Shown here in pieces: positions 1-64,000 of a stretch of DNA of 64,000 nucleotides. Source of the DNA: Gaetbulibacter sp. 4G1 (GTDB lineage: Bacteria; Bacteroidota; Bacteroidia; Flavobacteriales; Flavobacteriaceae); NCBI RefSeq assembly GCF_002741945.1, contig NZ_MDVN01000003.1:248001-312000 (forward strand), read 5' to 3'. Under the pieces are notes generated by a model. The model had not been told where the DNA came from. It did no database searches and saw only the letters and a list, made by a program, of their open reading frames with translations. Each line of letters starts with the position of its first letter. Within the stretch, counting starts at the first letter, position 1. The position numbers were made by a program, and so were the translations under genes.

Positions 1-2
1 AA

Positions 3-1355
3 GAGGCTATAATTTTATACCATGATTATGCAAAGAACATGCCTATAATTGATTATCACAACCACTTGTCTACAAGACAGATAGCCGAAGATTTGCCTAT
101 TGAAAACATAACAGATGTTTGGTTGAATGATGATCATTACAAATGGCGAGCAATGAGAGCAAATGGGGTTGAAGAAAAATATATTACTGGAGGAGCTTCA
201 AAAGAAGAAAAGTTTAATAAATGGGCAGAAACTGTGCCTTACACATTAAGAAATCCTCTATTTCATTGGACACAATTGGAATTAAAGAGATATTTTAATA
301 TTGATGATATATTACAACCAAGTACAGCTGCAACTATTTATGGGAAAGTAAATGATGCTTTAGAAAATAAAACACCAGCTAAGTTATTAGAACAGATGAA
401 TGTGAAAGTAGCTTGTACTACCGATGATCCAGCAGATGATTTAAAACATCATCAAACCATTGCTAAAAAAAATACTTTTACCAAAGTATTACCCACTTTT
501 AGACCAGATTCTCTACTATTAATTGAAAGCGTTACATTTATAAGTTACCTAGAGAAAATAGAGGCTTGTGTTGGTTTCTCTATTAAGAATTTAGAAGATT
601 TATTAGATGCAATACAAAGTAGAGTAGATTATTTTAATGAGCATGGTTGTCGCTTATCAGATTATGGTTTGGAGCAAATATTTGCTTATAATTTCACCGA
701 GGAAGAAGCAAACGTTGTATTAAAAAAACGATTGAATGGTGATGAAATTACAAAACATGAAGCAAACATATATGCTTCATGTATTTTATATAAGCTGTGT
801 AAAATGTATCACAGCAAAGGCTGGGTACAACAATTTCATTTAGGAGCTTTACGAAATAATAATAGCCGGCTACTAAAGGAAGTAGGAAAAGATGTTGGTT
901 GTGATTCTATTGGAGATTTTAGTCAAGCAGAGTCTATGTCAAAACTATTTAATTTGTTAGATTCAGAAAAATGCTTGAGTAAAACTATTACTTATAATTT
1001 AAATCCATCTCAAAATGAAGTATTTGCAACAATGATGGGTAATTATAGTGAAGCAGGAATACCAGGGAAAATGCAATGGGGATCAGGCTGGTGGTTTTTA
1101 GATCAAAAAGATGGTATGGAAAAGCAAATAAACACGCTTTCAAATATGGGGCTTTTAAGTCGATTTATAGGCATGTTAACAGATAGCCGTAGTTTTCTGT
1201 CTTTTCCAAGGCATGAGTATTTCAGAAGAATTTTATGCAATTTAATGGCAGAAGATATGAACAAAGGCTTAGTTCCAAATGATATTCCATTTACAGGAAA
1301 AATGATACAAGATATTTGTTATTATAATGCAGTCAATTATTTTAACTTTAAGTAG
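3..1355 (+). CDS. uxaC: Uronate (glucuronate) isomerase, 5'-truncated by window edge
   Basis: Cytoplasmic isomerase of hexuronate catabolism (D-glucuronate to D-fructuronate, D-galacturonate to D-tagaturonate). The frame is open from base 3 and passes through an internal Met at 39. Family members have roughly 15-25 residues before the metal-binding DYHNHL motif region that begins here, so the real start lies before base 1. The HxH of DYHNHL and the C-terminal signature DSRSFLSFPRHEYFRRILC are both intact, and the 450 visible codons nearly fill the usual length of about 470. A TRAP transporter operon starts 7 bases after the stop, which suggests that the imported solute is a uronate. The family assignment is firm; substrate preference cannot be read from the sequence. 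Confidence 0.95.
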   Translation, partial: EAIILYHDYAKNMPIIDYHNHLSTRQIAEDLPIENITDVWLNDDHYKWRAMRANGVEEKYITGGASKEEKFNKWAETVPYTLRNPLFHWTQLELKRYFNIDDILQPSTAATIYGKVNDALENKTPAKLLEQMNVKVACTTDDPADDLKHHQTIAKKNTFTKVLPTFRPDSLLLIESVTFISYLEKIEACVGFSIKNLEDLLDAIQSRVDYFNEHGCRLSDYGLEQIFAYNFTEEEANVVLKKRLNGDEITKHEANIYASCILYKLCKMYHSKGWVQQFHLGALRNNNSRLLKEVGKDVGCDSIGDFSQAESMSKLFNLLDSEKCLSKTITYNLNPSQNEVFATMMGNYSEAGIPGKMQWGSGWWFLDQKDGMEKQINTLSNMGLLSRFIGMLTDSRSFLSFPRHEYFRRILCNLMAEDMNKGLVPNDIPFTGKMIQDICYYNAVNYFNFK

Positions 1356-1362
1356 AAAAAAC

Positions 1363-2340
1363 ATGCTTAAAAACAAACTACCACTAATTATTATCTTTTT
1401 TTTACTAATTATATCTTGTAAAAAAGAAGAAGGTGCTAAAGTGCTTTATTTAGGACATAGTTTGCCACAATCACATCCTGTGCATAAAGGCATTTTAGAG
1501 TTTCAAAAGGCATTAGAGAACAAATCAGGAGGTACATTAAAAGTTAAGATTTTCCCTGATGGACAATTAGGCTCTGAAAGAGAGGTATTAGAATTACTGC
1601 AAATAGGTAGTGTTGCAGCTACTAAGGTAAGTGCAGCAACTTTGTCCAATTTTGTGCCCGAATACCATATTTTAGGAATTCCTTATTTGTTTAGAGATAA
1701 GAATCATCGATTTGAGATTTTAGAAGGAGCCATTGGTAAATCTATATTAGAAAAAGGGAGTAAGTTTTGGCTGCGCGGGCTTTGCTATTATGATGCTGGT
1801 AGCAGAAGTTTTTATACTAGTAGTAAACCCATTAGGACTCCTGATGATTTAAGAGGATTAAAAATTAGAGTAATGAATAACCAAATGGCTATTAATATGG
1901 TAAATGCTATGGGTGGTTCGGCTACGCCTTTAGCATACGGAGAACTTTATACTGCCATTCAGCAGGGTGTTGTGGATGGCGCAGAAAACAACCCACCTTC
2001 TTTTGTTACTTCTAATCATTACGAAATAAGTAAATACTATACCCTAGATCAGCACTCTGCAGTACCTGATGTGCTTTTAATTGGAACTAAATTTTGGGAT
2101 AAATTATCTGATAAGGAAAAAATTTGGGTACAACAAGCAGCAGATGAGTCGGCTCAAGCACAAAAGAAGTTTTGGAGCGACTCTGTTGATGAGTCGATGA
2201 GAATTGCAAAAGAAGCAGGGGTAGAAATAATTATTCCCGATAAATCTCTATTTGCTAAAAAATCAAAGTCAGTTTTAGAAGAATTTGTGAATAAATATCC
2301 AGATATGGAAACAATTGTAAACCAAATTAAAAATGAGTAG
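1363..2340 (+). CDS. dctP: TRAP transporter solute-binding lipoprotein (DctP family)
   Basis: Extracytoplasmic substrate receptor of a tripartite ATP-independent periplasmic transporter. I chose the ATG at 1363 rather than the upstream in-frame ATG at 1327. It gives a clean lipoprotein signal ending at IISC (Cys19) and avoids overlap with uxaC. The mature protein has DctP hallmarks: a PDGQLGSEREVLE segment, an LRGLKIRVMNN segment with the conserved Arg that usually binds the substrate carboxylate, and ELYTAIQQGVVDGAENN. Length is 325 residues, normal for the family. It is followed after 2 bases by dctQ and then dctM, so the three are surely one operon. Placement after uxaC suggests uptake of glucuronate or galacturonate; that substrate is an inference. 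Confidence 0.93.
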   Translation: MLKNKLPLIIIFFLLIISCKKEEGAKVLYLGHSLPQSHPVHKGILEFQKALENKSGGTLKVKIFPDGQLGSEREVLELLQIGSVAATKVSAATLSNFVPEYHILGIPYLFRDKNHRFEILEGAIGKSILEKGSKFWLRGLCYYDAGSRSFYTSSKPIRTPDDLRGLKIRVMNNQMAINMVNAMGGSATPLAYGELYTAIQQGVVDGAENNPPSFVTSNHYEISKYYTLDQHSAVPDVLLIGTKFWDKLSDKEKIWVQQAADESAQAQKKFWSDSVDESMRIAKEAGVEIIIPDKSLFAKKSKSVLEEFVNKYPDMETIVNQIKNE

Positions 2341-2342
2341 TT

Positions 2343-2834
2343 ATGAGCACAGCTAAAATTATTTTTAATAAGGTGAATAAGTTACTTGAATGGTTCTTAA
2401 TTGTAATTTTTGCACTTTTGGTGCTAGATGTTTTATTTCAAGTCTTTTCAAGATATCTTTTAGGAACCTCCTTTACATGGACAGAGGAATTTGCACGCTT
2501 TTCATTGATTTGGATGACCATTTTAGGAGCAGCTTATCTTAATGCAAAAAGAGAGCATTTATCCATGGATTTTTTATATCAAAAATTCTCAACCGCTAAT
2601 AAAAGAAGAGTATCAATTCTTATAGAAGTATTTATTTTTCTTTTTGCCTTAGTAGTTATGGTAATAGGTGGATTGAATTTAGTTTATACAACATTGCATT
2701 TAGAACAGCTTTCAGGGACACTACGAATTCCTCTAGGTTATGTTTACGCTATTATGCCTTTTAGCGGGTTGTTAATTATGTGTTTTTCTATCTATCATAT
2801 TTCAAATATTTATTCAAGTAAAACCAATAATTAA
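2343..2834 (+). CDS. dctQ: TRAP transporter small permease (DctQ family)
   Basis: Small four-helix membrane subunit of the TRAP transporter, 163 residues. Hydrophobic segments lie near residues 15-35, 50-70, 90-110 and 128-150. The motif FSRYLLGTSFTWTEEFARF between the first two helices is typical of DctQ. It lies 2 bases after dctP and 2 bases before dctM, consistent with translation as a coupled set. The large and small permeases normally act together in the inner membrane and are driven by a sodium gradient; that is family knowledge and not visible here. Confidence 0.92.
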   Translation: MSTAKIIFNKVNKLLEWFLIVIFALLVLDVLFQVFSRYLLGTSFTWTEEFARFSLIWMTILGAAYLNAKREHLSMDFLYQKFSTANKRRVSILIEVFIFLFALVVMVIGGLNLVYTTLHLEQLSGTLRIPLGYVYAIMPFSGLLIMCFSIYHISNIYSSKTNN

Positions 2835-2836
2835 TT

Positions 2837-4141
2837 ATGAGTATTGAAGTTATAAGTATCATCGTTTTATTTGTAAGTTTCTTCGGGTTACTATTATTGA
2901 AAGTTCCTGTGGCTTATAGTATTGGAATTTCAACGACTTTAAGTTTGTTGTTAAATATTGATAAAATGCCAGGTATAACAACAATAGCTCAAAGGATGAC
3001 AACCGGAATTGATAGTTTTGCCTTATTAGCTATTCCATTTTTTATATTAGCTGGTGAAATTATGAAACGTGGAGGTATTGCAAATCGATTAATAAATTTT
3101 GCAAAATCTTTGGTAGCTAGTCTTCCTGGGGGGTTAGCTTATGTAAACGTATTAGCCTCCATGCTTTTTGGTGCAATTTCTGGGTCGGCCCTTGCAGCAG
3201 CATCTGCAATAGGTTCAATTATGACTGATAGAATGGAAGAAGAAGGCTATCCAAGAACTTTAAGTGCGTCAGTAAACATTACCGCCTCAACAACTGGGTT
3301 GTTAATTCCACCAAGTAACATTTTAATTGTTTATGCCTTAGCAAGTGGCGGAACGGCTTCTGTTGCTGCATTGTTTATTGCTGGTTACTTGCCGGGAATA
3401 TTATTAGGATTAGCTATTATGGGGTATGTTGCATTTATTGCGATTAACAAAAATTATGCTAAAGGAAAACGAGCCACATTGTCAGAAATTTGGACTTATT
3501 TTAGGAAAGCTATTTTTAGTTTGCTGCTATTGGTAGTTGTAGTAGGAGGCATTGTAGCAGGTATTTTTACAGCAACTGAAGCTTCAGTAATTGCTGTTTT
3601 GTATGCCGCTTTGTTAGCTTTGGCTTATGGCGAGATGAAAAGAAAAGATATTCCATCGATATTATTGTCTAGTGCAAAAACAACTGCAGTAGTTATGTTT
3701 TTAATTTGTACTTCAATGGCTATGTCTTGGTTGTTTTCTTTTGAAGGCATTCCAGAAATGATAAGCTCTTTTTTATTAGAGTCATTGCATAATAAATTTG
3801 CCATATTTTTTGCTATAAATATTATTTTACTCATTATAGGAACTTTTATGGATATGACTCCGGCAGTTTTAATATTTACCCCAATTTTTTTACCTGTAGT
3901 TACTGCTTTAGGAATGGATCCTGTTCATTTTGGAATTGTAATTGTATTAAATTTGTGTATTGGAGTTTGTACACCTCCAGTAGGTACGCTTCTTTTTGTA
4001 GGGAGTGGTGTAGCTAAAGTTTCAGTCACACAAGTAATTAAGCCATTACTGCCTTTTTTATTAATTATGATAGCTGTTTTAATGTTAATAAGTTACATCC
4101 CTGAAATATCAATGTTTTTACCAAGACTATTTGGATTGTAA
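2837..4141 (+). CDS. dctM: TRAP transporter large permease (DctM family)
   Basis: Large transport-channel subunit of the TRAP system, 434 residues with about 12 hydrophobic segments along the whole length. DctM landmarks include GAISGSALAAASAIGSIM, the TGLLIPPSN segment in the first half, and CIGVCTPPVGTLLF in the second half; these two PP-containing loops are the repeat-symmetric substrate/ion region of the family. Length and composition are ordinary. It ends the uxaC-dctPQM cluster; the next gene is 260 bases away and belongs to another functional group. Confidence 0.94.
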   Translation: MSIEVISIIVLFVSFFGLLLLKVPVAYSIGISTTLSLLLNIDKMPGITTIAQRMTTGIDSFALLAIPFFILAGEIMKRGGIANRLINFAKSLVASLPGGLAYVNVLASMLFGAISGSALAAASAIGSIMTDRMEEEGYPRTLSASVNITASTTGLLIPPSNILIVYALASGGTASVAALFIAGYLPGILLGLAIMGYVAFIAINKNYAKGKRATLSEIWTYFRKAIFSLLLLVVVVGGIVAGIFTATEASVIAVLYAALLALAYGEMKRKDIPSILLSSAKTTAVVMFLICTSMAMSWLFSFEGIPEMISSFLLESLHNKFAIFFAINIILLIIGTFMDMTPAVLIFTPIFLPVVTALGMDPVHFGIVIVLNLCIGVCTPPVGTLLFVGSGVAKVSVTQVIKPLLPFLLIMIAVLMLISYIPEISMFLPRLFGL

Positions 4142-4143
4142 TG

Positions 4144-4234
4144 TTATGCTCAAATGATTTTAAAACACCATACGCTTTATAAATTAGGTATATAAGCAAA
4201 TGTTTTCGGCTTTATATTTTATTTGAGCTCATAA
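4144..4234. repeat. Imperfect long-loop inverted repeat after dctM
   Basis: TTATGCTCAAAT (4144-4155) is answered by ATTTGAGCTCATAA (4221-4234). CTCAAAT pairs with ATTTGAG and TTATG with CATAA, with a two-base bulge and a 65-base loop. No T-tract follows, so a simple intrinsic terminator is unlikely. It may be an mRNA 3'-end structure for the TRAP operon or chance. The rest of 4142-4401 is AT-rich spacer in which I see nothing else convincing. Confidence 0.3.
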
Positions 4235-4401
4235 TGTTAATCGTTTCAAATTAGTTACTGGTCGTGTAAACTTAGTTATCCATATAATAAACTCGTTTTT
4301 TTAGCAAAATCCCTTGTCTTTTTCCTATATTTAATTCTTAATTTATTTGATAATAGAATCTCATTTAATGATAAAATAATTAAGTAATATATTTTAATTC
4401 C

Positions 4402-5151
4402 ATGAAACAATCAATTTCAATTTTAGCAATTATAATCATTCTTTTTTCTTGTAAACAGAATAAAAAGGTAGAACAAGAAGTAGCCGACCAAAAAGTCGAA
4501 GCGCAAGTAGATGACTGGATTTATCTTTTTGATGGCACAAGTTTAGATGGGTGGCGAGCTTACAATGGAGATATACTACCTGCTGGCTGGATTATAAAGG
4601 ATAGCACATTAACCTTTGATACAGAAAAGCGTTTAGAAGCCAATCGTAAAGGAGGAAAGGATATTATTTATGCCGCTGAAAAATTCGATAATTTCGAACT
4701 ATATTGGGAATGGAAGATTCCTGAAGGCGGAAATAGTGGAATGATGTATCATATACAAGAAGGTGATTGGGCGCCGTACGAGGTGTCTCCAGAATATCAA
4801 ATGTTAGATGATTTAAAATGGGAGGAAATTAATAATGCGACCTTAGAAGAATGGCAGAAAACAGGAGCTGACTACGCCATGTATCTGCCAGATTTAAGTC
4901 AAAAAATAGTAAAACCAGCTATGGAATGGAATACTTCTCGTATCATTTTTACAACAGAAAAAGTAGAACATTGGCTAAATGGCAAAAAACTACTTGAATT
5001 TGTGCCTTGGTCAGAAGATTGGGAAACTCGAAAAAAATCAGGTAAATGGAAAGACTTTCCAAAATATGGTACTTTTAAATCTGGCTACATTGCTTTTCAA
5101 GACCACGATAGCCCTTTATGGTTACGAAACATAAAAATAAAGAAGCTGTAA
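4402..5151 (+). CDS. DUF1080 (3-keto-disaccharide hydrolase-like) lipoprotein
   Basis: Secreted lipoprotein of 249 residues with a signal peptide ending at LFSC (Cys17), followed by one DUF1080 domain (jelly-roll fold, about residues 45-248). Recognisable DUF1080 elements are the opening WIYLFDGTSLDGWRAYNG, the GGNSGMMYHI segment, the EYQMLDD strand, and the closing FQDHDSPLWLRNIKI. Members of this family act on 3-keto-glycosides (hydrolysis or lyase chemistry) after a partner oxidises C3 of the sugar. The next gene, 20 bases on, is a Gfo/Idh/MocA oxidoreductase with an export signal, which fits such a partnership. Fold assignment is firm; the reaction is inferred from the family and context. 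Confidence 0.88.
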   Translation: MKQSISILAIIIILFSCKQNKKVEQEVADQKVEAQVDDWIYLFDGTSLDGWRAYNGDILPAGWIIKDSTLTFDTEKRLEANRKGGKDIIYAAEKFDNFELYWEWKIPEGGNSGMMYHIQEGDWAPYEVSPEYQMLDDLKWEEINNATLEEWQKTGADYAMYLPDLSQKIVKPAMEWNTSRIIFTTEKVEHWLNGKKLLEFVPWSEDWETRKKSGKWKDFPKYGTFKSGYIAFQDHDSPLWLRNIKIKKL

Positions 5152-5171
5152 TATAATTAAAGGTTATAAAA

Positions 5172-6605
5172 ATGAATAAAAGAGATTTTTTAAAGAAAAG
5201 CGGGTTAGGAGTTGCAGGTATTACATTAGTACCTTCGCTAATTATGTGTAAAGAAAAACCTGTAATAAAGGAACGTATTCGAACTGCTCATATTGGTGTA
5301 GGTAACATGGGACTAGCAGACCTTAAAGATATATCATCTCACCCATTAGTAGATGTTACAGCTTTATGCGACGTTGATTCAAATTATCTTAATGAAGCTA
5401 AAAAACTGTTTCCAAATGCAAAAACTTTTTCTGACTATAGAGTGATGTTGAAAGAGATGAAAAATGATATTGATGCTGTTGTTGTTTCAACACCAGATCA
5501 TACTCATGCTCCAGCATCTATGCTAGCTATGAACATGAACAAATCTGTGTATTGTCAAAAACCATTAACACATCATGTTTCGGAAGCAAGAGCGATGAAC
5601 AAACTCGCTAAAGAAAAAAACTTAGTTACTCAAATGGGTATTCAAGTGCATTCTTTTTATGATTATAAGCTGGCTACGCTGTTAATTCAGTCCGGAATTA
5701 TTGGTAAAGTACATACTGTACATGCATGGTCCCCAAAAAATTGGGGTTATGATGGGCCTGCTCCTGAAGGTAGTGATACAGTTCCTGAAACATTAGATTG
5801 GAATCTTTGGTTGGGAACTTCGGCTAAGCGACCTTACAAGGAAGGGGTGTATCACCCAGGGAACTGGCGTAAATTAGTAGATTATGGATGTGGAACTTTA
5901 GGAGATATGGGAGTGCATATTTTTGACACGCCTTATAATGCTTTAAAACTTGATGTGCCTAGAACGATTAAGAATGAATGCAGGCAACCTAATGGCTTTG
6001 GTTACCCAGAAAATAATATTGTTACGTACGAATTTCCACAAACAAAGCATACAGCTGAAACCTTAAAGTGGATTTGGTATGATGGTCCTGGAGTGCCAAA
6101 AGAGCATGAAGATTTAATACTACCAGGAGCAAAAAAGGAAAAGCCGTCAAATAGTGAAGACAAATCTTTAGAAGATAAAATGTCCTTAGATACTAAAATA
6201 GCAAGCGAAGGCACTTTGCCTGAACAAGGCGCCATGTTTGTTGGCGAAAAAGGGCGCTTGCTTTTACCACATTTTATGCAGTTGCCTAAAAAAATTGTTG
6301 ACGGGGAATATGTAGATATATCCTCTGAAATTACTGCTGTTGAAAAAGCTAATAATATGGGGAAACCTATTCGTAATTATGCTTCTGAAGGCCCAAAACA
6401 CTATCATCAGTTTATTGATGCTTGTTTAGGTAAAGATACATGTAGTGCGCCTTTCTCTTATGCGTCCAGATTAACTGAGACCATACTATTAGGTGTTATT
6501 GCTGGACGTTTTCCAAATGAAACGTTGCATTGGGATAGCGTTAATGCTAAATTTTCAGAAGAAGAAGCTAATCAATATTTAAAAGGAGACTATCGGGAGT
6601 TTTAA
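5172..6605 (+). CDS. Exported Gfo/Idh/MocA-family oxidoreductase
   Basis: NAD(P)-dependent sugar oxidoreductase of 477 residues. The N-terminus NKRDFLKKSGLGVAG is a twin-arginine-like export signal in which the first Arg is Lys, followed by a hydrophobic stretch ending in Cys26, so it could also be lipidated. The Rossmann start is IGVGNMG. The family Lys is in QKP (Lys130; most relatives have EKP). Later landmarks are DYGCGTLGDMGVHIFD and a C-terminal HYHQFIDACLG helix. It probably oxidises C3 of a glycoside in the periplasm with a tightly bound cofactor, handing the 3-keto product to the adjacent DUF1080 protein. The family is clear; the substrate is unknown. Export is likely but the KR motif makes it less certain than for the gene at 8149. 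Confidence 0.85.
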   Translation: MNKRDFLKKSGLGVAGITLVPSLIMCKEKPVIKERIRTAHIGVGNMGLADLKDISSHPLVDVTALCDVDSNYLNEAKKLFPNAKTFSDYRVMLKEMKNDIDAVVVSTPDHTHAPASMLAMNMNKSVYCQKPLTHHVSEARAMNKLAKEKNLVTQMGIQVHSFYDYKLATLLIQSGIIGKVHTVHAWSPKNWGYDGPAPEGSDTVPETLDWNLWLGTSAKRPYKEGVYHPGNWRKLVDYGCGTLGDMGVHIFDTPYNALKLDVPRTIKNECRQPNGFGYPENNIVTYEFPQTKHTAETLKWIWYDGPGVPKEHEDLILPGAKKEKPSNSEDKSLEDKMSLDTKIASEGTLPEQGAMFVGEKGRLLLPHFMQLPKKIVDGEYVDISSEITAVEKANNMGKPIRNYASEGPKHYHQFIDACLGKDTCSAPFSYASRLTETILLGVIAGRFPNETLHWDSVNAKFSEEEANQYLKGDYREF

Positions 6606-6727
6606 TGAATCATTGATAAATAGTTAGCAAATACTAATAGAAATCAAAACTTTTTAGTATAAAAAATTGGATATCAATCATAAATATGTAAATTTACGTG
6701 TGCGCACACAATTTTAAAAATACACTC

Positions 6728-8134
6728 ATGAAACAACCTCAATTTACACTCCTTTTCTTAATTAGTTTTCTTATAATAAACCTAATGGGTTTTAAAGTTA
6801 ACTCACAAACATCCGAAGATGGATGGACCTCTCTTTTTAATGGCAAAGATTTAACCGGTTGGAAACAATTAAATGGTACCGCTAAATATAAAGTTGAGAA
6901 CAACGAAATAGTTGGCATTACTAAAACCAAAACCCCAAATAGTTTTTTGACTACTGAAAAGAATTATGGTGATTTTATTTTAGAGTTTGATGTTATGGTT
7001 GATCCATCCATTAATTCTGGAGTTCAGTTTAGATCTAATAGTTTTAAGGATTATAGAAATGGTCAAGTTCATGGATATCAATTTGAGTTAGATCCTAGCA
7101 ATCGTGCGTTTAGTGGAGGCATTTATGATGAAGGAAGAAGAGGCTGGGTGTATCCATTGTCTTTAAATAATAACGGACGAAAGGCTTTCAAAAATGGTGT
7201 TTGGAATAGTTGTAGAATTGAAGCTATTGGTAATTCCATTAAAACTTGGATAAATGGTATACAATGTTCAAACTTAATAGACGATTTAACGCCTTCAGGA
7301 TTCATTGCATTACAAGTTCATGGTATTGGTTCGAACGAAAATCATGCAGGAAAGGAAATTAAATGGAAGAATATTAGAATAAAAACAGAGAACTTAAACG
7401 AAGAACGTTGGTCTTCAAACCCAAATGTAAAAGAAATGAGCTATTTAATAAATAGACTTACTCAAAATGAAGTAGATAAAGGTTGGCGTTTACTTTGGGA
7501 CGGTAAAACTAGTAAGGGATGGCGTGGAGCGAAGCTTGATTTTTTTCCTAAATCTGGTTGGGATATTAAAGATAATGTATTAACAGTGTTGGCAACCGAT
7601 GGCGCAGAATCTACTGGTCCTGGTGATATTATAACGGAAAATGTTTTTAGCAGTTTTGAATTGGAGTTAGAATTTAAAATTACTAAGGGAGCAAATAGCG
7701 GAATTAAATATTTTGTTGATGCCGAGCTTAATAAAGGAACTGGTTCAGCAATTGGATGTGAATTTCAAATTTTAGACGATAAAAACCATCCTGATGCAAA
7801 AGCAGGTACAAATGGAAATAGAACTGTTGGTTCTCTTTACGATTTAATTAAAGCAGAAAATCTCTCGATACCAGGAAGGGGTAAACAGTTTAAGGGTATT
7901 AATAACTGGAATAAAGCAAGAATAGTTGTTAAGGGCCCTCTTGTAGAACATTGGTTAAACAATGAAAAAGTGATTGAATATGATAGGTCTTCTCAAATGT
8001 TTAGAGCCCTTGTTGCTTATAGTAAATATAAAAAGTGGCCTGAATTTGGACAATGGGTAAGTGGTCATATCTTGCTTCAAGACCATGGAGATACAGTGCA
8101 TTATAGAAGTATAAAAATTAGAGAGTTCAATTAA
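6728..8134 (+). CDS. Secreted protein with two tandem DUF1080 domains
   Basis: Secreted protein of 468 residues. I use the ATG at 6728 because it starts a regular signal peptide cleaved near VNSQ; an in-frame ATG 30 bases upstream would put a polar, Cys-containing extension before it. Domain 1 (about 35-225) begins with [19 protein letters not shown] and domain 2 (about 255-467) begins with [16 protein letters not shown] and ends with [19 protein letters not shown]. Both have the N-S-G(V/I) strand seen in DUF1080 proteins. Such proteins act on 3-keto-sugar derivatives. A Tat-exported oxidoreductase follows after 14 bases. Two domains could give two specificities or one catalytic and one binding domain; the sequence does not decide this. 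Confidence 0.86.
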
Positions 8135-8148
8135 AAATAATTAATAAG

Positions 8149-9486
8149 ATGAGTTCAAATAGAAGAGATTTTCTTAAAAAAGCAACTGCTGGAGCTGTTG
8201 GTGTTGCATTTACTGGTGGTTTAACAAGTCTTACTGCTCAAAGCTACTCCAGAGTCTTAGGCGCTAACGATCATATAAATTGTGCTGTTATTGGTGTGCG
8301 AAGTAGAGCGAAAGCCCATGTTATAGCAATTCATCAAGATTTAAATGCAAAAGTGCTTTATAGCTGCGATGTGGATGATACTATTTTAGAAGAACATAAT
8401 GTTTGGTGTAAAAAAAATATTGGCTATATACCTAAAGTAGAAAAAGACTTTCGAAAAATTTTAGAAGATAAAGATGTTGATGCTGTTTTCATAGCCACCC
8501 CAGAACATTGGCATGCTCCTATGGCTATTTTAGCATTACAAGCTGGTAAACATGTTTATGTTGAGAAACCTTGTAGTCACAACCCTTATGAAAATAATCT
8601 TTTAGTTGCTGCACAAAAAAAATATGGAAAGAAAGTACAAATGGGAAACCAACAGCGTTCAGCTCAGACATCTATTAATGCCATAAAAGACATAAAAGCA
8701 GGAATTATAGGAAACGTTTATAAAGGAGAAGCCTATTATTCAAATAACAGAGGCTCAATTGGTATTGGAAATAAAATAGACATTCCAAATACATTAGATT
8801 GGGATTTGTGGCAAGGACCAGCCCCAAGAAAAGACTATAAAGATAATATACATCCATATAATTGGCATTGGTTTCGTAGTTGGGGAACTGGAGAAATTCA
8901 CAATAATGGCACTCACGAAATTGATATTTGCCGATGGGCATTAGGAGTTGACCTCCCTGAGAGTGTTACTTCTTTTGGTGGAAAATATACTTATAAAGAT
9001 GATTGGGAATTTGTAGATAATCAACAAGTAACCTACAAATTTGCTGACGATAAATTCATCACTTGGACTGGACATAGTAGAGGTATAATGAAGCCGAAAA
9101 GACCGGGGAGAGGAATCACTATTTATGGAAGTAAAGGTTCTATTCAATTAGATCGTAATTTTTATAAACTTTTCGACTTACAAGGAAACTCAATTAAGGA
9201 AGAATTAGAAAAAACGGCAAGTGCAACAACTAATACAAGAGGAATTGGAGGGCTAGACGTAAACCATATTGGTAATTTCTTTGATGCAATAAGAAAAGAT
9301 AAAAGCCTTAATTCTGATATTCAAGATGCCAGTATATCTACAATGCTTTGCCATTTAGGTAATATGGCACAAGACGCTGGAGAGACTTTAAAAATAGATT
9401 CCATTACTGGTAAAGTTTTAAACAACGAAAAAGCCATGAAGAGCTGGAAAAGAGAATACCAACCAGGGTGGGAACCTAAACTATAA
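8149..9486 (+). CDS. Tat-exported Gfo/Idh/MocA-family oxidoreductase
   Basis: Sugar oxidoreductase of 445 residues with a textbook twin-arginine signal, NRRDFLKKA, followed by a hydrophobic Ala/Gly stretch and a probable cleavage near LTAQS. The Rossmann start is VIGVRSRA, slightly degenerate compared with GxGxxG. EKP (Glu139-Lys140) carries the family Lys, and GEIHNNGTHEIDICRWAL is the usual His-containing active-site helix. A Tat route implies export in folded form with NAD(P) bound, as known for glucose-fructose oxidoreductase. With the double-DUF1080 gene 14 bases upstream it forms the second oxidoreductase/DUF1080 pair in this cluster. The target sugar is unknown. Confidence 0.9.
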   Translation: MSSNRRDFLKKATAGAVGVAFTGGLTSLTAQSYSRVLGANDHINCAVIGVRSRAKAHVIAIHQDLNAKVLYSCDVDDTILEEHNVWCKKNIGYIPKVEKDFRKILEDKDVDAVFIATPEHWHAPMAILALQAGKHVYVEKPCSHNPYENNLLVAAQKKYGKKVQMGNQQRSAQTSINAIKDIKAGIIGNVYKGEAYYSNNRGSIGIGNKIDIPNTLDWDLWQGPAPRKDYKDNIHPYNWHWFRSWGTGEIHNNGTHEIDICRWALGVDLPESVTSFGGKYTYKDDWEFVDNQQVTYKFADDKFITWTGHSRGIMKPKRPGRGITIYGSKGSIQLDRNFYKLFDLQGNSIKEELEKTASATTNTRGIGGLDVNHIGNFFDAIRKDKSLNSDIQDASISTMLCHLGNMAQDAGETLKIDSITGKVLNNEKAMKSWKREYQPGWEPKL

Positions 9487-9586
9487 ATGTAATTTAGGAA
9501 ATTCAATTATATACTTAAGACTAGCATGCTGTATAATTATTTTTAGAAGCATTGCATAACAGAAAATATTCAAGAATGAAAATGTA

Positions 9587-11257
9587 ATGATATTTTTAAA
9601 AAAAAGCTTATACACACTAATCGCATTTGCATCCTTAACTTTTTTAAGTTGTCAAAAGTCAATTAAAAACACAATAGACATGTATTCTGTAGTCCCATTT
9701 CCAGAGACTTTAGAAATAAAAGATGGTAGATTTAATTTAAATAGTGAAACAAAATTTGTTTTTATAAATAACTCAAATAAGTTAAAAAACTGTAGTACTG
9801 TATTTAGAGAATTAATCGAACAAAAACTGGGATTTGATTTAAAAGTTGAAACAGAACTAAAATCAAATAAAAATTATATTTCTGTAAAAACTGTTTCAAG
9901 TTTATCTTCTGAAGAATCATACAATTTAATTGTCACTAATAATTCAATTAATCTTATAGGAGGTTCAGAAAAGGGTGTTTTTAATGGATTACAATCCTTA
10001 AGACAATTGCTTAGATTAGATACTATCCAAGGCAAAGAAAAAAATAATGGAATTGAAATTCCTAATGTTGAGATTAAAGATTCACCTCGTTATGCTTGGA
10101 GAGGTATTATGGTTGATGAATCACGGCACTTTTTTGGAAAAGAAAAAATCAAGCAGCTTTTAGAGTTAATGTCTTTACAAAAGTTGAATAAATTTCATTG
10201 GCATCTTACTGATGCTCCAGGTTGGCGTATTGAAATTAAAAAATACCCAAAGCTTACTCAAATAGGAGCCCTAGGCAATTATAGCAACCCGACTGCAGAA
10301 CAACAATTTTACACCCAAGAAGATATAAAAGAAGTTGTGCAGTTTGCTTCTCAACGAAACATTGAAGTTATACCAGAAATAGATATGCCTGGGCATGCTT
10401 CAGCAGCTATTAGAGCTTATCCTGAACTTTCGGGTGGTGGCACTGAAAAGCATCCTCATTTTACGTTTCACCCAGCACGTGCTTCCACCTACAAATTTTT
10501 AACAAACGTTCTGAAGGAAGTTACAACTTTGTTCCCTTCAAAGTATATTCATATTGGAGCTGATGAAGTAAGTTTTGGGAATCAGCATTGGGCAAAAGAC
10601 GAAGAGGTTATCGCTTTAATGAAAAAAGAAAATTTAAAAAACATTAAAGAAGTTGAAACGTATTTTATTAACCGAATGAGGGACTCAGTTATTTCATTAA
10701 AAAAAGAAATTATAGGATGGGATGAAGTTATTGAAAATAATATGAATAACGAAAATACACTAGCCATGTGGTGGAGACATGATAAACTTGATGTTTTAGA
10801 AAAAGGATTATCTAAAAATTACAAAATGATACTATGCCCTAGAAAGCCTATGTATTTTGATTTTGTTCAAGATGATACACATAAACTTGGTCGCAGATGG
10901 GATGGTTTTGGTTCACTTAACGATACTTATGATTTTCCGGATTCTTTGAAAAATATTGATGTGACAAATCCAAAAATTTTAGGTATTCAAGCAAATTTAT
11001 GGACAGAACAAATTAAAACCGAAGAAAGGTTTGATTATATGTTGTACACGCGGATGTCTGCAATGGCAGAAGCTGCTTGGACAAGAAAAAACAACAAGTC
11101 CTTTAAAAGTTTTGAAAACCGATTGAAAAACATCTTTAATATTTATAAATCAAAAAACATCTATTATTTCGATTACTTCTCACCCCAAAACACAAAAGAA
11201 CCAGGTGAAGTTTTAAAACCTAATTGGACTCAAAACTTTAGTACTTTCAAAAATTGA
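9587..11257 (+). CDS. Beta-N-acetylhexosaminidase, GH20, lipoprotein
   Basis: Exo-acting glycoside hydrolase releasing terminal N-acetylhexosamine by substrate-assisted catalysis. It has a lipoprotein signal ending at FLSC (Cys22), a GH20 N-terminal (GH20b) domain at about 30-150, and a catalytic TIM barrel from about 155. The barrel shows HWHLTDAPGWRIEIKKYP and the catalytic pair HIGADEV (Asp326-Glu327), then NLWTEQI and AEAAW near the end. The length of 556 is normal. It sits 100 bases after the second DUF1080/oxidoreductase pair, which suggests that the glycan handled here contains GlcNAc or GalNAc. Envelope location is predicted from the lipobox. Confidence 0.95.
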   Translation: MIFLKKSLYTLIAFASLTFLSCQKSIKNTIDMYSVVPFPETLEIKDGRFNLNSETKFVFINNSNKLKNCSTVFRELIEQKLGFDLKVETELKSNKNYISVKTVSSLSSEESYNLIVTNNSINLIGGSEKGVFNGLQSLRQLLRLDTIQGKEKNNGIEIPNVEIKDSPRYAWRGIMVDESRHFFGKEKIKQLLELMSLQKLNKFHWHLTDAPGWRIEIKKYPKLTQIGALGNYSNPTAEQQFYTQEDIKEVVQFASQRNIEVIPEIDMPGHASAAIRAYPELSGGGTEKHPHFTFHPARASTYKFLTNVLKEVTTLFPSKYIHIGADEVSFGNQHWAKDEEVIALMKKENLKNIKEVETYFINRMRDSVISLKKEIIGWDEVIENNMNNENTLAMWWRHDKLDVLEKGLSKNYKMILCPRKPMYFDFVQDDTHKLGRRWDGFGSLNDTYDFPDSLKNIDVTNPKILGIQANLWTEQIKTEERFDYMLYTRMSAMAEAAWTRKNNKSFKSFENRLKNIFNIYKSKNIYYFDYFSPQNTKEPGEVLKPNWTQNFSTFKN

Positions 11258-11322
11258 AAGCTAAAATTCTAATTATAAATCCCTTTTTTATATATCTTCG
11301 AAGTCGATATGATCAATAACCT

Positions 11323-13590
11323 ATGCTCAATTCAATAGTTATAAAATTAAAACATACCACATTTCTTTTATTGACGCTCCTACTAATAATTTCTGGATGT
11401 AACTCTATTTCCTATAACGAACCTAAAGTTTCTTTAGACAAGTATCAAATTGAAGAAGGATTCAAACTACAAGCAATCGCTTCCGAACCATTTATTGAGG
11501 CCCCAGTAGCAATGGATTTTGATAATGACGGTCGAATTTGGGTGGTTGAAATGAAAGGTTATATGCAAAACCTTGAAGGGACTGGTCAAGAGATGCCTAA
11601 TGGTACAATTACTATTCTAGAAGATTTAGATAACGATGGTATTACCGATCATTCAAAAGTATTTATAGATAGTTTGATTCTTCCAAGAGCAATTGCTCAT
11701 GTTTATGGAGGTTTATTATATGCAGAACCACCAAATCTTTGGTTTGTAAATATAAAAAATGACAAACCTGTAAATAGGGTGTTAGTTGACTCTTTGTATT
11801 CAGATGGTGGAAATGTAGAGCATCAACCTAATGGCTTAATGATGCACATAGATAATTGGATTTATAGTGCTAAATCGAATTTCCGGTATCAAATTAAAAA
11901 CGGAAAGTGGGTTAAAGAGCCTACATCATTTCGAGGCCAATGGGGGATAACTAAAGATAATTTTGGAAGGTTATATTACAATAATAACTCCACTCAATTA
12001 ATAGGAGACTATATTTTGCCAAATGTTTCTATTAAAAACCCTTATTATAAACCCAATGCAGCATTAAATAATATTTTAACTCCAGATCAAAGAGTATATC
12101 CTTTACATGCAACTTCTGTAAATAGAGGATATCAAAAAGGAGTTTTAGATAAGGACAGTCTTTTAGTTAATGTTACATCAGCATGCGGACCAATGGTTTA
12201 TAGAGGAGATCAATTTTCTAAAGCATATTATGAGAATGCATTTGTCTGTGCACCAGAAGCAAATCTTGTTAAGCGAAATATTTTAACAATAAAAGGTAAT
12301 AAAGTAACGGCTAAACAAGCTATAGATAATAAAGAGTTTATTGCTTCTACTGATGAAGGCTTTCGGCCTGTTAACCTATTTAATGGACCCGATGGCAATA
12401 TGTATATTGTAGATATGCATAGAGGAATAATACAAGATAAGGCTTTTTTAACGCCTTATTTGCAAAAGCATTATGCCAATAAAAAGTTAGATACCATTAT
12501 AGGAATGGGGCGAATTTTAAAAGTAAGTAATGAAGAAAGTAACTCAAATGAAATCATAAAAATTGAAAAATTAAATACTAAAAAGGTAGTTGATTTATTA
12601 TACAGTACTAATGGATGGCTAAGAGATAGAGCACAACAATTACTTGTTTTTAGAAAGAATAAATCTGCTACTCCTCTTTTAAAGATAGTAGCTACTGATA
12701 AAACCAACCCTATTGCTCAAATACATGCAATGCATACTTTAAATGGGCTAGATACTCTTAATTATAAATTACTAGAAGGGATACTTTCTTCAAATAGTGA
12801 AAGTGGTGTAATAAGTCACGCTTTAGTTTTAATAGAACAATTTGCTTTTATAGATAATTTAGATTCAATATCTAATCTTATAAATAATTTGCTTCTAAAA
12901 AATGATGAAGAGATTGATTTGTATACAGCAACAGCTTTAGGTAAATGGATACAGGTTTCGACTGAAAAGTTTTTTCCATTGATATTAAAACTATCAAATA
13001 AATATAAAAACAATCAAGCATATCAAGAAGCTATTGTAAATAGTTTGAGAGGTGTTGAAAAAGAGTTTTTAATTTTTTCGAATCTAGTTAAAGAGGATTT
13101 GTCTGAAACAATTTTATTAGAATTGTTAAATGAAACTTTAGAAAATAAAAAGAAAGATTTAAAGAATTTTATATACACAAAAACATCAGTAGGGACAGAT
13201 TCTAGAACTGCTGGATTCAAATTGTTTAGGAATATATGTGCCACTTGTCATGGAGTTGATGGAGACGGAATTGATGGTTTAGCACCTCCATTAAAAAATT
13301 CAGAATATGTTAAAGGGTCAACCGAAAAACTAACTTTAATTATTTTGCATGGATTATCCGGTCCAATTCATGTCAATGGTAAGTTATATGACATGAATGT
13401 TGTTATGCCAGGATTAGCGAATAATCCCGATTTTACAGATAAGGATTTACAAGATATTATTAGTTATATAAACAATGCTTTTACAAATAAATCTGAGAAT
13501 ATAAGTATAGAAGAAATAAAGTTATTGAGAGATAAAAAACCAGACAACGGAAGTACGTTTAGCGAAAAAGAATTGCTTGAATTAAAGTAA
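11323..13590 (+). CDS. Membrane-bound dehydrogenase-like lipoprotein with c-type cytochrome domain
   Basis: Lipoprotein of 755 residues (lipobox IISGC, Cys26). The N-terminal two-thirds resembles the beta-propeller 'putative membrane-bound dehydrogenase' of Planctomycetes and Verrucomicrobia: GFKLQAIASEP, MDFDNDGRIWVVEMKGY, NGPDGNMYIVDMHRG. A helical HEAT-like stretch follows at about 420-620, then a class I cytochrome c domain with CATCH (Cys639, Cys642, His643) and a likely Met ligand in NVVMPGL. A -7-like TATCTTCG lies at 11293-11300. As the last gene of the carbohydrate block it could take electrons from the exported oxidoreductases or oxidise a sugar itself. The architecture is clear; the substrate and electron partner are unknown. 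Confidence 0.82.
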   Translation: MLNSIVIKLKHTTFLLLTLLLIISGCNSISYNEPKVSLDKYQIEEGFKLQAIASEPFIEAPVAMDFDNDGRIWVVEMKGYMQNLEGTGQEMPNGTITILEDLDNDGITDHSKVFIDSLILPRAIAHVYGGLLYAEPPNLWFVNIKNDKPVNRVLVDSLYSDGGNVEHQPNGLMMHIDNWIYSAKSNFRYQIKNGKWVKEPTSFRGQWGITKDNFGRLYYNNNSTQLIGDYILPNVSIKNPYYKPNAALNNILTPDQRVYPLHATSVNRGYQKGVLDKDSLLVNVTSACGPMVYRGDQFSKAYYENAFVCAPEANLVKRNILTIKGNKVTAKQAIDNKEFIASTDEGFRPVNLFNGPDGNMYIVDMHRGIIQDKAFLTPYLQKHYANKKLDTIIGMGRILKVSNEESNSNEIIKIEKLNTKKVVDLLYSTNGWLRDRAQQLLVFRKNKSATPLLKIVATDKTNPIAQIHAMHTLNGLDTLNYKLLEGILSSNSESGVISHALVLIEQFAFIDNLDSISNLINNLLLKNDEEIDLYTATALGKWIQVSTEKFFPLILKLSNKYKNNQAYQEAIVNSLRGVEKEFLIFSNLVKEDLSETILLELLNETLENKKKDLKNFIYTKTSVGTDSRTAGFKLFRNICATCHGVDGDGIDGLAPPLKNSEYVKGSTEKLTLIILHGLSGPIHVNGKLYDMNVVMPGLANNPDFTDKDLQDIISYINNAFTNKSENISIEEIKLLRDKKPDNGSTFSEKELLELK

Positions 13591-13611
13591 CGTGTTAAAA
13601 AAATATTAGAG

Positions 13612-14877
13612 CTATACTAAAAACTGAAACAAATCTGGTTTATTATTTAGGTAATCTCCATAAAACTTCTGCTGTTTCATTTTAGCAATTAAAGGGTCTA
13701 AATCATTTGAAGATTTTAATTGAATGCCAACTACGGCTGATCCATTTTCTCGATTGGTTTTTTTAGCATATTGGAAGTAAGTGATATCATCATTTTCGCC
13801 TAAAATATCAACCACAAATTCTTTTAATGCTCCTGCTCGTTGTGGAAATTTAATTATAAAATAGTGTTTTAAATTGGCATATAATAAGGCGCGTTCTTTT
13901 ATTTCAGAAGTTCTAGTAATATCATTATTACTTCCGCTAACTACACAAATCACATTTTTTCCTTTAATATCTTCTGCATAAAAATCGAGAGCCGAAATAC
14001 TTAGCGCACCAGCAGGTTCAACCACAATGGCATCTTTATTATAAAGTTCTAAAATAGTTTGACATACTTTGCCTTCAGGAACTGTTATCATATCATAAAG
14101 ACTCGCCTTGCATATTGGAAATGTTAAATCTCCAACACGTTTTACTGCTGCACCATCAACAAATTTTTCTATGTGTTGTAGTGTAATATTTTTATTATTT
14201 TTAATAGATGTAGACATAGATGGAGCGCCTTTAGGCTCTACACCAATAATTTTCGTTTTGGGAGATAAAGTTTTAAAAACAGTTGATAAGCCTGCGGCTA
14301 AACCACCACCGCCTACAGCAATAAATACATAATCTATTGGAACATCGGTTTGTTCTAAAATTTCTAAACCTATGGTTGCTTGTCCTTCAATGACTTTTTT
14401 ATCATTAAAAGGATGAATAAATGTTTTGTGTAATTCTTCACACTCTGCTTTTGCTAAATGGTAAGCATCATCAAAAGTATCGCCTTCTAGAATAATGGTG
14501 ACATAATCATCTCCAAACATTTTAACTTGCTCTACTTTTTGATTTGGTGTTGGTGCAGGCATATAGATGGTTCCTTTTATTTGCAGTAACTTACAAGATA
14601 AAGCAACACCTTGAGCATGATTTCCTGCGCTGGCACAAACTACACCTTTTTTGGCTTCATCTTTTGATAATGAACTTATCTTATTAAAAGCACCTCTAAT
14701 TTTGTAAGATCTAACTTGTTGTAAATCTTCACGTTTTAAAAAGATGTTTGCACCGTACTTTTTAGAATACCTCAAACTTTGCCCTAAAGGCGTAACTGCC
14801 GATACATTTTTAATGGTATCGGCAGCTACTTTAATATTATCTATACTAGGAAAATATGTGACGTTTTCCGTATTCAT
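13612..14877 (-). CDS. ilvA: Threonine dehydratase (biosynthetic)
   Basis: PLP enzyme converting threonine to 2-oxobutyrate, the first step towards isoleucine. PLP Lys59 lies in SYKIRGAFNK; SAGNHAQGVA and the phosphate-binding GGGGLAAG follow. Catalytic domain about 1-325, then one ACT-like regulatory domain (HYFIIKFPQRAGALKEFVVD onward). At 421 residues it is the shorter type with a single regulatory domain, against about 514 with two in E. coli. It is the last gene of ilvDBNCA, 12 bases after ilvC, and ends convergent with the cytochrome gene. Regulation is presumably through the operon attenuator at 20598-20734. Confidence 0.96.
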   Translation of the reverse strand: MNTENVTYFPSIDNIKVAADTIKNVSAVTPLGQSLRYSKKYGANIFLKREDLQQVRSYKIRGAFNKISSLSKDEAKKGVVCASAGNHAQGVALSCKLLQIKGTIYMPAPTPNQKVEQVKMFGDDYVTIILEGDTFDDAYHLAKAECEELHKTFIHPFNDKKVIEGQATIGLEILEQTDVPIDYVFIAVGGGGLAAGLSTVFKTLSPKTKIIGVEPKGAPSMSTSIKNNKNITLQHIEKFVDGAAVKRVGDLTFPICKASLYDMITVPEGKVCQTILELYNKDAIVVEPAGALSISALDFYAEDIKGKNVICVVSGSNNDITRTSEIKERALLYANLKHYFIIKFPQRAGALKEFVVDILGENDDITYFQYAKKTNRENGSAVVGIQLKSSNDLDPLIAKMKQQKFYGDYLNNKPDLFQFLV

Positions 14878-14889
14878 AATTTTTATTCT

Positions 14890-16365
14890 TTATACTATTG
14901 GCTTCATAGCCGTCATAGAAGCTCTCAAAAATTCCCCAACTTTTTCAACTGGATGATTTCTTAAAGTAGCATTGATTTCAATTAGCCTTGCATTATCAAC
15001 ACCTTCACCATTGTCTGCAGCGTATGTTTTTCCAATAACATCGGTATCAATAGTTTTCATGAAATCTGCTAATAAAGGTTTACAAGCATGATCGAATAAA
15101 TAGCAGCCATATTCAGCCGTATCAGAAATCACACTATTCATTTCGTATAACTTCTTTCTTGCTATAGTATTTGCTATAAGTGGCGTTTCGTGTAACGATT
15201 CGTAATATGCAGAAGCATCAATAATTCCAGAATCTGTCATAGCTTCAAAAGCAAGCTCTACGCCGGCTCTAACCATGGCAACCATTAATACTCCATTATC
15301 ATAAAATTCTTGTTCAGAAATCTCAACATCTCCGGCAGGTGTTTTTTCAAAAGCAGTTTCAGCTGTTGCTGCTCTCCAGCCTAATAAATCTTTATCATCA
15401 TTAGCCCAATCGGCCATCATTCCTGCAGAAAAACGACCTTCAATGATATCATCCATATGTTTTTGGAATAATGGACGCATAATATCTTTTAATTCTTCTG
15501 ATAATTCAAAAGCTTTAATTTTTGCAACATTAGAAAGGCGATCCATCATATTAGTTATTCCTCCATATTTAAGACCTTCAGTAATAGTTTCCCACCCGTA
15601 TTGAATTAATTTTGAAGCATAACCTGCATCTATTCCTTTTTCAACCATTTTATCAAAACAAAGAATAGAACCTGTTTGTAACAAGCCACATAAGATGGTT
15701 TGCTCTCCCATTAAGTCACTTTTAACCTCGGCAATAAAAGATGAAGCTAAAACACCAGCTCTATCACCACCAGTTGCTACTGCATAAGCTTTAGCTTGAG
15801 CCCACCCTTTTCCTTCTGGGTCATTCTCTTCGTGTACAGCAATTAAAGTTGGTACACCAAAACCTCTTTTGTACTCTTCTCTAACCTCTGTGCCAGGGCA
15901 TTTAGGTGCTACCATAATAACCGTAAGGTCTTTACGTATTTGCATGCCTTCTTCAACAATATTAAAACCGTGAGAATAAGATAGTGTAGCGCCTTGTTTC
16001 ATTAAAGGCATTACTGCGTTTACAGCACTAGTATGTTGCTTATCTGGTGTTAAATTTAATACCAAATCTGCCGTTGGAATTAACTCTCGGTATGTGCCAA
16101 CTGTAAAACCATTTTCTGTTGCATTTAAATAAGATTTACGTTTCTCTGTAATGGCAGCATCACGTAAAGCATAAGAGATATCTAAACCAGAATCTCTCAT
16201 GTTTAAACCTTGATTTAATCCTTGAGCACCACAGCCTACTATGACAACTTTTTTGCCTTTTAAAGCATTTACACCATCTTCAAATTCTGAAGAATCCATA
16301 AATCTACACTTCGATAATTGATTTAATTTGTCTCTTAACGAGAGTGTGTTAAAATAATTTCCCAT
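14890..16365 (-). CDS. ilvC: Ketol-acid reductoisomerase, class II (long form)
   Basis: Converts acetolactate and acetohydroxybutyrate to the dihydroxy acids of valine/leucine and isoleucine synthesis using NADPH and magnesium. The Rossmann motif is [21 protein letters not shown]. Other landmarks are [11 protein letters not shown] and two knotted C-terminal domains, including [12 protein letters not shown] with the metal-binding Asp/Glu. At 491 residues it is the class II form, as in enterobacteria. It lies in the ilv operon with a 13-base gap from ilvN and a 12-base gap to ilvA. Confidence 0.97.
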
Positions 16366-16378
16366 TTTAATTTTATTA

Positions 16379-16912
16379 TTATTGGTTATTGAATGCCTGA
16401 AGCATTTCGGTTATTTTCATTGGTTTTTTAGTTACAGAAATACGACCAGAACGCACAAATTGCATAATACCAAAAGCGTTTAACTCTCGTCTTAATAATT
16501 CAATTTCTTGACGCCTGCCTGATTTTTCAAGAACAAAAAACTCTTTATTTACAGTTACAATTCTTGCATTACTATCTTTAATTATGTTTTGAATTTGAGG
16601 CTCATCAAATAGTAAATCTGATTTTATTTTAAACATACCAGATTCTTGATATATGGTTTCTTCATCAGTATGATAATAGGCACGAATTACCTCTATTTGT
16701 TTTTCAAATTGACCTATAATTTTTTTGGCTTGAGGTTCTGTGATATTTACTACCACCACAAATCTATTAACACCTTCAATTTCTGATTGAGATGTTGTTA
16801 AGCTTTCAATGTTTATGTGTCTGCGTTGAAAAATGGCAGATATACGATTTAATAAACCGATATTATTTTCGGTGTATATTGAAATAGTAAGTGTTTTTAT
16901 TTCTTCGTTCAT
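16379..16912 (-). CDS. ilvN: Acetolactate synthase small (regulatory) subunit
   Basis: Regulatory subunit that activates IlvB and gives it valine sensitivity. The N-terminal ACT domain (about 6-85) has the motif [20 protein letters not shown] followed by [11 protein letters not shown] second ACT-like region at about 95-165 contains [16 protein letters not shown]. The length of 177 residues is usual for the longer IlvN/IlvH form. It lies between ilvB and ilvC with 12- and 13-base gaps, so stoichiometric expression with ilvB is expected. Confidence 0.95.
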
Positions 16913-16924
16913 TTCTTTTAATAT

Positions 16925-18658
16925 TTAGCTTAATCTTACATCGGAAACTGATGCTCCTGACGGAATCATAGGAAATACATTATCTTCTTTTTCTACACAA
17001 ACTTCTAAGAAATAAGATTCTTTTGAAGTTATCATTTCTTTAACGGCATCAGCTAATTCTTCTCTTTTTACTACTTTTTTAGCTTTAATATAATAGCCTT
17101 CTGCAATAGCAACAAAGTTTGGATTTGTCATTTCAGTAGATGCATAACGCTTATCGAAAAATAACTGTTGCCATTGGCGTACCATACCTAGAAATTCATT
17201 GTTTAATACTACAATTTTTACAGGTACTTTTTGCTGAAAAATGGTGCCTAATTCTTGAATATTCATTTGGTAACCACCATCACCAATAATAGCAACTACT
17301 TCACGATCAGGCGCTGCCATTTTAGCACCAATTGCTGCCGGTAATGCAAACCCCATTGTTCCTAAACCTCCAGAAGTAATATTACTTTTAGTTTTATTGA
17401 ATTCTGAATAACGACAAGCAATCATTTGGTGTTGCCCTACATCTGAAACGATAGCAGCGTTACCTTTACTTTGCAAATTTATTTCATTTAAAACCTCACC
17501 CATGGTTAAACCTTCTTTAGTTGGGTGAAGATCGTTTTTTATAACTTTTTCGAATTCAATAGCATATAAATCTTTAAATTTTTGATGCCATGAATCATGT
17601 GAATTTTTATTTAATAATGGTAATAATTGTGCTAAGCTATCTTTAGAATTACCTAAAACAGCCACATCTGCAAATACATTTTTATTAATCTCAGCAGGAT
17701 CAATTTCAAAATGAACCACTTTTGCTTGTTTAGCGTAAGTATTTAAATCACCAGTAACACGATCATCGAAGCGCATACCGATAGCAATTAATACATCACA
17801 CTCATTTGTTAGTTTATTAGGTGCATAATTACCATGCATACCAACCATACCAATATTTAATGGATGTGAGGTAGGTAAAGCTGAAGCTCCCATAATGGTC
17901 CATGCAGCTGGAATACCAGCTTTTTCTATAACAGCTTTTAATTCTGTTTCTGCTTCTCCTAAAATAACGCCTTGCCCCCAAACAATCATTGGTTTTTTAG
18001 CAGCATTAATTAATTCTGCAGCAGCTTTAACGGATTCTGAGTTAATTTTAGGAACAGGAATGTAACTTCGTACACCTGTACATTTTTCATATTTAAAATC
18101 AAGCTCTCCAAATTGTGCGTCTTTAGTAATATCAATTAAAACTGGTCCTGGGCGACCGCTTTTGGCAATATAAAATGCTTTTGCTAAAACTTCAGGAATC
18201 TCTGAAGCTTTGGTTACTTGATGATTCCATTTTGTAACAGGAGTTGAAATACCAACAATATCTGTTTCTTGAAAGGCATCACTACCTAGTAAATGGGATG
18301 GGACCTGCCCAGTAATACAAACTAATGGGGTAGAATCTATTTGCGCGTCAGCAATACCTGTAATTAAGTTTGTTGCTCCTGGACCAGATGTAGCCATAGC
18401 AACACCAACACGACCAGAAATTCTGGCAAACCCTTGGGCTGCATGTGCAGCTCCTTGTTCGTGACGTGTTAAAACATGATGAATTTCGTTTCTGTATTTA
18501 TACAATTCATCATAAACAGGCATAATAGCTCCTCCTGGGTATCCATAAAGAATATCAACACCTTCAGCTATTAAACTTCTAACGATTGCTTCACATCCAG
18601 TAATGCGCTCACTTGGTTGGTCTAAAAACTTTGCTTTTGTCATAGTCTTTGCTTCCAT
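16925..18658 (-). CDS. ilvB: Acetolactate synthase large (catalytic) subunit
   Basis: ThDP- and FAD-dependent enzyme that condenses pyruvate with pyruvate or 2-oxobutyrate. The catalytic Glu region is GYPGGAIMPVYDEL...RHEQGAAHAAQG. The ThDP/Mg motif begins GDGGYQMNIQELGT, followed by NNEFLGMVRQWQ. I place the start at the ATG at 18658 (MEAKTM), 9 bases after the ilvD stop. A TTG nine bases earlier and an ATG at 18643 are also possible, since no Shine-Dalgarno is seen. Length is 577 residues, normal. Second gene of the ilv operon. Confidence 0.95.
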   Translation of the reverse strand: MEAKTMTKAKFLDQPSERITGCEAIVRSLIAEGVDILYGYPGGAIMPVYDELYKYRNEIHHVLTRHEQGAAHAAQGFARISGRVGVAMATSGPGATNLITGIADAQIDSTPLVCITGQVPSHLLGSDAFQETDIVGISTPVTKWNHQVTKASEIPEVLAKAFYIAKSGRPGPVLIDITKDAQFGELDFKYEKCTGVRSYIPVPKINSESVKAAAELINAAKKPMIVWGQGVILGEAETELKAVIEKAGIPAAWTIMGASALPTSHPLNIGMVGMHGNYAPNKLTNECDVLIAIGMRFDDRVTGDLNTYAKQAKVVHFEIDPAEINKNVFADVAVLGNSKDSLAQLLPLLNKNSHDSWHQKFKDLYAIEFEKVIKNDLHPTKEGLTMGEVLNEINLQSKGNAAIVSDVGQHQMIACRYSEFNKTKSNITSGGLGTMGFALPAAIGAKMAAPDREVVAIIGDGGYQMNIQELGTIFQQKVPVKIVVLNNEFLGMVRQWQQLFFDKRYASTEMTNPNFVAIAEGYYIKAKKVVKREELADAVKEMITSKESYFLEVCVEKEDNVFPMIPSGASVSDVRLS

Positions 18659-18667
18659 AAATTTCAA

Positions 18668-20353
18668 TTAAAACGCATCAGTTATACATCCTTTAGAAGC
18701 AGATGCAACTGACTTAGCGTATTTATATAATATTCCTTTTTTGTGTTTTAATTCTGGAGCTACCCATTGTGATTGTCTCTCAGCAATTTCTTCATCTGAT
18801 AGTAATACATTGATTGAGTTGTCTTCAGCACTAATTCTAATTTTGTCTCCAGTTTTAAGTAGACCTATAGTTCCTCCAGATTGAGCTTCAGGAGTAATGT
18901 GGCCTACTACAAAACCATGCGTTCCTCCAGAAAATCTACCATCAGTAATTAAAGCAACTGATTTGCCTAATCCAGCACCCATAATTAATGAGGTTGGTTT
19001 TAACATTTCTGGCATTCCAGGGCCCCCTTTTGGTCCAACATAGCGAATAACAACTACATCACCTCTTTCTACTTCTCCATTTGAAATTCCTGTATTTGCA
19101 GCTTGCTCACCATCATAGACCACTGCTTTTCCTTCAAAATTTAAACCTTCATTTCCACTAATTTTAGCCACAGCACCTTCAGATGCTAAGTTTCCATAAA
19201 GAATTTGTAGGTTTCCTGAAGATTTTAAAGCTTTATCTTTTGGGTGAATAACATCTTGGTCATCTTCAAATGTAAGAGGTTTAACATCAGCTAAATTTTC
19301 GGCTAAAGTTTTTCCTGTTACTGTTAAACAATCACCATGTAAATAGCCGTTGTCTAATAAATATTTCATTACTGCAGGAGTTCCTCCAATACCATGAACA
19401 TCTTCCATTAAGTATTTTCCTGATGGTTTTAAATCAGCAATTAGTGGTGTTCTATCACTAACTCGTTGAAAATCTTCTAGAGTAAAATCAATATCTGCAG
19501 CATGTGCAATTGCTAAAAAGTGTAATACTGCATTTGTTGAACCACCTAATGCATTTACAAGAGCGATGGCATTCTCAATAGATTTTTTTGAAATTATATC
19601 TAAAGGTTTTAAATCTAATTCTAAAAGATTCTTAACTGCTATAGCTGTTCTTTCACTTTCCGATAATTTATTTGGATTTTCCGCTGGAATAGAAGAATTA
19701 TATGGTAAAGAAAAACCCATACATTCTATAGCAGAAGCCATGGTGTTAGCTGTATACATACCGCCACAAGCACCTGCTCCTGGAATAGCTCTTTTAATAA
19801 TTTCTCTATATTCATTTTCATCAATTTCTCCAGCAACTTTTTGCCCTAAAGCTTCAAAAGCCGAGACAATATTTAATTTTCTTCCTTTATAGTTACCAGA
19901 TGCTATGGTTCCGCCGTACATCATTATTGATGGACGATTTAAGCGCAACATTGCTATAACCGCTCCAGGCATATTTTTATCACAACCTACAACAGAGATT
20001 AATGCATCATAACTTTGAGCATTCATAACAGTTTCAATAGAATCTGCTATAATATCTCTAGATGCTAAAGAATAATTCATACCAGAGGTTCCCATAGAAA
20101 TACCATCACTAACACCAATAGTATTAAATCCTAAACCAACTAAACCTGCTATTTTGCATTCAATTTTCACTTCTGCCGCTAAATTGTTTAAATGCATATT
20201 GCAAGGGTTCCCATCATACCCTGTACTTGCAATACCCACTTGAGCTTTTTGCATATCTTCATCAGATAAGCCTACGGCGTATAACATGGCTTGCGATGCA
20301 GGTTGAGATTCGTCTTGTGTTAGTCTTTTGCTATGTTTGTTGAGTTCTTTCAT
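18668..20353 (-). CDS. ilvD: Dihydroxy-acid dehydratase
   Basis: Iron-sulfur dehydratase producing the 2-oxo acids of valine and isoleucine. Cluster-ligand cysteines are seen in [10 protein letters not shown] and [28 protein letters not shown] and the GSTNAVLH motif are present. Length is 561 residues. It is the first structural gene of ilvDBNCA. A leader of about 370 bases precedes it and contains an Ile/Val-rich leader ORF and an intrinsic terminator. A palindrome ACCTTT-AA-AAAGGT lies at 20437-20450 in the untranslated region between terminator and start; no other element is recognisable in 20354-20597. Confidence 0.97.
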
Positions 20354-20597
20354 ATTTATTGCAAAAAATTTTGCTTTTATTCTTTAATGATATATATCTT
20401 CTTGATATTTAAGATTTTGTTTAAAAAGTTTACAATACCTTTAAAAAGGTTACGAAATTAATTTATTACATTTTTAAATCTGTTTTTCAGTGTTTTTTAT
20501 GGTTAAATTCAGCATGATTAAATTTGATTTATAATACTGATTATCAATTTGTTAAACTATATTTTTTATGATGTTCAAAACATTTAAAATATTCAAT

Positions 20598-20627
20598 AAA
20601 AAAAGCCTTCCGTTTAAGGAAGGCTTT
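20598..20627 (-). terminator. Intrinsic terminator of the ilv leader
   Basis: On the minus strand AAAGCCTTCC (20627-20618), loop TTAAAC and GGAAGGCTTT (20611-20602) form a perfect 10-bp stem followed by seven T. It lies between the leader peptide and ilvD, about 245 bases before the ilvD start, so readthrough is needed for operon expression. Confidence 0.9.
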
Positions 20628-20660
20628 AAAATTTATTTTAAGTTTTAATATACCATCCCT
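20616..20660 (-). promoter_or_regulatory. Candidate antiterminator helix of the ilv attenuator
   Basis: AGGGATGG (20660-20653), starting at the last base of the leader stop codon, can pair with CCTTCCTT (20623-20616), which holds the 5' arm of the terminator; 7 of 8 positions pair, including one G-U. A ribosome resting at the stop codon would cover the first strand, and a ribosome stalled on upstream Ile/Val codons would leave it free. This is the geometry of a ribosome-mediated attenuator. It was found by eye, without energy calculation. Confidence 0.6.
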
Positions 20661-20722
20661 TATCGTTGTGAAATAATCACAATGACAATAATTGAAATGA
20701 TATTTAAAATTTGTTTTTTCAT
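20660..20722 (-). CDS. Leader peptide of the ilv operon (Ile/Val-rich)
   Basis: Twenty-codon ORF reading MKKQILNIISIIVIVIISQR, with eight Ile, two Val and one Leu, that is, the end products of the operon that follows. An in-frame ATG at 20734 would add MQQK. I prefer 20722 because a promoter-like AATATTTG (minus strand, 20742-20735) would place the transcript start near the first ATG. The stop is followed by the candidate antiterminator strand and then the terminator. A role as a sensor of Ile/Val-tRNA charging through ribosome stalling is inferred from codon content and layout. Confidence 0.8.
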   Translation of the reverse strand: MKKQILNIISIIVIVIISQR

Positions 20723-20813
20723 CTTTTGTTGCATCAAATATTATAAATAATTTTTACATAACAGTTCTTTTTTTAAAAAAAGAAAAATTCACTTCCATAT
20801 TCTTTTATTTTTT

Positions 20814-20821
20814 TACTTTTG
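20814..20821 (+). promoter_or_regulatory. -7 promoter element of metK
   Basis: TACTTTTG matches the Bacteroidetes -7 consensus TAnnTTTG exactly. It predicts a transcript starting a few bases downstream, just before the first helix of the riboswitch at 20836. No clear -33 TTTG is seen. Confidence 0.6.
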
Positions 20822-20835
20822 CCAACATAAACAAT

Positions 20836-20944
20836 AGAGGAAAGATTTGACTGATTGCAACCTCTTATATCGAATTAGATTATTGATATAAATAAAAATG
20901 CTAAAGGCAGTGTAAACTACCTTCGACGCCATCGTCAAATCTTT
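20836..20944 (+). ncRNA. SAM-II-like riboswitch (long-loop variant) with alternative helix, metK leader
   Basis: P1 is AGAGG (20836-20840) with CCTCT (20861-20865). Its loop holds GATTTGACTGATTGCAA, close to the conserved SAM-II loop. Downstream is ATGCTAAAGGC (20898-20908), corresponding to the 3' pseudoknot strand of SAM-II. Between them an extra hairpin, TATATC (20866-20871) with GATATA (20885-20890), gives the extended loop of the 'long loops' SAM-II variants. AAAGATTTGAC (20841-20851), inside the aptamer core, is perfectly complementary to GTCAAATCTTT (20934-20944), 16 bases before the metK ATG. This 11-bp helix would compete with the aptamer and may be the expression switch. The aptamer core is about 20836-20910. 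Confidence 0.78.
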
Positions 20945-20960
20945 TAATAAAATTTAAAAT

Positions 20961-22214
20961 ATGGCTTATTTATTTACTTCAGAAAGTGTTTCTGAAGGGC
21001 ACCCTGATAAAGTAGCAGACCAAATTAGTGATGCTTTAATTGATAATTTTTTGGCGTTTGATACAGAATCAAAAGTGGCTTGTGAAACATTGGTTACTAC
21101 AGGGCAAGTTGTTTTAGCTGGCGAAGTAAAATCGTCAACCTATTTAGATGTTCAAAAAATAGCAAGAGAAACTATTAATAAAATAGGGTACACTAAAGGT
21201 GAATATATGTTTGATGGAAATTCTTGTGGAGTTTTATCGGCTATTCATGAGCAATCAGATGATATTAACCGAGGAGTAGATAGAGCTAGTAAAGAAGAGC
21301 AAGGAGCTGGTGATCAAGGTATGATGTTTGGTTATGCCACTCGTGAAACTGAAAATTTTATGCCTTTGGCTTTAGACTTGTCGCACAGAATTTTAAAAGA
21401 ACTTGCTGAATTACGTAGAGAAAATAAAGACATTACTTATTTAAGACCTGATTCTAAAAGTCAAGTAACTATTGAATATAGTGATGATAATATTCCGCAA
21501 CGTATTGATGCTATCGTAGTTTCTACACAGCATGATGATTTTGGAGATGACGAGACTATGCTTGCTAAAATAAGAAAGGATATTGTTGAGATTTTAATAC
21601 CTAGAGTTGTAGCAAAATTGCCAAAGCAAATACAAGTATTGTTTAATGATGCAATTACATATCATATAAACCCAACAGGGAAATTTGTTATTGGAGGCCC
21701 TCATGGTGATACAGGTTTAACGGGACGTAAAATTATTGTAGATACTTATGGAGGAAAAGGCGCTCATGGTGGTGGTGCATTTTCTGGAAAAGACCCTAGT
21801 AAAGTTGATAGAAGTGCAGCTTATGCAACTCGACATATAGCAAAAAATTTGGTAGCCGCTGGAGTAGCTAATGAGGTTTTAGTACAAGTTAGTTATGCAA
21901 TTGGTGTTGTTGAGCCTATGGGTATTTTTATTGACACCTATGGTACTTGTCCTTTTAATATGACTGATGGAGAAATTGCAGAAAAAGTTTCTGAACTATT
22001 TGATATGCGACCATTTGCTATTGAAGAACGTTTAAAACTGCGCTCACCAATGTATAGTGAAACAGCTGCTTATGGGCATATGGGACGAGAAAACGAAACA
22101 GTTACAAAAACATTTAGTCAGCCAAATGGGGAAACTACTACTCTTGATGTGGAGTTGTTTACTTGGGAAAAGTTAGATTATGTTGATAAAGTAAAAGAGG
22201 CTTTTGGATTGTAA
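20961..22214 (+). CDS. metK: S-adenosylmethionine synthetase
   Basis: Makes SAM from methionine and ATP. Motifs are [15 protein letters not shown] at the N-terminus, [12 protein letters not shown] in the centre and [19 protein letters not shown]. Length is 417 residues, as in other Bacteroidetes. It is monocistronic: its own promoter and SAM-binding leader lie upstream and a strong terminator lies downstream. Feedback by SAM through the leader is expected, closing the loop with the two SAM-I controlled methionine operons in this window. Confidence 0.98.
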
Positions 22215-22240
22215 ATGTCAACCCCAATAAAATAATATTA

Positions 22241-22275
22241 AAAACCTTGTAATCTATTTTACAAGGTTTTTTGCT
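22241..22275 (+). terminator. Intrinsic terminator after metK
   Basis: AAAACCTTGTAA (22241-22252) pairs perfectly with TTACAAGGTTTT (22259-22270) over a six-base loop, followed by a short T-rich run. It ends the metK transcript. Confidence 0.85.
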
Positions 22276-22397
22276 TTTGGTAGAATCTTGATTTAGTCAG
22301 AAAAAATGGCGAAATTCGTTTAATGTTTTTCAAGTATACGTTTCTGTAACGTCATGTTAATAAAAAATAAGCATCAATTAAGTAATAATCAAACATT

Positions 22398-23189
22398 ATG
22401 AAATCTAAAACTATTTTGTTTTGCATAATACTAATTCTTTTTTCATTAGAAGATATCTGTGCTCAGGAAAATTTTCCAAATACACCACCAGAAGAATCGC
22501 CAATGCCAATGCAACCAGAAATGACTGAAATATGGGAGCCTCAGGTTAAGGTTATATCAGCTGCTAAAACTTTAGGAAATCCCCCATCAGATGCAATTAT
22601 TTTATTTGATGGAAAAAGCCTTGATGCGTGGGTAAGTCAAAAAGATACTATGAAATTAGCGCAATGGAAAATTATTAATAATGATTACTTTGAAGTTGTC
22701 CCTGGCTCAGGTTCAATTCAGACAAAAATGAAATTTGGAGACTGTCAATTACATATTGAATTTAGTGCTCCAGATTCTGTGAAGTTTTCGGGACAAGGGA
22801 GAGGTAATAGTGGCGTTTTTTTTCAAAATCGATACGAACTTCAAGTCTTAGATTCGTATAACAATAGAACATATTCAAATGGTCAAGCAGGAAGTATTTA
22901 CAAAGACCATGCACCTTTGGTTAATGCAATGCGTAGCCCTCTCGAATGGAATTCTTATGATGTTATCTATACTGCACCTCGATTCAAGAAAAACGGAAAA
23001 TTAGAATCACCTGCAAAAATTACTGTACTACACAATGGCGTATTGATTCAAAACAATGTTTCTATTAATGGTCTTACTCGTTATATTGGTTTGCATGATT
23101 ATCCTTCTGCTCATGGTGATGACGTTATTTTGCTTCAGGATCATGGAGCTAAAGTTCAGTTTAGAAATATTTGGATAAGAAAAATATAG
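22398..23189 (+). CDS. Secreted DUF1080-domain protein, orphan copy
   Basis: 263 residues with a signal peptide (cleavage near ICAQE), a Pro/Met-rich linker at about 24-50 (PPEESPMPMQPEMTEIW), and one DUF1080 domain from about 60: AIILFDGKSLDAWVS, GRGNSGVFFQNRYELQVLD, and VILLQDHGAKVQFRNIWIRKI at the end. It belongs to the same family as the proteins at 4402 and 6728 but has no oxidoreductase partner nearby. It is flanked by metK and the leu genes and is probably a single-gene unit. It presumably acts on 3-keto-glycosides in the envelope; that function is inferred from the family. Confidence 0.86.
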   Translation: MKSKTILFCIILILFSLEDICAQENFPNTPPEESPMPMQPEMTEIWEPQVKVISAAKTLGNPPSDAIILFDGKSLDAWVSQKDTMKLAQWKIINNDYFEVVPGSGSIQTKMKFGDCQLHIEFSAPDSVKFSGQGRGNSGVFFQNRYELQVLDSYNNRTYSNGQAGSIYKDHAPLVNAMRSPLEWNSYDVIYTAPRFKKNGKLESPAKITVLHNGVLIQNNVSINGLTRYIGLHDYPSAHGDDVILLQDHGAKVQFRNIWIRKI

Positions 23190-23210
23190 GCGAGAATGAA
23201 TATGTTATTT

Positions 23211-23292
23211 TGCGTTAGCGATTGAAGTGGTATTCTTTTTTTTGGTACAAGAAAAAGATACAACGAAAAGCGCAACCTTTGTGGTAACGCCC
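23211..23292. repeat. Flavobacterial dispersed repeat, copy 1
   Basis: An 82-base unit beginning TGCGTTAGCGATTGAA and ending GTGGTAACGCCC. The ends are near-inverted (GCGTTA / TAACGC), with internal complementary tracts CTTTTT and AAAAAG, so it can fold as one long hairpin. A second copy lies at 50600-50679. Both are intergenic, directly after a short hypothetical or accessory gene. Confidence 0.75.
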
Positions 23293-23303
23293 AGATAAAA
23301 TAA

Positions 23304-23330
23304 AAAAGCGCACTTTAGAAATGCGCTTTT
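23304..23330. terminator. Bidirectional terminator between DUF1080 gene and leuB
   Basis: AAAAGCGCA (23304-23312) and TGCGCTTTT (23322-23330) form a 9-bp stem. A/T runs on both sides would let it work for the convergent transcripts on either strand. Confidence 0.75.
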
Positions 23331-23373
23331 AATAATCCCAAAAATTTTTAAAAAAGTGACTAACTTAAAATAA

Positions 23374-24486
23374 TTAAATAATTGTGGACTGTCCGAGATG
23401 TATGTTTTTAAAGTTTAAATTGGTTTCTTCTGGGTTATTTATAAAATCCTCTATAAAATCACCCACTTTTGTGGTGGTTATATTATCATACTTAGTGTTT
23501 AAATCCGGTGTTGTAATATGTAATTTTAACGATTTATCTACAGCTTGTCTCACCAAAGCAGCTTCTTTGTCTAATCCAAAATGATCCAGTAGCATAGCAG
23601 CTGATAAAATTGAAGCTATTGGATTAGCAATACCTTTATTTGCAAATTTATCATAAGCACCGTGTATAGGTTCGAACATGGCATACTTATCATTTATTGA
23701 TGCAGATGCTAGCAAACCTATGGAGCCAACAATAACACTGGCTTCTTCAGATAAAATATCACCAAACATATTTTCGGTTAAAATAACGTCAAATTGTCTA
23801 GGGTTTATAATGAGCTCCATGGCTGCATTATCTATGTACATGAAATTTAATTCAACATTTGGATATTGTGATGCTAATTCTTTGACCACTTTGCGCCATA
23901 ATCGAGAGGTCGCTAATGCATTGGCTTTATCTACCAAAGTTAGTTTGCCTTTTCTAGTTTGGGCTGCTTTAAAAGCTAAATGTGCAATACGTTCAATTTC
24001 AAAACGTGAGTATTCACAAATATCTGAAGCGTTATCATTGCTGAGTTTTTTTTCTCCAAAATATAAACCACCAGTAAGCTCGCGATAAATCAAAACATTT
24101 GTATCTCTTATTTGCTTTACTTTCAAAGATGATTTATTTAGTAAATCTTCGTAGGCTATAACAGGTCGAATATTAGCATATAAATCGAGTGATTTACGAA
24201 GTCTTAAAAGACCTTGTTCTGGCCTTACTTTAGCATCAGGATCCATATCATATTTAGCGCTTCCAATGGCACCAAATAAAATAGCATCTGCGTTTTGGCA
24301 AATGCTAATAGTTTGTTCTGGCAAAGGGTCGCCGGTTTTATCTATTGCCGATGCACCCACAAAAGCTTTGTTGAAAGTAAATAAATGACCAAACTCCATG
24401 GCTATAGCTTTTAAAACCTTGACGGCTTGTGCTGTAACTTCTGGTCCTACACCATCACCTGGTAAAACGGCAATATTTAATTTCAT
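23374..24486 (-). CDS. leuB: 3-isopropylmalate dehydrogenase
   Basis: NAD-dependent oxidative decarboxylase of leucine synthesis, 370 residues. The N-terminus VLPGDGVGPEVTAQAVKVL, the substrate-binding RPEQGLLRLRKSLDLYANIRP stretch, the metal/active-site YIDNAAMELI and the NAD loop EPIHGAYDK...ANPIASILSAAMLLDH are intact. It is translated 11 bases after leuA on the minus strand. The isopropylmalate isomerase genes leuC and leuD, which often stand next to these, are not in the window. Confidence 0.96.
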   Translation of the reverse strand: MKLNIAVLPGDGVGPEVTAQAVKVLKAIAMEFGHLFTFNKAFVGASAIDKTGDPLPEQTISICQNADAILFGAIGSAKYDMDPDAKVRPEQGLLRLRKSLDLYANIRPVIAYEDLLNKSSLKVKQIRDTNVLIYRELTGGLYFGEKKLSNDNASDICEYSRFEIERIAHLAFKAAQTRKGKLTLVDKANALATSRLWRKVVKELASQYPNVELNFMYIDNAAMELIINPRQFDVILTENMFGDILSEEASVIVGSIGLLASASINDKYAMFEPIHGAYDKFANKGIANPIASILSAAMLLDHFGLDKEAALVRQAVDKSLKLHITTPDLNTKYDNITTTKVGDFIEDFINNPEETNLNFKNIHLGQSTII

Positions 24487-24497
24487 TTCATTTCAAT

Positions 24498-25673
24498 TTA
24501 AGCAGAAGTAATTTCATTATATACTTTGCTATTTTCTACAATTTGATGAATGTCATTGTCATCAACTTCTTTCTTTTTATCTGCAAAATCTAAAAAGTTA
24601 GTATAAATTTCGTCTAGTTGAAGCTTCGTTAATTCATAACCAATATTTTTTGCTCTGTAAGCCAAAGCTGCTCTTCCGCTTCTTGCTGTTAAAACAATTG
24701 CAGATTCAGTTACACCAACATCTTTCGGGTCAATAATCTCGTAAGTTTCACGATTTTTAATAACACCATCTTGATGAATTCCAGAGCTATGTGCAAAAGC
24801 ATTTGCTCCAACAATAGCTTTATTTGGTTGTGTATAGATTCCCATACTATCTGATACTAATTGACTAATACCATATAACATTTCGGTTTGAATCTTAGTA
24901 TCTAAATCCAAATAAGGGTGTTGCTTTAAAATCATAACAACTTCTTCTAGTGCTGTATTTCCTGCACGTTCTCCAATACCATTAATAGTACATTCTATTT
25001 GTCGAGCACCATTAATAACTCCCTCGATAGAATTTGCTGTTGCCAAACCTAAATCGTTATGGCAATGGCACGATAAAATGGCTTTATCAATACCTTTTAC
25101 GTTTTCTTTTAGATACTTTATTTTTGCTCCGTATTCATGAGGTAAACAGTATCCAGTTGTATCTGGAATATTTAAAACTGTGGCACCAGCTTTAATAACG
25201 GCTTCGCAAACGCGGGCTAAATACTCATTATCTGTCCTTCCAGCATCTTCTGCATAGAATTCAACATCTTCTACAAAAGATTTTGCATAGCTAACGGCTT
25301 TAACAGCGCGCTCAATAATATCGTTTTGAGTCGATTTAAATTTATGTTTTATATGAGAATCAGATGTCCCAATACCTGTATGTATTCTAGGTGTCTTAGC
25401 ATATTTTAAGGCCTCGGCAGCTACTTTTATATCGTTTTCAACAGAGCGTGTTAAACCACAAACTGTTGCGTTTTTTACAATTTTAGATATTTCTTCAACC
25501 GATTTAAAATCTCCTGGACTTGAAACAGGAAATCCAGCTTCAATTATATCTACTCCTAAATTGTCAAGCTGTTCTGCTATAATTAATTTTTGTTCTGTAT
25601 TAAGTTTACAACCAGGAACCTGCTCTCCATCACGAAGTGTTGTATCAAAAATTTGGACGTTATTATTAGACAT
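24498..25673 (-). CDS. leuA: 2-isopropylmalate synthase, short form without regulatory domain
   Basis: Condenses 2-ketoisovalerate with acetyl-CoA. The TIM-barrel signature [13 protein letters not shown] and the metal-binding [16 protein letters not shown] motif are present, with NGIGERAGN after it. At 391 residues it lacks the roughly 120-residue C-terminal LeuA dimer domain that binds leucine in the 510-570-residue enzymes. Feedback must therefore work differently, or the enzyme is the ancestral-like short type common in this phylum. Homocitrate or citramalate synthase are relatives with the same barrel, but the leuB neighbour supports LeuA. Confidence 0.93.
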
Positions 25674-25721
25674 TTATTAGAATATATTTTTGTATTGTAC
25701 TACGAATGTATATTTTGGTTT

Positions 25722-25754
25722 CGTAAAACGAGAATTCAACATATAGTTTTTACG
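25722..25754. promoter_or_regulatory. Inverted repeat in the leuA / conserved-gene divergent spacer
   Basis: CGTAAAA (25722-25728) is matched by TTTTACG (25748-25754), 19 bases apart, in the 148-base region between divergent leuA and the gene at 25822. It could be an operator for leuA; no regulator is adjacent. Confidence 0.3.
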
Positions 25755-25821
25755 ATGTTTAACCTAAAGTATTAATTTTTAATTTATTGAATATAAGCAA
25801 GTTAAATGTGTTTTATTAACT

Positions 25822-27375
25822 ATGACAAAAGAGCAAAAAGATAATTTGTTTGTATTAGTAAAGTCGTTGTCTAAATCTGAAAAAAGACAATTTAAGCTTT
25901 ACGTTGGCAGACTAGGGGTAAATGAAGATTCAAAATTTTTGACTCTTTTTAATATTCTTGATAAGCTTTCTGTATACGATGAGGTTGTTATTTTAAAGAA
26001 AGGAATTGTAAAAAAACAACAATTATCAAACTTAAAGGCACATTTGTATAAGCAAATTCTTATTAGTTTAAGGTTGAATCCATCACATCAAAATGTTAGA
26101 ATTCAAATACGAGAACAACTAGATTTTGCAACTATTTTGTATCACAAAGGACTTTATAAGCAAAGCCTAAAAATTTTAGATAAAGCCAAAACTTTAGCAA
26201 TAAATAATGAAGAAAAAAATATTGCTTATGAGATTGTTGAGCTCGAAAAAATTATTGAGTCTCAATATATTACGCGAAGTTTAAATAATAGAGCAGACGA
26301 GTTAACAGTACAAGCAAAAGACCTTAGTTTACAAAATGTTTTGGCTAGCAAGTTATCTAATTTATCACTCCAATTATATGGATTGTTTTTAAAAACAGGA
26401 TACATAAAGAATGATACCGAACATAGAAGAATAACAAAATATTTTAATGATAGACTACCAGAATATGATATTAATAAATTAGGGTTTAGAGAGAAATTAT
26501 GGCTGTATAAAGCATATTTATGGTATAGTTTTTTAACTCTAGATTTTTTATCGTGCTACAAATATGCTACTAAATGGGTAGACCTTTTTTATGGGAATAA
26601 AGATATGATTGTATTAAATCCTGTCTTTTTTTTAAGAGGAAATCATTATTTATTAGAAGCTTTATTTTATTTAAGACATTATGAAAAGTTTAAAGAAACC
26701 CTTTATAAATTAGAAGAAGTTACTAAAGAAAAATGGTTTCCGTTAGATGATAATAATGAAAGCTTAGCGTTCTTATATATTTATAACAATAAATTTAACT
26801 TACATTTTATTGAAGGTAGTTTTTCTGAAGGATTACCTTTAATAGATGAGGTCTTAGAGCAATTAAAAAAATATAAAAACCGCATTGATGAACACCACGT
26901 TATGGTTTTTTATTATAAAATTGCTAGCATGTATTTTGGTGCAGGCGAAACTAAAAGATGTATTCAGTTTTTAGAAAAAATAATTAGTAATAAATCGTTG
27001 CACATGCGAGAAGATTTGCTGTGCTTTTCTAGAATATTAAATTTGGTGGCACATTATGAAGCTGGCTTAGATTATAATTTAGATGTGTTAATAAGAAGTA
27101 CTTATAAGTTTTTAATTAAAATGGAAGACCTATATGAAGTACAAAAAGAGTTTATCAAGTTTTTAAGAGGTTTAGGAGATATTTATCCACAAGATGTTAA
27201 GGGAGAATTTATTAAACTACATAAAAAGCTAAAGCAGTTTGAAGATGACCCATACCAAAGTCGAGCATTCTTGTATTTAGATATAATTTCATGGTTAGAA
27301 TCTAAAATTGAAAACAAACCTGTTGGTTTGATAATCAGGAATAAATTTGAAGCTCAAATTTTACGAAATCCATAA
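25822..27375 (+). CDS. Conserved unknown protein, helical TPR-like
   Basis: 517 residues with no signal peptide, predicted mostly helical with repeated Leu/Tyr/Lys-rich units of the TPR type. Examples are ILYHKGLYKQSLKILDKAKTLA at about 110-131, and further hairpin-like units around 275-330 and 375-400. The N-terminal MTKEQKDNLFVLVKSLSKSEKRQFK is very polar. I do not recognise a named family; proteins of this look are common and conserved in Flavobacteriia. It lies directly before a SAM-I controlled methionine operon but has its own start region and is divergent from leuA. A scaffold role is possible but unproven. Confidence 0.75.
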   Translation: MTKEQKDNLFVLVKSLSKSEKRQFKLYVGRLGVNEDSKFLTLFNILDKLSVYDEVVILKKGIVKKQQLSNLKAHLYKQILISLRLNPSHQNVRIQIREQLDFATILYHKGLYKQSLKILDKAKTLAINNEEKNIAYEIVELEKIIESQYITRSLNNRADELTVQAKDLSLQNVLASKLSNLSLQLYGLFLKTGYIKNDTEHRRITKYFNDRLPEYDINKLGFREKLWLYKAYLWYSFLTLDFLSCYKYATKWVDLFYGNKDMIVLNPVFFLRGNHYLLEALFYLRHYEKFKETLYKLEEVTKEKWFPLDDNNESLAFLYIYNNKFNLHFIEGSFSEGLPLIDEVLEQLKKYKNRIDEHHVMVFYYKIASMYFGAGETKRCIQFLEKIISNKSLHMREDLLCFSRILNLVAHYEAGLDYNLDVLIRSTYKFLIKMEDLYEVQKEFIKFLRGLGDIYPQDVKGEFIKLHKKLKQFEDDPYQSRAFLYLDIISWLESKIENKPVGLIIRNKFEAQILRNP

Positions 27376-27400
27376 TTTTTTCAAAAAAAATTCAAAAAAA

Positions 27401-27433
27401 TTTGGTTTATAACTTTTTCTGACCGAATATTTG
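27401..27433 (+). promoter_or_regulatory. Promoter of the metY operon
   Basis: TTTG at 27401-27404, then 21 bases, then AATATTTG at 27426-27433, which resembles the TTTG...TAnnTTTG Bacteroidetes promoter with one mismatch. Transcription would start near 27440, shortly before the SAM-I aptamer. Confidence 0.5.
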
Positions 27434-27463
27434 CACTCACAAAGTTCAATAACTTATTGAAAT

Positions 27464-27580
27464 GTTATCAAGAAAGGTGGAGGGATTAGACCCTGCGAAA
27501 CCTTAGCAACCCTTTATCCGTAAAGAAGGTGCTAAATTCTACTTAAACTACTAATGTAATTAGTGTTTTAGATAGATAAC
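27464..27580 (+). ncRNA. SAM-I riboswitch upstream of metY
   Basis: P1 is GTTATC (27464-27469) with GATAAC (27575-27580). The core contains AAGAAAGGTGGAGGGA, the GCGAAACC...AGCAACCC block and AAGGTGCTAAATTCTAC, all matching the S-box/SAM-I consensus including the kink-turn and pseudoknot regions. Binding of SAM should lower expression of metY and the following fusion gene. Confidence 0.95.
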
Positions 27581-27586
27581 CAAACG

Positions 27587-27620
27587 AAATTACTTTCAGT
27601 AATTTTTATAATTTCTTTTT
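27587..27620 (+). terminator. Possible expression-platform hairpin after SAM-I (metY)
   Basis: AAATTAC (27587-27593) pairs with GTAATTT (27599-27605), followed by a U-rich stretch to 27620. A second small hairpin, CGCTT/AAGCG, lies at 27640-27653. The stem is AT-rich and weak, so this is only a candidate terminator for the riboswitch. Confidence 0.45.
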
Positions 27621-27702
27621 AACATTTTTCTATTAAGTACGCTTTTATAAGCGCATTTTGACTTTTGGTTTAATCATTTATTAACTCAAAAAAATTAGAA
27701 AA

Positions 27703-28977
27703 ATGAGTACACAAAAATTAGCAACAAACGCATTACACGCCGGACACGACGTAACTACAAACGCAGGAACTAGAGCAGTACCAATTTATCAAACTACATC
27801 ATATGTTTTTAATAATTCAGATCATGCTGCAAACTTGTTTTCATTACAAGAATTAGGGTTTATTTATACGCGTTTAAACAATCCAACAAATCAAATTTTA
27901 CAAGACCGTTTGGCAGCAGTAGAAGGAGGAATAGGGGCTGTTGTATTTGCATCAGGAACTTCTGCTATTTCAACAGGCTTATTAACGTTATTAAAAGCTG
28001 GAGATCATATTGTAGCATCTAGTAGTTTGTATGGAGGAACTTATAATCTATTGAGTGTAACATTACCACGCTTAGGTATAACAACTACATTTGTTGATGC
28101 TTCTGAACCTGAAAATTTTGCTGATGCTGTACAAGATAATACAAGAGCATTTTTTGTTGAATCTTTAGGAAACCCAAAACTAGATGTATTAGATATAGAA
28201 GCTATATCGGAGCATTCAAAAGCAGCAGGTGTTCCTTTTATTGTTGATAATACAGTAGCAACGCCTGCGTTATTAAATCCATTGAAGCATGGAGCAAATA
28301 TTGTTATTCATTCATTAACAAAATATATTGGTGGTCAAGGTACTTCTATAGGAGGAGCTATTATTGACGGTGGAACTTTTGATTGGAGCAACGGGAAATT
28401 TCCTGAATTTACTGAACCATCAGCAGGTTACCACGGATTAAAATATTATGAAACTTTAGGTGCTGCATCTTATACCTTTAAATTAATTCTAGAAGGCTTA
28501 AGAGATTTTGGAGGGGCTTTAAGTCCAACAAATGCATTTAATATTATTCAAGGTTTAGAAACGTTGCCTGTTAGAATAAAACAGCATAGTGAAAATGCCT
28601 TAGAGCTTGCCAAATGGTTAGAGTCTCAGGATGAAATTGCTTGGGTAAATTACCCAGGTTTAGAATCTAGTCCATATAAATCATTAGCTGATAAGTACTT
28701 GCCAAAAGGGCAAAGTGGTATTGTAACCTTTGGACATAAAGGCGGTTTTGATGCAGCTAAGAAAATTGCAGACAATACTAAATTATTTTCTTTACTGGCT
28801 AACATCGGTGATACTAAATCACTTATTATCCATCCAGCTAGTACAACTCATCAACAATTAGATGAAACTGAGCAAGAATCAGCTGGTGTTTCAGCAGATT
28901 TAATCAGATTGTCAGTAGGTATTGAAGATATCGAGGATTTAAAAAATGATTTAAAAGAAGCATTTAAAACGATTTAA
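27703..28977 (+). CDS. metY: O-acetylhomoserine sulfhydrylase
   Basis: PLP enzyme that makes homocysteine directly from O-acetylhomoserine and sulfide. The PLP Lys lies in HSLTKYIGGQG; SYVFNNSDHAANLF, YTRLNNPT and SLGNPKLDVLD are typical of the MetY branch, as is the length of 424 residues against about 390 for MetB/MetZ. It sits directly behind a SAM-I riboswitch and 18 bases before the gene that makes its substrate. Sulfide would come from the cys operon at 35.6-45 kb. Confidence 0.96.
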   Translation: MSTQKLATNALHAGHDVTTNAGTRAVPIYQTTSYVFNNSDHAANLFSLQELGFIYTRLNNPTNQILQDRLAAVEGGIGAVVFASGTSAISTGLLTLLKAGDHIVASSSLYGGTYNLLSVTLPRLGITTTFVDASEPENFADAVQDNTRAFFVESLGNPKLDVLDIEAISEHSKAAGVPFIVDNTVATPALLNPLKHGANIVIHSLTKYIGGQGTSIGGAIIDGGTFDWSNGKFPEFTEPSAGYHGLKYYETLGAASYTFKLILEGLRDFGGALSPTNAFNIIQGLETLPVRIKQHSENALELAKWLESQDEIAWVNYPGLESSPYKSLADKYLPKGQSGIVTFGHKGGFDAAKKIADNTKLFSLLANIGDTKSLIIHPASTTHQQLDETEQESAGVSADLIRLSVGIEDIEDLKNDLKEAFKTI

Positions 28978-28995
28978 TTAGCATAAATTTTTCTA

Positions 28996-31900
28996 TTGGA
29001 AGATTCACTGTCGCATATCATTATTTCAGACTTTATTACCGAAAGTAAAGCTGCAAACCCTGAAATTAAGTTGAGCTATCAAGTATTTGGTAAACCTATA
29101 GGTACAGCACCAATAGTTTTGGTAAATCATGCTTTAACAGGAAACAGTGATGTTGCAGGAAAAAATGGTTGGTGGTCAGATTTAATTGGGAATAATAAAG
29201 TAATTGATACAAAACTGTATTCCGTTTTAGCATTTAATATTCCTGGGAATGGTTATGATGGTTTTGTTATCGAAAACTATAAGGGTTTTGTAGCTCGAGA
29301 TATTGCAAAACTGTTTTTGATTGGTTTAGAAAAGCTAAAAATAGAAAAGTTATTTGCTGTCATTGGAGGATCGTTAGGCGGAGGGATTGCTTGGGAAATG
29401 GCCGTACTACAACCTGATTTTACTGAGCATTTAATTCCGGTAGCGACAGATTGGAAGTCTACCGATTGGTTAATTGCTAACTGCCAAATTCAAGAACAGT
29501 TTCTGTTAAATTCTAAAAACCCAGTACATGATGCAAGAATGCATGCCATGCTTTGTTATCGTACTCCAGAATCGTTTAAGGAACGTTTCCAACGCTCAAA
29601 AAATGAAGCTTTAGAAATTTTTAATGTTGAGAGTTGGTTATTACACCATGGTAATAAATTGCAAGAACGTTTTCAGCTTTCAGCTTATAAATTAATGAAT
29701 CAATTACTAAAAACGATTGATGTTACTAAAAACAGAAAAAACGATTTTAATGTACTAGAAAACATTAAAGCCAATATTCACATTATTGGTGTAGATTCTG
29801 ATTTGTTTTTTACTGCTGAAGAAAACAGGCAAACTCATAAGCAACTTGCAGTTACGCACCCTAATGTTACCTATAACGAAATTAATTCTGTACATGGACA
29901 CGATGCGTTTTTAATAGAATACGAGCAATTAGAAAAAATAATAGAAGGCATTTTTGTGCCAAATTCTAAAAAAAGAAAAATGAAAGTATTAAAGTTTGGA
30001 GGGAAATCTTTAGCAAACGGAAACGGATTAAATAAAGTACTTTCCATTATTGAAAATAAAATAAATGATGGTGAAAAAATTGTCGTGGTCGTTTCGGCTA
30101 GAGGCAATGCAACTGATGATTTAGAGTCCATCTTAAATGCATCGATTAAAGGAGAAGATTACCAAAATCTATTAAAAGTTTTTAAAGACTATCAAAGAGA
30201 ACCTTTAAAAACGATTGACTTTTCTGAAGAATTTTCAGTCCTAGATAAACTTTTTGAAGGCGTAAGTTTATTACGAGATTATAGCCAAAAAACTAAAGAC
30301 AAAATTTTAGCACAAGGCGAGTTACTATCAGTTAAACTAGTGTCTGCTTTATTAAATGAAAGAGGAATAAAAGCAAAAGCGACAGACTCTAGGCAGTTAA
30401 TTAAAACTGATGAATCTTTTGGGAATGCGCAACCAATTTCTCAGCAAACTAAAGATAATGTTAGAAATTATTTTAAGCAAAATAATGGAGATACGGTTAA
30501 CATTGTAACAGGTTTTATTGCATCAAATTCTAAAGGAGAAACGACTACGCTAGGTAGAAACGGTAGCAATTATTCAGCAGCTTTATTAGCAAATCATTTA
30601 GATGCAGAAGAGCTTCAAAACTACACCCATGTAAACGGAATCTATACAGCAAATCCAGATTTAGTGGCAGATGCTCAAAAAATTAGAGAATTATCATTTA
30701 GTGAAGCTAACGAACTTGCTAACTTTGGAACTACTGTTTTACACGCTAAAACTATAATTCCACTAGTTGAAAAAAACATTAGCCTTCGAATTTTAAATAC
30801 TTTTAATCCAGATGATGAAGGAACTTTAATTACTGCGAAGTCAAATTCAAAAGAAGTAACATCTTTATCTGTTTTAGATAATGTGGCTTTATTAAATTTA
30901 GAAGGACGCGGGTTATTAGGAAAGATAGGTGTTGATGCTCGAATTTTTAGAGCTTTAAGCGACCATGGCATTAGTGTAAGCATTATTTCTCAAGGGTCGT
31001 CAGAAAGAGGTATAGGGTTAATTATAGATGCAGAAAAAGCAACCCAAGCAGTAATTGCTTTGGAACGTGAATTCGAAAATGATTTTTATTCGCAAGATGT
31101 AAATAAGATTGAAGTAGTTGACGATGTTTCAGTAATTTCAATTATTGGGATTGAGCTTAGTTCTTTCCATAAACCGTTTAATGCATTAATTAAAAATCAA
31201 ATTACACCACTATTATTCAACAATACATTTACAGGTAGAAATGTGAGTCTGGTAGTTAAAAAGAATCAATTGCATAAAGCCGTTAATGTTATTCATGGTG
31301 AAGTTTTTGGAATTTCAAAAAAGATAAACATTGCAATTTTTGGTCACGGAGGAGTAGGAGGCGCCTTAATTAATCAAATTTTAAAGTCTAAGGATGAAAT
31401 TGAAAAACGAAAAGGAATTAACCTAAATGTTTTTGCTATTGCTAACTCAACAAAACTCATTTTAAATAAAAATGGCGTTAATGAAAATTGGCAAGATGAT
31501 TTAAAAACAACTTTACAAGAAAGTTCAATTGAATCTATTATTGCTTATGCAAAAGCACATCATTTGGAAAATTTAATAGCAGTTGATAATACTTCAAGTT
31601 CAGAGTTTCATTCAAATTATGTGCCTTTAGTTGAGGCTGGTTTCGATTTGGTATCGTCAAACAAAGTAGCGAATACTATATCGCACGATTTTTATACAAA
31701 TTTAAGAGTTCAGTTAGAAGAGCATAATAAACAATATCTATATGAAACAACGGTTGGCGCAGGTTTACCATTGATTGATACGATTAAACTGCTACACGAA
31801 TCTGGTGAAAATATTACGAGAATAAGAGGTGTGTTTTCAGGAACTTTAAGTTATTTATTTAATAATTTTTCTATTCAAAATAAACCTTTCAGTGAGATTA

Positions 31901-32397
31901 TTCAAGAAACAATAGACAAAGGATTTACAGAACCAGACCCAAGAGAAGACTTTTCAGGAAATGATGTGGCAAGAAAGCTCTTAATTTTAGCAAGAGAGTT
32001 GGATTTACAAAATGAATTTGAAGATGTTGAAGTTCAAAATTTAATACCAGAAGCATATCAAAATATTTCGGTCGAATCATTTTTAGGTCAGTTAAATGTT
32101 CTCGATGAATCATTTCAAAAGATAAAAGATAATCAAGAAGAAGGGCACGTATTAAGATATGTTGGTGATTTGTCAGGAGATTTATCGAAAGATAAAGGGA
32201 ATTTAGAAGTAAGGCTAGTTTCTATTCCAGAAGATAGTACGTTGGGTCATGTAAAAGGATCAGACGCTATTTTTGAAATATTTACAGAATCATATGGAGA
32301 GCAACCTATTGTAATTCAGGGAGCAGGAGCAGGGGCAGAAGTAACAGCTAGAGGCGTTTTTGGAGATATTTTGAGATTGTCAAAACATATCAATTAG
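28996..32397 (+). CDS. Fusion: homoserine O-acyltransferase (MetX) - aspartokinase - homoserine dehydrogenase
   Basis: 1133 residues with three enzyme parts. MetX-type alpha/beta hydrolase at about 1-318: nucleophile Ser126 in GGSLGGG, Asp269 in DSDLFF, His302 in GHDAF. Aspartokinase plus ACT repeats at about 329-780, starting MKVLKFGGKS at Met329. Homoserine dehydrogenase at about 790-1133: Rossmann FGHGGVGG, NKVAN, GAGLPLIDT, TEPDPREDFSGNDVARKLL. MetX and dehydrogenase catalytic residues look complete. In the kinase, GGTS is GGKS (Lys337), GSD is GSN (Asn525) and TDVxG is THVNG (His545), so kinase activity is doubtful. The start is TTG at 28996, since no ATG is available near the family N-terminus. 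It would supply O-acylhomoserine to metY under the same riboswitch. Confidence 0.92.
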   Translation: MEDSLSHIIISDFITESKAANPEIKLSYQVFGKPIGTAPIVLVNHALTGNSDVAGKNGWWSDLIGNNKVIDTKLYSVLAFNIPGNGYDGFVIENYKGFVARDIAKLFLIGLEKLKIEKLFAVIGGSLGGGIAWEMAVLQPDFTEHLIPVATDWKSTDWLIANCQIQEQFLLNSKNPVHDARMHAMLCYRTPESFKERFQRSKNEALEIFNVESWLLHHGNKLQERFQLSAYKLMNQLLKTIDVTKNRKNDFNVLENIKANIHIIGVDSDLFFTAEENRQTHKQLAVTHPNVTYNEINSVHGHDAFLIEYEQLEKIIEGIFVPNSKKRKMKVLKFGGKSLANGNGLNKVLSIIENKINDGEKIVVVVSARGNATDDLESILNASIKGEDYQNLLKVFKDYQREPLKTIDFSEEFSVLDKLFEGVSLLRDYSQKTKDKILAQGELLSVKLVSALLNERGIKAKATDSRQLIKTDESFGNAQPISQQTKDNVRNYFKQNNGDTVNIVTGFIASNSKGETTTLGRNGSNYSAALLANHLDAEELQNYTHVNGIYTANPDLVADAQKIRELSFSEANELANFGTTVLHAKTIIPLVEKNISLRILNTFNPDDEGTLITAKSNSKEVTSLSVLDNVALLNLEGRGLLGKIGVDARIFRALSDHGISVSIISQGSSERGIGLIIDAEKATQAVIALEREFENDFYSQDVNKIEVVDDVSVISIIGIELSSFHKPFNALIKNQITPLLFNNTFTGRNVSLVVKKNQLHKAVNVIHGEVFGISKKINIAIFGHGGVGGALINQILKSKDEIEKRKGINLNVFAIANSTKLILNKNGVNENWQDDLKTTLQESSIESIIAYAKAHHLENLIAVDNTSSSEFHSNYVPLVEAGFDLVSSNKVANTISHDFYTNLRVQLEEHNKQYLYETTVGAGLPLIDTIKLLHESGENITRIRGVFSGTLSYLFNNFSIQNKPFSEIIQETIDKGFTEPDPREDFSGNDVARKLLILARELDLQNEFEDVEVQNLIPEAYQNISVESFLGQLNVLDESFQKIKDNQEEGHVLRYVGDLSGDLSKDKGNLEVRLVSIPEDSTLGHVKGSDAIFEIFTESYGEQPIVIQGAGAGAEVTARGVFGDILRLSKHIN

Positions 32398-32409
32398 TAG
32401 CGTTGTCCC

Positions 32410-32471
32410 CTCGAGCGCAGTCGAGAGGTTATTTATTTTAAAAAACTAAGAGGCCTCGACTGCGCTCGACC
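32410..32471. repeat. GC-rich inverted repeat of the flavobacterial CTCGACTGCGCTCGAG type
   Basis: TCGAGCGCAGTCGAG (32411-32425) and CTCGACTGCGCTCGA (32455-32469) are perfect complements across a 29-base loop. Each arm is also nearly self-complementary. The GC content stands out from the AT-rich surroundings. It separates the MetX fusion from metZ and may act as a transcript-end hairpin or be a dispersed repeat element. Confidence 0.7.
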
Positions 32472-32513
32472 AGACAAATTTTAGAATTAAAGCTTTTAAC
32501 AAGCTTAGAGAAT

Positions 32514-33689
32514 ATGACAATGAATAAAAAACAATTTGAGACAGAAGCTATTCGTACACAAATAAATCGTACAGAATTTTTAGAACATACCAGTCCGTTA
32601 TACTTAACATCAAGTTTTGTTTTTGAAGACGCCGAGGATATGCGAGCATCTTTTAGCGAAGAAAAGGAACGTAATATTTATAGTAGGTTCTCAAACCCGA
32701 ATACTTCAGAGTTTGTAGATAAAATTTGTAAAATGGAAGGCGCAGAAAGTGGTTACGCTTTTGCTACAGGAATGGCAGCTGTGTTTTCAACCTTTGCTGC
32801 GTTGCTAAATAGTGGTGATCATATTGTGTCAGCCCGCTCTGTTTTTGGTTCTACACATTCATTGTTTACAAAGTATTTACCAAAATGGAATATTGAAACC
32901 AGTTATTTCAATATTAACGAGCCAGAAACTATTGAAGGTTTTATTACGCCAAAAACTAAAATTTTATTTGCAGAATCGCCAACAAATCCAGCTGTAGATA
33001 TTATCGATTTAGAGCTCTTAGGTAGCATCGCGAAAAAACATAATTTAATTTTAGTCATAGATAATTGTTTTGCAACACCATATTTGCAGCAACCCATAAA
33101 ATATGGAGCGCATTTAGTAATCCATAGTGCCACCAAATTAATTGATGGACAAGGGCGAGTTTTAGGAGGTGTTACTGTTGGAAATGAAGATTTAATTCGA
33201 GAAATTTATTTGTTTGCCAGAAATACAGGTCCAGCCTTATCACCATTTAATGCGTGGACGTTATCTAAAAGTTTAGAAACTCTTTCAGTAAGAGTTGATA
33301 AACATTGTGAAAACGCTTTAAAAGTAGCTGAATTTTTAGAAGCACATCCGCAAGTAAACTGGGTAAAGTATCCGTTTTTAAAATCTCACCCGCAATACAA
33401 AGTGGCCAAAAAGCAAATGAAACTAGGAGGTAATATTGTTGCTTTTGAAATAAAAGGTGGTATCGAAGCTGGTCGTAACTTTTTAAACGCAATCAAAATG
33501 TGTTCGTTATCTGCTAACTTAGGGGATACCAGAACTATTGTAACACACCCAGCCTCAACCACACACAGTGGTTTGGCTGAAGCCGATAGACTTGTAGTTA
33601 ATATAACTGACGGTTTAGTACGTGTATCAGTTGGCTTAGAACATGTGGATGATGTTATTGGAGATTTAAAGCAGGCATTACATACTTAA
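32514..33689 (+). CDS. metZ: O-succinylhomoserine sulfhydrylase-type PLP enzyme
   Basis: Cys/Met-metabolism PLP enzyme of 391 residues. The PLP Lys is in HSATKLIDGQGRVLGG; IYSRFSNPNT, the ATGMAAVFSTF loop and VTHPASTTH near the end are family motifs. The GQGRVLGG region and length fit MetZ better than MetY. ATG at 32514 (MTM) and ATG at 32520 are both possible starts. It would make homocysteine from an O-acylhomoserine and sulfide, parallel to metY. The GC-rich repeat upstream separates it from the SAM-I operon, so it may be expressed independently. Confidence 0.88.
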   Translation: MTMNKKQFETEAIRTQINRTEFLEHTSPLYLTSSFVFEDAEDMRASFSEEKERNIYSRFSNPNTSEFVDKICKMEGAESGYAFATGMAAVFSTFAALLNSGDHIVSARSVFGSTHSLFTKYLPKWNIETSYFNINEPETIEGFITPKTKILFAESPTNPAVDIIDLELLGSIAKKHNLILVIDNCFATPYLQQPIKYGAHLVIHSATKLIDGQGRVLGGVTVGNEDLIREIYLFARNTGPALSPFNAWTLSKSLETLSVRVDKHCENALKVAEFLEAHPQVNWVKYPFLKSHPQYKVAKKQMKLGGNIVAFEIKGGIEAGRNFLNAIKMCSLSANLGDTRTIVTHPASTTHSGLAEADRLVVNITDGLVRVSVGLEHVDDVIGDLKQALHT

Positions 33690-33795
33690 GCATACTTTGA
33701 TATTGCTTATAAATATCTTTTATATTACAATTTACTTTTTCCATTTGAAATTTAGTAAAGCGAAATTTTGAATAGTTATATTTAACTCATTCTAA

Positions 33796-34638
33796 ATGGG
33801 AAATATACTTTTCAATAAAAAAGGGGAAAAGGTTTTAGCTTTAATACCTATTTCAAAACAAACCATTGCTTCGTTATTTGAAGTGCCTAACTTTTATGCT
33901 GTTTTTTTCTTTGAAAACGCAGCAGGTAATATTGTAATGGATGGACAGGAGATAATAATTAAAGAGCACTATATTTTATTTTATTATCCTTATCAAAAAC
34001 TGAGCTTAAAAGGCGACTTTGAAGGTGTTTGTATTCAGTTTCATCCCGACTTTTTTTGCATAGATATTCATGCTAAAGATATTGGTTGTCAAGGTGTTTT
34101 GTTTAATAATTTTTTTGGTGACGGTTTGTTGAGGTGCTCGGCAAAGGAATATAAAAAATTATCAGAATTCTATTCAAATCTAAATAAGGAACTGTTAGTT
34201 AAAGAAATGGGACAATTGGATATGGTGTCTAGTCAACTTAAAATATTTTTAATAAATGCAGTTCGAGTTAAAGCAAAAAGGAATCAAGATGCTTTACCAG
34301 ATAAAGATAATTTACACTATCAAATAAAGTTACTTATTGATACAAATTTCTTTGTAGAATCCTCTCCTAAGTTTTACGCCAATGCCTTAGAAGTTTCGCT
34401 AACAACTTTTAATAGATTGTGTCATAAATATTTTCAGAATAGCTTTATTAATATTCTGAATTTAAAACGGATTGCAACAGCCAAAAACAAATTATTCTTG
34501 ACTAATTTTCCTGTTAAAAATATAGCATATGAAGTTGGTTATAATGATCCTCTATACTTTACAAGGGTTTTTAAAAAGTATACAGGAATATCTCCAAAGG
34601 ACTTCAGAAAGCAATTGAAAAATAATAGATTGGTTTAA
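33796..34638 (+). CDS. AraC-family transcriptional regulator
   Basis: 280 residues. The N-terminal half (about 1-155) looks like a small-molecule-binding cupin-like domain: strands around FEVPNFYAVFFFENAAGN, IIIKEHYILFYYP and GVCIQFHPDFF. The C-terminal half (about 175-275) is an AraC DNA-binding domain with two helix-turn-helix units, VSLTTFNRLCHKYF and PVKNIAYEVGYNDPLYFTRVFKKYTGISPKDFR. It lies between metZ and a small gene with its own promoter. The target and ligand are unknown; the adjacent 78-residue protein is a plausible target. Confidence 0.9.
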   Translation: MGNILFNKKGEKVLALIPISKQTIASLFEVPNFYAVFFFENAAGNIVMDGQEIIIKEHYILFYYPYQKLSLKGDFEGVCIQFHPDFFCIDIHAKDIGCQGVLFNNFFGDGLLRCSAKEYKKLSEFYSNLNKELLVKEMGQLDMVSSQLKIFLINAVRVKAKRNQDALPDKDNLHYQIKLLIDTNFFVESSPKFYANALEVSLTTFNRLCHKYFQNSFINILNLKRIATAKNKLFLTNFPVKNIAYEVGYNDPLYFTRVFKKYTGISPKDFRKQLKNNRLV

Positions 34639-34664
34639 TTATCCATGTGATAATTAAATGCTCC

Positions 34665-34696
34665 TTGTACATAACTTGCCTAGTAGCATAATTTTG
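34665..34696 (+). promoter_or_regulatory. Promoter of the 78-residue gene
   Basis: TTG (34665-34667), 21 bases, then TAATTTTG (34689-34696), a full match to the Bacteroidetes TTG...TAnnTTTG promoter. It predicts a start near 34701, 22 bases before the ATG, and supports the small gene as real. Confidence 0.6.
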
Positions 34697-34722
34697 TCTT
34701 TATAATTTTAAACGATATAATT

Positions 34723-34959
34723 ATGGAACAAAAAGAATTATGGCTAACAAGCTTAATAGTAGACAATCCACAAGAAGGATTTGAATTAGCAATAAAGCTT
34801 TCAAGAATGGGAGTAAAATCGACACAACCAGATATTGAAGTGTTGAAAAAATTACGAAAAGATTATTCTAATAGTGCACCTGGACTTACTGCAGCGTCTC
34901 ATGTTATTGCAGTTAATTTTCAAACTATTTCTGCCGCGAATAATTATTGGAAAAAGTAA
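34723..34959 (+). CDS. Small protein of unknown function next to AraC regulator
   Basis: 78 residues, soluble, no signal peptide. It begins MEQKELWLTSLIVDNPQEGF and ends VNFQTISAANNYWKK; the middle is Lys/Arg-rich (EVLKKLRKDYSNS). I recognise no family. It has its own promoter-like sequence, lies 84 bases after the AraC gene and 73 bases before the Rrf2 gene, and is read in the same direction. Codon use looks like the neighbours. It is probably a real, lineage-restricted gene, possibly controlled by the AraC protein. Confidence 0.6.
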   Translation: MEQKELWLTSLIVDNPQEGFELAIKLSRMGVKSTQPDIEVLKKLRKDYSNSAPGLTAASHVIAVNFQTISAANNYWKK

Positions 34960-34997
34960 TTATACCAATATTATAATCTTTTGTGTTGTATTATAAG

Positions 34998-35028
34998 TTT
35001 GCTTCAAGCACGAAATTAAGTATCTTAG
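34998..35028 (+). promoter_or_regulatory. Promoter of the Rrf2 gene
   Basis: TTTG (34998-35001), 19 bases, TATCTTAG (35021-35028), one mismatch from TAnnTTTG. The ATG at 35033 follows within five bases, so the transcript would be almost leaderless. Confidence 0.5.
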
Positions 35029-35032
35029 CATC

Positions 35033-35446
35033 ATGCTATCTAAAAAAACGAAATACGGATTAAAAGCACTAACTTATATTGCAAGAAAAGAAGGGGAATC
35101 TCCTGTTCGAGTTAGTGAAATAGCCGAAAGTGAAAACATACCACAGAAATTTTTAGAAAGTATTTTACTTACTCTCAGAAAGTCAGGCGTTTTAGGCTCA
35201 AAGAAAGGGAAACATGGTGGTTATTATTTAAGGCATGAACCATCGGAAATTAAAATGACCGATGTAATGCGCGTTCTTGAAGGACCTATTGCCATGGTGC
35301 CTTGTGTAAGCTTAAATTTTTATGAAAAGTGCGACGATTGCCCTGATGAAGAAAAATGTAGTGTTAATAAACTCATGATACAGGTACGAGATAATACACT
35401 TCAAGTATTCAGAAATACTACTTTAGCAGATCTCTCTAGTATATAG
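35033..35446 (+). CDS. Rrf2-family transcriptional regulator, likely controller of the cys operon
   Basis: 137 residues. The N-terminal winged helix, MLSKKTKYGLKALTYIARKE...VSEIAESENIPQKFLESILLTLRKSGVLGSKKGKHGGYYL, is classic Rrf2 (IscR/CymR/NsrR). The C-terminal part has four cysteines, C-x10-C-x2-C-x5-C (CVSLNFYEKCDDCPDEEKC), which could bind a metal or Fe-S cluster. It sits directly upstream of, and reads towards, the sulfate-assimilation operon, whose promoter carries a perfect inverted repeat at 35546-35566. Control of sulfur assimilation, in the manner of CymR, is therefore likely but inferred. Confidence 0.9.
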   Translation: MLSKKTKYGLKALTYIARKEGESPVRVSEIAESENIPQKFLESILLTLRKSGVLGSKKGKHGGYYLRHEPSEIKMTDVMRVLEGPIAMVPCVSLNFYEKCDDCPDEEKCSVNKLMIQVRDNTLQVFRNTTLADLSSI

Positions 35447-35545
35447 TGTTGAGAATTTCATAAAATATTCAGTTTTTCTTGCTTTTTTCTCCCACTTACT
35501 CTTAAAATAGTTCATTATTCTAAAAAGTTGTTAAATATATTTTAT

Positions 35546-35569
35546 ATGTAAAAATATGTTTTACATTTG
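35546..35569 (+). promoter_or_regulatory. cys operon promoter with overlapping operator
   Basis: TACATTTG (35562-35569) is an exact TAnnTTTG -7 element. ATGTAAAA (35546-35553) and TTTTACAT (35559-35566) form a perfect 8-bp inverted repeat with a five-base spacer that overlaps it, as expected for a repressor site. A second small palindrome, TCCTAT/ATAGGA (35574-35579 / 35587-35592), lies in the predicted 5' UTR. Confidence 0.55.
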
Positions 35570-35613
35570 TATTTCCTATTAAATCGATAGGATTAATATA
35601 AAATGAATTTAAA

Positions 35614-35913
35614 ATGATTATTGACGCTGTTTTAAATAGAAATAATAAGGATGTAAAAGTGATTGATATTAATAATCCTTCGGGAGATAAAATATCAAAA
35701 ACCGAAGAGCAACCCGCTGAAAAAGTAAAACGAAGTTTGGCAAAAACCATTAGTTGGAGAATTATAGGAACTCTAGATACTTTGATTTTATCTTGGATTA
35801 TAATAGGCGAAGTTTCAACGGCAGCAGCTATTGCTTCGGTGGAATTTGTCTCAAAAATGATATTATATTTCTTTCATGAACGCGCTTGGAATAAAATAAA
35901 ATGGGGAAAATGA
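35614..35913 (+). CDS. DUF2061 membrane protein of the cys operon
   Basis: 99 residues. A polar N-terminal part (about 1-40) precedes a DUF2061 domain (about 41-99) with two hydrophobic segments: KRSLAKTISWRIIGTLDTLI and the closing FVSKMILYFFHERAWNKI. DUF2061 proteins are small inner-membrane proteins often found next to sulfate-assimilation genes, but their biochemical role is not known to me. It is the first gene of the operon, and its stop codon overlaps the likely cysH start as ATGA. Confidence 0.88.
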   Translation: MIIDAVLNRNNKDVKVIDINNPSGDKISKTEEQPAEKVKRSLAKTISWRIIGTLDTLILSWIIIGEVSTAAAIASVEFVSKMILYFFHERAWNKIKWGK

Positions 35914-36536
35914 TTATGATAGATCAAAATCAAATAGAAACTCTAAACGAGTCATATAAAAACGCAACGCCTTCTGAAATTATAAAAAAAGCTTTTGAGC
36001 TTAATGCAGAGGCTGTAGTGACTACTAATTTTAGACCCTATGAAGCTGCAATTTTACATGCAGTAAATAAAGTAGTGCCTAAAACTACCGTGGTTTGGTG
36101 CGATACAGGATATAATACACCACAAACATACAGGCATGCGGAAAAGGTTATTTCTGATTTAGATTTAAACATACATTTATATGTGCCTAAGCAAACATCA
36201 GCTCACAGGGATGTAGTTTTGGGAATACCAAGTGTTGATGACCCAGAGCATACTCTATTTACAGAGCAAGTAAAGTTAGAGCCTTTTAAACGTGCCATGG
36301 AAGAGCACAAGCCAAAAGTGTGGTTTACAAACTTGCGCCACGGACAAACAGCATTTAGAAATAGTATTGGGATTTTTAGTTTGAGTAAAGATGGTATTTT
36401 AAAAGTAAGTCCATTTTACTATTGGTCTGATGAGAAATTAGACGCCTATCTAAGTGACAATAACTTGCCTAACGAATTTAAATATTTCGACCCAACAAAA
36501 GCATTAGAAAATAGAGAGTGTGGTTTACACGCTTAA
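35910..36536 (+). CDS. cysH: PAPS/APS reductase (CysH family)
   Basis: Reduces activated sulfate to sulfite. I use the ATG at 35910 because it overlaps the preceding stop as ATGA; ATGs at 35901 and 35916 are in frame. Motifs are VTTNFRPYEAAILHAV, WCDTGYNTPQTYRH and the catalytic C-terminal ECGLHA. The two Cys pairs that hold a 4Fe-4S cluster in APS reductases are absent: the only cysteines are in WCDTG and ECGLH. By family rules that points to the thioredoxin-dependent PAPS type, which needs APS kinase, yet no cysC is present in this operon. Length is about 208 residues, short but complete. Confidence 0.92.
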   Translation: MIMIDQNQIETLNESYKNATPSEIIKKAFELNAEAVVTTNFRPYEAAILHAVNKVVPKTTVVWCDTGYNTPQTYRHAEKVISDLDLNIHLYVPKQTSAHRDVVLGIPSVDDPEHTLFTEQVKLEPFKRAMEEHKPKVWFTNLRHGQTAFRNSIGIFSLSKDGILKVSPFYYWSDEKLDAYLSDNNLPNEFKYFDPTKALENRECGLHA

Positions 36537-36549
36537 TATAAAAGATAAA

Positions 36550-37464
36550 ATGAATACGATGAACAAAGATACATCACATATAAATTCGCTTGAAAACGAA
36601 GCTATATATATTATGAGAGAAGTGGCAGCACAATTTGAAAAACCAGTGTTGTTATTTTCTGGAGGAAAAGATTCTATCACTTTGGTAAGACTTGCTGTAA
36701 AAGCATTCTATCCTGCCAAAATTCCATTTCCTTTAATGCATATAGATACGGGACATAATTTTCCTGAAACTATCGAGTTTAGAGATAGACTGGTAAAAGA
36801 ACTAGGCTTAGACTTAATAATTAGAAATGTTCAAGATTCTATCGACCAAGGTAAGGTAAAAGAAGAATCAGGCAAATATGCCAGTAGAAATCAATTGCAA
36901 ACTACAACGCTTTTAGATGCTATCGAAGAGTTTAAATTTGATGCTTGCATTGGTGGCGCCCGTCGTGACGAAGAAAAAGCAAGAGCTAAAGAACGCATTT
37001 TTTCAGTGCGTGATGATTTTGGACAATGGGATGAGAAAAATCAACGCCCAGAATTATTTGATATGTTAAATGGCGATATTGAGCATGGACAAAATGTACG
37101 TGTATTTCCAATATCAAACTGGACAGAATTAGATGTTTGGTCTTATATAGAAAAAGAGAATATTGAAATCCCTTCAATATATTTTGCACATAAACGTAAA
37201 GTATTCTTAAGAGATGGAATGATCTGGTCTGCAGATGATGGCATTGTTTACAGAGATGAGAATGAAGAAGTTATTGAAGAATTAGTACGTTTTAGAACCG
37301 TTGGTGATATGAGTTGTACCGCAGCTGTATTATCCGATGCGGTATCTATTTCTAAGGTCGTACAAGAAATTAGAGAGTCAACAATTTCTGAACGTGGTGC
37401 ACGTATAGATGATAAACGCTCAGAAGCTGCCATGGAAAAACGTAAACAACAAGGGTATTTTTAA
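36550..37464 (+). CDS. cysD: Sulfate adenylyltransferase subunit 2
   Basis: ATP-PPi-type adenylylating subunit that forms APS. The PP-loop is LLFSGGKDSITLVRL; ARRDEEKARAKERIFS and FPISNWTELDVWSYI are typical. I chose the ATG at 36550 (MNTMNK). An in-frame ATG at 36520 would overlap cysH by 17 bases and add residues not usual in the family; 36559 is also possible. It is followed after 96 bases by its partner cysN. Confidence 0.95.
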   Translation: MNTMNKDTSHINSLENEAIYIMREVAAQFEKPVLLFSGGKDSITLVRLAVKAFYPAKIPFPLMHIDTGHNFPETIEFRDRLVKELGLDLIIRNVQDSIDQGKVKEESGKYASRNQLQTTTLLDAIEEFKFDACIGGARRDEEKARAKERIFSVRDDFGQWDEKNQRPELFDMLNGDIEHGQNVRVFPISNWTELDVWSYIEKENIEIPSIYFAHKRKVFLRDGMIWSADDGIVYRDENEEVIEELVRFRTVGDMSCTAAVLSDAVSISKVVQEIRESTISERGARIDDKRSEAAMEKRKQQGYF

Positions 37465-37480
37465 AATGCCAATTTTTGCC

Positions 37481-37500
37481 ATTTCCGCGAAGACGGAAAT
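37481..37500. repeat. Short hairpin in the cysD-cysN spacer
   Basis: ATTTCCG (37481-37487), loop CGAAGA, CGGAAAT (37494-37500). It is followed by CTTTTAAA. Similar TTTCCGCnnnnGCGGAAA-like hairpins recur in flavobacterial genomes, so it may be a dispersed element rather than a terminator inside the operon. It could lower or stabilise expression at this junction. Confidence 0.5.
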
Positions 37501-37560
37501 CTTTTAAAACGAATATTAAATAGGCCAGCAGCAAAAGCTAAAAGCCAACAGCAAATAAAA

Positions 37561-38808
37561 ATGGAAGTATTAAAAATAGCAACAGCAGGAAGTGTAGATG
37601 ATGGAAAAAGTACCTTAATAGGGCGAATTCTTTATGATACAAAATCATTAACTACAGATAAATTAGAAGCTATTGAAAAAACAAGTAAGCAACGTGGTTA
37701 TGATTACCTAGATTTTTCGTTAGCAACTGATGGTTTGGTTGCCGAGAGGGAGCAAGGTATTACAATTGATGTTGCCCATATTTATTTTTCAACTAAAAAG
37801 AAAAGTTACATTATTGCAGATACTCCTGGCCATGTGGAATACACACGTAATATGGTTACAGGAGCTTCAACATCACAAGCTTCAATCATTTTAATTGATG
37901 CGAGGAAAGGTGTTATAGAACAAACCAATCGTCACTTCTTTATTAATAATTTATTAAGAATTAAAGACGTAGTTGTTGCCATTAATAAAATGGATTTAGT
38001 TGATTATTCTGAAGAGATTTACAATAAAATCAAAGCTGATTTTGAAGAATTAATGAGTAAACGTGATTACCAAGATCAAAAAATAACATTCATTCCAGTA
38101 AGTGCTTTAAAAGGAGATAATGTTGTTAATAAATCTGAAAAAATGCCTTGGTATAAAGGCGAAGCTTTATTAGAACATTTAGAAGAAATAGATAAAGCAG
38201 ATATTTTTAATATTGGTACACCACGCTTCCCTGTGCAATACGTAATTCGCCCTAAGACTGAAGATTTTCATGATTATAGAGGTTATGCAGGTAAAGTTTA
38301 TGGCGGTAATTTAAGTGTTGGGGATGATATTGTAGTATTACCATCGCAAACTAAATCAAAGATTAAGGACATTTACTTTTATGATGAAAAGTATGAAACA
38401 GCATCTAGACGTTCTTCAGTAACAATTACTTTAGAAAACGACATTAATGTTAGTCGCGGTGATATGATTGTTAAAGCTGGTGATTTACCAACTATTGAAA
38501 AACAATTCACTGCGAACGTGTGCTGGATGGATTCAACTCAATTAATTCCTGGAGGAAAATATGTGGTACAGCACGGTATAAATAAAGTGTTAGCAAAAGT
38601 TGATAAAATTAATCACAAAATAAATCCGGATTATTCTGGGATAGACTCAGATGTTTCTGGATTAGGAGTAAATGATATTGCTTCAGTTAGTTTCAAGTTA
38701 AATAAGCCCATTTTTTACGATCAATTTAAAAATCATAGAACCAATGGTTCATTCATTTTAATTGACCCACAATCAAATAATACGGTTGGAGCGGGCTTTA
38801 TTCAATAA
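37561..38808 (+). CDS. cysN: Sulfate adenylyltransferase subunit 1 (GTPase)
   Basis: EF-Tu-like GTPase that drives APS synthesis by CysD. The P-loop is AGSVDDGKSTLIGR, the switch II motif DTPGHVEYTRNM and the specificity motif NKMD. Two beta-barrel domains follow from about 220. At 415 residues it ends after the third domain and is not fused to an APS kinase (CysC) as in NodQ-type proteins. Fourth gene of the operon. Confidence 0.96.
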   Translation: MEVLKIATAGSVDDGKSTLIGRILYDTKSLTTDKLEAIEKTSKQRGYDYLDFSLATDGLVAEREQGITIDVAHIYFSTKKKSYIIADTPGHVEYTRNMVTGASTSQASIILIDARKGVIEQTNRHFFINNLLRIKDVVVAINKMDLVDYSEEIYNKIKADFEELMSKRDYQDQKITFIPVSALKGDNVVNKSEKMPWYKGEALLEHLEEIDKADIFNIGTPRFPVQYVIRPKTEDFHDYRGYAGKVYGGNLSVGDDIVVLPSQTKSKIKDIYFYDEKYETASRRSSVTITLENDINVSRGDMIVKAGDLPTIEKQFTANVCWMDSTQLIPGGKYVVQHGINKVLAKVDKINHKINPDYSGIDSDVSGLGVNDIASVSFKLNKPIFYDQFKNHRTNGSFILIDPQSNNTVGAGFIQ

Positions 38809-38817
38809 AAAGAGAAG

Positions 38818-40932
38818 ATGCAAAGTTTTAGAACAGAAATAGAGAATCCAGTTGTAGAAAACGACATTATAGAATTAGCTAATAAGATTGAGTTATTTCA
38901 TAATGGAAAGATTGATGAAGAAAAATTTAGAAGCCTTCGTTTAGCACGTGGTGTTTATGGTCAGCGTCAAGAAGGGGTACAAATGATTCGTATAAAATTA
39001 CCTTATGGTAAAGTTAAGAGTAATCAATTACATAGAATTTCTGATGTGTCAGATGAATATTCTAGAGGAAGATTACACATTACAACACGTCAAGATATTC
39101 AAATTCATTACGTAGATTTAAATAGAACGCCAGAACTTTGGGCAGAATTAGAACGTGATGATGTTACTTTGCGTGAAGCCTGCGGTAATACTGTAAGAAA
39201 CGTAACAGCTTCTGAAACTGCAGGAATTGATCCAAACGAACCGTTTGATGTATCGCCATATGCAGATGCACTTTTTAAATTCTTTTTAAGAAACCCTATT
39301 TGTCAAGAAATGGGACGTAAATTTAAAGTCTCGTTTTCATCTTCAGACGAAGATACAGGCTTGTCTTACATGCACGATTTAGGATTTATTGCTAAGATTA
39401 AAAACGGAGAGCGTGGATTTAAAGTGATGATTGGTGGTGGATTAGGTTCTCAGCCGAGGCACGCAGATGTGTTATACGATTTCTTGTCTACTGATAAAAT
39501 TATTCCAGTAATGGAAGGTGTTTTAAGAATTTTTGATCGTCATGGTGAACGTAAAAGTAGAGCCAAAGCACGTATGAAATTTCTTTTAAAGGATATTGGG
39601 TTGGATGCGTTTAAGGAATTGATTGAAGCTGAACAGAATGCTATTGAATTTAAAACAGTAGCCATTGATGCAGATACATATGAAGCTTCAGTTCCAGTTG
39701 AGGTAAATAAAACCCCTAAAGTAATTATTAAAGATCAAAAAGCTTTTGAAACATGGAAGTCTACTAACTTAATTCCTCAAAAGCAGCAAGGTTATGTTGC
39801 CATTGGAATAAAAGTGCTTTTAGGAGATTTTTATACAGATAAAGCAAGGTTATTAGCTGATTTAGTAGAAAACTATGCTGCTGGCGAAATTCGTCTGTCC
39901 CTACGCCAAAATATTGTAATTCCTTTTGTTAAAGAAGAATTAGTGCCATTTTTCTATACAGAATTAGAAAAATTAGGATTTGTTGAAGCGGGGTATAATA
40001 AAGCAGTTGATATTACAGCTTGCCCAGGAACCGATACTTGTAATTTAGGAATAGCAAGTAGTACTGGAATTGCTGATGAGTTAGAGCGTGTTATTAAAGC
40101 TGAGTATCCACAATATTTAAATAATGAAGATTTAGTTATTAAAATTAGTGGATGTATGAATGCTTGTGGGCAACATAATATGGCTAATATAGGTTTTCAA
40201 GGGATGTCAGTTCGTACACCAGATAAATTAGTAGCCCCAGCATTACAGGTATTACTTGGTGGAGGAAACTTAGGTGATGGAAATGCATATTTTGCAGATA
40301 AAGTAGTAAAAGTACCAAGCAAAAGAGGACCAGAAGCATTACGTAGAATTTTAAATGATTTTGAGGCAAATGCCAATGGTGCAACCTTTGTAGAATATTA
40401 TAAAGAAAAAGGCGAAAAGTATTTTTACGATTTTTTAAATGATTTACAAGATGTTACGAATTTAACTCAAGATGATTTTATTGATTGGGGAGAAGAAGAA
40501 AAATATGTTAAAGAAATAGGTATAGGCGAGTGTGCTGGTGTAGTAATCGATTTAATAGCGACTTTATTTTTAGAAAGCGAAGAAAAAATTGATAATGCTA
40601 AAAAAGCATTAAGCGATAAAGTATACTCTAGTGCTATATATTATGCTTATAGTTCTTTAGTTAATTCAGCGAAAGCGTTACTATTAGCTGAAAACAAAAA
40701 AACAAATACTCATGCTGGTATTATTAGTCAGTTTGATGAATTGTTTGTTGCTAATGATAGAATAGACTTAGGGGTTGATTTTTCAGAATTGATTTATCAA
40801 ATTAAAAAGTATGCGCCAACAAAAGAGTTTGCTACTAAATATATTGAAAATGCAAATCAGTTTTTAGATAAAGTAAGAGCTTTCAGAGAAACTGAAACCG
40901 AAATAAATAAGCTTCAAAGGAAAGCAGTTTAA
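38818..40932 (+). CDS. Sulfite (nitrite) reductase, siroheme type, with C-terminal HEPN domain
   Basis: 704 residues. Residues about 1-555 form a siroheme/4Fe-4S sulfite-nitrite reductase with two half-repeats. The cluster ligands are Cys402-x5-Cys408 (ACPGTDTCNLG) and Cys446-x3-Cys450 (GCMNACGQH); basic substrate/siroheme residues lie in GRLHITTRQDIQ and RLSLRQNI. Residues about 565-700 are a HEPN-like four-helix domain (LSDKVYSSAIYYAYSSLVNSAKALLL...NTHAGIISQF) without the RxxxxH motif of HEPN nucleases. In a cys operon with siroheme genes just downstream, sulfite reduction is the likely role. Electrons probably come from ferredoxin via the reductase at 42289. Confidence 0.92.
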   Translation: MQSFRTEIENPVVENDIIELANKIELFHNGKIDEEKFRSLRLARGVYGQRQEGVQMIRIKLPYGKVKSNQLHRISDVSDEYSRGRLHITTRQDIQIHYVDLNRTPELWAELERDDVTLREACGNTVRNVTASETAGIDPNEPFDVSPYADALFKFFLRNPICQEMGRKFKVSFSSSDEDTGLSYMHDLGFIAKIKNGERGFKVMIGGGLGSQPRHADVLYDFLSTDKIIPVMEGVLRIFDRHGERKSRAKARMKFLLKDIGLDAFKELIEAEQNAIEFKTVAIDADTYEASVPVEVNKTPKVIIKDQKAFETWKSTNLIPQKQQGYVAIGIKVLLGDFYTDKARLLADLVENYAAGEIRLSLRQNIVIPFVKEELVPFFYTELEKLGFVEAGYNKAVDITACPGTDTCNLGIASSTGIADELERVIKAEYPQYLNNEDLVIKISGCMNACGQHNMANIGFQGMSVRTPDKLVAPALQVLLGGGNLGDGNAYFADKVVKVPSKRGPEALRRILNDFEANANGATFVEYYKEKGEKYFYDFLNDLQDVTNLTQDDFIDWGEEEKYVKEIGIGECAGVVIDLIATLFLESEEKIDNAKKALSDKVYSSAIYYAYSSLVNSAKALLLAENKKTNTHAGIISQFDELFVANDRIDLGVDFSELIYQIKKYAPTKEFATKYIENANQFLDKVRAFRETETEINKLQRKAV

Positions 40933-40938
40933 AAACAA

Positions 40939-41700
40939 ATGAATATAAAAACTCCAAAGCTAACAGTTGTAGGTGCTGGACCAGGAGATATAGATTTAAT
41001 AACGCTTAAGGCAATTAAAGCTATTGAATCTGCTGATGTTATTTTGTATGATGCACTTATAAATGAAGCACTTCTTAAGTATGCTTCTAAAAAAGCAGAG
41101 CTTATTTTTGTTGGTAAACGAAAGGGGTGTTATAGTTTTCAGCAAGATCAAATTAATGAACTTATTGTTAGTAGAGCAAAGTCTCACGGACACGTTGTAC
41201 GTTTAAAAGGAGGTGATCCTTTTATTTTTGGACGTGGAGCAGAAGAGATAGATTATGCCAAACAATTTGGTTTAGAAACATACGTTGTGCCAGGAATTAC
41301 ATCGGCTATAGCCGTTCCTGCATATCAAGGAATTCCACTAACTAAGCGAGGAGCTTCAGAAAGTTTTTGGGTGATTACTGGAACTACAAAAGCACATAAA
41401 TTATCTAACGATGTGGTACTGGCTGCAAAATCTACAGCAACTGTTGTAATTTTAATGGGAATGAGTAAGCTTAATGAAATAGTTAAGGTGTTCTCAGCAG
41501 AAAATAAGAAAGATACTGCTGTAGCAATCATTCAAAATGGAACCACTCAAAACGAAAAATTTGGAGTAGGTACTATTAGTACAATTAGCAAAGTGGTTGA
41601 AGAAAAACAACTGTCATCACCAGCTATTATAGTTATAGGAGACGTAGTTAAAGAACGTGTAGTTTTAAATTCTATTTATAAAGATTTTGCAATAGCATAG
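40939..41700 (+). CDS. cobA: Uroporphyrinogen-III C-methyltransferase
   Basis: SAM-dependent double methylation of uroporphyrinogen III to precorrin-2, the first step to siroheme. Motifs are VGAGPGDIDLITLKAIKAI near the N-terminus, VRLKGGDPFIFGRGAEE and VPGITSAIAVPAYQGIPLT. Length of 253 residues is that of the stand-alone SUMT rather than the tri-functional CysG. It starts 6 bases after the sulfite reductase that needs siroheme. Confidence 0.95.
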   Translation: MNIKTPKLTVVGAGPGDIDLITLKAIKAIESADVILYDALINEALLKYASKKAELIFVGKRKGCYSFQQDQINELIVSRAKSHGHVVRLKGGDPFIFGRGAEEIDYAKQFGLETYVVPGITSAIAVPAYQGIPLTKRGASESFWVITGTTKAHKLSNDVVLAAKSTATVVILMGMSKLNEIVKVFSAENKKDTAVAIIQNGTTQNEKFGVGTISTISKVVEEKQLSSPAIIVIGDVVKERVVLNSIYKDFAIA

Positions 41701-41702
41701 TT

Positions 41703-42278
41703 ATGGAAAGAAATAATTTGTACCCTATTTTTTTAAAGGCACAAAATTTAAATGTGCTTATTGTAGGTGGTGGTTATGTTGCGGAAGAAAAATTGAGATT
41801 TTTATTAAAATCGAGTCCAGATGCTTGTGTAACATTAGTGTCTCCCATGTTTAGAGAAGATACTATATCTTTGACTAAGAAAGGAAACGTTACGCTAATA
41901 AAAGATAAATATGATAAACGTTATTTAAAAGGAAAGCATATTGTTGTTGCAACGACTGATGTTCCTAAAGTAAACATAAAAGTTTATAAACATTGTAGAA
42001 AAAGAAGTATTTTAGTAAATGTTGCCGATAACCCACCATATTGTGATTTTTATATGGGTGGAATTGTAACTAAAGGTAATGTAAAAGTGGCGATTTCAAC
42101 TAATGGAAAATCACCAACAACAGCTAAACGATTACGACAATTTTTTGAGGATGTTATCCCAGAAGATGTTGACGATTTAGTTAAAAATTTAAATGAATAT
42201 AGAAAAACAATAAAAGGAGATTTCGAGCAGAAAGTAGAAACGCTTAATGAATTCACCAAAGGATTAATTGCAAAATAG
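41703..42278 (+). CDS. Precorrin-2 dehydrogenase / sirohydrochlorin ferrochelatase
   Basis: Completes siroheme synthesis from precorrin-2 by NAD-dependent oxidation and iron insertion (Met8p / CysG N-terminal type). 191 residues, with the Rossmann segment NVLIVGGGYVAEEKLRFLLK, the active-site-containing VNVADNPPYCDFYMGGIV, and the NGKSPTTAKRLRQFFEDVIP helix of the Met8 family. It starts 2 bases after cobA. Together they supply siroheme to the reductase at 38818. Confidence 0.93.
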   Translation: MERNNLYPIFLKAQNLNVLIVGGGYVAEEKLRFLLKSSPDACVTLVSPMFREDTISLTKKGNVTLIKDKYDKRYLKGKHIVVATTDVPKVNIKVYKHCRKRSILVNVADNPPYCDFYMGGIVTKGNVKVAISTNGKSPTTAKRLRQFFEDVIPEDVDDLVKNLNEYRKTIKGDFEQKVETLNEFTKGLIAK

Positions 42279-42288
42279 AATCGTAGAA

Positions 42289-43341
42289 ATGATTAAAACA
42301 GATATACTCATAATAGGAGCAGGACCAACTGGATTATTTACAGTTTTTGAAGCAGGTTTATTAAAGCTTAAATGCCATTTAATTGATGCATTACCACAAC
42401 CAGGTGGTCAATGTTCTGAAATTTATCCAAAGAAGCCAATTTATGATATTCCTGGATTTCCAGAGATATTGGCAGGAGATTTAACTAAAAATTTGTTAGA
42501 GCAAGGAAAGCAATTTGAGCCTGGTTTTACTTTAGGTGAACGAGCAGAAACTATAGAAAAACAAGACGATGGGTCTTTTATTGTAACAACGAATAAAGGT
42601 ACAAAACATCATGCTCCAGTAGTAGCAATTGCCGGTGGTTTAGGATCATTTGAACCTAGAAAACCAGCCATAGAAGGTATTGCTGGTTATGAAGATAAAG
42701 GTGTTGAATATATTATTAAAGATCCAGAGTTTTATCGTGATAAGAAAGTTGTTATTTCTGGCGGTGGTGATTCAGCTTTAGACTGGAGTATCTTTTTAAC
42801 TGATGTAGCTTCAGAAGTGACTCTAATTCATAGAAGAAATGAGTTTAGAGGGGCATTAGATTCTGTAGAAAAAGTAAGAGAGTTAACACTTTTAAACAAA
42901 ATTAATTTAATTACGCCAGCAGAAGTAAAAGGACTTCATGGTGATGGAAAAATTGAAGCTATTACTTATGTTAAAGACGGCGAAAAAACTAAGATAGAAA
43001 CAGACCATTTTATTCCTTTATTTGGTTTATCACCAAAATTAGGCCCTATAGGAAATTGGGGATTAGATATTGAAAAGAATGCCATTAAAGTAGATAACTC
43101 TTTAAACTATCAAACTAATATACCAGGAGTTTTTGCCATTGGAGATGTAAATACATATCCTGAGAAATTAAAATTAATTCTTTGTGGATTCCATGAAGCC
43201 ACATTAATGTGCCAAGCGGCTTACAGAATTATTAATCCAGGTAAAAAGTATGTTTTAAAATATACAACTGTTAGTGGTATAGATGGTTTTGATGGAACAC
43301 GCAAGGAAGCACCAAAGGCGGTAGTTCAGGCTATTAATTAA
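42289..43341 (+). CDS. Thioredoxin-reductase-like ferredoxin-NADP reductase
   Basis: FAD/NAD(P) oxidoreductase of 350 residues. FAD motif [17 protein letters not shown], then [24 protein letters not shown] motif [13 protein letters not shown], and the closing [18 protein letters not shown]. The CxxC of thioredoxin reductases is missing, which marks the type-2 ferredoxin-NADP reductase subfamily. I chose the ATG at 42289; a TTG 21 bases upstream would overlap the previous gene. It probably reduces ferredoxin for the sulfite reductase encoded upstream. Confidence 0.9.
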
Positions 43342-43369
43342 ACATCTCAATCACATAAATAAAGTTTCT

Positions 43370-44113
43370 GTGAAAAAAAGTTATAATGTTTGCCTTAAAG
43401 ATTCGGTTAAAACCTTCACTAAACGCCTGTTTTATGCCTTATTTGATGAGCAACAGGAAAAAGCCCATGCAGAATATTTAGAAACAACATTCTTGAAGAT
43501 TCTTTTAAAACTTTCTGTTGAAAACGGACAAGAAAAGTGGGAAAAGTTTAAAGAGCAATTACCAGAGATTAGAAAGGCGTTAGATAAAGATGCCATTGCT
43601 TTTGAGTGTAATGACCCCGCATCATCTTGTTTAGAAGAAGTCTATTTAGCATACCCAGGTTTTCATGCTATTTCAATTTATAGATTAAGTCATACACTTT
43701 ATAAGTTGAATGTTCGTATTCTGCCAAGAATGATGAGTGAATATATTCATGGTATCACAGGAATTGATATTCACCCAGGAGCAACTATAGGAAAATCCTT
43801 TTATATAGATCATGGTACAGGTATCGTAATAGGAGAGACATCTATCATAAAAGATTATGTTAAGATATATCAAGGTGTTACGTTAGGAGGTATTCAAGTA
43901 AGCAAAGATTTAGCTAAAACAAAGCGCCATCCTACCATTGAGGATAATGTAACAATTTATGCCAATGCAACTATTTTAGGCGGTGATATTGTTATTGGAG
44001 CAAACACAACAATAGGTGCGAATGTTTGGATTACACAATCAGTTCCAGAAGATTCATTAGTTACTTATCAAACTGAAATTAAAATCAGACCTAAAAAAAA
44101 TGGCATACGGTAG
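43370..44113 (+). CDS. cysE: Serine O-acetyltransferase
   Basis: Makes O-acetylserine, the carbon acceptor for sulfide. 247 residues. The N-terminal helical region (about 1-130) precedes a left-handed beta-helix of hexapeptide repeats: [21 protein letters not shown], then [32 protein letters not shown]. The catalytic His/Asp lie in the DIHPGA and FYIDHGTG segments. The start is GTG at 43370, as no ATG is available near the expected N-terminus. The gene overlaps cysM by 14 bases. Confidence 0.94.
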
Positions 44114-44990
44114 TACTATTTTAGACCAAATTGGAAATACCCCATTAGTTGAAGCGACACATCTTATTTCTAAAGAAGGTGTACGACTATTTCTTAAATT
44201 AGAAGGAAATAACCCTGGTGGAAGTGTAAAAGATAGGCCAGCGTTTAATATGATTAATGAAGCTTTAAAGCGTGGAGATATAAAAAAAGGAGAGACCTTA
44301 GTTGAAGCAACTAGTGGCAATACAGGAATTGCTTTGGCTTTTATTTCGAAGCTTTTAGGGCTGAATATGATTTTAATCATGCCTGAAAACTCAACAGAAG
44401 AACGCGTAAAAACGATGCGCGCCTATGGTGCAGAGGTTATTTTGACACCATCAGATATTGGTATTGAAGGGTCAAGAGATTTGGCTTTTAAGCTTAGAGA
44501 TGAAAAGGGGTATGTGCTATTAAATCAATTTGAAAATGATGATAACTGGAAAGCTCATTATAAAGCCACTGGGCCAGAAATATGGAGAGATACAGAACAT
44601 GAAATTACTCATTTTGTGTCGGCCATGGGAACTACAGGAACTATAACAGGTGTTTCTACATTTTTAAAAGAGAAAAATAAGAATGTTACTATAGTTGGGG
44701 CGCAACCAGCTGACGGATCAAGAATCCCAGGTATTAGAAAATGGTCACCAGATTATGTGCCCAAGTTTTTTGATAGAAATAAAGTAGATCAAGTTGTTGA
44801 AGTAACTGAAAATGAAGCTAAAGCAATGACGAAACGTTTAGCAAATGAAGAAGGTGTTTTTGCTGGGATGAGCAGTGGTGGCTCAGTATTTTGTGCTTTA
44901 AAAGTTGCCGAGTCAATTGATAAAGGTGTTGTGGTAGCTATTATTTGCGATAGAGGAGATAGATATTTGTCTTCCAGTTTATTTGAGTAA
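44100..44990 (+). CDS. cysM: Cysteine synthase B (O-acetylserine sulfhydrylase)
   Basis: PLP enzyme joining sulfide (or thiosulfate, for CysM) to O-acetylserine. The PLP Lys lies in [16 protein letters not shown], the substrate loop is [13 protein letters not shown], and [10 protein letters not shown] is the phosphate clamp. At 296 residues and with [14 protein letters not shown] it fits CysM rather than CysK. Last gene of the sulfate-to-cysteine operon; its start lies inside cysE, implying coupled translation. Confidence 0.93.
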
Positions 44991-45028
44991 ATTTACAAGG
45001 GAGCCAGTCTAGCCCTTAAGTAAATTTA
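44988..45028 (+). terminator. Inverted repeat at the end of the cys operon
   Basis: TAAATTTACAAGGG (44988-45001) pairs with CCCTTAAGTAAATTTA (45013-45028) except for a small internal loop, with an 11-base apex. It overlaps the cysM stop and ends 10 bases before the next ATG. No T-tract follows, so it may be a transcript-end hairpin or processing structure rather than a canonical terminator. Confidence 0.4.
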
Positions 45029-45037
45029 TACCCTTTA

Positions 45038-45931
45038 ATGAAAAAAATATTCTTCTTTGCTATTATCTTAATAGCTTGTAAACCGAATAAAGAAACTAAT
45101 AAATCAACAGATTTTGAAATAGGAATTATTGCAGACTGTCAATACTGTAATTGTGAAACACAAGGCAAACGATTTTATAAACAATCACCAGATAAATTTA
45201 AGTCTGCAATAAAAGAGTTAAATACTAAGAACTTAGATTACACAATTCATTTAGGCGATTTTATTGATCGTAATTTTGAAAGTTTTGATACAGTATTACC
45301 AATTTGGAACCGTTTAAAATCTAAAAAATATCATGTTCTTGGTAATCATGATTTTAGTGTTCAAGATTCTTTAAAGCCTTTGGTTCCTTCTAAAATGGGA
45401 TTAAAGAATCGTTACTATAGTTTTATCAAAAACAATTGGCGTTTTATTGTTTTAGATGGTAATGACCTTAGTTACCATGGAGCACTAACTTATGAAAAGG
45501 AAAAAGAAACCGATTCTCTTTTTAATCTTTTAAAAATAAATAATGAACCTAATTTACAAACTTGGAACGGAGGCTTAAGTTCAAGCCAATTACAATGGAT
45601 TGAAAAAGAACTAAAGGATGCAAAAAAAAAAGATGAGTATGTTGGATTTTATTGCCATTTTCCTGCTGGGAGAGTTGGTGAAGCTCATAATTTATGGAAT
45701 TACAAACAATTTCTTCAGCTAATAAATAGTTACAATAACGTGAAATTTTATTTCAATGGACATAATCATAATGGTGATTATCTAGAAAAGAACAAGGTCC
45801 ACCACCTTACATTCAAAGGGATGCTAGATACTAAAAAAACATCAGCATTTGCTATTGCTAAATTCACAAAAGATTCAATTTTTATACAAGGTTATGGTAG
45901 AGAAACATCCAGAAGATTAAAAATTAACTAG
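45038..45931 (+). CDS. Metallophosphoesterase lipoprotein
   Basis: 297 residues, lipoprotein signal ending at IAC (Cys14). Calcineurin-like dimetal motifs: GIIADCQYC (the first Asp of the usual DxH, here D-C-Q), HLGDFIDR, VLGNHDFS, FYCHFPAGR and FNGHNHNGDY. The D-C-Q pattern and overall layout resemble the Mn-dependent ADP-ribose/CDP-alcohol diphosphatase group. It lies between the cys operon and a SAM-I controlled metH but has no obvious sulfur role. Envelope location is predicted; the nucleotide-diphosphate substrate is only suggested by resemblance. Confidence 0.87.
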   Translation: MKKIFFFAIILIACKPNKETNKSTDFEIGIIADCQYCNCETQGKRFYKQSPDKFKSAIKELNTKNLDYTIHLGDFIDRNFESFDTVLPIWNRLKSKKYHVLGNHDFSVQDSLKPLVPSKMGLKNRYYSFIKNNWRFIVLDGNDLSYHGALTYEKEKETDSLFNLLKINNEPNLQTWNGGLSSSQLQWIEKELKDAKKKDEYVGFYCHFPAGRVGEAHNLWNYKQFLQLINSYNNVKFYFNGHNHNGDYLEKNKVHHLTFKGMLDTKKTSAFAIAKFTKDSIFIQGYGRETSRRLKIN

Positions 45932-45980
45932 GATGGTCTAAATTTTTAAATAAAAAATGAACAAATAAAGTTAATTGTAT

Positions 45981-45988
45981 TACTTTTG
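45981..45988 (+). promoter_or_regulatory. -7 promoter element of the metH operon
   Basis: TACTTTTG is an exact TAnnTTTG match, identical to the element before metK. It lies 29 bases before the SAM-I P1 stem. No good -33 TTTG was found. Confidence 0.55.
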
Positions 45989-46016
45989 CTTATCAGTTCA
46001 TTAATGTACTAATATT

Positions 46017-46125
46017 GTTATCAAGAAAGGTAGAGGGAATAGACCCGTTGAAGCCTTGGCAACCCTTTAACTTTTAAAGAAGGTGCTACATTCTACTAAT
46101 GTTTTTAAAATGTTAGAAAGATAAC
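46017..46125 (+). ncRNA. SAM-I riboswitch upstream of metH
   Basis: P1 is GTTATC (46017-46022) with GATAAC (46120-46125). The core has AAGAAAGGTAGAGGGAA, GTTGAAGCCTTGGCAACCC and AAGGTGCTACATTCTAC, matching the S-box consensus and closely resembling the copy at 27464. It should turn down the split metH operon when SAM is plentiful. Confidence 0.95.
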
Positions 46126-46148
46126 GAAAAGTGTTTCTTTTACTTTTC
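46126..46148 (+). promoter_or_regulatory. Candidate expression-platform hairpin after SAM-I (metH)
   Basis: GAAAAGT (46126-46132) pairs with ACTTTTC (46142-46148), starting at the base after P1. The downstream run of T is poor, so it could act on translation or as a weak terminator 30 bases before the ATG. Confidence 0.35.
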
Positions 46149-46178
46149 TTGATGACATATAGATATAAATAATATCAA

Positions 46179-47192
46179 ATGTCAAACATACAACAAGCTT
46201 TAAAACAACGTATTCTTGTGCTAGATGGTGCCATGGGGACTATGCTGCAAGCCTATAAGTTTACCGAGGAAGATTTTAGAGGCGAACGTTTTAAAAACTA
46301 TCCAACGCCATTACAAGGAAATAATGACTTATTGTCTATTACTCAGCCAGAGGCTATAAAAACTATTCATGCTAAATATTTTGAAGCTGGTGCAGATATT
46401 GTTGAAACCAACACGTTTTCTGGAACAACAATAGCTATGGCAGATTATCAAATGGAGAATTTGGTATATGAGCTAAATTACGAGTCTGCAAAGATAGCTA
46501 AAGAGGTGGCTGACAAGTTTACTGCTAAAGAACCACATAAACCACGTTTTGTAGCTGGCTCAATTGGACCAACAAATAGAACTGCAAGTATGTCGCCAGA
46601 TGTTAATGACCCTGGTTATAGAGCTGTTACTTTTGATGAATTGCGTGTAGCTTATAAACAGCAAGTAGAAGCTTTAGTTGATGGCGGTGTAGATTTATTA
46701 TTAGTAGAAACGGTTTTTGATACCCTTAACGCTAAAGCAGCATTATTTGCAATTGAAGAGGTAAAAGATGAAAGAAGTATAGATATTCCAATTATGTTAA
46801 GCGGGACTATAACTGATGCTTCTGGTAGAACATTATCAGGGCAAACAGCTGAAGCTTTTTTAATTTCAGTGTCACATATACCACTATTATCCATTGGTTT
46901 TAATTGTGCTTTGGGTGCTAATTTATTACAACCACATTTGGAAGCTATTGCCAATAAAACTGATTTTGCTATTTCTGCTCACCCTAATGCAGGATTACCA
47001 AATGCTTTTGGTGAATATGATGAAACTCCAGATGAAATGGGAGAACAAATTGAGGAATATTTAAAAAAGAATTTGATTAATATTATAGGTGGTTGTTGCG
47101 GAACATCACCAGAACATATAAGGGTTATTGCAAATATAGCAGCAAAGTATAAACCACGTTATCATGCTGAATTAGTTTCAGAAGTAAACTAA
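46179..47192 (+). CDS. metH: Methionine synthase, homocysteine-binding part (split MetH, N-terminal)
   Basis: 337 residues covering only the homocysteine S-methyltransferase (Hcy) domain of cobalamin-dependent methionine synthase. [12 protein letters not shown] opens the barrel, and the zinc-binding cysteines lie in GFNCALGA and [14 protein letters not shown]. In most bacteria this is the first domain of a protein of about 1200 residues; here a stop and a second gene separate it from the folate, B12 and activation domains at 47483. Both lie behind one SAM-I riboswitch. The split is clean, with no sign of a frameshift remnant. Confidence 0.95.
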
Positions 47193-47201
47193 ATCAAGGA
47201 C

Positions 47202-47483
47202 ATGATTCTAGAAGTTGCCATATTGAATATAAAAGAAGGACTTTCAGAGGTTTTTGAAACAAATTTTCAAAAAGCAGAAAGGATCATTTCATCAATGAAA
47301 GGCTATATATCGCATGAATTGAAGAAGTGTATAGAGCAAGATGATAAATACATATTATTAGTGAACTGGGAAACGATTGAAGACCATGAAATAGGGTTTA
47401 GAAAATCAGAACAATATCAAGAATGGAAAGCTCTTCTGCATCATTTTTACGAACCTTTTCCAGTAGTAGAACATTATAAATAA
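47202..47483 (+). CDS. ABM (antibiotic biosynthesis monooxygenase)-like small protein
   Basis: 93 residues, a dimeric alpha-beta barrel fold of the ABM superfamily: [57 protein letters not shown], and the closing [12 protein letters not shown]. It starts 9 bases after the first metH part and its stop shares a base with the second metH start (TAATG), so it is translated with both halves. ABM proteins range from monooxygenases to haem-binding or non-catalytic proteins; its job here is unknown. Its fixed position between the two MetH parts is notable. Confidence 0.85.
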
Positions 47484-50158
47484 TGGAAGTAAAGCAAACA
47501 AAATATATGAAACTTTCAGGATTAGAGCCATTAATCCTTAATGAAAACAGCAACTTTATCAATGTTGGTGAACGAACGAATGTTGCTGGATCACGAAAGT
47601 TTTTACGTTTAATAAAAGAAGAGAAATTTGATGAAGCACTAGATATTGCACGTCATCAAGTTGATGGTGGTGCACAAATTATCGACATCAATATGGATGA
47701 TGGTTTGATTGACGGTAAGGAGTCCATGGTTCGTTTTTTAAATCTTATAGCTGCCGAACCAGATATTTGTCGTGTGCCAATAATGATAGATAGCTCTAAA
47801 TGGGAAATTATCGAAGCTGGACTTCAAGTTGTACAAGGTAAATGCGTAGTAAATTCTATTTCTTTAAAAGAAGGCGAAGACAAATTTATATGGGAAGCTA
47901 AACAAATTAAGCGCTATGGAGCAGCAGTTATTGTAATGGCATTTGATGAAGTTGGGCAGGCCGATAATTATGAAAGGCGCATAGAAATAGCTAAGCGATC
48001 GTATGATGTTTTGGTAAACAAAGTAGGGTTTCCTTCAGAAGATATTATATTCGATTTAAATATATTTCCTGTTGCGACAGGGATGGAAGAGCATCGAAAA
48101 AATGCTATCGATTTTATTGAAGCTACACGTTGGGTACGAGAAAATTTACCCAATGCAAGTGTTAGCGGCGGTGTAAGCAATGTGTCTTTCTCTTTTAGAG
48201 GAAATAATACTGTGCGAGAAGCAATGCATTCTGTGTTTTTATACTATGCCATACAAGCAGGAATGAATATGGGAATTGTAAACCCTGCTATGTTGGAAGT
48301 ATATGACGATATTCCAAAAGATTTATTAGAGCATGTTGAAGATGTTATTTTAGATAGAAGAGATGATGCAACAGAGCGATTATTAGATTTTGCTGAAACC
48401 GTAAAAGGGACTAAAGCGGAAAAAACTGTAGACTTATCTTGGAGAGAAAACCCATTACAAGAGCGTATTACACATGCTTTAGTAAAAGGAATTGATGCAT
48501 TTATTATTGAAGATGTAGAAGCTGCAAGGCAAGAAGCAGAAAAACCCATTGAAGTTATTGAAGGCCATTTAATGATTGGGATGAATGTTGTTGGTGATTT
48601 GTTTGGTGCAGGAAAAATGTTCTTACCTCAAGTAGTAAAATCAGCTCGTGTTATGAAAAAAGCTGTAGCCTATTTAAACCCGTTTATAGAAGCTGAAAAG
48701 GGAGAAGAACAAAAAGCTTTAGGTAAAGTGTTAATGGCAACGGTAAAAGGTGATGTGCACGATATTGGAAAGAATATAGTAAGTGTTGTTTTGGGGTGTA
48801 ACAACTACGAAATAGTGGATTTAGGAGTTATGGTCCCTCCTGAAAAAATTATAGAAGCGGCTATAAAAGAAGATGTAGATGTTATAGGACTGTCTGGTTT
48901 AATTACGCCATCCCTTGATGAAATGGTGTATTTAGCTAAAGAAATGGAACGTCAAAACTTTAAAGTGCCATTATTAATTGGTGGAGCTACGACCTCAAAA
49001 GCGCATACAGCAGTTAAGATTGATACGCAATATAAAAATGCAGTAGTTCATGTAAATGACGCTTCAAGAGCAGTAACTGTAGTGGGGGATTTATTGAATA
49101 AAAAAACTGTACATGAATACACAGCAAAGCTAAAAGAGGATTATGATGAATTTAGAACTAAGTTTTTAAAACGAGGAAAGGAAAAGACATATATATCAAT
49201 AGAAGAAGCACGAAAAAGAAAATTTAAAATAAATTGGGAATCTGTTGAAACTTTCAAGCCTAAAGAGTTAGGTATTCAAGTTTTAAAACAATTGAGTTTA
49301 AAAGAATTATTACCATTTATAGATTGGAGTCCGTTTTTTAGAAGCTGGGATTTACACGGTAAATTTCCAGACATTTTAACTGATGAGGTTGTTGGCGAAC
49401 AAGCTACTCAGTTGTATGATGATGCAGAAGAAATGATTGAGCAAATAGTTGCTAAACAATTACTAAAACCTAAAGCGGTATTTGGTTTATTTGAAGCAAA
49501 CACAGTAAATGAAGATGATATTTCTATACAGAAAAAAGGAAAGGAGATTGCAGTTTTTAGAACATTGCGTCAGCAATTAAAAAAGAGAGAAGGTATACCC
49601 AATCATGCATTAGCAGATTTTGTTGCGCCTAAAGAAACTGGTAAAACAGATTATATGGGCGCATTTTGTGTGGGCATTTTTGGGGCACAAGAATTAGCCA
49701 GTTTTTATAAAGAAAAAGAAGACGATTATAATGCAATTATGGCACAAGCTATAGCTGATCGTTTTGCTGAGGCCTTTGCAGAATATTTGCATAAACAGGT
49801 AAGAATAAAGCATTGGGGTTACGCAGAAGATGAAGATTTAACAAACCAAGATTTAATTAAAGAAAGTTATAAAGGTATTCGTCCAGCTCCAGGTTATCCG
49901 GCATGCCCAGATCATTTAGAAAAAGAAACTATTTGGGAATTGTTAGATGTTGAACAGTTAATTGATGTAAAACTGACAGAAAGTTTAGCCATGTGGCCAG
50001 CGGCGGCGGTTTCGGGGTATTATTTCGGAAATCCAGAAGCCAAATATTTTGGTTTAGGAAAAATAACAGATGACCAAGTTACTGATTATGCCACAAGAAA
50101 AGGTATTACGAAAGATAAAGCTAGAAAATGGTTGCACCCTAATATAGCAAGTCGTTAG
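47483..50158 (+). CDS. metH: Methionine synthase, folate/B12/activation part (split MetH, C-terminal)
   Basis: 891 residues. Pterin-binding domain from about 20 ([20 protein letters not shown]); cobalamin cap and B12-binding domain at about 320-560 with [20 protein letters not shown] (the DxHxxG lower-ligand motif), [13 protein letters not shown] and [17 protein letters not shown]-binding activation domain from about 580 with [15 protein letters not shown]. All parts of MetH except the Hcy domain are present. It must form a complex with the product of 46179. Translation is probably coupled to the ABM gene through the one-base overlap. Confidence 0.96.
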
Positions 50159-50248
50159 AAATAAATTTTAAAATTAACAATTTCTTTCACTTCAACTAAT
50201 AAATAGAGGTAATCAAAGTTAGACATTTGTAGTCTAAATAAAGTAAAA

Positions 50249-50338
50249 ATGAAAAAGTACAAAATTGAAATTAGGTTTTTTATACAATTCTTGATGTTAG
50301 CTTTATTAGCGTTAAGTATTGCTTATTTTTTGAAATAA
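50249..50338 (+). CDS. Tiny single-span membrane peptide
   Basis: Twenty-nine codons: a basic start (MKKYKIEIRF) and a hydrophobic helix (FIQFLMLALLALSIAYFLK at the end). A-rich bases precede the ATG and the next ORF follows after 19 bases. An ACATTTG promoter-like string and the palindrome AGAC/GTCT lie just upstream (50221-50235). It resembles small membrane peptides in other genomes, but coding cannot be proven from one sequence. Confidence 0.4.
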   Translation: MKKYKIEIRFFIQFLMLALLALSIAYFLK

Positions 50339-50357
50339 AATCTAGAGAAAAGAATAA

Positions 50358-50597
50358 ATGAAATCAAAATATATTGAATTAACATTAGGAAGTCATATTA
50401 TTAGCCATGGATACGATAGCAATAATAAAGAAATAACAGAGGAAGTAACCGTTAGTGGTTTCTCAAAAAAGATTGTGGCAATTTCCAGAATTAAATCAGT
50501 TAGTGAAAAATACATACTAACAGATTATGCTGATGGAAGATGGATATATTGGGAATACGAGGAAGCTTTTGACGAGCTTAAAAAGCTGCTAGTTTAG
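50358..50597 (+). CDS. Hypothetical small protein
   Basis: 79 residues, soluble and beta-rich: KYIELTLGSHIISHGYDSNNKEITEEVTVSGF cut into short strands, then KYILTDYADGRWIYWEYEEAFDELKKLL. I recognise no family. Its length, acidic C-terminal helix and codon use look natural. It lies between metH and metF, and the dispersed repeat at 50600 starts right after its stop. It may form a two-gene unit with the 29-codon ORF before it. Confidence 0.55.
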   Translation: MKSKYIELTLGSHIISHGYDSNNKEITEEVTVSGFSKKIVAISRIKSVSEKYILTDYADGRWIYWEYEEAFDELKKLLV

Positions 50598-50599
50598 TT

Positions 50600-50679
50600 T
50601 GTGTTAGCGATTGAAACGGCATCCTTTTTTGTGAAACGAAAAAGATATAGTGGAAAGCGCGACTCTAGTGGTAACGCCA
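50600..50679. repeat. Flavobacterial dispersed repeat, copy 2
   Basis: An 80-base unit starting TGTGTTAGCGATTGAA and ending GTGGTAACGCCA, clearly related to 23211-23292. Shared cores are GTTAGCGATTGAA, a CTTTTTT tract, GAAAAAGATA, GGAAAGCGCGAC (GAAAAGCGCAAC in copy 1) and GTGGTAACGCC. The middle differs more than the ends. It starts two bases after a stop codon and ends 36 bases before metF. Confidence 0.75.
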
Positions 50680-50715
50680 AAAAACAAAAAATAGATACTG
50701 AAAAATTCAGCTTAA

Positions 50716-51669
50716 ATGAAAGTAACAGATCACATTAAAAAAGCAAAAGGGAACACCTTGTTTTCGTTTGAAATTATACCACCAAAAAAAGGAAAGAACA
50801 TCCAAGAGTTATACAACAATATAGACCCACTGATGGAGTTTAATCCACCATTTATTGACGTAACAACATCTAGAGAAGAGTTTGTTTACATAGAGAAAGA
50901 AGGGTTGTTTGATAGAAAGATTACCAGAATGCGACCAGGTACTTTAGGTATTTGTGCTGCGATAAAGCACAAGTATAATGTAGATACTGTACCGCATGTT
51001 TTATGTGGAGGATTTACAAAAGAAGAAACAGAATACTTATTAGTCGATTGCCATTATTTAGGTATTGATAATGTGATGGCGTTACGTGGTGACGCTATGA
51101 AAGGCGAACAATATTTCAAAGCAACAAAAGGAGGTCATTCATACGCCACACAGCTAGTAAAGCAAATTCAGAATTTAAATTCAGGTAAATATCTACACGG
51201 AACTTTAGATGTTGATGATAAAGCAGATTTTTGCATTGGAGTTGCTGGATATCCAGAAAAACATTTAGAATCTCCATCAATGCAAAGTGATTTAAAGCGT
51301 TTAAAAGAAAAGGTTGATGCTGGAGCCGATTATGTAGTTACTCAAATGTTTTTCGATAATAAGAAATATTTTGAATTTGTTGATGCTGCTAAAAAAGAAG
51401 GGATTGATGTACCAATCATTCCAGGTATTAAACCAATAGCTGTAAAGCGACATTTGCAATTGTTACCTCAAGTATTCAAAATAGATTTACCAGAAACATT
51501 AATTAGCGAAGTTGAAAAATGTTCAGATAACAAACAAGTGCGTCAAGTTGGTGTAGAGTGGTGTATACAGCAATCTAAAGAGCTTTTAGATGCAGGTGTT
51601 CCTGTACTCCATTACTATTCAATGGGTAAAAGTGATAATATAAAATCTATTGCATCACAGTTATTTTAA
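50716..51669 (+). CDS. metF: 5,10-methylenetetrahydrofolate reductase
   Basis: FAD-dependent reductase giving 5-methyl-THF for MetH. 317 residues. The N-terminal FSFEIIPPKKGKNIQELY, DNVMALRGDAMKGEQ, GVAGYPEKHLESPS and the FDNKKYFEFVDAAKKEGIDVPIIPGIKP stretch are characteristic. Its place after the split metH fits the methyl cycle. No riboswitch precedes it; the dispersed repeat lies in the upstream spacer. Confidence 0.97.
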   Translation: MKVTDHIKKAKGNTLFSFEIIPPKKGKNIQELYNNIDPLMEFNPPFIDVTTSREEFVYIEKEGLFDRKITRMRPGTLGICAAIKHKYNVDTVPHVLCGGFTKEETEYLLVDCHYLGIDNVMALRGDAMKGEQYFKATKGGHSYATQLVKQIQNLNSGKYLHGTLDVDDKADFCIGVAGYPEKHLESPSMQSDLKRLKEKVDAGADYVVTQMFFDNKKYFEFVDAAKKEGIDVPIIPGIKPIAVKRHLQLLPQVFKIDLPETLISEVEKCSDNKQVRQVGVEWCIQQSKELLDAGVPVLHYYSMGKSDNIKSIASQLF

Positions 51670-51678
51670 ATAATCTAT

Positions 51679-51686
51679 TACTTTTG
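51679..51686 (+). promoter_or_regulatory. -7 promoter element before the acyloxyacyl hydrolase gene
   Basis: TACTTTTG, an exact TAnnTTTG match ten bases after the metF stop and 68 bases before the next ATG. It indicates that the envelope genes that follow have their own promoter. Confidence 0.5.
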
Positions 51687-51754
51687 CTACATCCTTTTTA
51701 TTCAAAAATCGCCCATTTTATAATTAAAAAGGTGTTATATAAGCAAATCTATTA

Positions 51755-52855
51755 ATGAGGTTATTTTTAATCTGTCTTTTTTGTGTTGTAAGTTGTAAGC
51801 TGTTTTCTCAAGAAAAAGAGCATACTTCGTATTTTGATCTTAGCTATTTTAAAGGTAATATCGCATTACATAATAACGATATTCTTCATTTAATAAAAGG
51901 ACACCCCGAAGGTTACATTTTAAGTTGGAATAAAAAAACGTTTGGATATAACGATTGGGAACAGCATTATAATTATCCAGATTATGGTGTTTCGTTTGCG
52001 TATCAAAATTTAAAAAACGAGGTTTTAGGCGAGGTATCCTCATTATATGCGCATTATAATTTTTACTTTTTAAAAAGAAACTTGATGTTTCGTATCGGGC
52101 AAGGGCTTGCTTTTACTACCAATCCGTACGATAAAAATAACAACTTTAGGAACATTGCTTTTGGTTCTAAATTAATGAGTAGTACTTATGTCATGCTTAA
52201 TTATAAAAAGGAACGAGTTATAGATAATTTTGGTTTCCAAGCAGGATTATCACTCATTCACTACTCTAATGCAAATGTTAAGGCTCCCAATACAAGTATT
52301 AATTCATTAACATTTAATTTAGGGGTTACTTATAGTTTAGATGATGAAGATCTAGAGTTTGTTACCACATTGTCTGAAACTAATGATGAAAAGTTCACAC
52401 AGCCTGTAAAGTATAATTTGGCTTTTAGGAGTGGTGTAAATGAGAGCGATGTAGTTGGTAGCGGACAGTTTCCTTTTTATATTATATCTGCTTATGCAGA
52501 TAAAAAAATCAACCATAAAAGTGCTTTGCAGTTTGGAACAGATGTGTTTTTTTCAAATTTTTTAAAAGAGCTTATTTATTATAAAAGTGTAGCTTTTCCT
52601 GAAGAAAATGTTTCTGGAAATGAGGATTATAAACGAGTAGGAGTTTTTGTAGGACATGAGTTATTTATAAATAAAACATCATTAATAACTCAATTAGGAT
52701 ATTATGTATATTATCCATTTGACTTTGAAGGGAAAACCTATTTTAGAGTGGGCTTAAAACGCTACATAAATGATAAATGGTTTGGCGCCTTGACATTAAA
52801 ATCACATGGAGCTAAAGCTGAAGCTGTTGAATTTGGAATAGGAGTTAGGTTATGA
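51755..52855 (+). CDS. Outer-membrane acyloxyacyl hydrolase / PagL-like lipid A deacylase
   Basis: 366 residues with a signal peptide (cleavage near LFSQE) and alternating beta-barrel strands. LSLIHYSNANVKAPNTSINSL contains the H-x-S-N pattern of PagL-type lipid A deacylases. The protein ends in a strand with GIGVRL, typical of outer-membrane proteins. It is longer than PagL proper (about 185), as is usual for the Bacteroidetes family named acyloxyacyl hydrolase. The next gene overlaps its stop by four bases (ATGA). Confidence 0.8.
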   Translation: MRLFLICLFCVVSCKLFSQEKEHTSYFDLSYFKGNIALHNNDILHLIKGHPEGYILSWNKKTFGYNDWEQHYNYPDYGVSFAYQNLKNEVLGEVSSLYAHYNFYFLKRNLMFRIGQGLAFTTNPYDKNNNFRNIAFGSKLMSSTYVMLNYKKERVIDNFGFQAGLSLIHYSNANVKAPNTSINSLTFNLGVTYSLDDEDLEFVTTLSETNDEKFTQPVKYNLAFRSGVNESDVVGSGQFPFYIISAYADKKINHKSALQFGTDVFFSNFLKELIYYKSVAFPEENVSGNEDYKRVGVFVGHELFINKTSLITQLGYYVYYPFDFEGKTYFRVGLKRYINDKWFGALTLKSHGAKAEAVEFGIGVRL

Positions 52856-53598
52856 AAAAAGCAATTTACATATTAATCTTATTATTAGTTTTTGCCTGCG
52901 ATAGTGAAAGTGCTGGAGATTGTTTTCAAAAAACGGGTTCTATTATTCAACAAGAAGTTAGTGTTGACGCTTTTGATAAAATATTAGTTAATCGTGATAT
53001 TGAATTAATAATTAAAGAAGGGGCTACACAAAAAGTAATTATAGAAACTGGTAAAAATTTATTAAATGATGTTGAGGCAAGTGTTGTAGATGGAAAACTA
53101 ACCCTTACCGATAATAATAATTGCAATTATGTACGTGGTTATGGTATAACCAAAGTGTATATAACTTCACCAAATATTACTGAGATTAGAAGCTCTACAC
53201 AGTATGATATTAGATCAGATGGTGTTTTAACTTACCCAAATTTAACTGCTCTATCTGAAGATTTTGGAGCCCCTGATACATTTACTAATGCAAATTTCAG
53301 ATTACAAATTGATAATAATTCTTTTAGATTAGTTTTTAATAATTTATCTAATTGTTTTATTTCTGGTAAAACAGATAATTTAAGTATAACATTTGCGGCA
53401 GGAACTTCGCGTTTTGAAGGTCGAGATTTAATAGCTCAAAACGTACAATTTTGGAATAGAAGTTCTAACGATATGATTGTAAATCCGCAACAAGAAATAA
53501 AAGGAAAAATTTCTGGTACAGGTAATGTAATTGCAGTAAATAAACCTCCAGTTATTGAAGTAGAGGAAGTTTATAAAGGTAGACTTATTTTTGAGTGA
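52852..53598 (+). CDS. DUF2807 (GIN-domain) lipoprotein
   Basis: 248 residues, lipoprotein signal ending at VFAC (Cys16). The body is a right-handed beta-helix-like DUF2807 'auto-transporter adhesin head GIN' domain: VSVDAFDKILVNRDIELIIKEG, VIIETGKNLLNDVEASV, KVYITSPNITEIRSSTQYDI, GTSRFEGRDL. It is translationally coupled to the barrel protein upstream through the ATGA overlap. Function is unknown; a surface or envelope role is expected. Its stop abuts the stop of gldA on the other strand with no spacer. Confidence 0.85.
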   Translation: MKKAIYILILLLVFACDSESAGDCFQKTGSIIQQEVSVDAFDKILVNRDIELIIKEGATQKVIIETGKNLLNDVEASVVDGKLTLTDNNNCNYVRGYGITKVYITSPNITEIRSSTQYDIRSDGVLTYPNLTALSEDFGAPDTFTNANFRLQIDNNSFRLVFNNLSNCFISGKTDNLSITFAAGTSRFEGRDLIAQNVQFWNRSSNDMIVNPQQEIKGKISGTGNVIAVNKPPVIEVEEVYKGRLIFE

Positions 53599-54495
53599 TT
53601 AGTCAGCAGTTAACTCTCTAAACAAGCTTTCTAAACTTGCGTTTTTTTGATTAAGCTGAAGAATTTTCAATTGGTTATCATGCGCAAAATCAAAAACATA
53701 AGAGCGCATATCTTCGGTAGTTTTAAAAGTGATTTCGTATACAAAACCATGAGTGTTTACAACACTCTCAACTTTTGGAAGTTTTAATAGAAAAGCATCT
53801 TCAACCCGGTAATCAAATTCAACAATAACAGTTTGTTTTTTACCTTCACGTAATTCCTTCAACTTTTTGTTGGCAACTATTTCACCTTTATTAATAATAA
53901 TAACGCGGTCGCACATTGCTTCTACTTCTTGCATAATATGGGTAGAAAGGAATACTGTTTTAGTTTTGCCTATCGTTTTGATAAGGTTTCTAATATCGAT
54001 TAATTGATTTGGGTCTAAGCCAGTTGTAGGTTCATCTAAAATTAAAACATCAGGATCATGCAATAAAGCATTTGCTAAACCTACACGTTGGCGATACCCT
54101 TTTGAGAGTTGTCCTATTTTTTTATTTACTTCAGGTGTTAAACCAGTAAGCTCAATTACTTCGTCTACCCGCGCTTTTGCAACCTTGTATATATTCGCAT
54201 TAAAAGCCAAATATTCTTTAATATACATGTCTAAATACAACGGATTGTGCTCGGGTAAATACCCAACACTTTGCTGTACGTCTTGTGTGTTTTCGTTAAT
54301 GTTAAATCCATTTACTTTGGCATTGCCTTTTGTGGCATTAATATATGTAGTTAAAATTTTCATCATGGTAGATTTTCCAGCACCATTAGGTCCTAAAAAA
54401 CCAACAATTTCAGGTTTATTAACCTTAAAAGATATATTGTTTAATGCTTTTTGACTTCCATAAAGCTTTAAAATTCCTTCAACTTCAATAGACAT
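53599..54495 (-). CDS. gldA: Gliding-motility ABC transporter ATP-binding subunit
   Basis: 298 residues. Walker A GPNGAGKST, the Q-loop region VGYLPEHNPLYLDMYIKEYLAF, signature LSKGYRQRVGLANALLHDP and Walker B VLILDEPTTGLDPNQL are complete; the C-terminal 90 residues are the GldA-type extension. The LPEHNPLYLDMY segment is typical of GldA as opposed to other ABC ATPases. The partner permeases GldF and GldG are not in the window. It is transcribed away from the aromatic operon. Confidence 0.9.
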   Translation of the reverse strand: MSIEVEGILKLYGSQKALNNISFKVNKPEIVGFLGPNGAGKSTMMKILTTYINATKGNAKVNGFNINENTQDVQQSVGYLPEHNPLYLDMYIKEYLAFNANIYKVAKARVDEVIELTGLTPEVNKKIGQLSKGYRQRVGLANALLHDPDVLILDEPTTGLDPNQLIDIRNLIKTIGKTKTVFLSTHIMQEVEAMCDRVIIINKGEIVANKKLKELREGKKQTVIVEFDYRVEDAFLLKLPKVESVVNTHGFVYEITFKTTEDMRSYVFDFAHDNQLKILQLNQKNASLESLFRELTAD

Positions 54496-54600
54496 AATTT
54501 AAATAGTTTGTTCAAAAATAATAATTATATAATGTAAAGGTTGGTTTACTATAAAATCTTTAAAATTTTTAATAAAACCGAAAAAAAGATTATATAGTAT

Positions 54601-54630
54601 TTTGATTTCTTAAAATATTATTTACTTTAG
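54601..54630 (+). promoter_or_regulatory. Promoter of the aromatic amino-acid operon
   Basis: TTTG (54601-54604), 18 bases, TACTTTAG (54623-54630; one mismatch from TAnnTTTG). The predicted start is just before the leader ORF at 54641. The rest of 54496-54600 is AT-rich spacer shared with gldA. Confidence 0.6.
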
Positions 54631-54640
54631 CCACGTAATT

Positions 54641-54724
54641 ATGACAACAACAATGCATTATACATATTTTAACAACTGGTTTTATTTCTTTTTTAGCAAA
54701 AGGAACGAGGCGTTGTATGTATAA
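54641..54724 (+). CDS. Aromatic leader peptide of the pheA operon
   Basis: 27 codons with five Phe (10, 14, 16, 17, 18), four Tyr (7, 9, 15, 26), one Trp (13) and one His; ten of 27 are aromatic, concentrated in the NNWFYFFF stretch at positions 11-18. It lies between the promoter and a strong terminator in front of a Phe/Tyr biosynthesis operon. A 10-bp helix can form between 54657-54666 and 54716-54725, flanking the aromatic codons. I infer a ribosome-stalling sensor of charged Phe/Tyr (and perhaps Trp) tRNA. Confidence 0.8.
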   Translation: MTTTMHYTYFNNWFYFFFSKRNEALYV

Positions 54725-54754
54725 TTTATAACTATAAATTTAATATGAGTCTCG
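54706..54754 (+). promoter_or_regulatory. Candidate antiterminator of the aromatic attenuator
   Basis: CGAGGC (54706-54711), within leader codons 22-24, can pair with GTCTCG (54749-54754), which is the 5' arm of the terminator: six pairs, one G-U. Its GC content stands out in this region. A ribosome stalled on the aromatic codons leaves CGAGGC free, while one reaching the stop at 54724 covers it. A weak hairpin, AATTTATA/TATAAATT (54723-54740), lies between. It was found by eye only. Confidence 0.6.
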
Positions 54755-54778
54755 ATGAAAATCGAGACTTTTTTTTTT
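54748..54778 (+). terminator. Intrinsic terminator directly before pheA
   Basis: AGTCTCGAT (54748-54756), GAAA tetraloop, ATCGAGACT (54761-54769), then a run of ten T to 54778. It is a strong terminator that ends four bases before the pheA ATG at 54783, so the operon is expressed only when it is bypassed. Confidence 0.92.
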
Positions 54779-54782
54779 GAAT

Positions 54783-55610
54783 ATGATAAAGACAGTAGCT
54801 ATACAGGGTGTAAAAGGATCATTTCATCATATAGTTTCTCAACAGTTTTTTAATAAAGATGTTGAAGCTATTGAGTGTTTAACTTTTGATCGTGTTGTAG
54901 AAAGCTTAATAGGTGAAGAATGTGATGCAGCGATAATGGCTTTAGAGAATTCCATTGCAGGTTCAATTATTCCTAATTATGCATTAATAGATAGTTGTAA
55001 TTTGCATGTAGTTGGTGAGCATTATGTTGATGTTCAACATAATTTAATGGCTTTGCCAAAGCAAAGTATTTCAGATATAAAAGAAGTGTATTCACACCCT
55101 ATGGCATTGTTGCAGTGTAAAGAGTTTTTTAAAGAATACCCGCATATAAAACTTGTAGAAGATAAAGATACAGCCGAAGTAGCACAGCGTATAAATGAAA
55201 AAAAATTAAAAGGTATTGGAGCCATTGCAAGTGTAAAAGCTGCTGAAATTTTTAAACTTGATATATTAAAACCTAGTATACAAACTATTAAACACAACGA
55301 AACACGTTTTGCGATTGTAAAGCGAACAAATTCTGAAGTACCAGAAAGCGAAATAAATAAAGCTTCGATAAAGTTTGAAACCGACCATAAGCGTGGAAGT
55401 TTAGCAGCAATTTTGAATGTAATGAGTGACTGTAAAATGAATTTAACAAAAATTCAATCATTACCAATTGTTGAAACGCCTTGGAAGTATGCTTTTTTTG
55501 TTGATGTAACTTTTAGTGATTATGCAGATTTTAAAAAAGCAAAAAATATAATTGATATTATGGGACAAGGATTTAAAGTTCTTGGAGAATATAAAAATGC
55601 AAAGTTATGA
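54783..55610 (+). CDS. pheA: Prephenate dehydratase
   Basis: Turns prephenate into phenylpyruvate. 275 residues: PDT domain (about 1-180; VAIQGVKGSFHHIV, ALENSIAGSI, and the TRF of NETRFAIVKR) and a C-terminal ACT domain (about 195-275; FETDHKRGSLAAILNVMSD, LTKIQSLPI in place of the usual ESRP region). There is no fused chorismate mutase; that domain is on the DAHP synthase at 57618. I use the ATG at 54783; a TTG six bases earlier lies inside the T-tract. First gene of the operon; the next start overlaps its stop (ATGA). Confidence 0.95.
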   Translation: MIKTVAIQGVKGSFHHIVSQQFFNKDVEAIECLTFDRVVESLIGEECDAAIMALENSIAGSIIPNYALIDSCNLHVVGEHYVDVQHNLMALPKQSISDIKEVYSHPMALLQCKEFFKEYPHIKLVEDKDTAEVAQRINEKKLKGIGAIASVKAAEIFKLDILKPSIQTIKHNETRFAIVKRTNSEVPESEINKASIKFETDHKRGSLAAILNVMSDCKMNLTKIQSLPIVETPWKYAFFVDVTFSDYADFKKAKNIIDIMGQGFKVLGEYKNAKL

Positions 55611-56752
55611 TTGAAGTCGCTAACAGACTGCATACCGTTGAAGAATATTACTTCTCAAAAAAATTAAGAGAAGTTAATTTACTTATTGCAAGTGGTAAGC
55701 CTATTATTAATTTAGGTATTGGTAGTCCAGATTTACAACCGCCACAAAAAGTAGTTGAAGCTTTAACTGAAGGATTGTCAAACCCATTTGCACATAAATA
55801 TCAAAGTTATCAAGGGCTACCAGAGCTTCGGGATGCTATAGCAAAGTTTTATAAAGAACATTTCTCGGTTGATTTAAGTGCTAATACTGAGGTTTTACCT
55901 TTAATGGGAAGTAAAGAAGGTATTATGCACATTTCTATGGCATATTTAAATGAAGGCGATGAGGTGTTAATTCCTAATCCGGGATATCCTACTTATCAAT
56001 CGGTAACAAAATTAGTAGGAGCAAAACCTGTTTTTTATGAGTTGGATGCTGCTAATAATTGGATGCCAGATTTGAAAAGTTTAGAAAAGTCTGATTTAAG
56101 TAAGGTGAAATTAATGTGGGTTAATTATCCGCATATGCCAACAGGAGCAAAAGCTAATAAGTACTTGTTTGAAGATTTAGTTGCCTTTGCAAAGCGAAAC
56201 AATATTTTAATTGTAAACGATAATCCATATAGTTTTATTTTAAATGATAACCCAAAAAGCATATTAGAAGTAGAGGGAGCAAAAGAGGTGTGTTTAGAAC
56301 TTAATTCTTTAAGTAAAACGTTTAATATGGCAGGTTGGCGTGTTGGTATGTTAGTTGGAAATGATGAGCACATAAATAATGTTTTAAAGGTGAAAAGTAA
56401 TATGGATTCTGGAATGTTTTATGGAATTCAAAAAGGAGCTATTGAAGCTTTAAAGTGCTCTAAAATGTGGTTTGTTACATTAAATAGTGTTTATAAACAA
56501 CGACGAGATTTAGTTTGGAAATTAGCCGACGCATTAAACTGCACTTATGATAAAACAGCAAAAGGACTTTTTGTTTGGGCTAAATTACCAGCATTTGTTA
56601 AAGCAGAAGAGTTTATAGATTTAATTCTTAAAGAGAACCATGTTTTTATTACCCCTGGAACAATTTTTGGAAGCCAGGGAGAAGGTTACATAAGGTTTTC
56701 TTTATGTGCCTCAACCGAAGTTTTAGAGAAAGCATTAGCAAGATTAAAATAA
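55607..56752 (+). CDS. Class I/II aminotransferase (aromatic/aspartate type)
   Basis: PLP aminotransferase of 381 residues. The PLP Lys is in NSLSKTFNMAGWRVG; other landmarks are NLGIGSPDLQPPQKV, YQSYQGLPELRDAIAKFY, NPGYPTYQ and IRFSLCAS. It probably transaminates phenylpyruvate and hydroxyphenylpyruvate (or prephenate), given its place between pheA and tyrA. The sequence also resembles LL-diaminopimelate and aspartate aminotransferases, so specificity is inferred from context. Confidence 0.9.
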   Translation: MIEVANRLHTVEEYYFSKKLREVNLLIASGKPIINLGIGSPDLQPPQKVVEALTEGLSNPFAHKYQSYQGLPELRDAIAKFYKEHFSVDLSANTEVLPLMGSKEGIMHISMAYLNEGDEVLIPNPGYPTYQSVTKLVGAKPVFYELDAANNWMPDLKSLEKSDLSKVKLMWVNYPHMPTGAKANKYLFEDLVAFAKRNNILIVNDNPYSFILNDNPKSILEVEGAKEVCLELNSLSKTFNMAGWRVGMLVGNDEHINNVLKVKSNMDSGMFYGIQKGAIEALKCSKMWFVTLNSVYKQRRDLVWKLADALNCTYDKTAKGLFVWAKLPAFVKAEEFIDLILKENHVFITPGTIFGSQGEGYIRFSLCASTEVLEKALARLK

Positions 56753-56754
56753 GT

Positions 56755-57606
56755 ATGAAAAATATATACATAATAGGAGTTGGTTTAATAGGCGGGAGTC
56801 TTGCTATAGATATTAAAAAAAATAATTCAAGTACGGTTATACATGGTATTAGTAGAAAAGATTCTACTTTAAATGAAGCATTATCTCTTAATTTAATTGA
56901 TAAAAAGGCCACATTAGATGATATTGAAAATGCAGACTTGGTTATTGTATCTATTCCAGTAGATGCAACCGTTAAATTATTACCAACCATTTTAGATAAA
57001 ATTTCGGATAATGGATTGGTTGTAGACGCAGGATCGACAAAAGTAGACATATGTAAAGTAGTTGAGAATCATCCTAAACGAAGAAATTTTTTAGCAATGC
57101 ATCCTATTGCAGGGACAGAGCATTCTGGACCAAGCGCAGCGATTCCAGATTTGTTTATAGGTAAAACAAATATTATTTGTGAGGTAGAAAAGACAACATT
57201 TAAACTTCAAGAAAAGGCATTAAAACTATTTACCGATATAGGGATGCGTATTCGATATATGAACCCAGAGGCTCACGATAAGCATATTGCTTATATGTCG
57301 CACTTATCTCATATTAGTTCATTTATGTTAGGTAAAACAGTTATTGAAAAAGAAAAAAATGAGCGCGATATTTTTGATATGGCAGGTAGTGGGTTTGAAT
57401 CAACGGTTAGGTTGGCTAAAAGTTCACCAGAAATGTGGACGCCTATTTTTAAACAAAATAAAACCAATGTTATTGAAACATTAGAAGAGTATATTACGAA
57501 TCTTACGCATTTTAAAGAGTTAATGAAACAAGATGATTTTGATGCCATTTTTAGCGAAATGAAAGATACCAATCATATAAAAGATATTTTAAACGGAATT
57601 AGTTAA
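56755..57606 (+). CDS. tyrA: Prephenate dehydrogenase
   Basis: NAD-dependent oxidative decarboxylation of prephenate to 4-hydroxyphenylpyruvate. 283 residues. The start at 56755 gives the Rossmann motif IYIIGVGLIGGSLAID at once; an upstream in-frame ATG at 56704 lies inside the aminotransferase gene. Typical residues: GSTK, the HPIAGTEHSGPSAA loop with the catalytic His, and HDKHIAYMSHLSHI. No ACT or chorismate mutase domain is attached. Starts 2 bases after the aminotransferase stop. Confidence 0.94.
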   Translation: MKNIYIIGVGLIGGSLAIDIKKNNSSTVIHGISRKDSTLNEALSLNLIDKKATLDDIENADLVIVSIPVDATVKLLPTILDKISDNGLVVDAGSTKVDICKVVENHPKRRNFLAMHPIAGTEHSGPSAAIPDLFIGKTNIICEVEKTTFKLQEKALKLFTDIGMRIRYMNPEAHDKHIAYMSHLSHISSFMLGKTVIEKEKNERDIFDMAGSGFESTVRLAKSSPEMWTPIFKQNKTNVIETLEEYITNLTHFKELMKQDDFDAIFSEMKDTNHIKDILNGIS

Positions 57607-57617
57607 GTAGTAAAATT

Positions 57618-58700
57618 ATGGAAAACAAAAAAGAAATGAGAACATGGTTAGATGATTTAAAACTAGATCATCCATTAGTAATTGCTGGACCATGTAGTGC
57701 AGAAACCGAAGAGCAAGTTTTAAAAATAGCACACGAGCTTAAAGATACCGATGTTAATTATTTTAGAGCAGGAATATGGAAACCAAGAACACGTCCGGGA
57801 ATGTTTGAAGGTGTTGGTGCTTTAGGGTTAAAATGGTTGCAGAAAGTAAAAGAAGAAACAGGAATGAAAACCTGTACAGAAGTTGCTAATGCTGCCCATG
57901 TAAAATTGGCTTTAGAGCATGATATTGATTTATTATGGATTGGAGCACGCTCAACGGTTAGCCCCTTTATTATGCAAGAAATTGCAGATGCCTTGCAAGG
58001 AACTGACAAAACAGTACTAGTAAAAAACCCTGTAAATCCAGATTTAGCTTTATGGTTAGGTGGTATTGAAAGATTACATAGTGCAGGTATTAAAAATTTA
58101 GGCGCTATTCATAGAGGGTTTTCAACATACGAAAAGTCGAAATATCGTAATATTCCAGAATGGCAATTAGCCATAGAATTTCAAAATAAATTTCCTGATT
58201 TACCATTAATAAATGACCCTTCTCATATTACAGGTAAAAGAGATATGGTTTTTGAAGTATCTCAAGAAGCATTAGATTTAAATTTTGATGGTTTAATGAT
58301 TGAAACTCATCATGATCCAGATAATGCTTGGAGTGATGCAGCACAGCAAGTGACACCAAAAGCTTTGATACAGATGATGATAGATCTTAAAATTAGAAAA
58401 ACTACTGATAAAGAAGCAGATTATACTAATGCACTAAATAATTTAAGAGCACAGATAGATGTGGTAGATAATCAAATTATTGAATTACTTGGTAAACGTA
58501 TGAAAGCTGCTGATGGTATTGGAGCTCTAAAAAAGAGTAAAAACGTAGCGGTATTACAATCTAAACGTTGGAATGAGATTTTAGGTAAAATGGTTTTAGA
58601 AGGAGAATCTAAAGGATTAAGTGAAGAGTTTATTTTAAAAATGTTTAAAGCTATTCACCAAGAGTCTATTAATCATCAAGAAAAGATTATTAATGGATAA
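57618..58700 (+). CDS. DAHP synthase (KDO8PS-like type) fused to chorismate mutase
   Basis: 360 residues. The N-terminal barrel (about 1-260) is 3-deoxy-7-phosphoheptulonate synthase: VIAGPCSAETEEQV, RAGIWKPRTRPGMFEG, LWIGARS, AIHRGFS and INDPSHITGKR. The C-terminal helical domain (about 270-360; LRAQIDVVDNQIIELLGKRM) is an AroQ-type chorismate mutase. Thus one protein covers the first and a branch step of aromatic synthesis, and feedback can act through the mutase domain. Last gene of the operon, followed by a strong terminator. Confidence 0.95.
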   Translation: MENKKEMRTWLDDLKLDHPLVIAGPCSAETEEQVLKIAHELKDTDVNYFRAGIWKPRTRPGMFEGVGALGLKWLQKVKEETGMKTCTEVANAAHVKLALEHDIDLLWIGARSTVSPFIMQEIADALQGTDKTVLVKNPVNPDLALWLGGIERLHSAGIKNLGAIHRGFSTYEKSKYRNIPEWQLAIEFQNKFPDLPLINDPSHITGKRDMVFEVSQEALDLNFDGLMIETHHDPDNAWSDAAQQVTPKALIQMMIDLKIRKTTDKEADYTNALNNLRAQIDVVDNQIIELLGKRMKAADGIGALKKSKNVAVLQSKRWNEILGKMVLEGESKGLSEEFILKMFKAIHQESINHQEKIING

Positions 58701-58711
58701 AGTTTGTAAAC

Positions 58712-58743
58712 AAAAAAGCCCTCACAATTGTGAGGGCTTTTTT
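58712..58743. terminator. Terminator after the aromatic operon
   Basis: A perfect 32-base palindrome: AAAAAAGCCCTCACAA (58712-58727) followed by its complement (58728-58743), with a T-run on both strands. It can serve the aromatic operon and the convergent gene at 58760. Confidence 0.9.
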
Positions 58744-58759
58744 TATAAGTAACATTCTG

Positions 58760-59209
58760 TTATTTATTTCTTTTGAAAAGGTAACGTGTTATAAAAATAC
58801 CTTTACCATCTCCTTTTCCTCCTTCACTTTCTACAGCACTAGTAACAAAAGCTAGCTCCCATCCCTCTTCTATCATTGTGTTAATTTTAGAAGTAATTAT
58901 CGCATCATTTGCAGCTATATTTTGAAAACGAATGCCTCCAAGGTTATAAAAGTTTAATAATTTAGTTTCGTCAAAACCTTTAACTCTTATGTCCCCACGT
59001 TTAGATTTGTTACGTGTTTTATCCTCTTCAGTTTGCGTTGTTGTGTACTCTTTGTAGTCTTTTTGTTCGTTAGCACTAATAAGTCTAGAACGTCCTAAAC
59101 CATTAGGGACAATAGATTCTACACTAGTAATAACTTTGTACTCTACTTGAGCCGTTGCATCCATAAATGCGAAAAGGCTAATAGCCAAAACAATAAATAA
59201 TTTTTTCAT
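58760..59209 (-). CDS. Secreted protein of unknown function
   Basis: 149 residues with a signal peptide (MKKLFIVLAISLFAFMDATAQ; cleavage after TAQ). The mature part is polar, with a Lys/Thr-rich middle (YTTTQTEEDKTRNKSKRG) and ends in a stretch seen in many Bacteroidetes secreted proteins (INTMIEEGWELAFVTSAV... FITRYLFKR). I recognise no function. It is a single gene, transcribed towards the terminator of the aromatic operon. A weak TAATCTTG-like element lies upstream on the minus strand. Confidence 0.8.
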   Translation of the reverse strand: MKKLFIVLAISLFAFMDATAQVEYKVITSVESIVPNGLGRSRLISANEQKDYKEYTTTQTEEDKTRNKSKRGDIRVKGFDETKLLNFYNLGGIRFQNIAANDAIITSKINTMIEEGWELAFVTSAVESEGGKGDGKGIFITRYLFKRNK

Positions 59210-59284
59210 GTTGTTGATTTTTGATTAAAATTAATAATGACAAGATTAACCAATATCTATGCCAAAAAAAATATTTTTTAGTTT

Positions 59285-59292
59285 TACTTTTG
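59285..59292 (+). promoter_or_regulatory. -7 promoter element of rsgA
   Basis: TACTTTTG, an exact TAnnTTTG match, 9 bases before the ATG at 59301. It lies inside the 5' extension of the reading frame, which argues that the true start is 59301 and the mRNA is nearly leaderless. Confidence 0.55.
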
Positions 59293-59300
59293 AAAAAGTT

Positions 59301-60248
59301 ATGACAGGACGCGTTTATAAATCTACAGGTAGTTGGTACTCAGTTAAAACCGAATTGGGTGAAATGTACAAATGCCGTATAAAAGGGAAGTTTCGTATAA
59401 AAGGAATTAAAAGCACCAACCCCATTGCTGTGGGTGATATTGTAGATTTTGAATTAGAGACAGATAATGATCAGGAATCAGGGATTATTCATAATATTAA
59501 AGATAGATTTAATTATATTGTTAGAAAATCGGTAAACCTCTCTAAGCAAACACATATTATTTCGGCAAATATTGATCTAGTCTTTTTAATGATTACTATT
59601 AATAACCCACCAACACTAACCAGTTTTATTGATAGATTTTTAGTAACAGCTGAAGCATACTCCATAAAAACCATATTGCTGTTTAATAAGATTGACACTT
59701 ATGACGAGGATACATTAAATGAGGTTAAATATTTAGCACATGTGTATAGAAAAATTGGCTATGAATGTATAGGGGTATCAGCTGTAACAGGAAAGAATGT
59801 AGATAAAGTAAAATCTTTAATGCGTGGTAAAGTAAGTATGTTTTCTGGACATTCTGGAGTTGGTAAATCTACACTTGTAAATGCTATCGAGCCTTCGTTA
59901 AATATTAAAACAAAAGAAATTTCAACCCAACATATGCAAGGGCAGCATACTACTACATTTGCAGAAATGTTCGATCTAAGTTTTGATGCTAAAATTATCG
60001 ATACTCCAGGAATAAAAGGCTTCGGAGTTGTGGATATGGATAAAGAAGAAGTAGGCGATTATTTTCCCGAAATATTTAAATTAAAACAAGATTGCAAATT
60101 CAATAATTGTTTGCATACCAAAGAACCAAAGTGTGCAATAAAAAAAGCCTTAGATAGTGATGAGATAGCGTTTTCGCGTTACAGAAGCTATTTGCAAATT
60201 ATTGAAGGTGAAGATGAGCATTATAGAACTGATAATTGGGAAAAGTAA
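59301..60248 (+). CDS. rsgA: Ribosome small-subunit-dependent GTPase A
   Basis: Late 30S assembly GTPase (YjeQ/RsgA), 315 residues. OB-fold at about 1-75 (GRVYKSTGSWYSV); circularly permuted GTPase with the G4-type NKID first, then G1 GHSGVGKSTLVNAI and G3 DTPGIKGFG; C-terminal zinc knuckle with C-x4-C-x-H-x5-C (CKFNNCLHTKEPKC). An in-frame ATG at 59259 would add 14 hydrophobic residues but overlaps the likely promoter, so I reject it. Confidence 0.96.
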   Translation: MTGRVYKSTGSWYSVKTELGEMYKCRIKGKFRIKGIKSTNPIAVGDIVDFELETDNDQESGIIHNIKDRFNYIVRKSVNLSKQTHIISANIDLVFLMITINNPPTLTSFIDRFLVTAEAYSIKTILLFNKIDTYDEDTLNEVKYLAHVYRKIGYECIGVSAVTGKNVDKVKSLMRGKVSMFSGHSGVGKSTLVNAIEPSLNIKTKEISTQHMQGQHTTTFAEMFDLSFDAKIIDTPGIKGFGVVDMDKEEVGDYFPEIFKLKQDCKFNNCLHTKEPKCAIKKALDSDEIAFSRYRSYLQIIEGEDEHYRTDNWEK

Positions 60249-60286
60249 TAGTTAATTGTTTACCAAATTAAAATAATTTATAATAT

Positions 60287-61447
60287 ATGAAATATTTTTT
60301 TGTATCTCTTATTGCTTCATTATTGACTGTAAGCTGTTTGAATAGAAAGACTGATAATCCAGAAAATAAAGTTCTTGAAAAAACTAAAGATATCTTCAAA
60401 CTAAACACCTTATTTAAGCAAGGGGAAGGCGGCTATGCTTGTTATAGAATACCAGCGATTGTTACTGCTAATAACGGAGCTATTTTAGCTTTTAGTGAAG
60501 CTCGAAAATCTAGCTGCTCTGATACAGGAGATATAGATTTGGTTATGAAAAAATCTATAGATAATGGTGTTACATGGAGCAATGTTAAAATAATTTGGAA
60601 CGATAAAGCTAATGTTTGTGGAAACCCATCACCGGTAGTAGATGTTGAAACAGGTACTGTTCATTTGCTAGTTACTTGGAATAACGGAGAAGATCATGAA
60701 TCAGAAATTATTAACGGGACAAGTATTGATGGCAGATTAGTATATCATTTAGTGTCAACTGATCATGGAGAAACATGGTCAGAGCCAAAAAATATTACTG
60801 CTACTACTAAAAAGCCCAATTGGTCGTGGTATGCAACTGGACCTGTACACGGTATTCAATTAAAAAAAGGAAATTATAAAGGAAGGTTGATAATTCCGTG
60901 CGACCATATTGAAAAAGAGACAAAGAAATACTATTCACACGTTTTTTATTCAGATGATCATGGTGTTTCATGGGAGCTAGGGGGAAGTACTCCTGTTGAT
61001 CAAGTAAATGAATGCACAATAGCAGAGTTAACAAATGGAGACTTACTGCTTAATATGCGCAATTATAATAGAGATGCTGTTAAATCTAGACAAATAGCGA
61101 TTAGTGAAAATGGAGGTGATACATGGATTAATCAAAAATTTGATACCCAATTACCAGAGCCTAGGTGTCAAGGCGCGTTATTATCTGTTCAAAATAGTAA
61201 AAAGAACGCTTTACTATTTACAAATCCAGCAGATTCAATGGCAAGAGTAAATATGACGCTTTCAATAAGCAATGATGATGGTTTAAGTTGGGGCAAAAAA
61301 ATTCCTATATATAAATCGCATTCTGCTTATTCAGACCTTACAGAATTAAAGAATGGAAATATTTTAGTTTTATATGAAGGGGGTATTGAAAATGCCTATG
61401 AAGGTATTCATTACAAAATTATTCCTAAAAACCTTATTTTTAATTAA
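60287..61447 (+). CDS. Sialidase (GH33, BNR repeats), lipoprotein
   Basis: Exo-alpha-sialidase-like, 386 residues with a lipoprotein signal ending at VSC (Cys17). The FRIP-type motif is GYACYRIPAIV. Asp boxes (S-x-D-x-G-x-x-W) occur about five times: SIDNGVTWS, STDHGETWS, SDDHGVSWE, SENGGDTWI and SNDDGLSWG. The catalytic Tyr/Glu region near TDLTELKNGNILVLYEGG is present, and SEARKSSCSDTGDIDLV carries the family Asp. It would remove terminal sialic acids at the cell surface. It stands alone, without other sialic-acid genes, next to rsgA and dtd. Confidence 0.9.
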   Translation: MKYFFVSLIASLLTVSCLNRKTDNPENKVLEKTKDIFKLNTLFKQGEGGYACYRIPAIVTANNGAILAFSEARKSSCSDTGDIDLVMKKSIDNGVTWSNVKIIWNDKANVCGNPSPVVDVETGTVHLLVTWNNGEDHESEIINGTSIDGRLVYHLVSTDHGETWSEPKNITATTKKPNWSWYATGPVHGIQLKKGNYKGRLIIPCDHIEKETKKYYSHVFYSDDHGVSWELGGSTPVDQVNECTIAELTNGDLLLNMRNYNRDAVKSRQIAISENGGDTWINQKFDTQLPEPRCQGALLSVQNSKKNALLFTNPADSMARVNMTLSISNDDGLSWGKKIPIYKSHSAYSDLTELKNGNILVLYEGGIENAYEGIHYKIIPKNLIFN

Positions 61448-61459
61448 GGCTTATTTATA

Positions 61460-61912
61460 ATGAAAGTAGTTATACAAAGAGTTACAAAAGCTAGTGTTAC
61501 TATACAAAATAGAAAAGTGGCATCCATCAAAAAAGGACTATTAGTGTTTTTAGGAATTGTAAGCGAAGATTCTAATGATGATATTAAATGGTTAATTAAT
61601 AAAGTAACAAACCTTCGTGTTTTTGGAGACGAAAATGGAGTAATGAATAAATCGGTTATTGATGTAAACGGCGATGTTATTGTTGTTAGCCAATTTACTT
61701 TACATGCCTTAACAAAAAAAGGCAACAGACCAAGTTATATTAAAGCCGCAAAACCAGATACTGCAATTCCGTTATATAAAACTTTTGTAAACCAGTTAGA
61801 ATTAAATTTAGGTAGGCCAATTCAAACAGGCGAGTTTGGTGCTGATATGAAAGTAGAACTAATTAATGATGGGCCAGTAACTATTATAATCGATTCTAAA
61901 AACAAAGAATAA
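61460..61912 (+). CDS. dtd: D-aminoacyl-tRNA deacylase
   Basis: Removes D-amino acids from mischarged tRNA. 150 residues. N-terminus MKVVIQRVTKASVTI, the SQFTLHALTKKGNRPSY motif and the cross-subunit Gly-Pro signature NDGPVTI, all as in Dtd1. Length is standard. It lies 12 bases after the sialidase and is immediately followed by the next reading frame, so it is probably part of a short operon. Confidence 0.96.
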   Translation: MKVVIQRVTKASVTIQNRKVASIKKGLLVFLGIVSEDSNDDIKWLINKVTNLRVFGDENGVMNKSVIDVNGDVIVVSQFTLHALTKKGNRPSYIKAAKPDTAIPLYKTFVNQLELNLGRPIQTGEFGADMKVELINDGPVTIIIDSKNKE

Positions 61913-62437
61913 TTGGCATCAATTTTTGGGCATAGTGCAGTTGGCCTTACAATTTCAAAGCTTATAGATAAAAAGAATAGTAGATTGCTATTATTGATTG
62001 CTATTTTGTCAACTATATTACCAGATTTTGATGTTATAGGTTTTAAATTTGGTATTCCATATACGCACCCTTTAGGGCATAGAGGTTTTACACATTCTAT
62101 AATTTTTGCAGTATTATGGGCACTTATTTTAATGTTTACAATAGGTAAAAAAAATAAGCTCATGTGGTTTCTGGTTATTTTTTTATCCACATTGTCTCAT
62201 GGTATATTAGATGCTATGACATCTGGTGGCGAAGGTGTTGGGTTTTTAATTCCATTTGATAATAATCGATTTTTCTTTCCTTTTAGAAAAATAATAGTGT
62301 CGCCACTTGGAATAAAAAACTTTTTCTCAGAATGGGGTTTGCAAGTCGTTTTTAGTGAAATAAAATATGTGATTCTCCCATGTTTTTTTATATTAGCTGT
62401 AAGAATTTTAATTAAAAGGGTAAAGAAAAATTTTTAG
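61913..62437 (+). CDS. YdjM-like membrane-bound metal-dependent hydrolase
   Basis: 174 residues with about four membrane helices. FGHSAVGLTISKLI at the start, ILSTILPDFDVIGF, HPLGHRGFTHSIIF and SHGILDAMTSGGEGVGFLIPFDNNRFFFPF match the YdjM/DUF457 family with its conserved H, D and HRGxTHS residues. The start is TTG at 61913, adjacent to the dtd stop; no ATG is near the family N-terminus. It is proposed to be a metal-dependent hydrolase in the inner membrane; the substrate is unknown. Confidence 0.87.
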   Translation: MASIFGHSAVGLTISKLIDKKNSRLLLLIAILSTILPDFDVIGFKFGIPYTHPLGHRGFTHSIIFAVLWALILMFTIGKKNKLMWFLVIFLSTLSHGILDAMTSGGEGVGFLIPFDNNRFFFPFRKIIVSPLGIKNFFSEWGLQVVFSEIKYVILPCFFILAVRILIKRVKKNF

Positions 62438-62514
62438 TGAATATGATTTTTCTCATATTAGTATAGATTATATTCCTATAAATTCACCTTTTAATCTTGT
62501 TTAAAAAATAAACC

Positions 62515-64000
62515 ATGATATTAAAGCCAATTGCGAGTATTTTAATGCTATTCGTAACACTAACCATTTTTTCACAAGATAACCTATATTCCAGTTTAAC
62601 AATTCCTGAAGATTTAAAAGAAAATGCAAACGCAGTAGTAAGGCTTAATGAAATTGTTGTTTCATTAAAATCTTCTAGCGAAATGTCTGTTAAAGAAAAA
62701 AGAATTATAACCGTATTAAATAAACAAGGGAATAGAGCTATTGATGCCTACGTGCATTACGATGAAAATGTAAAAATAAAGGCCCTTGATGTACTTGCCT
62801 ATGATGCATTAGGGAATGAAATAAAAAAAATAAAAAAGAATGATTTTAAAGATGTTAGTGCCGTTGATGGCGGTACTTTATACTCAGATTCAAGAGTTAA
62901 ATATTTAGAGTATACAGCTATTAATTATCCATATACGATTGAGTTTACTTATGAAACTATTACAAGTAACACAGCTTTTATTCCTTCATTTATGCCAATT
63001 GATGATTATTTTGTTAGTGCAGAAATTAGTTCTTATACAATAAATTACCCTGAGAATATTACTATCAGAAAAAAGGAAAAAAATATTGAAGGGTTAGATG
63101 TTGAACAAGAAATTACTGCTGGAAAGTTTTTTTATAAAGCTAAAAATTTATCTGCATACAAGCCAGAAGAATATAGTCCATCTTTGGATGCATTTGCTCC
63201 AAAAATTTTATTTGCGTCAAAACAATTTACTTTAGAAGGAGTGCATACTGTTGTTGAAAACTGGGACGATTTTGCTAAATGGATGTATCATGATTTAATT
63301 AAAGTTACTCATGATTTACCAGAAGGTACAATTGCAGACATTCAAAATTTGGTTAAAGATGAAAGTAATGATATTAATAAGGCGAAAAAAATTTATCAAT
63401 ATGTTCAAGATAAAGTAAGGTATATAAGTGTGCAAGTTGGTATAGGTGGTTGGAAGCCTTTTAATGCTTCAGAAGTAGATAAGTTGGGATATGGAGACTG
63501 TAAAGCGTTAACAAATTATACAATGGCGCTTTTAAAATCGGTAAATGTTGAATCAAATTATAGCGTGGTATATGCTGGGAGTACTCAAAGAAGCATAGAG
63601 CAAGATTTTACATCAATTCAAGGTAATCATGTTATTCTTTCAATTCCAAATAATGAAGAAATAGTTTGGTTAGAATGTACAAGTCAAAAACTGCCTTTTG
63701 GCTTTATTGGTGATTTTACTGATGATAGAGATGTATTAGTGATTACTCCAGACGGAGGAGAAATTAAGCATACAAAAAAGTATACAACGGAAGAGAATAC
63801 TCAAATTATTAAAGGGAATTATATTGTATCTAATGAAGGAAGTATTGATGTAGAAGTCAAAATTGAATCTAAAGGAATTCAATATGATGATAAATACTGG
63901 TTAGAGTCTGAAACAGAAAGAGATTTGGATGAAGGCTATAAAAAACGTTGGAGGTATATTAATAATGTGGTTATTAATAGGATGAGTATTGAGAATGATA
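62515..64000 (+). CDS. DUF3857/transglutaminase-like secreted protein, 3'-truncated by window edge
   Basis: Open from the ATG at 62515 to the last base of the window (495 codons visible). Signal peptide MILKPIASILMLFVTLTIFS, then a DUF3857 domain (about 40-230; RIITVLNKQGNRAID, SRVKYLEYTAINYPYTIEF) and a transglutaminase-like domain (about 290-400) with Cys in LGYGDCKALTNY, His in QGNHVILSIP and WLECTSQ. Such proteins are common in Flavobacteriaceae and usually run to 620-660 residues, so roughly the last quarter is missing. A TAATCTTG promoter-like element is at 62492-62499. Function unknown; probably an envelope protein. Confidence 0.88.
   Translation, partial: MILKPIASILMLFVTLTIFSQDNLYSSLTIPEDLKENANAVVRLNEIVVSLKSSSEMSVKEKRIITVLNKQGNRAIDAYVHYDENVKIKALDVLAYDALGNEIKKIKKNDFKDVSAVDGGTLYSDSRVKYLEYTAINYPYTIEFTYETITSNTAFIPSFMPIDDYFVSAEISSYTINYPENITIRKKEKNIEGLDVEQEITAGKFFYKAKNLSAYKPEEYSPSLDAFAPKILFASKQFTLEGVHTVVENWDDFAKWMYHDLIKVTHDLPEGTIADIQNLVKDESNDINKAKKIYQYVQDKVRYISVQVGIGGWKPFNASEVDKLGYGDCKALTNYTMALLKSVNVESNYSVVYAGSTQRSIEQDFTSIQGNHVILSIPNNEEIVWLECTSQKLPFGFIGDFTDDRDVLVITPDGGEIKHTKKYTTEENTQIIKGNYIVSNEGSIDVEVKIESKGIQYDDKYWLESETERDLDEGYKKRWRYINNVVINRMSIEND

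Follow-up and report, generated by a model that had tools for sequence, protein, structure and literature searches.

What controls the operon for aromatic amino acid synthesis in Gaetbulibacter sp. 4G1 is the question raised by a short region directly upstream of its first gene, pheA, in which a small open reading frame (ORF) rich in aromatic codons is followed by a terminator. The window, i.e. the whole stretch of 64,000 nucleotides that was analysed, belongs to a genome of 3.9 Mb in 25 contigs. The original prediction saw in this region ribosome-mediated attenuation, with a Phe-, Tyr- and Trp-rich leader peptide and a terminator in front of pheA, and our comparative tests support it: we put the probability that a ribosome-mediated transcription attenuator lies upstream of the pheA - aminotransferase - tyrA - DAHP synthase/chorismate mutase operon at about 0.93. 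Most likely the operon would be turned on when ribosomes run short of aromatic amino acids. This reading is based on the anatomy of the region, its conservation, the conservation of its codons in frame, the pairing and covariation of its RNA strands, and their spacing.

The genes behind the leader (Table 1) had been taken for genes of Phe and Tyr synthesis, with which the domain matches agree. At the level of NCBIfam the picture is less complete: the pheA product matches the prephenate dehydratase models below their cut-offs, and for the aminotransferase none over cut-off was found among the 25 of 70 matches listed. The name DAHP synthase for the fusion gene rests on Pfam, because its matches to the NCBIfam DAHP synthase models likewise fall below their cut-offs. 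The genome possesses two PF00793 genes. Since the second is a KDO8P synthase (NCBIfam equivalog over cut-off) and the search for a type II DAHP synthase gave none, the pheA operon appears to be the home of the only detected DAHP synthase, and with it of the sole entry enzyme of the aromatic pathway, Trp included. The order of the operon genes is identical in all 70 named loci that are long enough to test (80 fetched).

From 5' to 3' the region consists of TTTG, 18 nt, the box TACTTTAG, 10 nt, the leader ORF, 24 nt, the hairpin and the pheA ATG. The predicted promoter-like pair upstream of the leader can be read in the sequence, and its -7 box differs at one position from TAnnTTTG, the -7 consensus of Bacteroidota given in a transcript study of Flavobacterium psychrophilum (Guerin et al. 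2021, PMC9723704). A strict form of this promoter (TTG-N17-21-TAnnTT[TA]G, at most 75 nt 5' of the leader ATG) is present at 50 of 80 loci. Between the end of the -7 box and the leader ATG there are 10 nt at the window locus and 8-24 nt at these 50, and the description of the sensor peptide as 'nearly leaderless' holds only with its 'nearly'. An E. coli-style promoter scan gave no enrichment (41 found, 42.6 expected); it uses the E. coli consensus and has no bearing on a Bacteroidota promoter. The 27-codon ORF was predicted with correct counts and coordinates: five Phe, four Tyr and one Trp, i.e. 10 of 27 codons are aromatic; its peptide has no match in Pfam at E 0.001. Equally, the antiterminator option CGAGGC:GTCTCG is present as described, and the 9-bp GAAA-capped terminator with ten T, ending four bases 5' of the pheA ATG, is read directly. 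Elsewhere in the window genome 29 bases match the leader again (L002); they lie antisense within a coding gene, and this match was rejected as chance.

Table 1. Features of the pheA leader region and its operon, and of a second, candidate leader in the window (positions of the window)
Feature	Position	Strand	Details and basis
Predicted promoter	54601..54630	+	Sequence: TTTG 54601-54604, 18 nt, -7 box TACTTTAG 54623-54630
Leader peptide ORF, MTTTMHYTYFNNWFYFFFSKRNEALYV and stop	54641..54724	+	27 codons, ATG start; comparable leaders in other loci
Strand 1, AUUAUACAUAU	54657..54667	+	Pairs with 54715-54725 as the 1:2 (anti-antiterminator) helix; fold, swap test
Sensor codons Tyr7 to Phe18	54659..54694	+	5 Phe, 3 Tyr, 1 Trp; in-frame codon share, neighbour comparison
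Strand 2, CGAGGC, antiterminator 5' strand	54706..54711	+	Starts 11 nt after the last Phe codon
Rest of antiterminator	54713..54748	+	UUGUAU 54713-54718 with AUAUGA 54743-54748, around hairpin 54723-54729 with 54734-54740
Strand 3, GTCTCG	54749..54754	+	Common to antiterminator and terminator
Intrinsic terminator	54748..54778	+	9-pair stem, GAAA loop, 10 T; sequence, covariation in 43 loci
pheA, prephenate dehydratase	54783..55610	+	PF00800 over Pfam cut-off
Class I/II aminotransferase	55607..56752	+	PF00155
tyrA, prephenate dehydrogenase	56752..57606	+	PF02153, PF20463; NF006307 over its cut-off
DAHP synthase - chorismate mutase fusion	57618..58700	+	PF00793 and PF01817 over cut-offs
Candidate Ile/Val-rich attenuator	20606-20734	-	Leader MQQKMKKQILNIISIIVIVIISQR, terminator CCTTCCTTAAACGGAAGG, upstream of ilvD

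This arrangement recurs in many genomes. A first set of 149 genomes, the window's own included, yielded a PheA match in 103, of which 101 were scored after two loci with incomplete upstream DNA (L017, L097) had been dropped. An ATG ORF with at least five Phe, Tyr or Trp codons, followed by a terminator near pheA, was found at 80 of these 101 loci, again with the window's own among them, versus 0 of 2020 shuffled regions (20 dinucleotide shuffles per region). The 21 misses comprise seven loci with a divergent PheA (27-30% identity), five in genomes of 0.6 Mb and nine others, among which L081, L093 and L096 do possess an aromatic ORF with no scored terminator nearby. Among named genomes the element is present in 78 of 80, and upstream DNA at the two misses amounts to only 128 and 150 nt; this set overlaps the first (7 of the 78 elements are identical to one there), and records from the window's own genome or ones very close to it may be missing. 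Flavobacteriaceae (e.g. Aestuariivivens, Flaviramulus, Flavivirga and Algibacter) supply the nearest PheA relatives among the names listed. A class-wide draw used 69 of the 73 class genomes with a PheA match (G000, G093, G266 and G376 were left out) and gave the element in 41 of 69 upstream regions, namely 8 of 8 from the same family and 33 of 61 from other families, although three of these matches (L154, L170, L180) look spurious. One locus with two TAG codons in its PheA frame (L098) is contained in the 80 of the presence, strand 2 distance and antiterminator swap counts, and was dropped from the 1:2 swap and fold tests (n = 79), from the frame shares of single codon types, from the spacing counts and from the neighbour counts. 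The conservation of aromatic codon runs, proposed with the original prediction as an alignment check, is borne out by all three samples.

The leader is conserved as a reading frame. Among 120 leaders with a run (L180 dropped) the share of aromatic codons is 0.390 in the ORF frame versus 0.128 and 0.178 in the other two, and TTY codons outnumber TTR codons in the leader frame by 605 to 87; these frame counts lean towards the ORF frame because the loci were chosen for at least five aromatic codons in it. The same direction, with the same lean from the choice of loci, is seen codon by codon: after removal of the four doubtful loci (L154, L161 and L170 in addition to L180), the share of TAY is 0.153 in frame versus 0.018 and 0.045, and that of TGG 0.024 versus 0.003 and 0.007. 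TTY reaches 0.220 in frame versus at most 0.128 in the other frames; TTR has 0.032 in frame versus 0.067 and 0.104. A check that does not rest on the per-codon frame count comes from 52 pairs of near neighbours, defined by no more than four differences within the final ten codons of the run. Their differences number 14, 31 and 42 at codon positions 1, 2 and 3, respectively, and among the 55 that affect aromatic codons there are 23 synonymous changes, 22 replacements of one aromatic residue by another and 10 gains or losses, i.e. an aromatic residue is kept in 45. Phe and Tyr replace each other without loss of aromatic character, which is expected if a ribosome can stall at either.

These comparisons bear on the possibility that a riboswitch or a protein-bound leader controls the terminator as a purely RNA-based element, the ORF being a by-product of a T-rich stretch. 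Such an element would account for a strong terminator with alternative helices, T-rich DNA gives TTT by chance, and the way in which loci were chosen accounts for part of the frame counts. Neither the peak of near-neighbour differences at the third codon position and the 45 retained aromatic residues, nor the joint excess of TTY, TAY and TGG in frame with TTR running the other way, agrees with it. In addition, no Rfam family matches 54601-54783 at gathering score, the T-box family (RF00230) has no match in the genome and none in the window at gathering score, and no common unpaired core is evident in the aligned segments between run and terminator. We regard control by RNA without translation as extremely improbable.

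As attenuation requires, the leader ORF is enriched in codons for the products of the operon, which the 10 of 27 aromatic codons, the scan against its shuffles and the near-neighbour comparison indicate. Phe is present in all 80 order-level leaders, Tyr in 79 and Trp in 50; the corresponding numbers for the 40 class-level leaders are 40, 40 and 16. Trp codons are enriched in the leaders alongside those for Phe and Tyr, and 56 of 68 lie within the ten codons that end the run. The proposal that a single leader would sense both Phe and Tyr is upheld in so far as codons for both are conserved, and is to be amended, as the putative sensor also includes Trp.

The stem of the terminator is formed by 54748-54756 with 54761-54769 (9 pairs, or 10 with a terminal G-U counted), and the first of the ten T at 54769-54778 still lies within it; four bases then lead to the pheA ATG at 54783. 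Five terminator-like sites in 52000-60500 are an ordinary number (3.8 ± 2.0 in shuffles), and that of the leader has the most pairs among them. Leader and terminator together fold into a structure more stable than all of 200 dinucleotide shuffles (z -4.55), in contrast to the leader up to the 5' arm, which contains the 1:2 hairpin and is of ordinary stability (z -0.99, 32 of 200 shuffles as stable). When whole leaders are folded free of ribosomes, the terminator is formed in 75 of 79. In a MAFFT alignment (A2; 43 of 74 distinct segments) two-sided changes occur in six of six terminator pairs and 99.6% of the cells are paired (0 of 500 shuffles). An intrinsic terminator thus stands in the sequence between leader and first gene, and it is predicted to terminate transcription there.

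The antiterminator emerges from the fold of 54701-54758, which models the RNA that is free ahead of a ribosome stalled on the aromatic run: 12 pairs are formed around a 7-pair hairpin, with -13.0 kcal/mol and z -2.81, and 2 of 200 shuffles are as stable. Across leaders strand 2 pairs with the 5' arm of the terminator over 7.1 bp on average. As a control for similar composition, strand 2 regions were matched with arms taken from other genomes. Own partners scored 17.23 versus 13.51 ± 0.29 for swapped ones, with a maximum of 14.31 in 500 swaps (n = 80), and the same held for 32 loci of other families (18.44 versus 14.68 ± 0.52, maximum 16.44). Variants of strand 2 and arm change together: CGAGGC/GTCTCG in the window corresponds to CGGGAC/GTCCCG, CAGGAC/GTCCTG and AGCGGG/CCCGCT elsewhere, and further loci have CCGGGAT/ATCCCGG and TCCGGG/CCCGGA. 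In the alignment, 98.1% of antiterminator cells are paired and two-sided changes occur in three of six pairs, which 14 of 500 shuffles reach; 14 cells are changed on both sides versus 4.4 ± 2.4 in shuffles (0 of 500), and the count of pair types is no higher than in shuffles, all 500 of which reach it. This count was made on alignment A3, because the MAFFT alignment A2 sets strand 2 one column out of register between clades; A3 consists of 26 hand-chosen segments trimmed just 5' of strand 2, a choice that favours the helix. The swap test is therefore the fairer control, since swapped pairs get equal freedom. The antiterminator folds at 77 of 79 loci, but against a high background (608 of 1580 with a shuffled strand), and an RNAalifold consensus contains the terminator only, the antiterminator being absent. 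Taken with the fold, the swap test and the covariation argue for a 2:3 antiterminator that shares the 5' arm of the terminator and excludes it; the alignment check proposed for the two helices thus gave covariation in both, and CGAGGC:GTCTCG also surpasses swapped partners.

A third helix, 1:2, would pre-empt the antiterminator in an untranslated leader. It is backed by its own swap test (17.96 for own versus 14.57 ± 0.28 for swapped partners, maximum of 200 swaps 15.41, n = 79), its stability by itself being ordinary. The set of 1:2, 2:3 and 3:4 helices is complete, as in classical attenuators. This bears on another explanation, that of a plain terminator of antisense or upstream transcription without a regulatory role. 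Its location between an ABC-transporter gene on the opposite strand (53599-54495) and pheA would suit such a function. Yet it sits 3' of the operon's own predicted promoter and directly before pheA, and the competing helices pair best with their own partners; a terminator of this passive kind is hardly credible here.

The preferred reading, attenuation by a translating ribosome, makes the distance between codons and helices meaningful. At 74 of 80 loci, 8-12 nt separate the last aromatic codon from the start of strand 2 (search range 3-30 nt), and the midpoint of the antiterminator helix lies 13.7 ± 1.3 nt after that codon (n = 79). The leader stop codon follows the last aromatic codon at 22.4 ± 7.4 nt, with a range of 6-33 (n = 79). 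The relatedness of the loci adds to the clustering of strand 2, but their stop codons are not clustered to that degree. Eight of the 78 named leaders have their stop one codon behind FFF, and even there strand 2 is found 10-11 nt from the run. These early-stop leaders (L187, L188, L191, L198, L202, L205, L206 and L265) are close relatives, in which the stop has moved and the RNA switch has stayed. Ribosome footprints extend roughly 10-11 nt past the codon in the A site, so that with the last aromatic codon there, strand 2 begins where a stalled ribosome would end. The spacing fits a strand 2 that would be exposed by a stalled ribosome and masked by one at the stop codon, given an approximate footprint and loci that are related.

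We infer the transcription start, the stalling, termination in vivo and the response to each amino acid as follows. Transcription would start a few bases 5' of the leader AUG, and a ribosome translating the leader would meet the run of Phe, Tyr and Trp codons. With ample charged aromatic tRNA it would reach the stop codon and cover strand 2 (CGAGGC); strand 3 would then pair with strand 4, and the terminator would halt RNA polymerase before pheA. If charged Phe-, Tyr- or Trp-tRNA is scarce, the ribosome would come to a halt within the run, its front edge stopping just short of strand 2, which, being free, would pair with the emerging strand 3, so that no terminator forms and the operon is transcribed. 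In a leader that is not translated, strand 1 would pair with 54715-54725 and disturb the antiterminator, and the terminator would form.

The leader might instead act as an arrest peptide, a control for which TnaC and SecM are examples: the nascent peptide itself would bind the ribosome tunnel or a free amino acid and stall, independently of codon starvation. A translated leader with a conserved core, e.g. NWFYFFF in many close relatives, is what this would predict. On the other hand, aromatic content is kept while the order varies between clades (FYFYFFF, YFGYFYYF and others), Phe and Tyr interchange even between near neighbours, as in the 22 aromatic-to-aromatic changes, and the stop codon may stand anywhere from 6 to 33 nt behind the run, down to the single codon after FFF noted above. 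The leaders of hisG and trpE, moreover, carry other cognate residues. Arrest by the peptide is accordingly a very improbable account of the conserved codon run.

Attenuators of this kind are not new to the phylum: Guerin et al. (2021) named a pheA element together with clues to attenuation (PMC9723704): passages of this study report strong clues for leader-peptide attenuation upstream of amino-acid operons in F. psychrophilum, and describe 5' elements of pheA and hisG as conserved in other genera and without Rfam hits. The F. psychrophilum pheA element is similar to ours in that it precedes the same gene in the same bacterial family, is structured and conserved, has no Rfam hit and is suspected of attenuation; the comparison is one by description, leaving sequence identity aside, and unlike our data those passages are an account without codons, helices, covariation or a range beyond the family (PMC9723704). 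To this the present analysis adds the codons of the leader, its three helices and their covariation, a rule for the spacing, the presence of Trp in the run and the class-wide range; some of this may already stand in the supplements of that study. The original prediction considered attenuation best documented in proteobacteria and a nearly leaderless sensor peptide unusual in this phylum. Clues to attenuation in the phylum had already been reported, with the pheA element among those named (PMC9723704). Among the open-access matches listed, PMC9723704 is the only one whose passages name a pheA element in this phylum; none is named in the corresponding passages of PMC4833913, PMC8305728 and PMC6847099, and PMC7366714 mentions leader-peptide-like small ORFs in Bacteroides.

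The leader may further be compared with well-known systems and with its counterparts in the same genome. The pheL-pheA system of E. coli has a Phe-rich leader peptide, and an antiterminator and a terminator alternate before pheA; pheL responds to Phe alone and relies on a Shine-Dalgarno start. The likeness lies in the Phe-rich leader and the alternating structures in front of the same gene. Here, in contrast, Phe, Tyr and Trp codons are mixed, pheA, tyrA and DAHP synthase are united in one operon, and the phylum is described as lacking Shine-Dalgarno sequences (PMC6847099). Within the window genome, hisG is preceded by the leader MTFIQLHHHFHICSQAK and a terminator and trpE by MNKILNTNWWWCFRN and a terminator, and ilvD, located in the window on the minus strand, is likewise preceded by an Ile/Val-rich leader with a terminator (Table 1); ilvD belongs to the dihydroxy-acid dehydratase family (PF00920, near 19295-20248). 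The trpE and hisG leaders of this genome and its relatives share with the pheA leader a short ATG ORF, a cognate codon run and a terminator before the gene and, considering the genome's own loci, a complementary strand 3' of the run; unlike the pheA leader, they are dominated by one cognate residue (WWW or HHH runs). The pairing of the strand 3' of the run with the terminator hairpin is modest in the hisG, trpE and ilvD leaders, being matched by 13, 35 and 91 of 1000 letter-shuffled strands, respectively; in the genome's own trpE leader 18 nt separate the run from this strand, whose partner is the loop and 3' arm of the terminator. Among relatives, a leader with at least three His codons and a terminator was found upstream of hisG at 20 of 20 loci (L267-L286) versus 0 of 400 shuffles, and one with at least two Trp codons upstream of trpE at 18 of 22 loci (L287-L308) versus 0 of 440, the trpE scan being limited to loci of at least 50% identity with weaker paralogues left out. 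A homoserine dehydrogenase gene on contig C23, one of two such genes, has no leader ORF with terminator upstream.

It is an even bet, in our view, that one leader pools Phe, Tyr and Trp codons as an OR-gate guarding entry to the whole aromatic pathway, and that it belongs to a set of leader-peptide attenuators (for aromatic residues, His, Trp and Ile/Val), of which the aromatic one is class-wide, in a phylum without Shine-Dalgarno starts. The OR-gate is suggested by the location of the only detected DAHP synthase in this operon and by the interchange of Phe and Tyr codons between relatives. Ribosome-mediated attenuation needs a ribosome that keeps pace with RNA polymerase. If this reading of gate and set is true, ribosomes in these bacteria are able to initiate only a few nucleotides from the 5' end and to remain coupled to the polymerase. 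With a conserved set of such leaders in Bacteroidia, a single reporter for each amino acid would put transcription-translation coupling to a direct test in a phylum that lacks Shine-Dalgarno starts. The leaders also provide a search rule for amino-acid control: a short ATG ORF with a cognate run, then a strand resembling the 3' arm of the terminator, then the terminator, with a spacer of 8-12 nt in the case of pheA. The wide range suggests a leader family fit for registration; no Rfam family matches the pheA leader.

Other regulatory RNAs are found in the same window. A SAM-II riboswitch at 20831-20914 (+; 55.3 bits) is the back-to-back neighbour of the ilvD leader and faces the opposite way, and SAM (S-box) riboswitches occur at 27462-27582 and 46015-46127 (+), which places two different SAM-sensing classes within 26 kb. 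Flavo-1, a flavobacterial RNA of unknown function, has matches at 23207-23281 and 50592-50668 (+).
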